Assembly (NCBI GenBank): GCA_903842025.1
Contig: CAIMKX010000006.1
Location: forward strand, 1-35,515
Direction of reading: 5' to 3'
DNA from: an uncultured bacterium
GTDB lineage: Bacteria; Patescibacteriota; Minisyncoccia; Phycocordibacterales; PALSA-1337
Length of the DNA: 35,515 nucleotides
The notes beneath the pieces are model-generated. The model searched no databases, was not told the DNA's origin, and worked only from the letters and a program-made list of their open reading frames with translations. This document shows, piece by piece, positions 1-35,515 of the stretch. How positions within the stretch are numbered: position 1 is the first letter of the stretch; every line of letters begins with the position of its first letter. The translations under genes and the position numbers were made by a program.

Positions 1-1034
<1,034 letters not shown>

Positions 1035-1045
1035 TTAATGGAGTG

Positions 1046-1074
1046 ATTATAGAGAAAAATGTTGAATGATACAA
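1046..1074 (-). promoter_or_regulatory. Promoter of eno
   Basis: On the reverse strand a TTGTAT box (1074-1069) and a perfect TATAAT (1051-1046) are 17 bases apart. Transcription would start near 1039, leaving a leader of about 26 bases before the eno ATG. Confidence 0.7.
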
Positions 1075-1082
1075 CTCTGTTT

Positions 1083-1135
1083 GTCATTCCCGCGAAGGCG
1101 CCCAGTAGATCATTTTGCTAAATGAGGAATCCAGT
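1083..1135. repeat. Degraded copy of the GTCATTCCCGCGAAGGCG repeat
   Basis: GTCATTCCCGCGAAGGCG at 1083-1100 and GAATCCAG near 1128-1135 are the two ends of the same dispersed repeat found as a near-perfect inverted pair inside pheT. Here about 25 unrelated bases separate the ends. Confidence 0.6.
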
Positions 1136-1163
1136 GTTGAATACTAATTATGTATTTCATACC

Positions 1164-1250
1164 CCGCACCCTCTCGGTGGGACAAGTGTCGCTCCGATTC
1201 TTCGCTTCGCTCGAATTACGCGACACTTCTCCCACCTGAGGAGGGTGCGG
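1164..1250. repeat. Long imperfect inverted repeat (hairpin element)
   Basis: The left arm (1164-1193, CCGCACCCTC ... GTGTCGC) pairs with the right arm (1220-1250, GCGACACTT ... GAGGGTGCGG), with a CTTCGCTTCGCT-type loop. It lies between the convergent-side end of the MFS gene and eno. A relative with a GAGCGAAGCG loop sits inside the ABC-F gene at 24721-24804. It has no T-run, so it looks like a mobile palindromic repeat rather than a terminator. Confidence 0.7.
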
Positions 1251-1270
1251 CTAGCGCGATTCATTTTTCT

Positions 1271-2440
1271 CTATCTAGTGTCCTTAATCATCAGCGCCGG
1301 CCAGATTCCTAATAGAGAAACGATTCCGATGACCGCGAACATGTTTTGATTCGAAGTGAATAACAGTCCGACCATCATGATGATCGGGGCGATGAAATAG
1401 GAAAGCGGCCTGGTGATGCGGAATGTGCCGAGGACGGCGGAGTCGCGGATGGAAACGGTCTTGAAGAAATAGGTTTCCATCATGATCTCGGCGGCGGCCG
1501 CGCCAATTCTAGTAATAAATAGTAGGACTGACCAAACGAGTACGCTTTTGACTGTCACAAAAGACAGGAATATTGTGGAAATTCCCAGTATGGCGAAGCC
1601 GATGGCCATGATCTCCTTCTCGCCGTATTTGGTGTCGGCCAGTTTGCCGAGCTGGTATTGGATAAGAGGGAAAGGTAGAAGCATGACGACCAAAATAATG
1701 CCGATCTGTTCCCAGTTGAATCCAATGGTTTTATTGAGATATATCGGACTATAGACGACCATCCAGGAATAAAAAATTTGAAGGATCAGGTTGGCTAGGA
1801 GCAACTTGGTCCAGCTTATATTGGATGAAATATGCTTGACTAGCTGCCAAGGCGAAAGGTGGTAATAGTTGGGATCCTTGAAGCGGGGAAAATTCTTGTA
1901 GACCAAATAGAGAAGCGGGAAAAGCATAGCCAAAGCGGCGACATAGGTGTTGCGGAAATTGCTGTTGCCGCTGATGAGCATACTGCCGATGAGCGGAGCA
2001 ATGACCCAGGAGGCATTCAGGGTTGCGGTGTAGAGTCCGCGAACGGCTCCGATGCTCGAACCGTCCGTATAGACCTCAAGGAAAATGTCGAGGCAAAGGC
2101 TGATGAGGGCGGTGACGGCGGTTTGGATTATAAATAAACTGGTCAAAGTGACCGGTGAGGTCGAGGCGATGAGTCCGTAAAAAACGGCGATCTGGATGCA
2201 GATCAGGATCATGGCGGTCGTGTAGTTGCCCAGGCGGCGGATCATGGTCGGCGCAAAGAGGAAGGCCAGGATGGAAAGGGCGGCGCCGGACATATAGATG
2301 AAACCGATGGTCTGCTCGTCGGCGAAGATGCCGAGGAAGCTCGAGTTGGAATACATCGGGATGACGACCTGGAGGGTGAAGATGAAGCCGATGATGGCGA
2401 TTGTATATATTATATGAGAGCGTGGAATTGTACGGGACAT
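1271..2440 (-). CDS. Major facilitator superfamily transporter
   Basis: A 389-residue integral membrane protein with about 12 hydrophobic helices in two halves and a long polar stretch (FPRFKDPNYYHLSPW) near residue 190 between them, as in MFS carriers. The loop between helices 2 and 3 has APTMIRRLG, resembling the MFS A-motif position, and the second half has QLGKLADTKYGEKE, which matches the repeat of that motif. The substrate cannot be read from sequence. A TATAAT box (reverse strand 2455-2450) sits nine bases before the ATG, so the mRNA is nearly leaderless. It is transcribed towards eno but the hairpin element and the eno promoter separate them, so it is probably its own unit. Confidence 0.85.
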   Translation of the reverse strand: MSRTIPRSHIIYTIAIIGFIFTLQVVIPMYSNSSFLGIFADEQTIGFIYMSGAALSILAFLFAPTMIRRLGNYTTAMILICIQIAVFYGLIASTSPVTLTSLFIIQTAVTALISLCLDIFLEVYTDGSSIGAVRGLYTATLNASWVIAPLIGSMLISGNSNFRNTYVAALAMLFPLLYLVYKNFPRFKDPNYYHLSPWQLVKHISSNISWTKLLLANLILQIFYSWMVVYSPIYLNKTIGFNWEQIGIILVVMLLPFPLIQYQLGKLADTKYGEKEIMAIGFAILGISTIFLSFVTVKSVLVWSVLLFITRIGAAAAEIMMETYFFKTVSIRDSAVLGTFRITRPLSYFIAPIIMMVGLLFTSNQNMFAVIGIVSLLGIWPALMIKDTR

Positions 2441-2469
2441 ATTAGAACTATTATAACCTGAATTACAAC

Positions 2470-2595
2470 GAATTTCTAATTGACCTAATTTCTAATTGCC
2501 TAAGAAATAACCAAATCCCAATGTTCACATAACTTATTAGGAATCGGATCTTGGTCATTTATTAGAAATTAGGTAATTAGATCAATTAGAAATTT
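2470..2595. repeat. AT-rich inverted repeat built of AATTTCTAATT units
   Basis: The left arm (2470-2503) holds AATTTCTAATTG twice; the right arm (2561-2595) holds the complement twice (TTAGAAATTAGGTAATTAG and CAATTAGAAATT). About 57 bases separate the arms. It fills the gap between the divergent MFS and rpmE genes. Confidence 0.75.
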
Positions 2596-2645
2596 GCCCA
2601 TATCGATTATTGCCACCAAACCCCATCTATGTTAAGGTATTCCTT

Positions 2646-2906
2646 ATGAAGAAAGACATCCATCCTCAGAACTACCGCGAGGTCATTTTTGCCGACAACT
2701 CGAGCGGCACAAAATTTTTGATACCTTCGACCATCGAGACAAAGTCTGTTGAAAAATGGACCGACGGCAAGGAATATCCGGCTTTCCACGTGGAGATCTC
2801 CAGCGCCTCGCATCCTTTCTACACCAACGAAGCCAAGACGATCGACACAGCTGGCCGCGTTGAAAAATTCAAGACCAGGCAATCCAAAGCCAAGGCCAAG
2901 AATTAA
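2646..2906 (+). CDS. rpmE2: 50S ribosomal protein L31, type B
   Basis: An 86-residue large-subunit protein. It has the L31 signature [20 protein letters not shown], then [14 protein letters not shown], and a lysine-rich end. There are no cysteines, so this is the zinc-free type B form. An in-frame upstream start at 2610 would add 12 residues absent from the family, so 2646 is preferred. The stop shares one base with the prfA start (TAATG), so the two are translationally coupled. No Shine-Dalgarno sequence is obvious. Confidence 0.93.
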
Positions 2907-3883
2907 TGAACCTCGAGCAATTCAAAAACAATCCGAAGACAGCCTTTTTGGCTGGACTTTACGAAAAACTGGTCAAGGAAGAAGCTGAGACTAGGGCTCT
3001 TATTGACGCTGATCCTGCCATGAAGGAATTGGCACAAGGAGATTTGGATTCGATCATTCAGCAAAAGAACGATCTGTTCGCTCAGATGACTTCTATACTG
3101 GAATCTGAAGTTAAAGAAGAAGAATTACCCAACGAAGTTATTCTTGAAGTCCGGGCCGGCGCCGGTGGCGACGAAGCGGCTTTTTTTGCGGCTGAACTTT
3201 TGGACATGTACAAGAGATATGCTGAGACTCGCGGCTGGTCAGCCAAGATCGTTGAGGAATCAACCAATGATCTGGGTGGTTACAAGGAAGCGGAAATGGA
3301 GATCAAGGGCAAGGGCGTTTACGATGAATTGCGCTTTGAAACTGGCGTTCATCGCGTCCAACGCGTGCCCGAAACGGAAAAGATGGGGCGTATTCATACT
3401 TCTACGGTTACAGTTGCCATTATGCCGATTAGAAAGACATCGAAATTTATAATCAATCCGGCCGATATCGAGATCGAATTCTCCCGGGCCGGCGGCAAAG
3501 GTGGCCAAAACGTCAATAAAGTTGAGACGGCAGTTCGTGTTATTCACAAGCCGACAGGGATGGATGTCCGTTCGACCGCTCAAAGAAGTCAGTCTGCCAA
3601 TCGCGAGCGCGCCATGCAAATCCTAACTGCCAAGCTTGAGGCGATTAAGGAAGAAGAGGAGGCCAAGAAGTTCTCGGCTGACAGGAAAGGTCAGATTGGT
3701 ACCGGAGATCGTTCTGAGAAGATCCGGACGTACAATTTTCCCCAGGATCGCGTGACTGATCATAGAATAAAACAATCCTGGCACAATCTGCCAATTATCA
3801 TGAATGGTAAATTTGGACCGATTATTGAGGCATTGAAAGAGTTTGAGAAAACCGGAAAGACAGGAAATGAGGAGGGGGAGTGA
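2906..3883 (+). CDS. prfA: Peptide chain release factor 1
   Basis: A 325-residue class I release factor that reads UAA and UAG and triggers peptidyl-tRNA hydrolysis on the ribosome. The catalytic GGQ loop is at residues 199-201 within [17 protein letters not shown]. The codon-recognition tripeptide at 155-157 is PET (usually PAT or PVT) within [18 protein letters not shown], an RF1 rather than RF2 (SPF) context. [16 protein letters not shown] marks domain 2. It is somewhat shorter than the usual ~355 residues, mainly at the N-terminal domain. The start overlaps the rpmE stop. It converges with the 3887-5572 gene three bases beyond its stop; no terminator separates them. Confidence 0.96.
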
Positions 3884-3886
3884 TGA

Positions 3887-5572
3887 TTAATTTATGGTAA
3901 AACCATAGTCGCTGTCATCACCGCTTGCATTACCAAAGTTATCTTTTTCGATAAGGACGAAGATAAGATACTCATTATTTGGGCTAATTACAGTGGATTT
4001 GCTAACCGTCCATTCGTATTCACCTTTATCTAGAGCACTTCCGGTAATTTTGGCAATATCCGCGAAGGAATTTGGGTTCGGAGTACAGCTATAGCCATAC
4101 GGGCATCGGGCATTGCTTAGTAATTTTATCGTTGCGGATGTAGGTTTTTCGCCAATACTTGACCATTTAATAGTAATTTTGTCGCCAGTTCTTAGTTTCT
4201 CGCCACCGTTTGGCGAGACAAGCGTGACGAATGTTTGTCCTGGGACAATGGAGCGAGTATTGACTACAAAATAGTCGTCACTCGAATCAGAGGCGCTGAT
4301 TCCATCTTGCGTGGACAAAACGTTGATTTTGTATTGACCGCTTGTTATATCCGGATCCATTTTCCAATCGTAGCTTCCAGTATTCGGAACATTTGAGACA
4401 ATGATTCTGAAGCCGCCGTTTGACTTATTTGTTGCGACAATCTGAACATTAGAATTACCTAAGCCTGATGAATTCCATTTGATCGTCGCTATATTGTTTC
4501 TCCCGCCATTATTCAAGACTTCATTGCCGTTGGGATAGAGGACGTTTATTGAGGGATGTGCAGGAATAGGTTGCGATCCGGCAGAAGCAAATATCGTAAA
4601 TTGGCTGTCGCTATAGTCCATAATAGTGTTATCAGAAGAAGCGATCAGAATTTTGAATTTTCCAGGCGAAGCTTCCGATACGAATTCTGGAGGAATCGTC
4701 CATAAGGTTGATCCGCCAAAATTGGACATACTGCCGCCATTTAACGCCGTCGGTCCAATTACTTTGATGATGGTTCCATCCTTTGTGAGAGCAATGTAAC
4801 CAGGCGCATCCAGTTGAACATTTTTTGATGTCCATTTGATCTGGTATGTTCCGCCTTCCTGCCACATTTCTCCTCCGTTTGGTGACAAAACTGTTATTGT
4901 AGACTTTACCGGAACTTGAGTGATTGCCTGTTGCTTAATCTTCAGAGATGTCAAAATCCTCGACAATACATCGCCGGCTTGATTCGGCGTTATTATGCCA
5001 GGAAGACTAAGATAAGTCTGGTGATCTCCGATAATCGGCTCAAATTCGGTTATAATTGCGCTATCAATAATTAAAGTTCTTGTCGGAGAAATTGTCAGAT
5101 AGTAAACAACTGATCCGCACCTTTCGATTCCATTCATGATCTTGTATCCGCTCCAGGAGCCGAGCTTATAAGGATTGGCCGAAACGTAGTTCCAACCAGG
5201 ATAATCGCTGCTTTGCACGAAGTCCTTTAAGTTTTGATCGACGATCTTAATCGAAACGTCAAAGTCCGAAAGCTTTTGTAATTGTGGCGCGTCACCTATG
5301 AAATCACACGGGTCCGGATGTTTGTAGGCAATTGAGTGGCTGAGAGAAATAGTTTCCCCGGCCTTTTTTACTGAAATCAAAGGCGAATAATCAAATGAAA
5401 GGTAAGCATCAGAATAGTTTTTCCAATCAGATACGCTTATCGGCTGTTCAACCTGACCAGTGGGTGCTTTTGCTTGCTTGAGATTGTAAATATAAACACC
5501 TCCGCCAATGACCAGAACCGCGATAATTGCTAATAATAGTGGCACAACGAAACCTTTTTGAGAATTTTTCAT
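3887..5572 (-). CDS. Membrane-anchored surface protein with three KNH/Ig-like repeats
   Basis: A 561-residue protein with one N-terminal membrane helix (residues ~7-30, GFVVPLLLAIIAVLVIGGG) that also resembles a type IV pilin-like leader because of the KGF junction, but lacks the Glu at +5. Residues ~45-212 form a domain I do not recognise. Then come three repeats starting near 226, 343 and 451, each opening with SPNGGE or YPNGNE and followed 12-18 residues later by KWTS, KWNS or KWSS. This pattern is typical of the Kre9/KNH-like Ser-Thr-rich family of extracellular beta-sandwich domains. The role is probably adhesion or structure at the cell surface. A TATAGT box sits eight bases before the ATG. 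The downstream neighbour is convergent prfA. Confidence 0.8.
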   Translation of the reverse strand: MKNSQKGFVVPLLLAIIAVLVIGGGVYIYNLKQAKAPTGQVEQPISVSDWKNYSDAYLSFDYSPLISVKKAGETISLSHSIAYKHPDPCDFIGDAPQLQKLSDFDVSIKIVDQNLKDFVQSSDYPGWNYVSANPYKLGSWSGYKIMNGIERCGSVVYYLTISPTRTLIIDSAIITEFEPIIGDHQTYLSLPGIITPNQAGDVLSRILTSLKIKQQAITQVPVKSTITVLSPNGGEMWQEGGTYQIKWTSKNVQLDAPGYIALTKDGTIIKVIGPTALNGGSMSNFGGSTLWTIPPEFVSEASPGKFKILIASSDNTIMDYSDSQFTIFASAGSQPIPAHPSINVLYPNGNEVLNNGGRNNIATIKWNSSGLGNSNVQIVATNKSNGGFRIIVSNVPNTGSYDWKMDPDITSGQYKINVLSTQDGISASDSSDDYFVVNTRSIVPGQTFVTLVSPNGGEKLRTGDKITIKWSSIGEKPTSATIKLLSNARCPYGYSCTPNPNSFADIAKITGSALDKGEYEWTVSKSTVISPNNEYLIFVLIEKDNFGNASGDDSDYGFTIN

Positions 5573-5592
5573 ATGTAAATACTATAACACAC

Positions 5593-6522
5593 TTAAATTT
5601 TGGATACTGATTGATTTTGAGCTGGGAATACCTCCATAAGTTCACTCGACTTATAGAATTCTCCCGCCAACCCGCCGAAACTATAAATCTTTCCGTTGAT
5701 TTCAATTTCCGCGCCACCCGATGAAGGATTACCATTCGGCTTCGAATTGGCAAATCCAATATTATAAAGAGTGGCCAAAATTTCCGGTCGATTTGAAATG
5801 TCATAGCCGGACTGTTTCCATTGAGCTTGAATCTCTTTCAAATAAAGCGCGGCATAAAGATAGCCCCAATAATGATTTTTGTCGTCAGTGATTCTGGCAA
5901 AGCGTTCAGCGCCGATATTATCCGAATGAAAATCCAACAGATGTTCGTAATCTTTGCCTGGGTAAAATAGGGAAGTCGGATCCTTCAAATATTTTTCGAC
6001 CGCAATGGCCGTTTCCTGTTTGATACCCATGATTCCCCAGGAAAACTGGCTTTGATTGCCCAGAATCTTGAGTGGCGAAAATATTTCCTTGAATATTTCG
6101 CGCTCGCTGTGGAATAAGCGGAGTTGTTCCGGAACAAGGATCGAAACGATCAGGCGCGGATCAATATCAGAATCAGAAGCGGCCTTGTAAATGGCACTGG
6201 CGTCACGAACAACTGCCGATTTCAAAACCTGCCATTCAGGACCAGTTTTCCATTCGGTTGAAGTCGATGATGTAGGGTTCAGATTATTGCTTGAATTGAA
6301 TAGCGCTGCGTTAGAGACATTCCCGGTGTTGAGATTTTGAATAAACACTTTATCTTGATTATCAATAATGCCTTTTGTATTTGTGAAGCCGAATCGGACG
6401 GCGAAATAACCGACGGTCAGGACAAAACCGAAGGTGGCGAAAATGCAAAGCAGAATAAAGCCTATCTTTTTGAGAATGGACTTATGAACAGTTGAGCCGG
6501 TAACAGGAAGATCTGCTTGCAT
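5593..6522 (-). CDS. Membrane-anchored lytic-transglycosylase-like protein
   Basis: A 309-residue protein with an N-terminal membrane helix at residues ~19-44 and the rest outside the cytoplasm. The region SQFSWGIMGIKQETA matches the S-x-G-x-x-x-I/Q-x-x-TA core of lysozyme-like (SLT) folds, and ATLYNIG followed by SFGGLAGEFYKSSEL resembles the family's C-terminal part. A candidate catalytic Glu is in ILVPEQLRLFHSE. The likely role is cutting peptidoglycan, for growth or for assembling surface structures. The family is inferred from short motifs, so the catalytic residue is unproven. A TATACA box sits eight bases upstream of the ATG. It lies 20 bases before the KNH-repeat gene on the same strand, but that gene has its own -10 box. 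Confidence 0.7.
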   Translation of the reverse strand: MQADLPVTGSTVHKSILKKIGFILLCIFATFGFVLTVGYFAVRFGFTNTKGIIDNQDKVFIQNLNTGNVSNAALFNSSNNLNPTSSTSTEWKTGPEWQVLKSAVVRDASAIYKAASDSDIDPRLIVSILVPEQLRLFHSEREIFKEIFSPLKILGNQSQFSWGIMGIKQETAIAVEKYLKDPTSLFYPGKDYEHLLDFHSDNIGAERFARITDDKNHYWGYLYAALYLKEIQAQWKQSGYDISNRPEILATLYNIGFANSKPNGNPSSGGAEIEINGKIYSFGGLAGEFYKSSELMEVFPAQNQSVSKI

Positions 6523-6582
6523 GATATCATTGTATACTAGAAACGCGTTTTTGATGATATTATTAAGAGTTTTCTATTTTTT

Positions 6583-9500
6583 ATGAAAAAAACAACATAT
6601 TTGCGCGTCGCAATCCTGTGTTTGGTCATGGGACTTTTTGGTCTGGGGTTTGTGGTGAAGACGAAGGCGCAGAGTGTTTCATCTGCTAATCCATCATCGA
6701 TTTCCGTCAATTCCGTTCAATCCCTGACCGACACAATCGTCAGTGCAGTAAATGCGTCCAAAATTGGTAAAAGTTCGACTGCAAGCAATGATCTTGCTAC
6801 AACTCTCACTCCAATCATCCAACAGCGCAAACAAATGCTAATGGATCTGATCAAAAATGATCCGGCGGCTTTCCTGCGTTCTACTATTCCAAATGCAACC
6901 AGGAGCGCTTTGCCCTTGAGTTTGCAGAGTGATGTAGAAGTGCAGACTTCAGCCACTTCGTATTTGGAGGTTGTACACGAAGACAATTTTGCTCATCCTG
7001 AACAATCCAGATATCGATATTTCATAAATATAAAACAACGCGCAGGATTCTCGCTTTTGAGTCTTATAGGAGTTGGGGGTAATTCACAGCAAGATTCTGA
7101 AAGAGTTGAGATTTTTCCAACAAAACCGATAATGATGAGATCGGGTGCCCAGGTGAAAGTAAGCGGATATAAACTTGCTGGACTAATGGCTGTGGGTAAT
7201 GATGGTGATGCAGGATCGGGGATTCAAATTTTATCCGATGCGTCACAACCAGATGCTGTGGGTAACCAGAGAACATTGGTCCTACTTCTTAAAGAAAATG
7301 ATACTGATCCTGAACCTTTTACCGTCGCTCAGGCTCGAGATCTAGTTTTTAATGACCAATTTCAAAGTTTTATGAAAGAACAATCGTACGGAAAGGTTTC
7401 CTTTTCGGGAGATGTATATGGTTGGATATCGACAGGAGAAGTAATGGATACATGTTATTTATCTGAAAGAAATAAGCTTGGTGATCTGGCAGCAAAGTAC
7501 CAGTTTGATCTGATAAATTACGACAGGATAATATATTTGCTGAATGTTTCCGGTGGGGGTTGTTCGGTCGTTGGAAAACACATAATTTCTGTAAACAAAG
7601 TAAACTATAATATTTCAGATACCTCAGTGGCGGCTGTTAATTTCAATAGTCTTATGAATAATGGCCCGATGAGAGTTCTTCAAGCTGTGTTATCTCATGA
7701 AATAGGTCACAGTCTAGGTGTTCTTCATGCAAATGGTTGGAATTGTGGCAATGGTCAAATTTTATATGGTGACTGCCAGCACATAGAATATGCTAATCCG
7801 TTTGATGTTATGGGTACTTCTGGAACATATTCTTTTGATTATAATGCATATTTTAAGTATCAACTGGGATGGATACCTGATGATCAAATTCTGAAAATTG
7901 CTAAATCAGGAACCTATACTCTGAATCCGTTGGAATTAAAAGATGGTGTAAAACTTGCAGAGATTATGGCGCCTGATAACACGTCAGTTCTATATTCGCT
8001 CGAATTTAGAAAGGGTATAGGTTTTGATTTGAAGCTAAATGACAATAATTTGGCCATGAATCAAAAAGGAATTTTTATTAATCGCGTCAAAAATGATTAT
8101 GCACCGACAACAGAATTACTTGATATGAGTCCGACTCCTGGTGAATGCAGTGGCATTTTTCGAATCAATTGTTTATCTGATTCTCAAGATCAAGTCACTC
8201 TTAATCCTGCTTCTGACAACGTATCTGTTGATAGATTTGTTGATCCTGGTATTGGTATAAGCATTGGTCCAATTTTGAATTCATCCGCAAACTCTATTTC
8301 TTTTCAGGTCGATTTTTCTGAGACTGAATGTAAGCATAATCCGCCAGCTATTGGTTACAGTCTTGGTTTTGTACGCGTAGGCGCGGGCACTTCTAATGCA
8401 ATATCGTTATCTATAACAAATCAGGATTATAAGGTATGTGCAGGTAAGTCGGACTTTGTTTCAGTTACAAATACGTCAGATTCATTCCAATCTCACACTG
8501 ACAATATCATTCACACGTTATCGCCAGGGGAATCATACGGAACAATGTTGCATTTCAGCGTTCCTGAAGACACACTGTCTGATGAATATATATTGAGCCT
8601 CGACGTTCTTAATAGAACAACAGGTCTTAAGACAACGGCAAATATTCCCATAGAAGTGTCTTCGATTTTTATCGTAAAAAATATTGATCCAATTGAGGGA
8701 CCTGTTGGCACTGATGTTACGATTTCAGGCTTGGGTTTTGATAGAACGAAGAAAATTATTGTTAATTTTCAAAATTCTGATTCATGGGAGAAAGGATCGG
8801 CAAACATCACGGGTCAATGGATAAATAATTCGTTACATTTCAAGATACCAGAGAAAGTGTTGAATTGTTTTGGAGAATGTCGTGATATTTCAACGCCAGC
8901 AGGTTCATATTTGGTAATGTTATCACAATGTCCTACGGCTGATTCTTGTCTGCAAAGTAATAAAATATTGTTTACTGTCAGGAATCCGTATACTCCACCT
9001 GTTGTTAAAATACGTTCTTCGGAATTGAAAATGCTATACAACGAAAATAAGGAGGAAAACGCTCTCGTAAGTTCATTTTATCTTTCGATAAGTGCGGGAA
9101 GTGAAGACCAAAAGATTGCAAAAAGTTATGCTTTTATGACGCACTTACAGGATGATATGAATGCCTTTTATGTGAATAACGGTGTAACAAAATACACGAG
9201 ACGTACAAGCGGAGTTGACACAAACAATGATTATTTTATTATTCCTGCTGATACGACGGCGACATTTACGATTGATACAACCTTTGATCCGAAAAAATTA
9301 TTTGCCGGTAAATATTATGGAATATTAGATCAAGTCAAGTTCGGAGACGACTTAAAAAGTAATTGGATTGATATACCTCGAACGAGTACGACAAATGCTC
9401 TAGTAATCATCGGTGAACGTTCTCCTTACATCAATTCTATTTCGCCTAATCCCGTTGTATTAAATAAAACAATATCAATCAGCGGTGTTCGTTTCTCCAA

Positions 9501-10881
9501 AGATCAGCCTAGTACTCTTTCCGTGAATCAGTACATAAACACATGTCCGGCTGGTTTTACCTGTCCTACAGTTAACGCTGTCAAAAAATTCAGCCTTGTC
9601 TCGACAGATGGCGTCTCTATTAGTTTCCTGCCAAAAGGTCTTGTTCCTGGTAAATATTTTCTTCAAGTCACTGATCCAAAGACAGGATCGAGCAATTACG
9701 CCAATTTTGAAATCATTGGCCCAGTCACATCACCGTTGTCTGGCGAAGAGGGATTGGATTCCGCAGATACAGGCTTCATGGGAAAAGTAATTCTAGGCGC
9801 CAAAAAGTCGTTCTCAAAGCTTGTCTCCACTGTTTCCACCCTAGTCGGTATTCCATTACCTTCTCCTTCACCAAGTTCTTCTCCAAAAGCCAGTTCATCC
9901 GCTTACCCGTCGGCCACTCCGAAGATATCTTCATCTCCAAGTCCTTCGTCTACAGTTTCTCCATCAACATCACCGCAACCAAGCAATTCACTTAGCCCTA
10001 CGACCAGTTCAAGTCCAAAGCCGTCAACATCTGCAACACCATCAAGTTCAATGACTCCAAATACATCGGTTACGCCTTCTCCAACAACTTCTGCGACACC
10101 AAAACCTTCCGCAAGTGCGTCTCCTTCAGTTTCGGCTTCACCAAGTCCTTCATCATCCGTCAAACCATCTTCAAGCCCTTCGGTTTCGCCGACACCTTCT
10201 CCAAGCTCGTCTGCATCAGCAACGCCAAGTCCTTCCGCCAGCGCAACATCGCATCCTTCTTCAACTCCCACACCTTCAGTAACACCAAGCAGTTCGCCAA
10301 GTCCTACACCAAGCCCAACGCCGTCAAATGTTTCTTACCAAACCCCTACACCAAGCGCCACGCCGACATATTCGGTAACTCCGACTCCTTCATCCTATTC
10401 GACGCCTTCCGCTAGTCCAACCCCTTCAGCTTCACCAACGGCGGCATCTCAAACAGTCACAACTCTCTCAGCCACTCCTTTCCAGTATTCCGCCATATTG
10501 AACGGTGTCGTCAGTTCAGCGACCAACTTGGTCCAGAGAGGTTTCTACATTAGAGTCAGCACAGCTCCGAATTACGGAGGTGATATTGGCACGGTCTTTA
10601 CTTCTTCGACGGGGAACTTCAGTTACACTGTGAATGGTCTAAACTGCGGCACAGCCTACTATTACAGAGCCTATATGATCACCGGTGTCTACAATCCGAG
10701 CACCAACAGCACCTGGTATCCGGCTAACGACGTTCTATTCAACACCTTGCCATGTCCTTCAGCTTCACCGAGCGCTTCAGCCAGTCCGTCCGGAAGCCCG
10801 AGCGCTTTTGCGGATCAGAATTCAATTGCCTCGGTGTTTCAGATCTTTGGAAGAGTCATTGATTCGTTGTTCGGGAGATAG
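6583..10881 (+). CDS. Large secreted metzincin-type metalloprotease with TIG domains and Ser/Pro-rich tail
   Basis: A 1432-residue exported protein. A signal peptide (residues 1-~30, ending KTKAQS) precedes a zinc protease domain with HEIGHSLGVLH at residues 372-382 (zinc site HExxHxxGxxH), followed ~35 residues later by FDVMGTSG, which fits the metzincin Met-turn. A CARDB-like or NEW3-like region (~600-700) and two IPT/TIG-like domains (IDPIEGPVGTDVTISGLGF near 705; SISPNPVVLNKTISISGVRF near 950) follow. Residues 1062-1092 form a short amphipathic module shared with the 11813 gene. Residues ~1092-1297 are almost entirely Ser, Pro, Thr and Ala. A Fn3-like domain and a second Ser/Pro stretch lead to a C-terminal tail (FADQNSIASVFQIFGR) also shared with 11813. 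Probable role: surface or secreted protease; the target is unknown. Confidence 0.85.
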   Translation: MKKTTYLRVAILCLVMGLFGLGFVVKTKAQSVSSANPSSISVNSVQSLTDTIVSAVNASKIGKSSTASNDLATTLTPIIQQRKQMLMDLIKNDPAAFLRSTIPNATRSALPLSLQSDVEVQTSATSYLEVVHEDNFAHPEQSRYRYFINIKQRAGFSLLSLIGVGGNSQQDSERVEIFPTKPIMMRSGAQVKVSGYKLAGLMAVGNDGDAGSGIQILSDASQPDAVGNQRTLVLLLKENDTDPEPFTVAQARDLVFNDQFQSFMKEQSYGKVSFSGDVYGWISTGEVMDTCYLSERNKLGDLAAKYQFDLINYDRIIYLLNVSGGGCSVVGKHIISVNKVNYNISDTSVAAVNFNSLMNNGPMRVLQAVLSHEIGHSLGVLHANGWNCGNGQILYGDCQHIEYANPFDVMGTSGTYSFDYNAYFKYQLGWIPDDQILKIAKSGTYTLNPLELKDGVKLAEIMAPDNTSVLYSLEFRKGIGFDLKLNDNNLAMNQKGIFINRVKNDYAPTTELLDMSPTPGECSGIFRINCLSDSQDQVTLNPASDNVSVDRFVDPGIGISIGPILNSSANSISFQVDFSETECKHNPPAIGYSLGFVRVGAGTSNAISLSITNQDYKVCAGKSDFVSVTNTSDSFQSHTDNIIHTLSPGESYGTMLHFSVPEDTLSDEYILSLDVLNRTTGLKTTANIPIEVSSIFIVKNIDPIEGPVGTDVTISGLGFDRTKKIIVNFQNSDSWEKGSANITGQWINNSLHFKIPEKVLNCFGECRDISTPAGSYLVMLSQCPTADSCLQSNKILFTVRNPYTPPVVKIRSSELKMLYNENKEENALVSSFYLSISAGSEDQKIAKSYAFMTHLQDDMNAFYVNNGVTKYTRRTSGVDTNNDYFIIPADTTATFTIDTTFDPKKLFAGKYYGILDQVKFGDDLKSNWIDIPRTSTTNALVIIGERSPYINSISPNPVVLNKTISISGVRFSKDQPSTLSVNQYINTCPAGFTCPTVNAVKKFSLVSTDGVSISFLPKGLVPGKYFLQVTDPKTGSSNYANFEIIGPVTSPLSGEEGLDSADTGFMGKVILGAKKSFSKLVSTVSTLVGIPLPSPSPSSSPKASSSAYPSATPKISSSPSPSSTVSPSTSPQPSNSLSPTTSSSPKPSTSATPSSSMTPNTSVTPSPTTSATPKPSASASPSVSASPSPSSSVKPSSSPSVSPTPSPSSSASATPSPSASATSHPSSTPTPSVTPSSSPSPTPSPTPSNVSYQTPTPSATPTYSVTPTPSSYSTPSASPTPSASPTAASQTVTTLSATPFQYSAILNGVVSSATNLVQRGFYIRVSTAPNYGGDIGTVFTSSTGNFSYTVNGLNCGTAYYYRAYMITGVYNPSTNSTWYPANDVLFNTLPCPSASPSASASPSGSPSAFADQNSIASVFQIFGRVIDSLFGR

Positions 10882-10907
10882 GGAAGTAAGATAATCCACA
10901 CGTCTAG

Positions 10908-10936
10908 TTGACATACGGTACGTTATCTGCTAGGTT
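10908..10936 (+). promoter_or_regulatory. Strong promoter for the candidate small RNA
   Basis: TTGACA (10908-10913), a 17-base spacer, then TAGGTT (10931-10936) preceded by TGC (extended -10). The same TTGACA-N14-TGCTAG arrangement occurs at 33400. No open reading frame of note follows, which points to an RNA product. Confidence 0.65.
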
Positions 10937-10942
10937 TATATC

Positions 10943-11079
10943 AGAAGTACGCAATAATAACTTACGAGGCGCTCCGATGTTCCCTCAGAATATCTGGGGC
11001 TTGAGTTGGAGAGCACCACCTTGTGAGACGCTACTTCTAACAAAGAATCCCTTCCAATTCGGTCAGGGATTTTTTGTTT
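10943..11079 (+). ncRNA. Candidate stand-alone structured RNA (~135 nt), function unknown
   Basis: The region is bounded by an extended -10 promoter and an intrinsic terminator and has no convincing ORF. It can fold into a rod: AGAAGTA (near 10945) pairs with TACTTCT (near 11033), GGCGCTCC (near 10970) with GGAGAGCACC (near 11010), and CCTCAG with CTGGGG across a five-base loop. Large internal loops lie between the first two stems. The overall shape, a closed rod with a central bulge, recalls 6S RNA but the RNA is short. Part of it (AGTTGGAGAGCACCACCTTG) also resembles a tRNA D-arm. I cannot assign a family. Confidence 0.45.
11046..11079 (+). terminator. Intrinsic terminator of the small RNA
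   Basis: AATCCCT (11046-11052) and AGGGATT (11065-11071) form a seven-base-pair stem followed by TTTTTGTTT. It lies directly beyond the stop of the convergent DUF3800 gene and has a weaker T-rich side on the other strand. Confidence 0.85.
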
Positions 11080-11740
11080 ACATGAAAGTCTCTTCGTTAA
11101 ATAACTCCTTACCTTCACCCATAATGTTACCCTTTAAAATCTTGAAACATTCTTCTCCAAGTTTTCCTTTTTCAAGGTATTGAGCCAGGGCACCAGCGAT
11201 CCAGTCTGCTATCTGAATATTAACAACCGCGGTTGAATCAACCATTTCGATTTGTATTACTGTATTTTTAGGCAATCCTGGAAGAAGTCGTGCCTTAAGA
11301 ATTTCCTTGAATTCAGTTTCAGACATGCCACTCAATTTCCTACGATCACAGAAAACACGAAATTCGCTATCAATTATTGGTAAATATGATGCTAATATTT
11401 CGCCGACAATATTTGTATACAAAAGCCCGCTTTGAAGTATATTTTTATGACGATAACCTGCAGGAATATTTCGATGAAGCAAATAGGCAAATCGGATTCG
11501 CACATCCAGTTTTGAAATCTCTCGCAAGGTATTTAATCGCAACGCATCGGAAAATCCAGTACTCGCCCATTTGATCTCACTCAAATCACGCATTTTCCTA
11601 GGAAAATGACCTCGAAGCCACGCTCTGAATCCCTTTGCTGTTCTGCGTTGTTCGCCTATGGTAAATGATGCGACAACGAAATAGTTTTCGTGACTGTGGC
11701 TCGAGAATTGTCCGCTTTCATCAAGAAAAATATGTGGCAT
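11078..11740 (-). CDS. DUF3800 domain protein
   Basis: A 220-residue cytosolic protein. It opens with MPHIFLDESGQFSS, the DESG motif typical of DUF3800, and has FRVFCDRRKLSG in the middle and IQIADWIAGALAQY near residue 180, which carries the conserved Asp of the family. DUF3800 is thought to have an RNase H-like fold with acidic metal-binding residues, and members occur near mobile or defence genes; no activity is established here. The ATG is preceded by a TATATT box six bases upstream. It is divergent from the 11813 gene and convergent with the small RNA. Confidence 0.82.
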   Translation of the reverse strand: MPHIFLDESGQFSSHSHENYFVVASFTIGEQRRTAKGFRAWLRGHFPRKMRDLSEIKWASTGFSDALRLNTLREISKLDVRIRFAYLLHRNIPAGYRHKNILQSGLLYTNIVGEILASYLPIIDSEFRVFCDRRKLSGMSETEFKEILKARLLPGLPKNTVIQIEMVDSTAVVNIQIADWIAGALAQYLEKGKLGEECFKILKGNIMGEGKELFNEETFM

Positions 11741-11812
11741 ACAGCGAATATACTATCGCAATACATGCAAAAATGAAAACTGTGATATAATTACGCCGAA
11801 CGTCTCATATCC

Positions 11813-13258
11813 ATGAAAAACAAGCCGTCTATTTTACTGGCAACACTGCTTCTAATTCTCACTAGTTTTGGCAGTGTCAAAGCCTTGACGAATAATGGTT
11901 TGGCGACATCGGTTGCCGGTTCCCAAACAGGCGATGTGGTCATCTCAGTGATTCCGCTAAGCGGTAAAGTCATATCAGGTCAATCCGCAACATTGAATTA
12001 TTCAATACCGGATGGCGCGGCTTCGGCCAAATTGTCCTTGTATTGTCCGGATGGCGTCAGCTCAAAAGGCGGCACGGTTATTACAAATTCATGCAACAAT
12101 ACCGATTCATTTCCGACCATTCCGGAAAGCAGCAAAATATTCCTGACAAATGCCAAAGATTGGCCGCAGTATGTTGTGGCCACTTTGTTTGTGACTTTCA
12201 AGACTGATCCGGCCAATCCAGTTCAAGTAAGTACGCAGATTGCGGTCTTGCCGCCAACCGCCGAAGGTTCTTCGGCACCGACCGATATTGCCGACGGTTC
12301 AATGGGCATTACCGCGTCCGATTCCGGTATCTTGAGCCAGGTGATGTCCGGAATAACTTCAGCCTTCAGGTCAGTCGTTAACGGCACGACCGATATTCTT
12401 TTCCCTAGCCTGTCTTCCAATCCGACCGTGACTCTGACGGTTGACGGAGGCCATGAGCACAACTATAAAGTCGGAGAATCCATAAAATATTCCTGGTCAG
12501 CTAGCAATGCCAACGATTATTCGTTCGTCTTGACGTCCAATAATCCCGACAAATGCGGAGCGGGTACCTGGACTCCGGAACAGTTGAGCGGCACCTTTAA
12601 TGGTACAGTTTACGAGATTGATAATGGTTGTGTCTGGAATATTACCTACAAGGCGACCAATAGCAGTAATGGCCGAACGGCTTCCGATAGCGTCAAGCTG
12701 AGCGTCGGTAATATTACCCCTTACACAATTATCGACACCAATACGAACAACAGTTTTTCCGGCCAGAATGGTTCGTCGCAGGGCAATTCGAACTCCGGCG
12801 GCTCCAATTCCGGTTCCGGATTCAGCTCAGGTGGTTCTTCCGAGTCTTCAGTCAATTCATCGCCTTCGCCTTCCATTAGACCTATTTCATCCCCTTACAA
12901 GTCTCCGAGTCCTTCGCCTTCGAGGTCAGCCAGCCCAAGTCCAAGCGTAACAGTCAAACCATCGCCTTCGGTGTCCCCGTCGGTCAGTCCGAGAGCCACG
13001 TATTATCCGACGCCAACCGTCAGTTCGAGTCCGAAACCTTCATCTTCAGTGATTGCCAATCCGACCATAACACCGGTAAATACAAACACTCCGACTCCTT
13101 CAGTCTCAGCGACCCCTAGCTCTTCGAATTTTTCAACGCCGACGCCATCTGCTAGTCCATCTCCGTCATCGAGCCCGGTCAGCCAGTTTGGTCAGGATTC
13201 AACTGCGACAATATTCAACGCTATCGTCATTGTTCTCAAGATATTAGGAGGGTTGTAG
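11813..13258 (+). CDS. Exported Ser/Pro-rich surface protein with Ig-like domains
   Basis: A 481-residue protein with a signal peptide (residues 1-~25, ending VKA). An Ig-like domain follows (ISVIPLSGKVISGQSATLNY, ~residues 45-145), then an amphipathic module at 170-203 (DSGILSQVMSGITSAF). A second beta-rich domain (VTLTVDGGHEHNYKVGESIK, ~203-300) has paired Cys residues. Gly/Ser-rich and then Ser/Pro-rich linkers run from ~310 to 455, and the C-terminal tail is FGQDSTATIFNAIVIVLKI. The 170-203 module and the tail both align with the protease at 6583, so the two probably use the same sorting or assembly route. TATAAT at 11786-11791 with TG in front acts as an extended -10; the leader is about 14 bases. 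No enzyme motif is seen. Confidence 0.8.
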   Translation: MKNKPSILLATLLLILTSFGSVKALTNNGLATSVAGSQTGDVVISVIPLSGKVISGQSATLNYSIPDGAASAKLSLYCPDGVSSKGGTVITNSCNNTDSFPTIPESSKIFLTNAKDWPQYVVATLFVTFKTDPANPVQVSTQIAVLPPTAEGSSAPTDIADGSMGITASDSGILSQVMSGITSAFRSVVNGTTDILFPSLSSNPTVTLTVDGGHEHNYKVGESIKYSWSASNANDYSFVLTSNNPDKCGAGTWTPEQLSGTFNGTVYEIDNGCVWNITYKATNSSNGRTASDSVKLSVGNITPYTIIDTNTNNSFSGQNGSSQGNSNSGGSNSGSGFSSGGSSESSVNSSPSPSIRPISSPYKSPSPSPSRSASPSPSVTVKPSPSVSPSVSPRATYYPTPTVSSSPKPSSSVIANPTITPVNTNTPTPSVSATPSSSNFSTPTPSASPSPSSSPVSQFGQDSTATIFNAIVIVLKILGGL

Positions 13259-13313
13259 GTGTTGTATTCTCTAGATTCTTTAATTCGATTCTGTCAAATT
13301 TGAGTGCTGAATA

Positions 13314-13341
13314 TTGACTTCCTTATACTATCGTATATAAT
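13314..13341 (+). promoter_or_regulatory. Promoter of the Fic gene
   Basis: TTGACT (13314-13319) and TATAAT (13336-13341) with a 16-base spacer. The transcript would start near 13348, 20 bases before the ATG. Confidence 0.75.
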
Positions 13342-13367
13342 CTCATATATGGGGTATATTAGATAAT

Positions 13368-14423
13368 ATGACCAACAAATATCAAAAAAGAATAGAAAAC
13401 CTGTCCGCAGACATTCTGCAAAAGGTCGGCGAAATAGACGCACTCAAGGCTAAATGGGTTCAAGGCGCGGAACTTGACCGTGAAGTTTTGACGCGACTAA
13501 AAAAATCAGTACTCATAACTTCTACCGGAGCTTCGACTCGAATAGAAGGATCTAAACTTTCTGATGATCAGGTTGAGAAACTTCTACGAGGCATGTCTAT
13601 TGATAAATTCATGAATCGCGACCAACAAGAAGTTGCCGGATATTATGAATTGCTGACCAACGTGTTTGATTCCTACTCATCGATCCCTTTTTCTGAAAGC
13701 ACGATTAAATTCTTTCATCGCGAACTATTGAAATTCGTCGAGAAGGACAAAGAACATAGAGGTGAGTACAAAAAGAAAGAAAATCAAGTTGCTATGGTAG
13801 ATGCGGAAGGTATTCCGGTCGAGATAGTTTTCAATCCAACATTAGCATATCTTGCTCCTAAGGAAATGCAAGAAATTGTCGAGTGGTCACAGACTGCTCT
13901 AATCGAGAAAAAACATCATCCACTTCTTATTATCGGTAATTTTCTGATTGAGTTTTTGAAGATACACCCATTTACTGATGGTAATGGGCGACTTTCACGT
14001 ATCTTGACTAATTTGATCATGTTACAGCAAGGTTTTGCATACATGCCCTACATCTCACACGAAAAGATAGTGGAGGATAACAAGCCAGAATACTACATAG
14101 CATTGAGACAGAGCCAGAAGACATTTGGAACAGAAAATGAGAATATCATTTCATGGCTCACATTTTTTCTCCGAATCGTTTTGGAGCAGTCGAGACGTGC
14201 CGTCGAACTGCTTTCACGCGCACAGACAGAAAAGCTCTTGTCACCACAGCAAGAGATTGTATGGAAATATATGCAAAAAGTCCATGATTCGATACCGGCT
14301 GACATCAGTAATATTACTAAGGTTTTGCGCCCGACAGTCAACCAGGCATTAACAAAGCTGTTGAAGCTGAAAATGATTGAAAGGATCGGCTCTGGTAGAG
14401 CGACTAGGTATAGGGTAATATAG
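13368..14423 (+). CDS. Fic family protein (adenylyltransferase-like)
   Basis: A 351-residue protein. The Fic core HPFTDGNGRLSR is at residues 200-211, with the catalytic His and the phosphate-binding DGNGR intact. An N-terminal helix carries STRIEG (residues 56-61), matching the [S/T]xxxE[G/N] inhibitory motif of class II Fic proteins, so activity is probably self-restrained. The C-terminal ~65 residues look like a winged helix (DISNITKVLRPTVNQALTKL). Family members transfer AMP or another nucleotide part to hydroxyl groups of proteins. The target is unknown. It has its own promoter and no partner antitoxin gene beside it. A tRNA-Arg gene on the other strand follows. Confidence 0.92.
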   Translation: MTNKYQKRIENLSADILQKVGEIDALKAKWVQGAELDREVLTRLKKSVLITSTGASTRIEGSKLSDDQVEKLLRGMSIDKFMNRDQQEVAGYYELLTNVFDSYSSIPFSESTIKFFHRELLKFVEKDKEHRGEYKKKENQVAMVDAEGIPVEIVFNPTLAYLAPKEMQEIVEWSQTALIEKKHHPLLIIGNFLIEFLKIHPFTDGNGRLSRILTNLIMLQQGFAYMPYISHEKIVEDNKPEYYIALRQSQKTFGTENENIISWLTFFLRIVLEQSRRAVELLSRAQTEKLLSPQQEIVWKYMQKVHDSIPADISNITKVLRPTVNQALTKLLKLKMIERIGSGRATRYRVI

Positions 14424-14450
14424 CCATACCTCGACATTGGCCTTGAGTGT

Positions 14451-14521
14451 GCCCCCACCAGGAATCGAACCTGGATTTTCTCCTTAGGACGGAACTGTTC
14501 TATCCATTGAACTACAGGGGC
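14451..14521 (-). tRNA. tRNA-Arg (anticodon CCU)
   Basis: The reverse strand gives acceptor arms GCCCCTG and TGGGGGC, a D-arm GTTCAATGGATAGAAC, the anticodon loop GTCCTAA (CCT) on a TTCC/GGAG stem, and a T-arm CAGGTTCGATTCCTGG. It reads AGG. CCA is not encoded. Confidence 0.96.
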
Positions 14522-14568
14522 GTATGAAAAGATTAGCACACTTTTATGTTTGATGTTATAGTATTTCC

Positions 14569-14859
14569 ATGACACCAGAAGAGAAGTCATTGCTTGAAAG
14601 AACCTATAAATTGGCCGAAGACAACAACTCGATTCTTCGTTCGATGAGGCGGTCCAACCGCATTGGTCTCGCAATGAGGATCTTCTATTGGGTGATCATT
14701 ATCGGTGCGGGCATAGGCGCTCTGTATTTCCTGCAGCCTTATATCGATCAGATGATGCAGATCGTCGATCAGGCCCAGAAAGTCATCCAGAATGTCAATG
14801 GCACGGTCAATCAGGCGCAGGATGCCCTGAATACAATTAAAATACCTGCAACAAAATAG
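14569..14859 (+). CDS. Small single-pass membrane protein
   Basis: A 96-residue protein of unknown function. A charged N-terminal segment (EKSLLERTYKLAEDNNSILR, coiled-coil-like) leads to one membrane helix at ~residues 36-56 (FYWVIIIGAGIGALYFL). The helix is followed by QPYIDQ and a heptad-rich tail (VDQAQKVIQNVNGTVNQAQ). The protein at 14955 on the other strand has the same plan. TTAGCA (14533-14538), 18 bases, then TATAGT (14557-14562) lie so close to the ATG that the mRNA should be leaderless. tRNA-Phe follows 17 bases downstream. Confidence 0.75.
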   Translation: MTPEEKSLLERTYKLAEDNNSILRSMRRSNRIGLAMRIFYWVIIIGAGIGALYFLQPYIDQMMQIVDQAQKVIQNVNGTVNQAQDALNTIKIPATK

Positions 14860-14876
14860 ATTTGAAAAATTGATAA

Positions 14877-14949
14877 GCCGAGGTAGCTCAGTTGGTAGAG
14901 CATTCCCCTGAAGAGGGAAGGGTCACCAGTTCGATCCTGGTCCTCGGCA
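14877..14949 (+). tRNA. tRNA-Phe (anticodon GAA)
   Basis: Acceptor arms GCCGAGG and CCTCGGC with discriminator A, D-arm GCTCAGTTGGTAGAGC, anticodon stem TTCCC/GGGAA around CTGAAGA, T-arm CCAGTTCGATCCTGG. CCA is not encoded. Confidence 0.97.
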
Positions 14950-14954
14950 CTAGA

Positions 14955-15170
14955 TTAAATTCCCAGGCTAGCTCCACTCAAAATATCGCTATAAGTAGAC
15001 ATGAAGTATGGAATGGCAAAAACCATGGCTATTAGAGGTAAAACAAAAAAGATGACGGTTACGATCATTGTCCAGAGATAATATTTCCGGGTCTTTTCGA
15101 CAGAAACATAGATCTGTTCCAGTAGGGCGCGTTGTTCGCGTAATTCCTTGGTGAGAGCTTCGTTGTCCAT
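14955..15170 (-). CDS. Small single-pass membrane protein, counterpart of 14569
   Basis: A 71-residue protein starting MDNEALTKELREQRALLEQI, a charged amphipathic helix, then a single membrane helix (WTMIVTVIFFVLPLIAMVFA, residues ~34-54) and a short tail PYFMSTYSDILSG. An upstream in-frame start at 15239 would run into a terminator hairpin, so 15170 is preferred. Layout and motif order (LLE-x-x-Y, basic pair, helix, PY-x-x-x-Y) match the 14569 protein, so the two may be distant paralogues. The function is unknown. Confidence 0.7.
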   Translation of the reverse strand: MDNEALTKELREQRALLEQIYVSVEKTRKYYLWTMIVTVIFFVLPLIAMVFAIPYFMSTYSDILSGASLGI

Positions 15171-15213
15171 GCGTCTATTATACCATACTACCAGGTCAGA
15201 CCTCGTAAGAGAT

Positions 15214-15246
15214 AAAAAAACCGCGTGGACGCCAACCACGCGGTTT
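15214..15246 (-). terminator. Intrinsic terminator after the response regulator
   Basis: On the reverse strand AAACCGCGTGG (15246-15236) pairs perfectly with CCACGCGGTTT (15228-15218) and is followed by a T-run (15220-15214). It ends transcripts coming from the regulator gene through the tandem repeats. Confidence 0.88.
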
Positions 15247-15373
15247 AATTCTCACAAACCTGCCGGGAATGTGAGATGTATCACCAAAATCTAGTGTTTC
15301 GTCATGTATATTTCTTGTATAGAATGTCGTAAGCAGTTATGTCGACTCATAACTCCATCCAGAATATCAAAGG

Positions 15374-15462
15374 GAGATAAAATCCTGATAAAATCTTGTT
15401 CAAGAAACGATAAAGTTTTGTTCAAGAAACGATAAAATCTTGTTCAAGAACTGATAAAATCC
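15374..15462. repeat. 22-bp tandem array, GATAAAATCTTGTTCAAGAA type
   Basis: Three full 22-base units start at 15387, 15409 and 15431, with partial units on both sides (GATAAAATCC at 15453; GATAAAATCCT near 15376). Each full unit contains the palindrome-like core CTTGTTCAAG or TTGTTCAA. The array begins four bases past the stop of the response regulator. Confidence 0.9.
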
Positions 15463-15465
15463 ACA

Positions 15466-16164
15466 CTATTGCTTGAGATTTTGGAGATTTTCCGGCGTAT
15501 CCATGATATAACCACGGCCAGTGACGTTGCCAATCAGGTTTGGTTTGTTTCCGGCGTTAACCTTAAGGCGCAAATTGCGTATGTGAGCTTCTACAGTATT
15601 GGAGAAGGGATTGGTCTCTGTTGACCAGACATGTTCCATAATCAAAGCCCTTGAAAGGACGATTCCCGTGTTGTTCAAGAAGAATTCCAAAAGGTTGAAT
15701 TCCTTATGAGTTGGAAATATCCGAACACCGCCACGGGTGATGATATGCTTCTCGATATCCACTTCCAGGTCCAAAAGCTTGAGCACCTTGGGTTTGACGA
15801 ATTTTGTCGGTCGTCTGGCCACGGCCTTGATCCTGGCATTGAGCTCATCCAAGGAAAAAGGCTTGACCATGTAGTCATCGGCGCCCTTTTCGAAGGCGGA
15901 AACCTTGGTGGCGACATCGCTCGTAACCGACAGGAAGAGAATCGGGGTATTTTTGCCGGCCGCCCGAACTTCCTTGCAGACGGTCAGGCCGTTTTTCTTG
16001 GGCAGGGCGTTATCGAGTATGATAGCATCATAGTCGAAACTTCTGGCCAGGAATGAACCATTGGCTCCATCCTCAGCGATCTCGACCGTGTTGTCGCCCG
16101 CCGACAGGGAAATCTTGACCATTTCTGAGACTTCGCGATCGTCTTCGATAAGGAGGACTTTCAT
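15466..16164 (-). CDS. OmpR-family response regulator (orphan)
   Basis: A 232-residue two-component regulator. The receiver domain starts MKVLLIEDDREV and has acidic residues D8 and D9, phospho-acceptor D51 (ILDNALP), S79 and K101 (MVKPFS). The C-terminal winged helix runs from ~130 and includes FPTHKEFNLLEFFLNN, EHVWS, VEAHIRNLRLKV and GRGYIM. Translation from 16215 would add 17 residues before the conserved receiver start, so 16164 is chosen. A TATACT box lies six bases before this ATG, supporting it. No histidine kinase is adjacent, so the partner is encoded elsewhere. The tandem array just downstream could be its binding site. Confidence 0.93.
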   Translation of the reverse strand: MKVLLIEDDREVSEMVKISLSAGDNTVEIAEDGANGSFLARSFDYDAIILDNALPKKNGLTVCKEVRAAGKNTPILFLSVTSDVATKVSAFEKGADDYMVKPFSLDELNARIKAVARRPTKFVKPKVLKLLDLEVDIEKHIITRGGVRIFPTHKEFNLLEFFLNNTGIVLSRALIMEHVWSTETNPFSNTVEAHIRNLRLKVNAGNKPNLIGNVTGRGYIMDTPENLQNLKQ

Positions 16165-16215
16165 GCTATTAGTATACAGAGGTGATTTGATAAAAAGCAA
16201 GTTTTTGAATTGCAA

Positions 16216-16275
16216 GGGACTAGTGAATCGCAGCTTGTGCGGTTCACTAGTCCCTAGTCCCTAAAAACTAGTCCC
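16216..16275. repeat. ACTAGTCCC inverted and direct repeats
   Basis: GGGACTAGTGAA (16216-16227) and TTCACTAGTCCC (16243-16254) form a perfect 12-base inverted pair with a 15-base loop. TAGTCCC then recurs at 16255 and, as ACTAGTCCC, near 16268. It lies between the divergent regulator and rpsB genes. Confidence 0.8.
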
Positions 16276-16309
16276 TTCTCACGAAGGTAATAATGCTCTC
16301 GAGCCAAAT

Positions 16310-16338
16310 TTGACTTACTTAGCCGATTTTGCTATCTT
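16310..16338 (+). promoter_or_regulatory. Promoter of rpsB
   Basis: TTGACT (16310-16315), a 17-base spacer and TATCTT (16333-16338). The ATG at 16347 is eight bases further on, so the leader is one or two bases at most. Confidence 0.7.
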
Positions 16339-16346
16339 TTAAGTTC

Positions 16347-17039
16347 ATGGAAACCAAGAAAACCATCGAATCAATGTTCAGCGCCGGAGCCCATTTTGGG
16401 CTTGGACGTTCCAGACGCAGTCCGACCATCACACCTTTCATATTCGGGACAAAGAACAACACTGACATTTTTGATTTGGAAAAGACCGAAGCCGGATTTG
16501 AGAAAGCCAAGGCTTTTGTTTCAAACCTCGCCAAGGAAGGCAAGAACATCCTCTTTGTCGGAGGCAAGAAAGAGGCCAGTATGGCTGTGAGGACGGCCGC
16601 CGAGATGGAGAACATGCCTTACGTCGACGGCCGTTGGATCGGCGGGACGATAAGCAATTTCGTTCAGATCAGGAAGCGCATCGATCGCTACGAGAAGCTC
16701 GTTTCGGACAAGGAAAAGGGCGAATTGGCCAAATACACCAAACGTGAGCGTTTACTTATTGACAAGGAGATCGCCTCCCTGGAAAAGATGTTTTTAGGCA
16801 TCGTTTCCATGAAGAAATTGCCTGATGCCGTTTTCGTCATCGACCCTCGCCACGAGAAGAACGCCGTCAAGGAGGCTCAAGACTTCAATATACCGGTCAT
16901 CGCTCTCTGCGGTTCAGACTGCAATATTTCCAAGATCACCCATCCGATCATCGGCAATGACAATTCTCGGGCTAGTATCCGATTCTTCACCGATGAGATA
17001 GTCAAAGCCTACAGGAGCGGCAAAGTTTTGAAAGTCTAG
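16347..17039 (+). CDS. rpsB: 30S ribosomal protein S2
   Basis: A 230-residue small-subunit protein. It carries SAGAHFGLGRSRRSPTITPF near the start, then FGTKNNTDIFDLEKT, NILFVGGKKEAS, YVDGRWIGGTISNF, LPDAVFVIDPRHEKNAVKEA and PIIGNDNSRASI, all typical of S2. Six extra residues from an upstream start at 16329 would overlap the -10 box, so 16347 is chosen. tsf follows, as in most bacteria. Confidence 0.96.
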   Translation: METKKTIESMFSAGAHFGLGRSRRSPTITPFIFGTKNNTDIFDLEKTEAGFEKAKAFVSNLAKEGKNILFVGGKKEASMAVRTAAEMENMPYVDGRWIGGTISNFVQIRKRIDRYEKLVSDKEKGELAKYTKRERLLIDKEIASLEKMFLGIVSMKKLPDAVFVIDPRHEKNAVKEAQDFNIPVIALCGSDCNISKITHPIIGNDNSRASIRFFTDEIVKAYRSGKVLKV

Positions 17040-17170
17040 TTTCTCCCATGATCAGTCCATTTTTGCTTATAAATAGGCACAAAAAGGATAAGATTCAAGC
17101 CGATCCGGAAATATCCGAGCCAGGCCTTCCGCAACAGAGCGAATTACCAATCAAGATCAACAAAAGCCTC

Positions 17171-17770
17171 ATGACCGCAAAACCTATCACAACCGAAACA
17201 ATCAAGGAACTTCGAGAACAAACCGGCATCTCCATCATGCAATGCAAGAAGGCTTTGGAGGAGTCCGGCGGAGATTTTGAAAAAGCCATCGTCATTCTGC
17301 GCAAGAAAAGCGGAGAATTGGCCGCCAAGAAAGGCGACCGGGTTTTCCATTCAGGGACGATCCAGGCCTACATACACTCCAATGGTACGGTCGGATCCAT
17401 GGTAGAATTGCTCTCGGAGTCCGATTTCGTTTCCAATACCGATGAATTCAAGACTTTGGCCCGCGATATTGCCATGCACGTCACGGCCACCAATCCTAAA
17501 TTCCTCAATAGGGAAGACATCACCGAGGCCGACAGGAAGACCGCCGAGGAAGTCTTTGCCGCCGAGGTCAAGGACAAACCGGCCGCCGTTCGTGCTAAGA
17601 TACTGGAGGGCAAGCTCGACGCCTACTTCATGGAGATGGTCCTTATGGAACAGCCATTCATCAAGAATAGCGAGTTGACCATCAAGGCTTTGGTTGACGC
17701 CGCCTCGCAAAAGTTCGGCGAAAAGATGGCTGTCGGCCGTTTCCGCCGCTTCAAGGTTCTCGAGGGATAA
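17171..17770 (+). CDS. tsf: Elongation factor Ts
   Basis: A 199-residue nucleotide-exchange factor for EF-Tu. The start MTAKPITTETIKELREQTG leads into SIMQCKKALEESGGDFEKA (UBA-like domain) and SELLSESDFVSNTDEF-type core residues (VELLSESDFVSNTDEFK), ending with a single dimerisation-type domain. It is much shorter than the ~280 residues of E. coli EF-Ts, close to the compact form seen in Thermus and Patescibacteria. A longer reading from 17048 adds 41 residues unlike EF-Ts and is rejected. It follows rpsB by 131 bases in the same unit. Confidence 0.94.
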   Translation: MTAKPITTETIKELREQTGISIMQCKKALEESGGDFEKAIVILRKKSGELAAKKGDRVFHSGTIQAYIHSNGTVGSMVELLSESDFVSNTDEFKTLARDIAMHVTATNPKFLNREDITEADRKTAEEVFAAEVKDKPAAVRAKILEGKLDAYFMEMVLMEQPFIKNSELTIKALVDAASQKFGEKMAVGRFRRFKVLEG

Positions 17771-17775
17771 CAAAA

Positions 17776-18150
17776 ATGTATCTACTCATCACAATCTTCT
17801 ATCTTTCATTCGCCGGAATGGCCACAATGGTCCTTTTGAAGCGCCGGGAGATACTCTCTGGCCAGGGCATTGCCGCTTCCGGTATCGGCCAAAAGATCGA
17901 CCGCAGTTTCCAGGCGGTTTGGAGCGCTTTCGGCCATTTCGTGGCTGGTTTCAACAGGCGCAACCTTATTGCCGTCGTCCAGTTGGTCGCCTATCACATT
18001 CTCTTAAGGGTCAGGAGGGTCTATGTCGAGCTGAAGCACCGCACTCTCATGAATCCCCACGGCCGCAAGGTTATCGACGCCGTCCGCGGCCGCGGCGAGA
18101 TCAGGAACCATGGCGCTTCGTTCTATTTGAGAAGAATAGGGGATAAGTAA
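17776..18150 (+). CDS. Small membrane protein of unknown function
   Basis: A 124-residue protein with an N-terminal membrane helix (residues 2-21, YLLITIFYLSFAGMATMVLL), a basic middle and a second moderately hydrophobic stretch (NLIAVVQLVAYHILLRVRRV, ~62-82), then a very basic tail. GAGGGA eight bases upstream of the ATG is one of the few clear Shine-Dalgarno sequences in the window. It starts five bases after tsf and ends three bases before tRNA-Thr, so it is the third gene of the rpsB unit. Confidence 0.75.
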   Translation: MYLLITIFYLSFAGMATMVLLKRREILSGQGIAASGIGQKIDRSFQAVWSAFGHFVAGFNRRNLIAVVQLVAYHILLRVRRVYVELKHRTLMNPHGRKVIDAVRGRGEIRNHGASFYLRRIGDK

Positions 18151-18153
18151 GAA

Positions 18154-18226
18154 GCCACCTTAGCTCAGTTGGTAGAGCAACGCTTTTGTAAAGCGAAGGT
18201 CCCCAGTTCAAGTCTGGGAGGTGGCT
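18154..18226 (+). tRNA. tRNA-Thr (anticodon UGU)
   Basis: Acceptor arms GCCACCT and AGGTGGC with discriminator T, D-arm GCTCAGTTGGTAGAGC, anticodon stem CGCTT/AAGCG around TTGTAAA with the loop giving TGT, T-arm CCCAGTTCAAGTCTGGG. CCA is not encoded. It is probably cotranscribed with rpsB-tsf. Confidence 0.96.
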
Positions 18227-18312
18227 CAGTTTTGATAAAAATGGAAATTAACTGGATAAATTATCCCCCTAATTCATAGGCGAAATTCTTTTTCGGAGCT
18301 ATAATTTCATAA

Positions 18313-20337
18313 ATGAAAAAGCGTGTTCTCTTCGCACTAGTTTTTACAGCCTTGGCATTACCGACAGTCACTTCGGCCCAATGCCCGAGCGATTCCCGAG
18401 ATCTGGCGACTCACGTCTCCAATCAGATAGACAATCGGATAAGCGGCCAAGACCCTTCAATTGTTTTGTCTATATACGCGACGAGAAGCAGTGTTCCCTG
18501 GATAAGGAAAACTGATTCATGGACGGAAAGAATATCGCCGATCGATTTTACAGGAGTTGCCGGTTACAACGACGATCTATCCAATCATTTTGGCAATGGG
18601 CTTATGGGGGGGGCGACTCTAATTACGCCCAGGCATTATGTGACAGCTGAACATTTCAAATTGGCAAACGGCACTAGCGTTTCATTCATGGACAAAAGCG
18701 GCAATCCGGTTATCAGGAAAGTCGTCAATTCGGCCAATATTCCCGGCACTGACATTAACATTGGCCTGCTTGATTCAGACGTCGACAGTTCCATTACATA
18801 TTACCAACTTGTAAGTTCATCGGCTTTGCAGGGAATGCTCCAAAAGACCGTCGCTGAAGTCATCGATGTGCCGATCGTTTTGTTCAATCAATCCGGTCAA
18901 GCGGTAATACATTCCCTGAGCACTATTTCAAATGAAATTGAGCACCGGTTGTATGTCGCCGGACCGCGCGCGGCCTTTAGCCGGGATTTGACCGGCGGCG
19001 ATTCCGGTCAGCCGGCCTTTCTCATAATCAACGGCAAGCCTATCCTTCTTTTCACCAACCATTCAATGAATGCAGGTCCGAATCTGGGTTTTTACATCGC
19101 TCAAATCAACCAGGCCATTGATTCGTTGGGAGATAGTGGAGGTTATCATGTCAGTCGCTACAACACGTCATGTTTTGATCAATCGACGCTTCTTTCACCG
19201 TCCACAATGACCTCGGCGCCGGGCAATTTCAAGAGCTGTTTTACGGGAAGCGCCAAAGATCAGGTCAAGCTTTCTTGGACTCCGCCTTCGGACACTCCTG
19301 ACAGATATGCTCTTTCAGTCGATAATACGGCCTACATGTCCGTTCCTTCATCGGCGCGGGAATATGTTCATGCATCCGTCGCTCCAGGAAGCGGCCACTC
19401 CTACACTCTATTTGCTCTGCGTGCCGGCTATAACTCCTCCCAGGCCCAAAGGACCGATCTTTCCAACGCGCAGATCTGCGCCTCGGTGGAGATTCAACCG
19501 ACACCAGCCATGGCAGAGCCGACACCATCGGGAAACTCGATACCAGCAATGACTCCAACTCCGCCGGTCAAGGAAGCGCCGACCCCGACCGCTTCTCCGG
19601 TTATTCACAATCCTCCACCAGCATCCGGCGCGACAAATTCGCAGAACACGAATTCATCCCAGACTTCTCCGACTCCGACGGCGACTGCTGCCGCGAAAAG
19701 CGCCAGCCAGACAAATACGGCAACTCAAACTCAGAATAATAATGCCGGCTCTGGCGGGAATGGTGGTTCATACTCAAGTGGTCAATCAGTATCCGGCTCT
19801 TCCTACAGTTCCGGATCCATCATAACCTATCGTCAGGTTCAAAACGCCTCGTCGGGATCTTCCGTCAATAAACAATCCAATACGCAAACAACAATAGTCA
19901 AGCAGACCTCATTTGTCTCGCAGATTAGTCGCAATCTCAAGCTTAATGACGTGGGCAATGATGTTCGTTCGCTTCAAGTGATTTTGAATAATCTCGGATA
20001 TACGGTTGCCGAGTCGGGGCCTGGCTCTGTTGGACAAGAAACGACCACTTTTAACGATGCGACCAAAAAGGCTCTGGAAAGATATCAGGCTGATCGGGTG
20101 AATGTAGGACTTAAGATAACGGGCGTTTTGGACAATGTGACTCTCATTCTAATTAACAGCGATATTGCCAATAAGTTGTCGGAGGCCAAGGCGGCTCAGG
20201 CAGTCATCGCGAATAACATTTCGAACGCCAACAGTCAGAATAATTCCGTCTACGAATTTGTCGTTGATATTATTAGGAGAATTATAAACGGAATGGGAAT
20301 GACGATCAGTAATATCCTGCTCATTTTGCGCTTATGA
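18313..20337 (+). CDS. Secreted trypsin-like serine protease with peptidoglycan-binding-like domain
   Basis: A 674-residue exported protein. A signal peptide (residues 1-~22, ending TSA) leads to a chymotrypsin-fold domain with the triad His114 (YVTAEHF), Asp147 (TDINIGLL) and Ser231 (GGDSGQP). A Fn3-like segment (~300-390) with VKLSWTPPSDTPDRY follows, then a long Pro/Thr/Ser/Gly/Asn-rich linker (~395-530). Residues ~537-605 (LNDVGNDVRSLQVILNNLGY) match the PG_binding_1 fold. The tail is hydrophobic (VYEFVVDIIRRIINGMG). TATAAT at 18300-18305 lies seven bases before the ATG, so the mRNA is leaderless. Probable role: wall-attached or shed protease; the substrate is unknown. Confidence 0.87.
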   Translation: MKKRVLFALVFTALALPTVTSAQCPSDSRDLATHVSNQIDNRISGQDPSIVLSIYATRSSVPWIRKTDSWTERISPIDFTGVAGYNDDLSNHFGNGLMGGATLITPRHYVTAEHFKLANGTSVSFMDKSGNPVIRKVVNSANIPGTDINIGLLDSDVDSSITYYQLVSSSALQGMLQKTVAEVIDVPIVLFNQSGQAVIHSLSTISNEIEHRLYVAGPRAAFSRDLTGGDSGQPAFLIINGKPILLFTNHSMNAGPNLGFYIAQINQAIDSLGDSGGYHVSRYNTSCFDQSTLLSPSTMTSAPGNFKSCFTGSAKDQVKLSWTPPSDTPDRYALSVDNTAYMSVPSSAREYVHASVAPGSGHSYTLFALRAGYNSSQAQRTDLSNAQICASVEIQPTPAMAEPTPSGNSIPAMTPTPPVKEAPTPTASPVIHNPPPASGATNSQNTNSSQTSPTPTATAAAKSASQTNTATQTQNNNAGSGGNGGSYSSGQSVSGSSYSSGSIITYRQVQNASSGSSVNKQSNTQTTIVKQTSFVSQISRNLKLNDVGNDVRSLQVILNNLGYTVAESGPGSVGQETTTFNDATKKALERYQADRVNVGLKITGVLDNVTLILINSDIANKLSEAKAAQAVIANNISNANSQNNSVYEFVVDIIRRIINGMGMTISNILLILRL

Positions 20338-20397
20338 TTTCTCTAAAGGAAATCAGGAAAAGATGGTAAATCTCGCCATTTTTGTTACAATGGCACA

Positions 20398-21144
20398 ATG
20401 AATTCCGGACAAAGAGGCCATTTGCATCCGATCACCCAAGTCGTCCGCGATATTTATCGGATATTCTATGATCTTGGTTTTAATGTCGCCGACGGACCGG
20501 AGTTGGAGGATGAGTTCCACAATTTTGACGCCTTGAATGTACCCAAGGATCATCCGGCTAGGGATATGCAGGATACGTTTTGGATAAAAGCTCAAAGCTC
20601 AAAGCTCAAAGCCCAAAGGTCAATCACAGATGCTGAAGAGAAAAGTTTGGCTAAGGTTTTACGAACGCAGACTTCTTCGGTGCAGATAAGGCATTTGGAG
20701 AAAAACAAGCCGCCGGTGAGGATAATAGTGCCGGGGAAGGTTTTCAGAAATGAGGCTACTGACGCGACTCATGAGGCGCAATTCTACCAAATGGAGGCCC
20801 TTTATGTGGACAAAAATGTAACTCTAGCTCATTTGAAAGGGACTTTGGAGCATATGTTCAAAAAATTATTTGGTGACGATGTGGTAATAAGATTCCGACC
20901 AAGCTTTTTTCCATTCACAGAACCAAGTGTCGAGGTTGATATGCAATGGAAAGGTAAATGGTTGGAAATGGGCGGCGCTGGCCTGGTCAATCCCAATGTC
21001 TTCAAAGCCGTAAACCTTGATCCGGATAAATGGCAAGGTTTTGCCTTTGGTTTCGGCTTGGATCGGATCGCTATGCTGAAGTTCGGCATTGATGACATCC
21101 GCTATATTTACAACGGCGATTTGAGGCTGATAAATCAATTCTAA
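20398..21144 (+). CDS. pheS: Phenylalanyl-tRNA synthetase alpha subunit (short form)
   Basis: A 248-residue class II synthetase subunit that charges tRNA-Phe together with PheT. Motifs include [65 protein letters not shown], and [10 protein letters not shown] with [17 protein letters not shown]. The N-terminal coiled-coil domain that contacts tRNA (about 85 residues) is absent. An insertion at residues ~64-90 contains five tandem 7-bp repeats. A TACAAT box lies six bases before the ATG. DUF1653 and pheT follow directly. Confidence 0.95.
20587..20621 (+). repeat. AAAGCTC 7-bp tandem repeat inside pheS
   Basis: Five consecutive 7-base units: AAAGCTC three times, then AAAGCCC and AAAGGTC. The tract lies within an insertion between DTFWIK and the [11 protein letters not shown] motif. 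The unit is not a multiple of three, so gain or loss of one unit would break the frame. Confidence 0.9.
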
Positions 21145-21145
21145 T

Positions 21146-21370
21146 ATGACTATCGAACCAGGAATTTACAAACATTCTAAGAAAGGTAACCTTTACAAGG
21201 TTCATTTTGTGGCCAAGCACTCAGAGACTTTGGAGGATTTGGTCATTTATGAAGCTTTGTACGAAAATGGCATGTCCAAGTTTTGGGCTAGGCCAATAGC
21301 AATGTTTACCGACGAAGTGATGATTGATGGTAAAAAAGTCCCAAGATTCCTATTTGTAAAAAAATCATGA
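21146..21370 (+). CDS. DUF1653 family protein
   Basis: A 74-residue protein with [20 protein letters not shown], then [20 protein letters not shown] and [12 protein letters not shown], the recognised DUF1653 pattern (G-x-Y-x-H-x-K-G-x-x-Y ... YEALY ... RP-x-x-MF-x-x-V). The fold is small and beta-rich; the function is unknown. It sits between pheS (one base gap) and pheT (ATGA overlap), so it is cotranslated with the synthetase. Confidence 0.88.
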
Positions 21371-23463
21371 ATATTTCAAGAAACTGGCTACAAACATATT
21401 TCGAAAATGAAATTCCTTCAGCTGAAAAGTTGGCGGAGTTATTCACTTTCCATTTCTGCGAAGTGGAGGGTGTTGAGAACTCCTTGAGGAGAGACCTCAA
21501 GGAAGCTGATTCGATTCTTGATCTCAAAATCCTACCAGACCGCGCTCATTACGCCCTTTCTCATAAAGGCGTGGCTGGAGAAGTTTCTTTACTTGCCAAA
21601 TTGCCAATAAAAGAGCGCTTTGTCAAAGAAATAGCGAGTACTATTAAAGAAGTACCAATCATTAAGATTGAGAATCCGAAATTCTGCCGTCGTTATACAG
21701 CTAGGATTAGCGATGCCTGCCTGCCGGACAGGCAGGTCGCACATCGATGTGAATCGCCCGCTTGGCTCAAGAACGCCTTGGAATCGATCGGCCAACGTTC
21801 GATCAACGTAATTGTTGATCTGACCAACTATGTCATGTACGACATCGGTCAACCTCTTCACGCTTTTGATGCGGATAAAGTAATCGGCAGCATTGTGATT
21901 CGGGCGGCCAAAGAAGGTGAAAAGATTGTCTTACTCGATGGACGGGAAATTACCTTGAATTCGACTGATAATGTAATAGCAGACGATGAAGGACCGCTGG
22001 TCATTGCGGGAGCAAAGGGAGGCAAGCGTGCGGAGATTTCCGAAACAACCAAGCGGATCATTATTGAATCAGCCAATTTTGATCCGACAGCCGTTCGAAA
22101 AACTTCAACAAAATATGACATCCGTAGCGATTCATCCAAGCGTTTTGAGAATGAGATTACGCCTGAGCTTGCCATTCATGGCATGCATAATGTCTGCGCA
22201 CTAATTCAACAAATAATGCCTGAGGCAAAGTTCGGTCCGATTGTCGATCAATATCTCGTCAAGGCCAAGCAAACTGTTATTGAATTCGATCCGAATTACC
22301 TTGAAGAAAGGCTTGGTGTGAAGGTGCCTTTGGATGAGGCCAAGAATATTTTGGAAGGGATGGGGATTGGTGTCACTGAAGGTAGTGTTCCTGTCATTCC
22401 CACGAAGGCGGGAATCCAGGATGTAACCGCAACATCGGGATCAAATGGTAATATCCTGGATTCCCGCCTTCGCGGGAATGACAAACGAGATGCTGACGGG
22501 AATGACATGGAGGCGAATGACAACAAATGGTCTCTAACCATCCCTTACGAACGCCTGGATCTAGTTATTAAAGAAGACATTGTGGAAGAGGTTGGCCGAA
22601 TCTACGGTTACGATCACGTTGTCGGAATCCTGCCGCCACCAAGCAATGAAAATAAATCGATCTTGCCGTCTTTCTACCTATCTGAAAAGATCAAGAATAT
22701 TCTGGTCAGTCAAGGATTCTCCGAAGTCAGCTTATACACTCTAGTTGAAAAGGGTGATATTGAAACAGCCAAGCCATTGGCGAAAGATAAGGCATTTGCC
22801 CGCAAGAATTTAAGTGATGGAATGCTGGCTTGCGTCGAAAAAAACGCTTTGAATGCTGATCTTCTTGGTTTGGAATCGATTAAAGTTTTCGAAATCGGCC
22901 ATGTCTTCAGTCATGAATCCGAAGATATCTATTTGGTTCTGGGCGCCGCTCAGATCAAGAAGATCAAAGGTTTGAATTCGGAGACGATTGTAAATGAAAC
23001 GGTTAAGAAATTGGAAAGTGAGTTGGGTGTAAGCCTCAAGGGACAACTTATTAAAAACAAGGCCGGCAATTACAGTGTCTATGAAATTAATCTAGAGCCG
23101 ATCATTAAATCATTCAAGTCGGGCACTTATGAAGCATTGAATTTGCATCCATCTTCGTCAAATCGTTATCAAAAGTTTTCCCTGTATCCGTTCATTGTTC
23201 GTGATATTGCCATTTTTGTCCCTGAATTAGTCACAGGCGAAAATGTTTGGAAAGTCATCGAAAAGGGGATTGGTGAAGCCAAAGCGAGCGACCTATTGGT
23301 CAGACACGCATTATTCGACACCTTCAAAAAAGAAGGCAAGGTTTCGTATGCTTTTCGGTTAGTTTTTCAGTCTATGGAGAGGACGTTGACCGATGATGAG
23401 GCCAATAAGATCATGGAAATTATTTATGACGGGCTGAAGAGGGAAGGTTGGGAAGTTAGATAA
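21367..23463 (+). CDS. pheT: Phenylalanyl-tRNA synthetase beta subunit (short form, with repeat insertions)
   Basis: A 698-residue subunit. The N-terminal OB-fold tRNA-binding domain is missing: the start [12 protein letters not shown] passes quickly into [20 protein letters not shown]. The B3/B4 editing region includes [20 protein letters not shown] and [14 protein letters not shown]. The B5 domain and [12 protein letters not shown] motif follow, and the C-terminal ferredoxin-fold anticodon domain has [13 protein letters not shown]. Two segments do not belong to the family: residues ~117-128 ([12 protein letters not shown]), translated from a palindrome, and ~343-390 (VIPTKAGIQ ... LDSRLRGND), translated from a dispersed inverted repeat. 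Both keep the frame. The start overlaps the DUF1653 stop. Confidence 0.95.
21716..21751. repeat. Two palindromes inside pheT
   Basis: CCTGCCTG (21716-21723) and CAGGCAGG (21729-21736) form a perfect eight-base inverted pair with loop CCGGA; it is followed at once by the perfect palindrome CACATCGATGTG (21740-21751). Together they encode an insertion that PheT homologues would not be expected to have. Confidence 0.88.
22393..22482. repeat. Inverted repeat with 30-bp arms inside pheT
   Basis: Arm 22393-22422 (GTCATTCCCACGAAGGCGGG then AATCCAGGAT) and arm 22453-22482 are reverse complements at 29 of 30 positions, with a 30-base loop. The arms translate as VIPTKAGIQ and LDSRLRGND, peptides known to arise from this widespread bacterial repeat. 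A degraded copy lies at 1083. Confidence 0.95.
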
Positions 23464-23526
23464 ATTATCCAAAAGGTCATTGCATAAACGGTGTAATTGC
23501 CGTACTCTATACATTCGTGTCCCATT

Positions 23527-25227
23527 ATGATCGATCGCAACAAAATACCGAAAAACTTCTCCGGTCAAGAGACCATCATCCGTTTTGAGGATGTTTCCTT
23601 TGAACATGGACCCAATCAGCCTATTCTCGATGAGGTCAGCTTTACCGTGCGCAAAGGCACCAAGATCACGATCATGGGCCAAAATGGCGCCGGCAAGACG
23701 ACAATGTTCGGCTTGATTCTAGGTGATTATCAACCCGAGTCCGGTGAAATTCACATAACAAATGGAGCGACTATCGCCACCGCTCGGCAGGTCATTCCGA
23801 GACAAGATCTGGAGCTGACGGTGAGAGAATTCTTTGCCAAATGTTTCAAAGAAAAGGTTTATGATATTGATCCTCGGATCGATGAAGTCTTGGGCGTCGT
23901 TAACTTGCATACTCACAAAAGTTCTACCGATTTAAAAGATCGAATCGTTAAGACGTTCTCCGGTGGTCAACAGGCCCGATTACTTCTTGCCTCTGCTTTG
24001 ATTCAAGATCCCGATATTCTTCTTCTTGATGAACCAACCAACAATCTCGATAAGGCTGGCATTGAGCATCTGACCCAATTCCTGGTCAATTACAAGAAAA
24101 CCTGTCTCGTGATTTCTCACGACGCCGAATTTCTCAATGCCTTCACCCACGGCGTTCTCTATCTCGATGTTCATACCCGCAAGGTTGAACAATATGTCGG
24201 GGACTACATAGACGTCGTCGACCAGATCACCACTCGCATCGAGAAGGAAAATATCACCAATGCCCGCCTGGCCAAGGAAATTCAAGCCAATAAAGATCAG
24301 GCCAATATGTTCGCTATGAAAGGCGGTCAAATGCGTCTCGTCGCCAAGAGGATGCGCGAAAAGGCTGAGGAATTGACTGAGGAATTGGTTGATGTCCGCA
24401 AAGAGGATAAAACCATCAAGGATTTCACTATTCCTGCCCAAGAGGACACCATCGGCGATATTATTACCATAAATTCCTATAGCATTATTAGTCCCAAAAC
24501 TCACAAACCAGTTACCAAGACCTGCAATATCAAGCTTCGCCGCCGTCAGCATCTTCTTCTGGCGGGTCCGAATGGGATAGGGAAGTCCACATTATTGGAA
24601 GCGATCGTTAATTCACGTAACCCATCGTCCGAATTGAATTCAACTGCTCCTTTTAACACATCGGAAGATATGTCGCTGACAGCGGCTAATATTAACGGAT
24701 TAGACGATATCACGCCGAGAGCGGTCGCAGGAGCGGACATTCTCCCGACTGTCCGGAGCGAAGCGCAGGACACGAAGGGAGAACTGTCCGCTCCGAGAGA
24801 CCGCGTCCGTCTTAAAATCCTCGATGGTATCCGTGTCGGTTACTATCGCCAAGACTTCTCTATGATGGACTTTAACGACACCGTTTATCAATCGCTTGAA
24901 AAGATCGTTCTCGAGTCTCGTGGCCGACTTATTGAGACAGAATTACGCGCTGTAGCCGCTAGTTTCCTTATTGGCGCCGACGCTATCCATACCAAGATCG
25001 GTTCTCTTTCCGAAGGTCAAAAAGGTTTGGTCGCTTTCGCCCGTCTTGTTCTTCTCAAACCTGGCCTCTTGATTCTCGATGAACCGACGAATCATATAAA
25101 CTTCAGGCATATTCCAGTCATTGCCAGAGCACTTGATAAATACGAGGGCGCTATGATCCTCGTTAGTCACGTCCCGGAATTTGTGAAGCAGATCAAGATC
25201 GATGAGGTTTTGGAGATGGGGAAATAA
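23527..25227 (+). CDS. ABC-F family ATPase (ribosome-associated type)
   Basis: A 566-residue soluble protein with two ABC domains and no membrane helices. The first domain has Walker A GQNGAGKTT (51-59), signature FSGGQQARL and Walker B DILLLDEPTNNLD. The second has GPNGIGKST (347-355), LSEGQKGLVAF and LLILDEPTNHIN. A charged linker (~225-310) joins them, like the P-site tRNA interaction motif of ABC-F translation factors. Residues ~399-426 of the second domain come from an in-frame palindromic repeat. The start at 23527 is preferred to 23497 because MIDRNKIPKNFSGQETIIRF precedes the domain without extra tail. The specific ABC-F subtype is not clear. Confidence 0.9.
   Translation: MIDRNKIPKNFSGQETIIRFEDVSFEHGPNQPILDEVSFTVRKGTKITIMGQNGAGKTTMFGLILGDYQPESGEIHITNGATIATARQVIPRQDLELTVREFFAKCFKEKVYDIDPRIDEVLGVVNLHTHKSSTDLKDRIVKTFSGGQQARLLLASALIQDPDILLLDEPTNNLDKAGIEHLTQFLVNYKKTCLVISHDAEFLNAFTHGVLYLDVHTRKVEQYVGDYIDVVDQITTRIEKENITNARLAKEIQANKDQANMFAMKGGQMRLVAKRMREKAEELTEELVDVRKEDKTIKDFTIPAQEDTIGDIITINSYSIISPKTHKPVTKTCNIKLRRRQHLLLAGPNGIGKSTLLEAIVNSRNPSSELNSTAPFNTSEDMSLTAANINGLDDITPRAVAGADILPTVRSEAQDTKGELSAPRDRVRLKILDGIRVGYYRQDFSMMDFNDTVYQSLEKIVLESRGRLIETELRAVAASFLIGADAIHTKIGSLSEGQKGLVAFARLVLLKPGLLILDEPTNHINFRHIPVIARALDKYEGAMILVSHVPEFVKQIKIDEVLEMGK
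24721..24804. repeat. Palindromic repeat inside the ABC-F gene
   Basis: Left arm 24721-24746 (GCGGTC, GAGCGGACA, TTCTCCC blocks) pairs with right arm 24777-24804 (GGGAGAA, TGTCCGCTC, GACCGC). The loop holds a second pair, TGTCC and GGACA, around GGAGCGAAGCGC. The element spans 84 bases, exactly 28 codons. Confidence 0.9.
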
Positions 25228-25254
25228 ATTTTCTCAAATCAGGTCAGCTTTTCG

Positions 25255-25282
25255 TTGACATTGTGCAAAAGAAGTATACATT
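25255..25282 (+). promoter_or_regulatory. Promoter of galT
   Basis: TTGACA (25255-25260), 16 bases, then TACATT (25277-25282). Unlike most genes here, the leader is about 55 bases and carries a Shine-Dalgarno sequence, GAAAGGA, seven bases before the ATG. Confidence 0.55.
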
Positions 25283-25343
25283 TATATAAATTTGGATCTT
25301 TGACAGATTGTAGTCAGGATTCAGCTCAAAGAAAGGATGAACT

Positions 25344-26408
25344 ATGTCAAACGTCAGTGCAGAATTGAGACGGAATCCGGTTTCCGGAACCGTTGTAATC
25401 AATGCCACAGGGCGTGAGAAAAGCCTCGAAAAACTTAGGCGGGTCAATCCACGCGATTGGGCAAACTTTAATCAAAAGATCGTCAGCGGCGAAGGTTGTC
25501 CATTTTGTGTCGGGCATGAAAATATGACGCCGCCGGAAGTAAAATCCTATCGAGCCGAAGGTACGACTATCAATAGTCCAGGTTGGACGGTGCGAGTCGT
25601 GCCCAATCTCGGACCGGCTCTCGATCAGAGTTTTCCGGGAGTCATGCTCGAGGAAAGGGCGGTTGGACAATTCATGGTAACCGAAGGATTTGGATACCAT
25701 TATGTTGTCATAGAGACCACAAAGCATGTTGATCACATGGCGGATGCGGCCCAAGGCTGTGTTCGTGATGTGGTTCACATGTGGCGTGATATGACCAATA
25801 TGGTCACAGGTGATCGTAATGTTAAGTACGTCGCTATCTTTCAAAATTATGGTCCTCAGGCGGGAGCCAGTCAGCCGCATGATCATAGTCAAATTATCGG
25901 TCTGCCGGTCATACCGACTCGTATCCGCTATCAACTTAGGGGAGCTGAGGCTTTCTTCAAAGAGAATCAGGCCTGCTTCTATTGTGGAGAGATTCGGGAC
26001 GAACTTCGCTTAACCTCACGAATTGTGGAGGTCACTCAGAATTTCATCGCCTATTGTCCATATATTTCGAAGACGCCGTATCAGGTGATTATTTCACCCC
26101 GCGAGCATCAAAGCTACTTTGCCAATATTAGTACTCATTCGGCGGCTGATCGATTGACCGAATTTGCTGATTTGCTCCAGAACGTCTTGAAGCGGATCAA
26201 GATCACTCTCAATGACCCCGACTACAATCTCTATGTTCACACTGCGCCGGCTACGCAACCTGAGATGTTGCACTATCATTGGCACGTTCAGATCGAGCCA
26301 GTAACGACGGCAATTATGGCAGGATTCGAAAAGGGATTTGGTGTTTACCTCAATCCTCGGTCACCGGAAAGTAGTGCGACCGATCTTCGGGCTGCCGTTA
26401 TTGTTTGA
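25344..26408 (+). CDS. galT: Galactose-1-phosphate uridylyltransferase family protein
   Basis: A 354-residue HIT-superfamily nucleotidyl transferase of the Leloir pathway, exchanging UMP between UDP-glucose and galactose-1-phosphate. The N-terminal half has CPFC (52-55) and the second half CFYC (211-214), both likely zinc ligands. The catalytic motif is SQPHDHSQIIGLP with HDHSQ at 179-183, close to GalT HPHxQ. LHYHWHVQIEP near the end matches the C-terminal HIT half. UDP-sugar or ADP-sugar relatives share this fold, so substrate choice is uncertain, and no galK or galE lies nearby. Start chosen by the clear Shine-Dalgarno sequence. Confidence 0.85.
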   Translation: MSNVSAELRRNPVSGTVVINATGREKSLEKLRRVNPRDWANFNQKIVSGEGCPFCVGHENMTPPEVKSYRAEGTTINSPGWTVRVVPNLGPALDQSFPGVMLEERAVGQFMVTEGFGYHYVVIETTKHVDHMADAAQGCVRDVVHMWRDMTNMVTGDRNVKYVAIFQNYGPQAGASQPHDHSQIIGLPVIPTRIRYQLRGAEAFFKENQACFYCGEIRDELRLTSRIVEVTQNFIAYCPYISKTPYQVIISPREHQSYFANISTHSAADRLTEFADLLQNVLKRIKITLNDPDYNLYVHTAPATQPEMLHYHWHVQIEPVTTAIMAGFEKGFGVYLNPRSPESSATDLRAAVIV

Positions 26409-26424
26409 ATATCATATGCCTCAG

Positions 26425-26449
26425 GAGCTTCCGTAAGGGAGCTCTTTTT
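26425..26449 (+). terminator. Intrinsic terminator after galT
   Basis: GAGCTTCC (26425-26432), GTAA loop, GGGAGCTC (26437-26444), then TTTTT. All eight pairs form, one of them G-T. Confidence 0.92.
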
Positions 26450-26473
26450 GTATTTATTTGATATAATTTTGAC

Positions 26474-27079
26474 ATGAATATATCTCAATCTTTTGTTTCT
26501 CTCTGGTCGTTTATAAAAAAGCACCGTTTCGAAATTATTGGTTGTGTCATTGTCCTTGCTCTTGTTGCTGCTATCGAGCTCTATAGCGGGCGCTCACCGC
26601 TCGGTCCAGACGGCCATTTCGGCTGGTGGGACAACAATATTTGGGGTAGTGAAAATTCCCAGCGGGTGGCTGACGCCTATTCCTTTTCGCACATCATTCA
26701 CGGCATGATTTTCTACGGCTTCCTCTGGCTGGTGGCTCGCCGCTTGCCCATGAAATACCGTTTTCTGATCGCTATTATTATCGAAGCCGGCTGGGAACTA
26801 TTGGAGAATTCGCCGATCATCATCAACCGTTACCGCGAGGCAACCATTGCCCTCGGATATGTTGGTGACAGTGTTCTAAATTCAACCTGCGATATTGTAA
26901 TGGCTGCCATCGGTTTCATGATCGCCAGATACACAAAACTCTGGATTATTATTGCCATGATCATTGTTATGGAAGTCGGGTGTTTGTTGTGGATCAGGGA
27001 CAATCTGACCTTGAATGTCATAATGCTAGTGAGTCCAAGTCAGACGATAAAGGAGTGGCAAGGAGAGGGGCATATGTAG
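26474..27079 (+). CDS. DUF2585 (UPF0314) membrane protein
   Basis: A 201-residue protein with about four or five membrane helices. It has the family pattern in order: NSQRVADAYSFSHIIHGMIF, then EAGWELLENSPIIINRYREA, then GYVGDSVLNSTCDIVMAAIG and IRDNLTLNVIMLV with a final WQ. These conserved His, Glu, Asn, Arg and Asp residues within membrane segments suggest a catalytic or metal-binding site, but no activity is known to me. The family is mainly described from alphaproteobacteria. TATAAT at 26462-26467 lies six bases before the ATG, so it is leaderless. The GIY-YIG gene follows six bases downstream. Confidence 0.88.
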   Translation: MNISQSFVSLWSFIKKHRFEIIGCVIVLALVAAIELYSGRSPLGPDGHFGWWDNNIWGSENSQRVADAYSFSHIIHGMIFYGFLWLVARRLPMKYRFLIAIIIEAGWELLENSPIIINRYREATIALGYVGDSVLNSTCDIVMAAIGFMIARYTKLWIIIAMIIVMEVGCLLWIRDNLTLNVIMLVSPSQTIKEWQGEGHM

Positions 27080-27085
27080 AAGAAA

Positions 27086-27496
27086 ATGTTCTTTACCTAC
27101 CTCCTCCTCTGTTCCGACGGTACTTTCTATGCCGGTAGCACCAATGATCTCGATAAACGTCTCCATGCTCACAATCATCTGAAGTCCGGCGCTCATTACA
27201 CCAAGATCCGCAGACCGGTAAAACTGGTCTGGAGTCAGAATTGCAGAACATATTCAACAGCCAGAAAAAGGGAAGCGGAGATTAAGAAATTAACTCGAAA
27301 GAAGAAACTTGTTTTGATAACAAAAAGGCCTCCCGAAACGAAAGGCCCGAACAAAACGAGGGGAAAAACTAGAGGCAATTCACATAGTGCCTTAGTGCGA
27401 TTTCTTCATCGCGGCTTGACCGATCGCTTGCATCGCCGGCAAGCGGATGCTCGAGCAATTCCGGATAGTACGGTTCTTCCTTCGTCCCGAAATTGA
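27086..27496 (+). CDS. GIY-YIG domain protein with unusual C-terminal extension
   Basis: A 136-residue ORF. Residues 1-~82 form a complete small GIY-YIG domain of the YhbQ type: FTYLLLCSDGTFYAGSTNDL, KSGAHYTKIRRPVKLVWSQ and ARKREAEIKKLTRKKK. Proteins of this subgroup usually stop near residue 80-95. Here the frame runs on for ~54 residues across the terminator of the opposite gene and then antisense to that gene's coding sequence, so the extension is probably not an evolved domain. Its own stop may have been lost, or the frame may shift near 27330. The domain is nuclease-like, but small family members have no firmly known role. Confidence 0.75.
   Translation: MFFTYLLLCSDGTFYAGSTNDLDKRLHAHNHLKSGAHYTKIRRPVKLVWSQNCRTYSTARKREAEIKKLTRKKKLVLITKRPPETKGPNKTRGKTRGNSHSALVRFLHRGLTDRLHRRQADARAIPDSTVLPSSRN
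27318..27347 (-). terminator. Intrinsic terminator of the zinc-ribbon gene
   Basis: On the reverse strand GGCCT and AGGCC (with 11 bases between) are followed by TTTTTG (27325-27320). It lies inside the end of the GIY-YIG reading frame. Confidence 0.65.
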
Positions 27497-27701
27497 TCAT
27501 ACTGATGTTGTTGCCGTCATTGATGGTGCAGTACGTCCTGCCGCAATCCGGATTTGCACAGACCAACCTGCTGGCAATACTGACTGACAGTGTCCTTTGC
27601 GCCTCCAAGTGTCCGCAATGCGGACATCCATACCTGAACCAGTCAGTCACTGAAATCGCAATAACTCTCTCCGTCTTACCGGTTTTAGCACTCATAGCCA
27701 T
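27369..27701 (-). CDS. Zinc-ribbon protein, function unknown
   Basis: A 110-residue protein with a four-cysteine knuckle pair: CPHC (26-29) and CANPDC (48-53), plus C58, spaced as in a treble-clef or zinc-ribbon site. The rest is polar, with EEPYYPELLEHP near the end. I do not recognise the family. The start could be residue 1 or Met3. Its end overlaps the GIY-YIG reading frame by 128 bases in the opposite direction, but a terminator downstream and the cysteine pattern argue that this gene is real. Confidence 0.6.
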   Translation of the reverse strand: MAMSAKTGKTERVIAISVTDWFRYGCPHCGHLEAQRTLSVSIASRLVCANPDCGRTYCTINDGNNISMINFGTKEEPYYPELLEHPLAGDASDRSSRDEEIALRHYVNCL

Positions 27702-28317
27702 CTCTTTAGTTAGTTGTTGTTTGTACTAGGTTCGGTCATTAACATAACACTATCGGGGGCGAGTCGCAAACTTAATAAAAAAAGCGACGAAATATATTTC
27801 AACACAAGAATATTTCTTTGAATACTTGCGCCGCGCATATCATTTGATACAATGAGATCATCAGAATGTAGGATTATTCTCGGATTACAAGACTTTTCAC
27901 AGGTTCTCACAACTAAATAGTACAGTGTCACGAGTACACTGTTCGTTCGCTGATTGATCCAGGAAGTGGCCGAAAAAGTCCTTGGACCAGGACTAAGGCA
28001 TACCCGAAAAGCGATAGGGCATAATAGGGTAATAATGAGGAATATACTAAAAGAGGTATTGTCCACAAGCGGGTGCAAATAAACTGAAACACCCCGTATA
28101 TAAAAACCGGAGAGAACTAACTCTCGAGGCTGGTTTTTTCCGAGGATACGTCGGACAAGTGGCGTCGGTTGGTCGCCAGTCCATGCGGTTTCGGGTGGGC
28201 CCGGAAAAGCATCAAAAATAAAAGCTGAAGCAACCCCTCATTTGCGAGTGAACCCGAATCTCGCCTTCCTGAATCAGTCAGTGAATTATTAACAAACGTC
28301 AACATAATCCAAATCGT
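27702..28317. other. Gene-poor block with several hairpins
   Basis: No convincing gene is seen in 616 bases. Visible structures are ACAGTGT/ACACTGT (27922-27942, seven-base arms), AGTCC/GGACT with a T-run on the reverse strand (27973-27994, terminator-like), and a forward terminator at 28102-28139. Reverse-strand ORFs at 27710-28078 and 28117-28431 lack family resemblance. An undetected RNA gene ending at the 28139 terminator is possible. Confidence 0.5.
28102..28139 (+). terminator. Intrinsic terminator without an assigned gene
   Basis: Outer stem AAAAACC/GGTTTTT and inner stem GAGAG/CTCTC around AACTAA, with a one-sided bulge, ending in six T. No forward gene precedes it within 600 bases, so it may close an unrecognised transcript. 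Confidence 0.6.
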
Positions 28318-28848
28318 ATGCCAACATCGACTCTTACAACAATTATTCCTACGGAAGTGATTAGTCAGAAGATCTTCATAATTCGTGGAGTTAAGGTAAT
28401 GCTTGATTTTGACCTTGCTGAGATTTATCAAGTTACAACAAAAGTTCTAAATCAGGCCGTTAAAAGAAATATTGCTCGTTTTCCACCCGATTTTGTTTTC
28501 AAGCTTAGTAATAGAGAAAAGACCGAGGTGGTCACAAATTGTGACCACCTATCAAACCTTCGATTTTCTCATCAACAACCTTATGCCTTCACTGAACACG
28601 GGGTTTCAATGTTATCGGCCGTATTAAAAAGCGCTCGAGCTATCCAAATGAGTGTATTTATTGTCCGTGCTTTCATAAAGCTACGTGAAATGTTGGCAAC
28701 TCACAAAGACTTGGCAAATAAGATTGAAGAGCTAGAAAATCGTCAACTTAAGCAAGGTGAACAAATTCTCGTTATTCATCGGATATTAAAACAGCTTATA
28801 GAAAGACCCGTTGAAATGCATCGAATTATTGGTTTTACTGGAAATTGA
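28318..28848 (+). CDS. ORF6N domain DNA-binding protein
   Basis: A 176-residue protein. The ORF6N (KilA-N/antirepressor-related) domain spans ~residues 10-110: SQKIFIIRGVKVMLDFDLAE, YQVTTKVLNQAVKRN, RFPPDFVFKLS and YAFTEHGVSMLSAVL. The C-terminal ~60 residues form a coiled coil (KDLANKIEELENRQLKQGEQ). Such proteins are common in phages and as single genes in bacteria and are presumed to bind DNA. The coding segment for EVVTNCDHL is a perfect 25-nt palindrome. There is no prophage around it. Role unknown. Confidence 0.9.
   Translation: MPTSTLTTIIPTEVISQKIFIIRGVKVMLDFDLAEIYQVTTKVLNQAVKRNIARFPPDFVFKLSNREKTEVVTNCDHLSNLRFSHQQPYAFTEHGVSMLSAVLKSARAIQMSVFIVRAFIKLREMLATHKDLANKIEELENRQLKQGEQILVIHRILKQLIERPVEMHRIIGFTGN
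28526..28550. repeat. Perfect 25-nt palindrome inside the ORF6N gene
   Basis: AGGTGGTCACAA (28526-28537), a central A, and TTGTGACCACCT (28539-28550): all twelve pairs are perfect. It encodes EVVTNCDHL in the middle of the domain. Confidence 0.97.
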
Positions 28849-29001
28849 ATAATGCACCAAACCCCCGCAATCTTTCGTACCTCGACCGGAGGGAAAAGGA
28901 CAGATCTTTCACAAGGATTTTGGATTGAGGCAGAGTTGCTCCTTCCTCATCCGTTCCTCTTTACTCTTTCACTTTCGTTCCTTTTTCCTCTTTTGTTCGC
29001 C

Positions 29002-29033
29002 GGCCTACATTTCATATGTAGGCCATCTTTTTT
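29002..29033 (+). terminator. Intrinsic terminator between ORF6N and gyrB
   Basis: GGCCTACAT (29002-29010) and ATGTAGGCC (29016-29024) form a perfect nine-base stem with loop TTCAT, followed by ATCTTTTTT. It probably ends the ORF6N transcript. The rest of 28849-29203 holds no gene I can support. Confidence 0.9.
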
Positions 29034-29148
29034 GAGGATCAATTGAAGGCACAATTGGTCAGGACTATCTCTAGTCAACAGACTCAAAATCAGCCCTCAA
29101 CTAAGCCACATAATTGACACATTTTCACGTGCATTCGGTGGGGCTTTC

Positions 29149-29157
29149 TGCTATAAT
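29149..29157 (+). promoter_or_regulatory. Extended -10 promoter of gyrB
   Basis: TGC directly followed by TATAAT (29152-29157). No good -35 is found at the right distance; a TTGACA at 29114-29119 is 32 bases away. Start of transcription near 29164. Confidence 0.65.
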
Positions 29158-29165
29158 TCAGGCAT

Positions 29166-29183
29166 AAAAGCGGGGCGCTTTTT
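29166..29183 (+). promoter_or_regulatory. Terminator-like hairpin in the gyrB leader
   Basis: AAAAGCG, loop GGG, CGCTTTT, then T and CTTT: a seven-base stem at the very 5' end of the predicted transcript, 20 bases before the ATG. It may attenuate transcription or protect the 5' end. Confidence 0.55.
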
Positions 29184-29203
29184 CTTTATATAAACCTACC
29201 AAA

Positions 29204-31315
29204 ATGGCCAAAGAAAATACCGAGAAGAAACACAATTACGACGCCTCATCGATCACCGTTCTCGAAGGCTTGGAACCGGTTCGCAAGCGCCCAGGCATGT
29301 ATATCGGTACGACCGGTCCCGATGGTTTGCACCATCTGATTACTGAAATATTCGACAACTCCCGCGATGAGGCCATGAACGGCTTCGCCAATGACATTGA
29401 GGTCGCTCTTTTACCCGGTAATCGCGTCAGAGTCACGGACAACGGCCGCGGCATTCCGGTCGATATCCACAAACAGACCAAAGTTTCCGCCTTGGAAACC
29501 ATTATGACCGTTCTCCATGCCGGAGGCAAATTTGGCGGAGATGACTACAAGGTTTCCGGAGGTCTTCACGGAGTCGGCGCTTCCGTCGTGAACGCTCTTT
29601 CAATATTCATGAAAGTCGTCGTCCACAAGGATGGAGGTATTTATATGCAGGAATACTCCAAAGGCAAGCGCAAGGCCGCCGTGAAAAAGATCGGCTCATC
29701 CAAGCTTCATGGTACCATCGTCACATTCGAGCCAGACACAGAAATCTTCAAAGAGGGCATTGCCTTCGAATGGAATCGCATCGTCTCTCACATGCGCCAG
29801 CAGGCATATTTGGTCAGAAGTTTGAGGATTAGTGTTATTGATGCTCGTGAGCAGATTGCAACTTTTGGTCAGGATGAAGAGTTATTTTACCTTCGCGAGA
29901 CAGGTGTTGAAGCGCCAACCTATACGTTCTTCTTTGAAGGAGGCCTCGTTTCGCTTATCAAGTTCAACAATCAACTTCTCAAGCCGGCTCATAAGAATAT
30001 CTTTTATGTCGAGAAGAAAGCCGAAGGAGTTGAATCAGTTGAAGTTGCACTACAATATGCTGACGATGTCTCGTCTCGAATTTTGGCTTTTGCCAATAAT
30101 ATCCACACGCCAGAGGGTGGTACACATATTACCGGATTCAAGACCGCTCTAACCCGTATTCTCAATAACTATGCCAAGAATAACAATCTGGCCAAGAATG
30201 GTGAAGAAACTTTCACTGGTGATGACGCCCTTGAAGGACTGACAGCCGTTGTCTCGGTCAAATTACGCGAGATTCAGTTCGAAGGTCAAACAAAAGCCAA
30301 GTTGGGCAGTATGGAAGCCCAAAGCGCCGTCGCTACGGTCTTCGGAGAAGCCTTCGCTTCATTCTTGGAAGAAAATCCGGAAGATGCCAGAGCTATTATC
30401 AACAAGGTCATTCTTGCTATGAAGGCTCGCAAAGCTGCCAAAGCCGCCAAGGATTCCGTCTTGCGTAAGGGAGCCCTCGAAGGTATGACTTTGCCGGGCA
30501 AACTAGCTGACTGCCAATCCAATAGTCCTGCCGAATCAGAACTCTTCATTGTGGAGGGAGATTCCGCTGGAGGCACGGCCAAACAGGGTCGCGATAGGCG
30601 CACACAGGCTATTTTGCCGCTCAGAGGCAAGATTCTGAACATCGAGCGTGCTCGACTTGACAGGATGCTCGGTTCAGAGCAGATCAAGAATCTGGTCTTG
30701 GCTTTTGGTACGGCGATCGGCGACACCTTCGACATTACTCGCTTGCGCTATCACAAGATCATCCTGGCCACAGATGCCGACGTGGACGGTGCTCACATTC
30801 GAACTCTTATCCTGACTCTCCTTTACAGATACTTTAAGCCATTGGTGGAAAGTGGATACGTCTACATTGCTCAGCCGCCACTATTCAAGGTCAAGATTGG
30901 CAAAGAGACGCTCTATCTCCAGGATCAAGCTGCATTGACCAAATTCAAGAAAGAGAGAGGCATCAAGGAAGAGGACGCGACCGAGATTGATTCAACAACT
31001 GAAGAATCCACAGCTGAGTCACGGGCTGAGTTATTGAACGCAGCAGGCGCGGAAGGAGATAGTGCATCACCTGAGACTTCTATAGAAACAAAAGCGGCCA
31101 AGATTTCTATCCAGCGCTACAAGGGTCTTGGAGAAATGAACTCAGAAGAGCTTTGGGAAACGACCATGGATCCGGTCAGGCGCATCATGAAGCAGGTCAG
31201 GATCGATGATGCTCAAGACGCCGACAAAGTCTTTGACATGCTCATGGGAGATGATGTTCCAGCTAGGAAGTCATTTATTCAGTCCAATGCCAAGCTGGCG
31301 AATTTGGATATTTAG
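29204..31315 (+). CDS. gyrB: DNA gyrase subunit B
   Basis: A 703-residue ATPase subunit of type II topoisomerase, introducing negative supercoils with GyrA. The GHKL ATPase domain has LEGLEPVRKRPGMYIGTTGP, IFDNSRDEAMNGF, DNGRGIPVDIH and GLHGVGASVVNAL. TOPRIM metal sites are EGDSAGG (451-457) and DADVDG (524-529). The C-terminal region ends in IQRYKGLGEMNSEELWETTM with DPVRR. An acidic Ser/Thr/Glu-rich insertion of ~45 residues (EEDATEIDSTTEES onward, ~590-630) precedes this. ParE is the main alternative, but the QRYKGLGEMN context and length fit GyrB. gyrA is not in the window. Confidence 0.95.
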   Translation: MAKENTEKKHNYDASSITVLEGLEPVRKRPGMYIGTTGPDGLHHLITEIFDNSRDEAMNGFANDIEVALLPGNRVRVTDNGRGIPVDIHKQTKVSALETIMTVLHAGGKFGGDDYKVSGGLHGVGASVVNALSIFMKVVVHKDGGIYMQEYSKGKRKAAVKKIGSSKLHGTIVTFEPDTEIFKEGIAFEWNRIVSHMRQQAYLVRSLRISVIDAREQIATFGQDEELFYLRETGVEAPTYTFFFEGGLVSLIKFNNQLLKPAHKNIFYVEKKAEGVESVEVALQYADDVSSRILAFANNIHTPEGGTHITGFKTALTRILNNYAKNNNLAKNGEETFTGDDALEGLTAVVSVKLREIQFEGQTKAKLGSMEAQSAVATVFGEAFASFLEENPEDARAIINKVILAMKARKAAKAAKDSVLRKGALEGMTLPGKLADCQSNSPAESELFIVEGDSAGGTAKQGRDRRTQAILPLRGKILNIERARLDRMLGSEQIKNLVLAFGTAIGDTFDITRLRYHKIILATDADVDGAHIRTLILTLLYRYFKPLVESGYVYIAQPPLFKVKIGKETLYLQDQAALTKFKKERGIKEEDATEIDSTTEESTAESRAELLNAAGAEGDSASPETSIETKAAKISIQRYKGLGEMNSEELWETTMDPVRRIMKQVRIDDAQDADKVFDMLMGDDVPARKSFIQSNAKLANLDI

Positions 31316-31342
31316 AATACAGTCTGTGATAAGTTGTCTCAA

Positions 31343-31370
31343 CAAAAAAGAGGTCTTATGACCCCCTTTT
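31343..31370. terminator. Terminator between gyrB and the prepilin gene
   Basis: GGTC, TTAT loop, GACC within an A-run (left) and T-run (right), so it may serve both converging transcripts. The stem has mismatches. Confidence 0.65.
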
Positions 31371-31390
31371 AAGTTTTAAGTGAACAAACA

Positions 31391-32068
31391 TTAGTGACAC
31401 TTGCCGTCGATTACATTGATCGTCGAGTAGAATGGGCCATTACCGGAGTAACCAGGAATCCAACCGTCAGCTCTGGTAATATTTGCTCCTGTTGAATCGA
31501 TGCAGTAATACCCGGAGAAGCTCTTAGGATTTGGGCCTCCAGCCGACGCAAACGCCCTGTCGATTATCGAGCTGTCCATTGACAACATGATGGGGGCAAT
31601 CGACGAATATATAGCGTAATTGGTGACTGGAGCGCAGGCTGGATACACGTAAATAGTAATGCCGTTTGCACTATAACTACTCATGTTATTGATTGAAGCG
31701 TTGTATGTTTTTGAGGTCTTGTTTCCGCATACGTTGTTAACTATTTGTTCACCGCCTCCGCCATAAAAACCAGCATTATTGGCTCCAATATTGTCAATTA
31801 TTCCATTGATCTTGGAGTCAAAAGAACGCGGCGCCACTATCCAACTTGGGTTATCTGCAGCAACGTCTTGAAAGGCGGTGTATGATGTTCCATTTTATGA
31901 TTGCTCTATCTGGTTCCTCAGGTCCAAAGTCTCCTGCACAACCAGAGCATTCCTGGCTTTTGTTTTGGCGGTGCCCAATGCCACCAGAACTGTCGAAGCG
32001 ACTACGGAAATCACCGACATCACGACCATAAGTTCTATCAAAGTGAAACCTCTTTTTTTGTTTTTCAT
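31391..32068 (-). pseudogene. Type IV prepilin gene interrupted by a stop at codon 58
   Basis: The reverse strand from 32068 reads MKNKKRGFTLIELMVVMSVI, a textbook prepilin leader (cleavage G7/F8, Glu at +5) with the membrane helix behind it. Codon 58 is TAA (31897-31895). The same frame then stays open for another 167 codons (NGTSYTAFQDVAADNPSW ... NVIDGKCH), containing four Cys residues and a Gly/Ser/Asn/Tyr-rich body typical of a pilin globular domain. The pieces are in register, so a single base change (for example TAT or TAC to TAA) explains the break. A separate protein starting at GTG 31837 is unlikely. Sequencing error, recent pseudogene or read-through remain possible. Confidence 0.85.
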
Positions 32069-32101
32069 GTTAATGATAATTAATAATATAAATGCAAAAG
32101 A

Positions 32102-32575
32102 TTATCCCGTGCGAACCTTGAGCTTGGACTGCCTTTTCTTGTCCAGCTTCGGCAGTTTCAAAATCAGAAGCCCATGCTTCTCGATGGCCTCGGCCTCGTC
32201 GACATCGATCTCCTGGGGCAGAGTAATGGTTCGTGAAAAGGATCCCCAGTACAATTCGTGAGCGATAAATTCATCTTCTTCGACCGCCCTTTCTTCTTCA
32301 CGCTTGCCTCTGATAGTCACGACATCCCTGGTGATCGAGATGTCCAAATCCTCAGGCCTGACGCCGGCGATCATGGTCTTCACAACGACCATGTCCGGAG
32401 TCTGATACATATCGATTGTCAGCTCGCCCTCTTCTTCGGTGTCCTTGTCTATCCATGAGCCGGAATCAGAATCGGTATTCTGGATCTTCCTAGGCTGCAA
32501 AGACTCTTCGCTGTCGTCCGCCATGCGGACGGTTCCAGTTAACCTTTCAAAGAATGAGCGTTTGTCTTTTGACAT
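32102..32575 (-). CDS. Hsp20 / alpha-crystallin small heat-shock protein
   Basis: A 157-residue holdase chaperone. A charged N-terminal arm (~1-50) leads to an alpha-crystallin domain: LTIDMYQTPDMVVVKTMIAG, VRPEDLDISITRDVVTIRGK, and WGSFSRTITLPQEIDVDEAE with GLLILKLPK near the end. The very acidic linker (DTEEEGE) is typical of Patescibacteria forms. It stands alone on the reverse strand between prepilin and the PrsW-like gene; no CIRCE or HAIR operator was recognised. Confidence 0.92.
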   Translation of the reverse strand: MSKDKRSFFERLTGTVRMADDSEESLQPRKIQNTDSDSGSWIDKDTEEEGELTIDMYQTPDMVVVKTMIAGVRPEDLDISITRDVVTIRGKREEERAVEEDEFIAHELYWGSFSRTITLPQEIDVDEAEAIEKHGLLILKLPKLDKKRQSKLKVRTG

Positions 32576-32613
32576 GGATATTTATTGGATTATTAACAAC
32601 TGGATATATTTTA

Positions 32614-33300
32614 CTATGATAAGCGCGGCTTTACAACTTTGATCTCCTCGAACAGCACTATGAGTATCACCGCCGCTCCCCAAACCCAACTGAAGGCTTT
32701 CAAGGTATCTGTAGATGTGCCATTAATTATAGAAAGATTGAAAGCTGCATGCAATGTTATGGCTGCGGATAACCCGATCACCACAGCCAGGAATTTGGCA
32801 AAATATCCGCGATAGTAGGCATATCCAAGGGCGAAGCCGACGGTGGCCGTGCTGACGATATGGACGAGAGTGGCGCCGACAAAGCGCATATTGCCGGTGG
32901 CGATGCTCAGGGCGACCTCGCCGTTCGACAGGGGATTGAACAAAAACAGAGTGTTTTCCAAGGCGGCGAAACCGAGGGCGACGACGATGCAATAGATCAT
33001 GGCATCGATCGGTTCGTCATTGTAGCCGCTGTTAAGGGCGATGACGGCGACGGCGATAACTTTGACGATTTCTTCGACGGCGGCCCAAATGGTATAACGC
33101 AGAGTCGGATCGGAAATCGTTTCGGCGACGTATTTCTCGGCGAAGATCGCGGCGATGACAGACAGAGTGCCTCCGAGAAATGTGGCGACGATCATTGTTC
33201 GCGGCTCGGGGTTGGCGTCTTCACGGAGCCAGAACCAGAGCCAGATCAGAGAGGGGAGGAGACCGCAGGCCATGGAATAAAATAAAGTACTAGCGGACAT
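32614..33300 (-). CDS. PrsW-family intramembrane metalloprotease
   Basis: A 228-residue protein with about seven membrane helices. Conserved polar residues sit inside helices: EE in WAAVEEIVKV (~residue 75), EN in GFAALENTLFLF, and His in ATLVHIVSTA and ITLHAAFNL. This EE ... H ... H arrangement is the PrsW/CAAX-protease signature. PrsW of Bacillus cuts an anti-sigma factor, but no such target is seen here. A TGT-TATAAT extended -10 lies six bases before the ATG, giving a leaderless mRNA. Confidence 0.87.
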   Translation of the reverse strand: MSASTLFYSMACGLLPSLIWLWFWLREDANPEPRTMIVATFLGGTLSVIAAIFAEKYVAETISDPTLRYTIWAAVEEIVKVIAVAVIALNSGYNDEPIDAMIYCIVVALGFAALENTLFLFNPLSNGEVALSIATGNMRFVGATLVHIVSTATVGFALGYAYYRGYFAKFLAVVIGLSAAITLHAAFNLSIINGTSTDTLKAFSWVWGAAVILIVLFEEIKVVKPRLS

Positions 33301-33399
33301 ATTTCTATTATAACATAATGATCGCTATTCTCGACCAAAATGAGAAGTGTGTCTGGGGGTGCTCTTCCAAACGATTAGCCTGTGTATTCATTCAAACCA

Positions 33400-33428
33400 T
33401 TGACAAACACCCAATAGTTTGCTAGAAC
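33400..33428 (+). promoter_or_regulatory. Strong promoter of the 33529 gene
   Basis: TTGACA (33400-33405), 17 bases, TAGAAC (33423-33428) preceded by TGC, the same TTGACA-N14-TGCTAG layout as the 10908 promoter. The leader is about 95 bases and ends with GGAAAGA upstream of the ATG. Confidence 0.65.
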
Positions 33429-33528
33429 TACAGCAGAATTGAAATAAAGCCACATTATTAGCCAATTAACAAGAGGACTCATGACTGGGTTCTGGCTAGG
33501 AATATGGTTTGTTTCGGAAAGATGATCT

Positions 33529-34470
33529 ATGAAAAAGATTACGTTAACGCTGCCCTTGGTTCTCGGTTTGATTGTCACGTCGACTGCCTGGGCCCTGCCC
33601 GAAACGCCTCAAACGACGGATTCGGTTTCGGCCAAAGCCGGTCCGATTCATCGGACTGCTCAGATCGACAATTCGACTGCCAAAGTCGCGACCGACGTTC
33701 AAATCGGAATGAAAATTGTTCTGTTGCCGGAGCTGTCGTCGCCTGATTTCCCGGCGGCATCCGCGGCGCTCATCAGTGACGCCAAAAACGGCGCCATCCA
33801 GTCCAGTACGTTCTACACGGTTGTCTCAGGTGGTGGCAAGGTTGCCATCAGCAACTTGGTGGTGTACGGCAGTAATCGAGTTGTCTGGCAGTTTATCGAT
33901 GCCACTTCGCCGTCGGGGGGCGTATCCCTCGATATGTTGGCGGTGAACTCGGTGAGTTCGCCTAACAGCATCTTAAATGATACCTATACCTTTGCGGGTA
34001 TGGAGTTATCACCGGGCGCCGTGGTAAAAAACGGCGATAGCTGGATGTCGAGTGGTTCGGTGTCACAGAAGGGTACCAGAGCGATGTCTCTGGTCTGCAT
34101 GAAACTTATTTCCGGAGGAACAACGGCCAGCTCGCTTGATAATGCCTACAACTGGCTCGCTATGCAGAAAGGCTTCGAGGTGAAGTACGCCGTCCAAGTC
34201 AAGGGTGATCCCAGTACCAAAACCATCGCCGGTGTCGGACTTGACGGATTCACGCTTCCAGCAGTCACGGCGGCCAAGCTGTCTATCACGCGAAACGCCG
34301 ATGCCACCGCCAATATCGCAGTTGCCGGTGACGTCAGCGGATTGTACAGTATTCAGTTTTCGAAGGATGCAAGAGGTCCTTACACTGAAGTCAAAGCGGT
34401 AACTGGCGGAAACACCTTCGCCATTCCGACGACCGAGTCCGGCTTTTACCGGGCGATCGTGAAGCAATAG
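33529..34470 (+). CDS. Exported protein of unknown function
   Basis: A 313-residue protein with a signal peptide (MKKITLTLPLVLGLIVTSTA, cut after WALP or nearby). The mature part is beta-rich and low in Cys, with SGGGKVAISNLVVYGSN near residue 100, a middle segment NDTYTFAGMELSPGAVVKNG and a C-terminal SITRNADATANIAVAGDVSG domain that may be Fn3-like. No enzyme motif is seen. It has its own strong promoter, a long leader with a Shine-Dalgarno sequence, and a strong terminator. Codon use is more GC-rich than the nearby surface genes, which may indicate transfer or high expression. Confidence 0.75.
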   Translation: MKKITLTLPLVLGLIVTSTAWALPETPQTTDSVSAKAGPIHRTAQIDNSTAKVATDVQIGMKIVLLPELSSPDFPAASAALISDAKNGAIQSSTFYTVVSGGGKVAISNLVVYGSNRVVWQFIDATSPSGGVSLDMLAVNSVSSPNSILNDTYTFAGMELSPGAVVKNGDSWMSSGSVSQKGTRAMSLVCMKLISGGTTASSLDNAYNWLAMQKGFEVKYAVQVKGDPSTKTIAGVGLDGFTLPAVTAAKLSITRNADATANIAVAGDVSGLYSIQFSKDARGPYTEVKAVTGGNTFAIPTTESGFYRAIVKQ

Positions 34471-34498
34471 TCGCTTCACTATGAGAAAGCACATTCAA

Positions 34499-34526
34499 CC
34501 CCCAGGCTTCGGCTTGGGGGCTTTTT
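34499..34526 (+). terminator. Strong intrinsic terminator after 33529
   Basis: CCCCCAGGC, TTCG loop, GCTTGGGGG: nine pairs (one G-T) closed by a UUCG tetraloop, followed by CTTTTTG. Confidence 0.97.
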
Positions 34527-34535
34527 GTTGCGGTC

Positions 34536-34563
34536 TTGACTAATATTCGCTCTAGGATAGAAT
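34536..34563 (+). promoter_or_regulatory. Candidate promoter upstream of the glycosyltransferase
   Basis: TTGACT (34536-34541), 16 bases, TAGAAT (34558-34563). If used, the leader to the ATG would exceed 200 bases. In that leader a GATC-GCGA/TCGC-GATC hairpin (near 34650-34676) and a TGCCGAA/TTCGGCA hairpin followed by GGCGGCTTTTT (34742-34770) are visible. Confidence 0.5.
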
Positions 34564-34741
34564 TATATCAGTCAGTAATAATAATATCCTCGATAATTAT
34601 CCAGAATCGGCTGCAAGTTACTGGCGCCTCAAAATACGACACCAAACTGATCGTGGCGAGCAATCGCAGTGATCATTTTCACAAATTATTAGCTAATAGA
34701 AGTTTGCACATTTAAACTCTCAAAAAGCTTTACATTTGGTA

Positions 34742-34770
34742 TGCCGAAACGATTCGGCAGGCGGCTTTTT
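34742..34770 (+). terminator. Terminator-like hairpin ahead of the glycosyltransferase
   Basis: TGCCGAA (34742-34748), loop ACGA, TTCGGCA (34753-34759), then GGCGGCTTTTT. It ends 21 bases before the ATG, so it could attenuate the gene or end an upstream leader RNA. Confidence 0.55.
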
Positions 34771-34790
34771 GCCCCGATTCGGACAGTGCA

Positions 34791-35399
34791 ATGCTTCAAA
34801 TAATCATGACGCAATCATCTCTGTCAATCGATGCGCGCAAACAAAAGATTTTGTCGGGCGTCTTTGGTGTTTCATTTTTTGACATATCGATATTCGTGAC
34901 AGCTTTGGTGTTGTTCTTAATGTTGATCCTCATAAAGAAAAATACCATTACGGCCTTCATGGTCCATCCTCTGATCTATATGTACGCCATATTCGTAAGC
35001 ATCTTCAGGATATCAAGAATAGTCAGTGCTTCATTCTCTAAATATTCATTTGCGAAAATCATGCCGGCCAACAGTCGGGACTACGAACCGACTGTCTCGT
35101 TTATCATTCCGTGCAAAAATGAGGAGAAGTCGATCGAGAAGACCGTTTCAAAATGTTTTGAGGCTTTGTATCCGCGTGAAAAGGTCGAAGTGATCGTGAT
35201 CAACGACGGTAGCACTGACGGCACGATGAATGTCCTGACTGGACTGATGAGCAGATTTGGAAGATTAACCGTTGTGAATTGGGAAAAAAACCGCGGAAAA
35301 AGGGAGGGAATGACCGAGGGTATCCGTTTGGCAACTGGGGAAATAGTGATCCAGCTCGATAGCGACAGTTATATACCCCGAATTACGAAATGCTCCTAA
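34791..35399 (+). CDS. Family 2 glycosyltransferase, truncated
   Basis: A 202-residue ORF. Two membrane helices (~residues 33-55 and ~60-80) lead to a GT2 catalytic start: PTVSFIIPCKNEEKSIEKTV, VEVIVINDGSTDGTMNVL and LATGEIVIQLDSDSY, so the nucleotide-sugar site and the DxD-like motif (DSDS) are present. The ORF then ends in YIPRITKCS, whereas processive GT2 enzymes of this layout are usually 400 or more residues. The acceptor-binding and C-terminal membrane regions are lacking. Another frame continues for about 20 residues (YTPNYEMLLTLYFD) before its own stop, so a frameshift alone does not rescue it. Probably a remnant. The start may be 34791 or Met6. Confidence 0.8.
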   Translation: MLQIIMTQSSLSIDARKQKILSGVFGVSFFDISIFVTALVLFLMLILIKKNTITAFMVHPLIYMYAIFVSIFRISRIVSASFSKYSFAKIMPANSRDYEPTVSFIIPCKNEEKSIEKTVSKCFEALYPREKVEVIVINDGSTDGTMNVLTGLMSRFGRLTVVNWEKNRGKREGMTEGIRLATGEIVIQLDSDSYIPRITKCS

Positions 35400-35412
35400 C
35401 CCTATATTTTGA

Positions 35413-35440
35413 TAAAATACAAAAGCGACCGTAAGGTCGC
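35413..35440 (+). promoter_or_regulatory. -10 box and hairpin between the truncated glycosyltransferase and the next gene
   Basis: TAAAAT (35413-35418) is followed by GCGACC, GTAA loop, GGTCGC (35425-35440) and TCTTGT, then an ATG at 35447. It can be the terminator of the glycosyltransferase or, like at gyrB, a hairpin at the 5' end of the next mRNA. Confidence 0.5.
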
Positions 35441-35446
35441 TCTTGT

Positions 35447-35515
35447 ATGATTAAAACATCCATTACAGTATACAACACATTACGAAACAAAGTCGCTGAA
35501 ATCTACCACAGACTC
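35447..35515 (+). CDS. Start of a gene cut by the window edge, possibly cysteinyl-tRNA synthetase
   Basis: Twenty-three codons are visible, beginning MIKTSITVYNTLRNKVAEIY. The VYNTL string resembles the N-terminus of CysRS (typically I-x-VYNTLTRKKE), but the remainder of the domain lies outside the window, so the call is tentative. Confidence 0.35.
   Translation, partial: MIKTSITVYNTLRNKVAEIYHRL

Follow-up and report, generated by a model that had tools for sequence, protein, structure and literature searches.

The window analysed here is a stretch of 35,515 nucleotides, contig C6 of a genome of 949,867 bases (~0.95 Mb, 56 contigs, 99% complete) that comes from a relative of Candidatus Taylorbacteria in a family of tiny, host-dependent bacteria. 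Its forward strand encodes three exported proteins that are considered below under the positions of their first bases. The 6583 protein (6583–10881) is a metalloprotease with the motif HEIGHSLGVLH and weak matches to M6 and reprolysin-like families. It has a signal peptide (6583–6669, predicted cut VKTKA^Q), TIG-like domains, an internal amphipathic helix FMGKVILGAKKSFSKLVSTVSTLVG (9775–9849; helical moment p = 0.004) that precedes a Ser/Pro linker, an Fn3-like domain, and a C-terminal tail NSIASVFQIFGRVIDSLFGR (10819–10878). The 11813 protein (11813–13258) is Ig-like and has a signal peptide (11813–11884, predicted cut SVKA^L), an internal amphipathic helix SGILSQVMSGITSAFRSVV (12323–12379), an Ig-like domain (12404–12706), a Ser/Pro linker, and a C-terminal tail STATIFNAIVIVLKILGGL (13199–13255). 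The 18313 protein (18313–20337) is protease-like, contains a PG_binding_1 domain, and ends in a hydrophobic helix after a linker. Signal peptides were assigned by simple rules, and the cut sites of the 6583 and 11813 proteins by eye from the sequence.

The Ig-like domain of the 11813 protein is homologous to the final domain of L292, a protein from another species of the same genus (BLASTP, 36% over 101 aa, E = 9e-20) that itself bears the tail and ends in a Ser/Pro linker and LNASIWDAVRQYFDSMAR at the stop codon. A single-sequence structure model of the 11813 protein, with a mean pLDDT of 38 and usable for helix assignment only, places helices at residues 171–189 and 461–480, corresponding to the internal helix and the tail, with Ig strands and coil between them.

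Internal amphipathic helices

The original prediction held that the 6583 and 11813 proteins share both an internal amphipathic module and a C-terminal tail, and all the strings that it quoted are present where it had placed them. The internal module stood for one pair of proteins and not for the other. The best match of the 6583 helix (FMGKVILGAKKSFSKLVS) in the proteome is the helix FLVNIVTGAEKTYKEIRS of a protease encoded on contig 24, which lies directly before a Ser/Pro linker as in the 6583 protein, and none of 1024 other proteins equals it. The internal 16-mers of the 6583 and 11813 proteins gave a shuffle p of 5e-4, uncorrected for their having been picked, and an equally good 18-mer occurs in 40–49 of 1024 other proteins, so that this match is not above background. 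The proteases on contigs 1 and 31 have an internal pair of their own (SFFQK...) at the same place. Related proteases, whose records belong to Candidatus Taylorbacteria and other Paceibacteria, also carry amphipathic helices there, adjoining or within an IPT domain. Because of these two pairs and the helices in relatives, we regard the internal helix as a recurrent theme whose sequence appears to be common only within subsets, with the 11813 protein outside them by this test. A profile of the relatives' helices (...VAAVAGAPSS) recovered neither window protein from this proteome.

In four relatives (L168, L174, L175, and L191), the region after the catalytic part contains an amphipathic helix with a signal-peptidase-like site directly after it (AHG^Q, THG^Q, ASA^Q, and VDA^Q), as if the chain were cut internally. 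The sites suggestive of such processing read FSFKKASAQ, NLIPYTHGQ, FIPVAHGQ, and GVVDAQ. An internal processing signal composed of a helix and a site of the AxA^Q type was rejected for the present genome, in which such sites are not enriched after amphipathic helices.

The C-terminal tail in the genome and the lineage

Open reading frames were called on all 56 contigs by a simple longest-ORF rule, which gave 1027 ORFs. Taken alone, the tail pair of the 6583 and 11813 proteins that had been proposed is marginal (shuffle p = 0.023; rank 6–8 of 1026 C-termini), and it was the wider evidence that bore it out. Four further exported proteins end in comparable tails at the stop codon, namely an M64-like protease on contig 1 (NMTANIFEVFSRIFFPFIDF), the proteases on contigs 24 (NPMTSNIWDGLSALFWSFSF) and 31 (NQSLLGNIISAFWVPWVISR), and a protein on contig 38 (VQEAAVWTAVWKAVGEYYNSRQ). 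The contig-1 tail connects them: it scores 48 with the 6583 tail (p = 2e-4, the best of 1026 C-termini), 38 with the contig-24 tail (p = 4e-4), 31 with the contig-31 tail, and 29 with the 11813 tail (p = 0.002). An independent profile, a position matrix derived from tails outside this genome only, was run against the C-terminal 32 residues of each of the 1027 local ORFs. It ranked the contig-24, contig-1, and 11813 tails 1, 2, and 4, respectively, and the likewise exported proteins of contigs 42, 38, and 10 at 7, 8, and 10; the 6583 tail ranked 55. The Fn3-like domain preceding the 6583 tail is homologous to the domains that precede the contig-24 and contig-38 tails, which places this divergent sequence. 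Because of the contig-1 link, the independent ranks, and these last-domain homologies, we judge on sequence grounds that the tail is real and more widespread than the window alone could show. The 11813 tail clearly belongs to the family (E = 7e-4 with profile A6, in which it is itself a training row), and the 6583 tail is a divergent member, tied in through its contig-1 relative and its position.

The 18313 protein had been credited with a looser version of the tail, a view that the sequences do not sustain: its C-terminus gave shuffle p > 0.1 against either the 6583 or the 11813 tail and ranked 208 of 1027 with the independent profile. It resembles the family physically without being a sequence member. 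When only physics was considered (hydrophobicity and helical moment near the stop codon, with a low-complexity stretch before), such C-termini were found in 12 of the 139 exported proteins of this genome and in none of its 192 cytosolic ones (p = 2e-5). The 12 include the 18313 protein and two that resemble ordinary membrane helices.

Other shared termini occur in the genome. Four exported proteins, encoded at 33529–34470 of the window and on contigs 24, 35, and 44, share a different C-terminus around FYR[AT] (FYRAIVKQ, FYRAIQR, FYRATPH, and FYRTVLLQ). Paralogues at 3887–5572 of the window and on contigs 30 and 51 have the N-terminal sequence MKNSQKGFVVPLLIAIIAVLVIGG in common, similar to a type IV pilin-like leader.

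Beyond this genome, the motif [FM]-T-[AS]-x-[IV]-[WF]-[DN]-A-[LIVF]-[RK]-x-x-F occupies 14–20 residues at the stop codon, often behind a Ser/Pro linker; such linkers, whose constancy was among the checks suggested with the original prediction, are common and not obligatory. Many homologous M64-like proteases from other genomes end in it (NFTAAIINAVRLLGWFFNGQ, SFTASVWKAFLSMFGM, NMTSAIWDAIQAIGRYFAGQ, and SFTASIWDALSSILYAWKK, each at the stop codon). The passengers are unrelated and comprise M64-like metalloproteases and PG_binding_1, Ig/IPT, TIG, PKD, and DUF4214 proteins. Tail proteins whose N-terminus lies within the retrieved sequence all begin with either a signal peptide or a membrane segment, a point that the suggested checks had also raised. 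The tail is found at the C-terminus of exported proteins with unrelated bodies.

The first profile, built from five local tails, produced only chance matches in relatives, bar one internal copy; the successful profile began with C-termini read off homologous proteases. The same profile reversed served as the control in the genus and across the class. At E ≤ 0.01, the iterated profile gave 29 matches in 34 genomes of the genus and the reversed profile gave 0. In the family, 32 of 36 matches at this threshold adjoin the stop codon, the suggested check having been whether the tail always abuts the C-terminus; many of these matches are training sequences or near copies. At least one verified C-terminal tail is present in 20 of the 53 family genomes, leaving 33 with no verified tail. 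Of the matches that were not yet in the training alignment when they appeared, 19 are C-terminal, including cases from other genera, and eight lie off-terminal in frames of at least 100 aa. Because the profiles were iterated, later E-values lean on earlier finds, and the argument depends on how the independent profile ranks the local tails, on the control with the reversed profile, and on C-terminal cases that were new. The length of an apparent 24,293-codon frame in G477 is an artefact of a stretch running into masked N, and a match in G001 (contig C34) is noise from a 38-codon frame overlapping another reading frame.

Across the class (286 genomes, almost all outside the family), the forward profile matched in 12 genomes, one of which is the present genome, and the reversed profile in 10, so matches beyond the family are at chance level. 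Isolated tails outside the family are found in L137, from another family of the order, and L165, which is labelled Nomurabacteria. The description of the tail as lineage-specific is thus supported, because the matches are strong in the genus and family and, over the class as a whole, no better than those of the reversed profile. We found no paper on such a C-terminal tail in a literature search.

Two further arrangements were observed. In one relative (L173; G017:C17:5132-18995), tail-bearing exported proteins, three M64-like and one peptidoglycan-binding, are encoded side by side. Three other proteins (L295, L298, and L314) have an N-terminal part in the cytoplasm and a single transmembrane helix, and carry the motif (SASVYDAV, SASVWDAV, and TASVFNAF) off the C-terminus, shortly past the membrane span on the outer side.

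Structure and possible roles of the tail

The core over 28 aligned tails, a set that includes the G001 row later judged to be noise, is [NS]-[FM]-T-[AS]-[SAN]-[IV]-[WF]-[DN]-A-[LIVF]-[RK]-x-[LIF]-F, with position-specific conservation at T0, A1, W4, and D/N5. Helical moments exceed those of shuffled sequences (p < 0.05) for most tails, and positions 3, 4, 7, 10/11, and 14 form an amphipathic stripe. As a group the tails are too polar in composition to span a membrane: 1 of 35 is hydrophobic enough (KD 1.6 over 19 aa). A threonine N-cap and a hydrophobic staple are established elements of helix capping. The tail would accordingly be a self-capping helix, with T0 as the N-cap and a staple from [FM] at position −1 to [WF] at position 4. 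No model matched the tail region in Pfam (window and relatives' proteins) or in NCBIfam (four proteins of this genome).

Taken together, the sequences indicate a genuine C-terminal tag that exported proteins share within this patescibacterial family. The reading to which we give an even chance is that the self-capped amphipathic helix tethers its protein to the outer face of the membrane or to a partner in the envelope. The chain would be secreted by the Sec route, and its catalytic or Ig part would fold outside. A flexible, often Ser/Pro-rich linker would then hold the short helix at the extreme C-terminus, where it could dock either to the cytoplasmic membrane, on its outer face, or to an envelope protein at that site; the protein would thereby be kept at the cell surface and not lost. 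The binding target may be lipid or a protein receptor. Several tail proteins have a second amphipathic element, the internal helix that precedes the linker, which may add a contact. Retention is favoured because the tail is amphipathic and is carried on a flexible tether by many kinds of secreted proteins, because a two-transmembrane T4SS_pilin domain replaces it in some homologous proteases and provides a membrane anchor there, and because the off-terminal copies in L295, L298, and L314 sit just outside a membrane span. Against it, several homologous proteases (among them L174 and L176) have no tail altogether, the 6583 and contig-38 tails have diverged despite similar last domains, and anchoring would be redundant in those motif proteins that already have a transmembrane helix.

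The conserved T0, A1, W4, and D5 exceed the needs of lipid binding, which points to a protein partner and against docking purely on lipid. They suggest, as the main rival to helix docking, that a lineage-specific sorting system of the Patescibacteria recognises the T-A-x-[IV]-W-D-A helix through an envelope receptor or processing enzyme and displays exported proteins at the surface. On this view, T-A-x-I-W-D-A would be the signal for a machine dedicated to sorting or secretion (type IV secretion, a type IV pilus, or a processing enzyme), which would read it much as sortases and exosortases read theirs. We consider this distinctly less probable: position-specific conservation despite variable passengers, the strictly C-terminal placement in most cases, and the fusion of related proteases to a T4SS pilin domain are consistent with it, whereas the tail has no tripartite build of motif, transmembrane helix, and basic cluster. 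A sortase was rejected as the partner; none was detected in the present genome or in tail-rich genomes such as G004, G011, and G022, which argues that the tail is not a sortase signal.

The original prediction spoke of sorting, anchoring, or polymerising; the first two are favoured here, with docking and retention as the inferred mechanism, and polymerising found no positive evidence. Self-association, in which the helices of several chains would pack and thereby polymerise or cluster the exported proteins, seems unlikely. The stripe would suit helix packing, and some proteins have two helices per chain, but the tail is short and aromatic-rich and lacks a long heptad pattern. Patescibacteria are largely episymbionts or predators, and their lifestyle, together with passengers that include proteases and wall-binding proteins, would agree with a released helix that inserts in a host or prey membrane and delivers the protease. 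This is very improbable to us, since the tail also occurs on non-enzymatic proteins and, in membrane proteins, at a site directly beyond the span on the outside. We hold it least probable of all that there is no shared module and that amphipathic helices simply resemble one another. The marginal scores of the exact pairs first proposed and the background level of the 11813 internal helix would fit, and ordinary resemblance appears to be the better view for that helix and for the 18313 tail only. For the tail family it is contradicted by the reversed-profile control, the independent ranking, and the C-terminal placement, as is the possibility, named with the prediction, that the similarity is no better than among random amphipathic helices.

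Surface retention of exported enzymes and adhesins is poorly known in Patescibacteria, and a sortase match is absent from 24 of the 34 genus genomes. In these mostly uncultured organisms, a short recognisable tag would flag part of the surface proteome by sequence alone and would offer a concrete handle for finding its partner.

Comparison with known C-terminal signals

Like LPXTG, PEP-CTERM, GlyGly-CTERM, and MYXO-CTERM, the tail is a short C-terminal homology on unrelated signal-peptide proteins, occurs several times per genome, and is limited to certain lineages. Known C-terminal sorting signals are tripartite, consisting of a motif, a transmembrane helix, and a basic cluster (PMC3237569). 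In contrast to LPXTG, PEP-CTERM, and GlyGly-CTERM, no transmembrane helix follows the motif (only the single tail among 35 noted above is hydrophobic enough), and there is no basic cluster at the C-terminus (K/R within the last three residues in 17 of 35 tails). The motif lies within the helix, whereas motifs of the LPXTG/PEP-CTERM type precede it. The tail therefore does not appear to be of that type.

The helical amphipathicity of the tail is that of an in-plane anchor. In pestivirus Erns, an amphipathic C-terminal helix is both the membrane anchor and the retention signal of a secreted enzyme (PMC3937272). The tail differs in being much shorter and bacterial, in its position-specific conserved residues, and in its place behind a low-complexity linker, and no relationship is implied.

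Peptidase_M64 (PF09471) describes the passenger only. Many tail proteins have catalytic domains with HExxH...DEY that match this family weakly, the contig-31 protease with E = 0.002 and 17.7 bits, below the cut-off of 26. Three M64-like exported proteases of Paceibacteria (L182:51-2174, L188:2901-9017, and L191:4233-7157) end in T4SS_pilin (PF18895), above the Pfam cut-off, so that a protease and a secretion-system pilin are joined in one chain. This two-transmembrane domain of about 70 aa is unrelated to the tail in sequence, but like the tail it stands at the C-terminus of homologous M64-like proteases, and it is probably a functional alternative to the tail.

Follow-up and report, generated by a model that had tools for sequence, protein, structure and literature searches.

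An ORF6N gene in the window—the whole stretch of DNA analysed here, 35,515 nucleotides in length—contains within its coding sequence a perfect palindrome that is, in our assessment, quite probably an operator bound by a dimer of the protein that the same gene encodes, although no binding or expression data are available. That the ORF6N protein binds the in-gene palindrome is inferred from co-evolution, with no binding measured, and we hold this part with high confidence; that the protein represses its own gene through the site is inferred with less support, again without expression data, and we lean only mildly toward it. The symmetry of the site, its conservation at the DNA level and its co-evolution with the protein are established by comparison of sequences; the dimer geometry and the roadblock proposed below are inferences with less support than binding.

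A conserved palindrome inside the coding sequence

The window protein matches the Pfam ORF6N profile (PF10543) with 102.3 bits against a cut-off of 27.8, residues 17–102 covering positions 1–86 of 86 in the profile; the gene and its features are located in Table 1. The palindrome, AGGTGGTCACAA-A-TTGTGACCACCT, has 12 perfect pairs flanking a single A and encodes the peptide EVVTNCDHL, exactly as an earlier note on this DNA had described it. Only two perfect inverted repeats turned up when the window was scanned with a minimum arm of 10 and a maximum spacer of 8: this palindrome and another whose arms measure 11 and whose spacer measures 7. No second copy of the 25-mer was found in the window at up to 3 mismatches, and shuffles expect 0.

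Table 1. Location in the window of the ORF6N gene, its palindrome and the codons that co-vary with it
Feature	Position	Strand	Remarks
ORF6N gene	28318..28848	+	176 aa, PF10543
Palindrome	28526..28550	+	Perfect, centre A28538; proposed in-gene operator, ~27 bp family-wide
HTH first helix (predicted), codons 30–37	28405..28428	+	AlphaFold model
Recognition helix (predicted), codons 41–50	28438..28467	+	K42, V43, Q46 and A47 co-vary with palindrome
Codon 46 (Gln)	28453..28455	+	Predicted reader of palindrome base pair 4
Palindrome base pair 4	28534..28542		A28534 paired with T28542
Codons 79–86, directly 3' of palindrome	28552..28575	+	Co-vary with outer pairs 8–12; possible wing contact; signal weaker than helix

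The earlier note had suspected a joint constraint on protein and DNA beyond chance, and had suggested that related proteins carry EVVxNCDHL, a peptide that tends toward such palindromes. When codons were redrawn synonymously from the gene's own codon usage and pairing was scored at positions 2–12 of the window palindrome, the mean was 7.19 of 11 pairs against the 11 of 11 observed, a value reached by 0.4% of redraws; thus the tendency of the peptide is real, yet it is insufficient as an explanation. Relatives were gathered by a protein search of named genomes, from which 80 of 353 loci were retained, and from other genomes by searches with proteins and profiles. The 80 named-genome loci over-represent the peptide EVVTNCDH, but not particular codons for it, because they were partly found with an EVVTNCDH seed. 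Gene transfer among these named-genome relatives is very broad and crosses phyla; the close relatives in named records include Patescibacteria (locus L037), to which the host probably belongs too.

The codons of EVVxNCDHL-type genes provide a direct view of the constraint. Across 77 unique genes of this type from many phyla (mean protein identity 0.60, third-position GC 0.27–0.94), the commonest codon has a share of 0.99, 0.90, 0.91, 0.96, 0.77, 0.96, 0.94, 1.00 and 0.75 at E, V, V, T, N, C, D, H and L, respectively, against 0.26–0.69 at all other listed conserved columns; synonymous sites are nearly frozen inside the palindrome and free elsewhere in the gene. The dual constraint is thus borne out by the codons and the redraws alike. 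The outcome that the note had named as a refutation, homologues that keep the peptide while synonymous sites freely break the palindrome, did not materialize, the commonest codon reaching 90–100% at E, V, V, T, C, D and H. Among 90 EVVxNCDHL readings, counted on both strands so that some are the antisense of EVVTICDHL genes, five of the six with EVVANCDHL couple the change from Thr to Ala (ACA to GCA) to a silent TGT-to-TGC change by which pairing is regained; the sixth, like one EVVPNCDHL reading, leaves the pair broken.

The suggestion that related proteins carry EVVxNCDHL was correct, but for one subclass only—others have different palindromes and different peptides at the same place. We assembled 191 ORF6N ORFs, unique by domain sequence and including partial ORFs. 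In 185 of them the best centre, taken anywhere within the domain, has at least 8 of 10 pairs (positions 2–11), and 183 of these have the canonical core, in which C and then A or G precede the centre and G follows it; of the eight ORFs without a canonical site, six fall under the pairing threshold and are fragment-like, and two have other cores. Peptides such as NRSQIVTG, LRFQIGTS and LISQIAIS are encoded at this place by palindromes that differ in sequence, with arms of up to 18–19 bp. Watson-Crick pairing is 0.87–1.00 at pairs 2–12 and 0.46 and 0.33 at pairs 14–15; family pairing is high to pair 12–13 and fades beyond. The centre falls at codon position 1 in 98 of the 185 and at codon position 2 in 87, so that the same DNA core gives different peptides in two frames.

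The site nevertheless stays where it is in the gene. In 173 of 191 ORFs, the domain's best palindrome is found 5–30 codons upstream of the FxExG motif, and the site occupies a single alignment column in 92 of 97 frame-0 genes; since the 185 centres were unrestricted within the domain, these counts speak for a single gene position, and the palindrome keeps that position while sequence, peptide and reading frame change. Outside the site, for comparison, the best palindrome that the same ORF offers has 7–9 of 11 pairs in 169 of 185 cases, against 10–11 at the site in 170 of 185. The median distance of the site into the ORF is 219 nt. The peptide alone as the cause of the palindrome is rejected by codon conservation together with the redraws, at most 1% of which reach the observed pairing in 151 of 185 genes. 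A stricter scan found in-gene sites in 182 of 191 genes: one site in 168, two in 11, three in 2 and four in 1. Tandem in-frame palindromes (at least two within one ORF6N gene) are seen at L133:1709-1795 and at loci L121, L152 and L251. In an alignment of ORF6N proteins, the C-termini have a conserved IGF motif, of which I171, G172 and F173 are nearly invariant.

Co-variation of the palindrome with a predicted recognition helix

An AlphaFold model, for which the protein alignment was the only input, places a helix at residues 41–50, preceded by one at residues 30–37. Outside the palindrome-encoded residues, mutual information links pair 4 to residues 46, 43 and 47, pair 5 to residues 46 and 43, and pair 7 to residue 42; the co-varying residues 42, 43, 46 and 47 share one face of the predicted helix 41–50. 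Residue 46, which is itself not encoded by the palindrome, predicts pair 4 from the centre in 167 of 177 genes: Gln occurs with A (118/127), Glu with G (30/30), Lys with C (11/11) and Arg with C (8/9). Likewise, pair 7 is G in each of the 133 genes with K42. Gln-Ade, Glu-Cyt and Lys/Arg-Gua are textbook contacts, so the code between residue 46 and pair 4 fits known chemistry. Divided by sequence source, the rule is kept in 80/81 and 27/30 genes and, for the sets found by profile, in 15/19, 17/17 and 27/29. The ten genes that break it comprise eight with a different base pair at pair 4 and two with a broken pair; most of the eight also differ at pair 5 and at residues 43 and 47, and they are mostly types of their own. 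Codons 79–86 co-vary more weakly (Table 1), and pairs 9–13 stay symmetric despite a weaker link to residues outside the palindrome.

Shared ancestry could produce such a link, and phylogeny as its sole cause is rejected by two tests. In 90 disjoint pairs of nearest relatives, with distances computed from other columns, the residue is the same in 48 and different in 7 where the base is the same, and the same in 2 and different in 33 where the base differs (P = 2e-15). On a tree of 170 genes, built with the helix and palindrome columns left out, 33 of 44 base changes fall on branches where residue 46 changes too, against a mean of 7.4 and a maximum of 16 coincidences in 200 shuffles. The rule was also applied to six plasmid records and one phage record obtained after it was fixed: the site was in place in six of the seven, and pair 4 was as predicted in all six, with three Q-A, two E-G (Legionella oakridgensis and Treponema saccharophilum) and one R-C (a phage contig in which pairs 1 and 3 are broken). 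The seventh, Haliovirga abyssi, has no palindrome at the expected place. Of the functions that the earlier note had proposed, an operator for the protein itself is the one that gains strong support from this co-variation, in the absence of binding data.

The note had also proposed an mRNA hairpin, which would make the selected feature a structure in the coding-sequence transcript involved in processing or translation pausing. Arms of 11–19 bp around a tiny loop could in principle form strong hairpins, but a preference for G.U, which selection on RNA would lead one to look for, is missing: at pairs 2–12 of 169 unique sites, sense-strand mismatches are G.T in 17 cases and A.C in 31, and the test of mismatch asymmetry is negative. 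Nor does a hairpin predict that helix residues track base pairs, and the pattern is common to two reading frames and to other families; the hairpin is contradicted, and we consider it very improbable.

A proposed operator, other readings and further sites

For the operator that we favour, we propose that a symmetric HTH dimer would lie across ~27 bp of the in-gene site, with its recognition helices (residues 41–50) on pairs 4–8 from the centre. Q46 would read the A of pair 4, and K42 goes with the G of pair 7; residues 79–86, which adjoin the palindrome-encoded loop, would probably contact the outer pairs, possibly as a wing. Bound ~220 nt into the ORF, the protein would block RNA polymerase whatever the promoter, and such a roadblock would limit the level of the protein itself and of the genes behind it. 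With the site inside the coding sequence, the gene would bring its own operator on every transfer—judged from sequence alone, the gene and a control switch of its own probably travel together. This offers a possible reason why single regulatory genes cross phyla, since the control site moves along inside the ORF.

Operators are already known inside coding sequences. The second operator of PurR, the internal operator of gal and lac O2 are repressor operators in coding sequences, with roles in autoregulation or looping; however, in these systems the main operator is at the promoter and the internal one is auxiliary, whereas most ORF6N genes have the internal site only. Furthermore, the gal and lac internal operators sit in the genes of other proteins. 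Sites within a protein's own gene are thus known for auxiliary operators (PurR) and, as discussed below, for replication initiators (lambda O and RepC). Our searches, limited to openly licensed papers, turned up no account of an in-gene palindrome or site in ORF6N, RhuM or Bro-N genes.

Second sites near the genes do not amount to a general arrangement. Of the 191 genes, 32 have a site with the same core in the 600 bp upstream and 16 in the 600 bp downstream, and some of these sites belong to neighbouring ORF6N genes. Pair 4 of the extra upstream sites is the same as the gene's own in 20 cases and different in 21; as only about half match, some upstream sites belong to paralogues or neighbouring genes. 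A promoter-proximal second operator as a general rule is rejected, an upstream site within 600 bp being present in just the 32 genes. The window gene has no further same-core site within 600 bp, and a simple scan found nothing convincing as its promoter, so looping cannot be argued there.

In the host genome (0.95 Mb, 56 contigs, four ORF6N genes), the 17-bp core GGTCACAAWTTGTGACC with up to 2 mismatches gives six sites, against 0 for the reversed control: one in the window gene, two in other ORF6N genes, one in a Bro-N gene, which carries AGTTGGTCACAAAATGTGACCAACT, one just 3' of an ORF6N gene, and one intergenic. The last (L263:1498-1520, contig 42) lies in the short gap between ABC-transporter permease and ATPase genes, the ATPase being named from its translation; its core is one that the helix of the window protein would be predicted to read, and it is possible that the site is a target in trans. 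When 379 genomes of the phylum were searched for GGTGGTCACAAWTTGTGACCACC, allowing 2 mismatches, the window's own site was the only one found. These counts bear on the idea of a selfish short palindromic repeat that has no role and merely landed in these genes. Extra and tandem copies exist, as does the intergenic copy before an ABC-transporter gene, but a dispersed repeat of the RPE or REP type should be present in many copies at unrelated places of a genome, and five of only six host sites are in or beside ORF6N or Bro-N genes (four inside, one just 3'). The palindromic elements of Rickettsia are also in-frame palindromic DNA within genes, but they are inserts in unrelated genes, whereas the ORF6N palindrome tracks the DNA-binding helix of its own gene. 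A dispersed repeat is thereby contradicted, and we give it hardly any credence.

Another reading, that of an iteron or replication origin within an initiator gene whose protein starts the replication of a mobile element, is not excluded. In-gene origins of the kind found with lambda O and RepC normally have several iterons. The lambda O gene has palindromic sites in its own coding sequence (the ori iterons) that vary by type along with the DNA-binding domain; however, lambda O initiates replication and has several iterons, whereas ORF6N genes usually have one site and show no evidence of replication. RepC of repABC plasmids likewise binds a site inside its own coding sequence, and there, unlike in ORF6N as far as can be told, the site is the origin and the protein the initiator (PMC2783167). 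The few ORF6N genes with tandem sites (2–4 in-gene copies in 14 genes) would suit an origin, but 168 of 182 genes have only one site, and nothing was seen that ties ORF6N genes to replicons of their own, although neighbours were not surveyed. We regard this reading as decidedly improbable.

Also not excluded is a signal that guides the gene's own movement, be it recombination, gene conversion or homing, in which the palindrome would be the target or the junction. The very broad transfer across phyla would agree with it, as would the tandem in-frame copies, the extra copies beside genes and a small gene for a GIY-YIG nuclease (27086-27496), upstream of ORF6N in the window. Against it, the DNA-binding domain is the sole Pfam domain in the protein. 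The recombination or processing site of the earlier note found no support as such, though co-evolution with the helix is compatible with any binding role and so cannot exclude it; we consider a movement signal unlikely.

The annotation of the ORF6N family implies a role as phage antirepressor; the window protein has an anti-repressor match in PHROG (E 2.9e-23), which is an annotation only. Roi of phage HK022, cited in PMC3430580, is comparable as a phage regulator of the antirepressor type. Close relatives are scarce in viral collections: 4 of 50,697 phage records contain one, another viral scan gave 2, and no relative of the window protein was confirmed in viral_contigs. A phage origin could not be demonstrated, the viral scans having given 0 and 2 relatives. 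A sequence search found no solved structure of any relative, and a fold comparison gave no match with E of 0.001 or below.

RhuM and Bro-N genes

The genes of the RhuM and Bro-N families have the same arrangement as those of ORF6N, with other sequences. In a RhuM sample of 32 ORFs out of 51 loci, the best palindrome is at one place in 30, and each helix motif is accompanied by its own core: CGGAA (once CGGGA) for T..E, TTCCA for A..K, AGGA for N..L and TGCAA for V..K/R. The site is present in five of five named RhuM genes obtained afterwards; four are of a helix type already met in the sample, and the core matches in all four. For Bro-N, 51 loci were scanned and only 25 ORFs passed the motif filter; the site is present in 23 of the 25, and co-variation is weaker, being confined to one stretch before the site.

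Taken together, and still tentatively—we would put it slightly short of an even chance that all parts hold jointly—these small mobile HTH families may each have placed their own operator in the coding segment that follows the recognition helix, so that one ORF would make up an entire circuit, limiting itself whatever its promoter. The specificities of helix and site could then act as immunity groups that silence newcomers of the same type and tolerate others, and in restriction-modification operons the circuit could delay or meter the genes behind; the part of the protein that possibly touches DNA would be encoded by the DNA that is touched. For a large uncharacterised family, the DNA target would become readable from the gene's own sequence; ORF6N would gain its first DNA-recognition code and RhuM a draft one, and operators can be predicted in tractable strains, such as that of rhuM on plasmid p5482 of Bacteroides thetaiotaomicron VPI-5482.

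On a plasmid of Treponema saccharophilum (L313), an ORF6N gene lies between genes annotated as restriction-modification subunits, and on a Methylophaga plasmid (L316) a RhuM gene lies between genes annotated in the same way; an in-gene roadblock at these loci could meter the downstream genes. Elsewhere in the window, a 37-nt inverted repeat (22392-22483, 92% complementary, 18-nt loop) lies inside a 698-aa ORF (21367-23463) and resembles a repetitive hairpin element, and overlapping inverted repeats built on AGGGACTAGT are clustered at 16214-16277.
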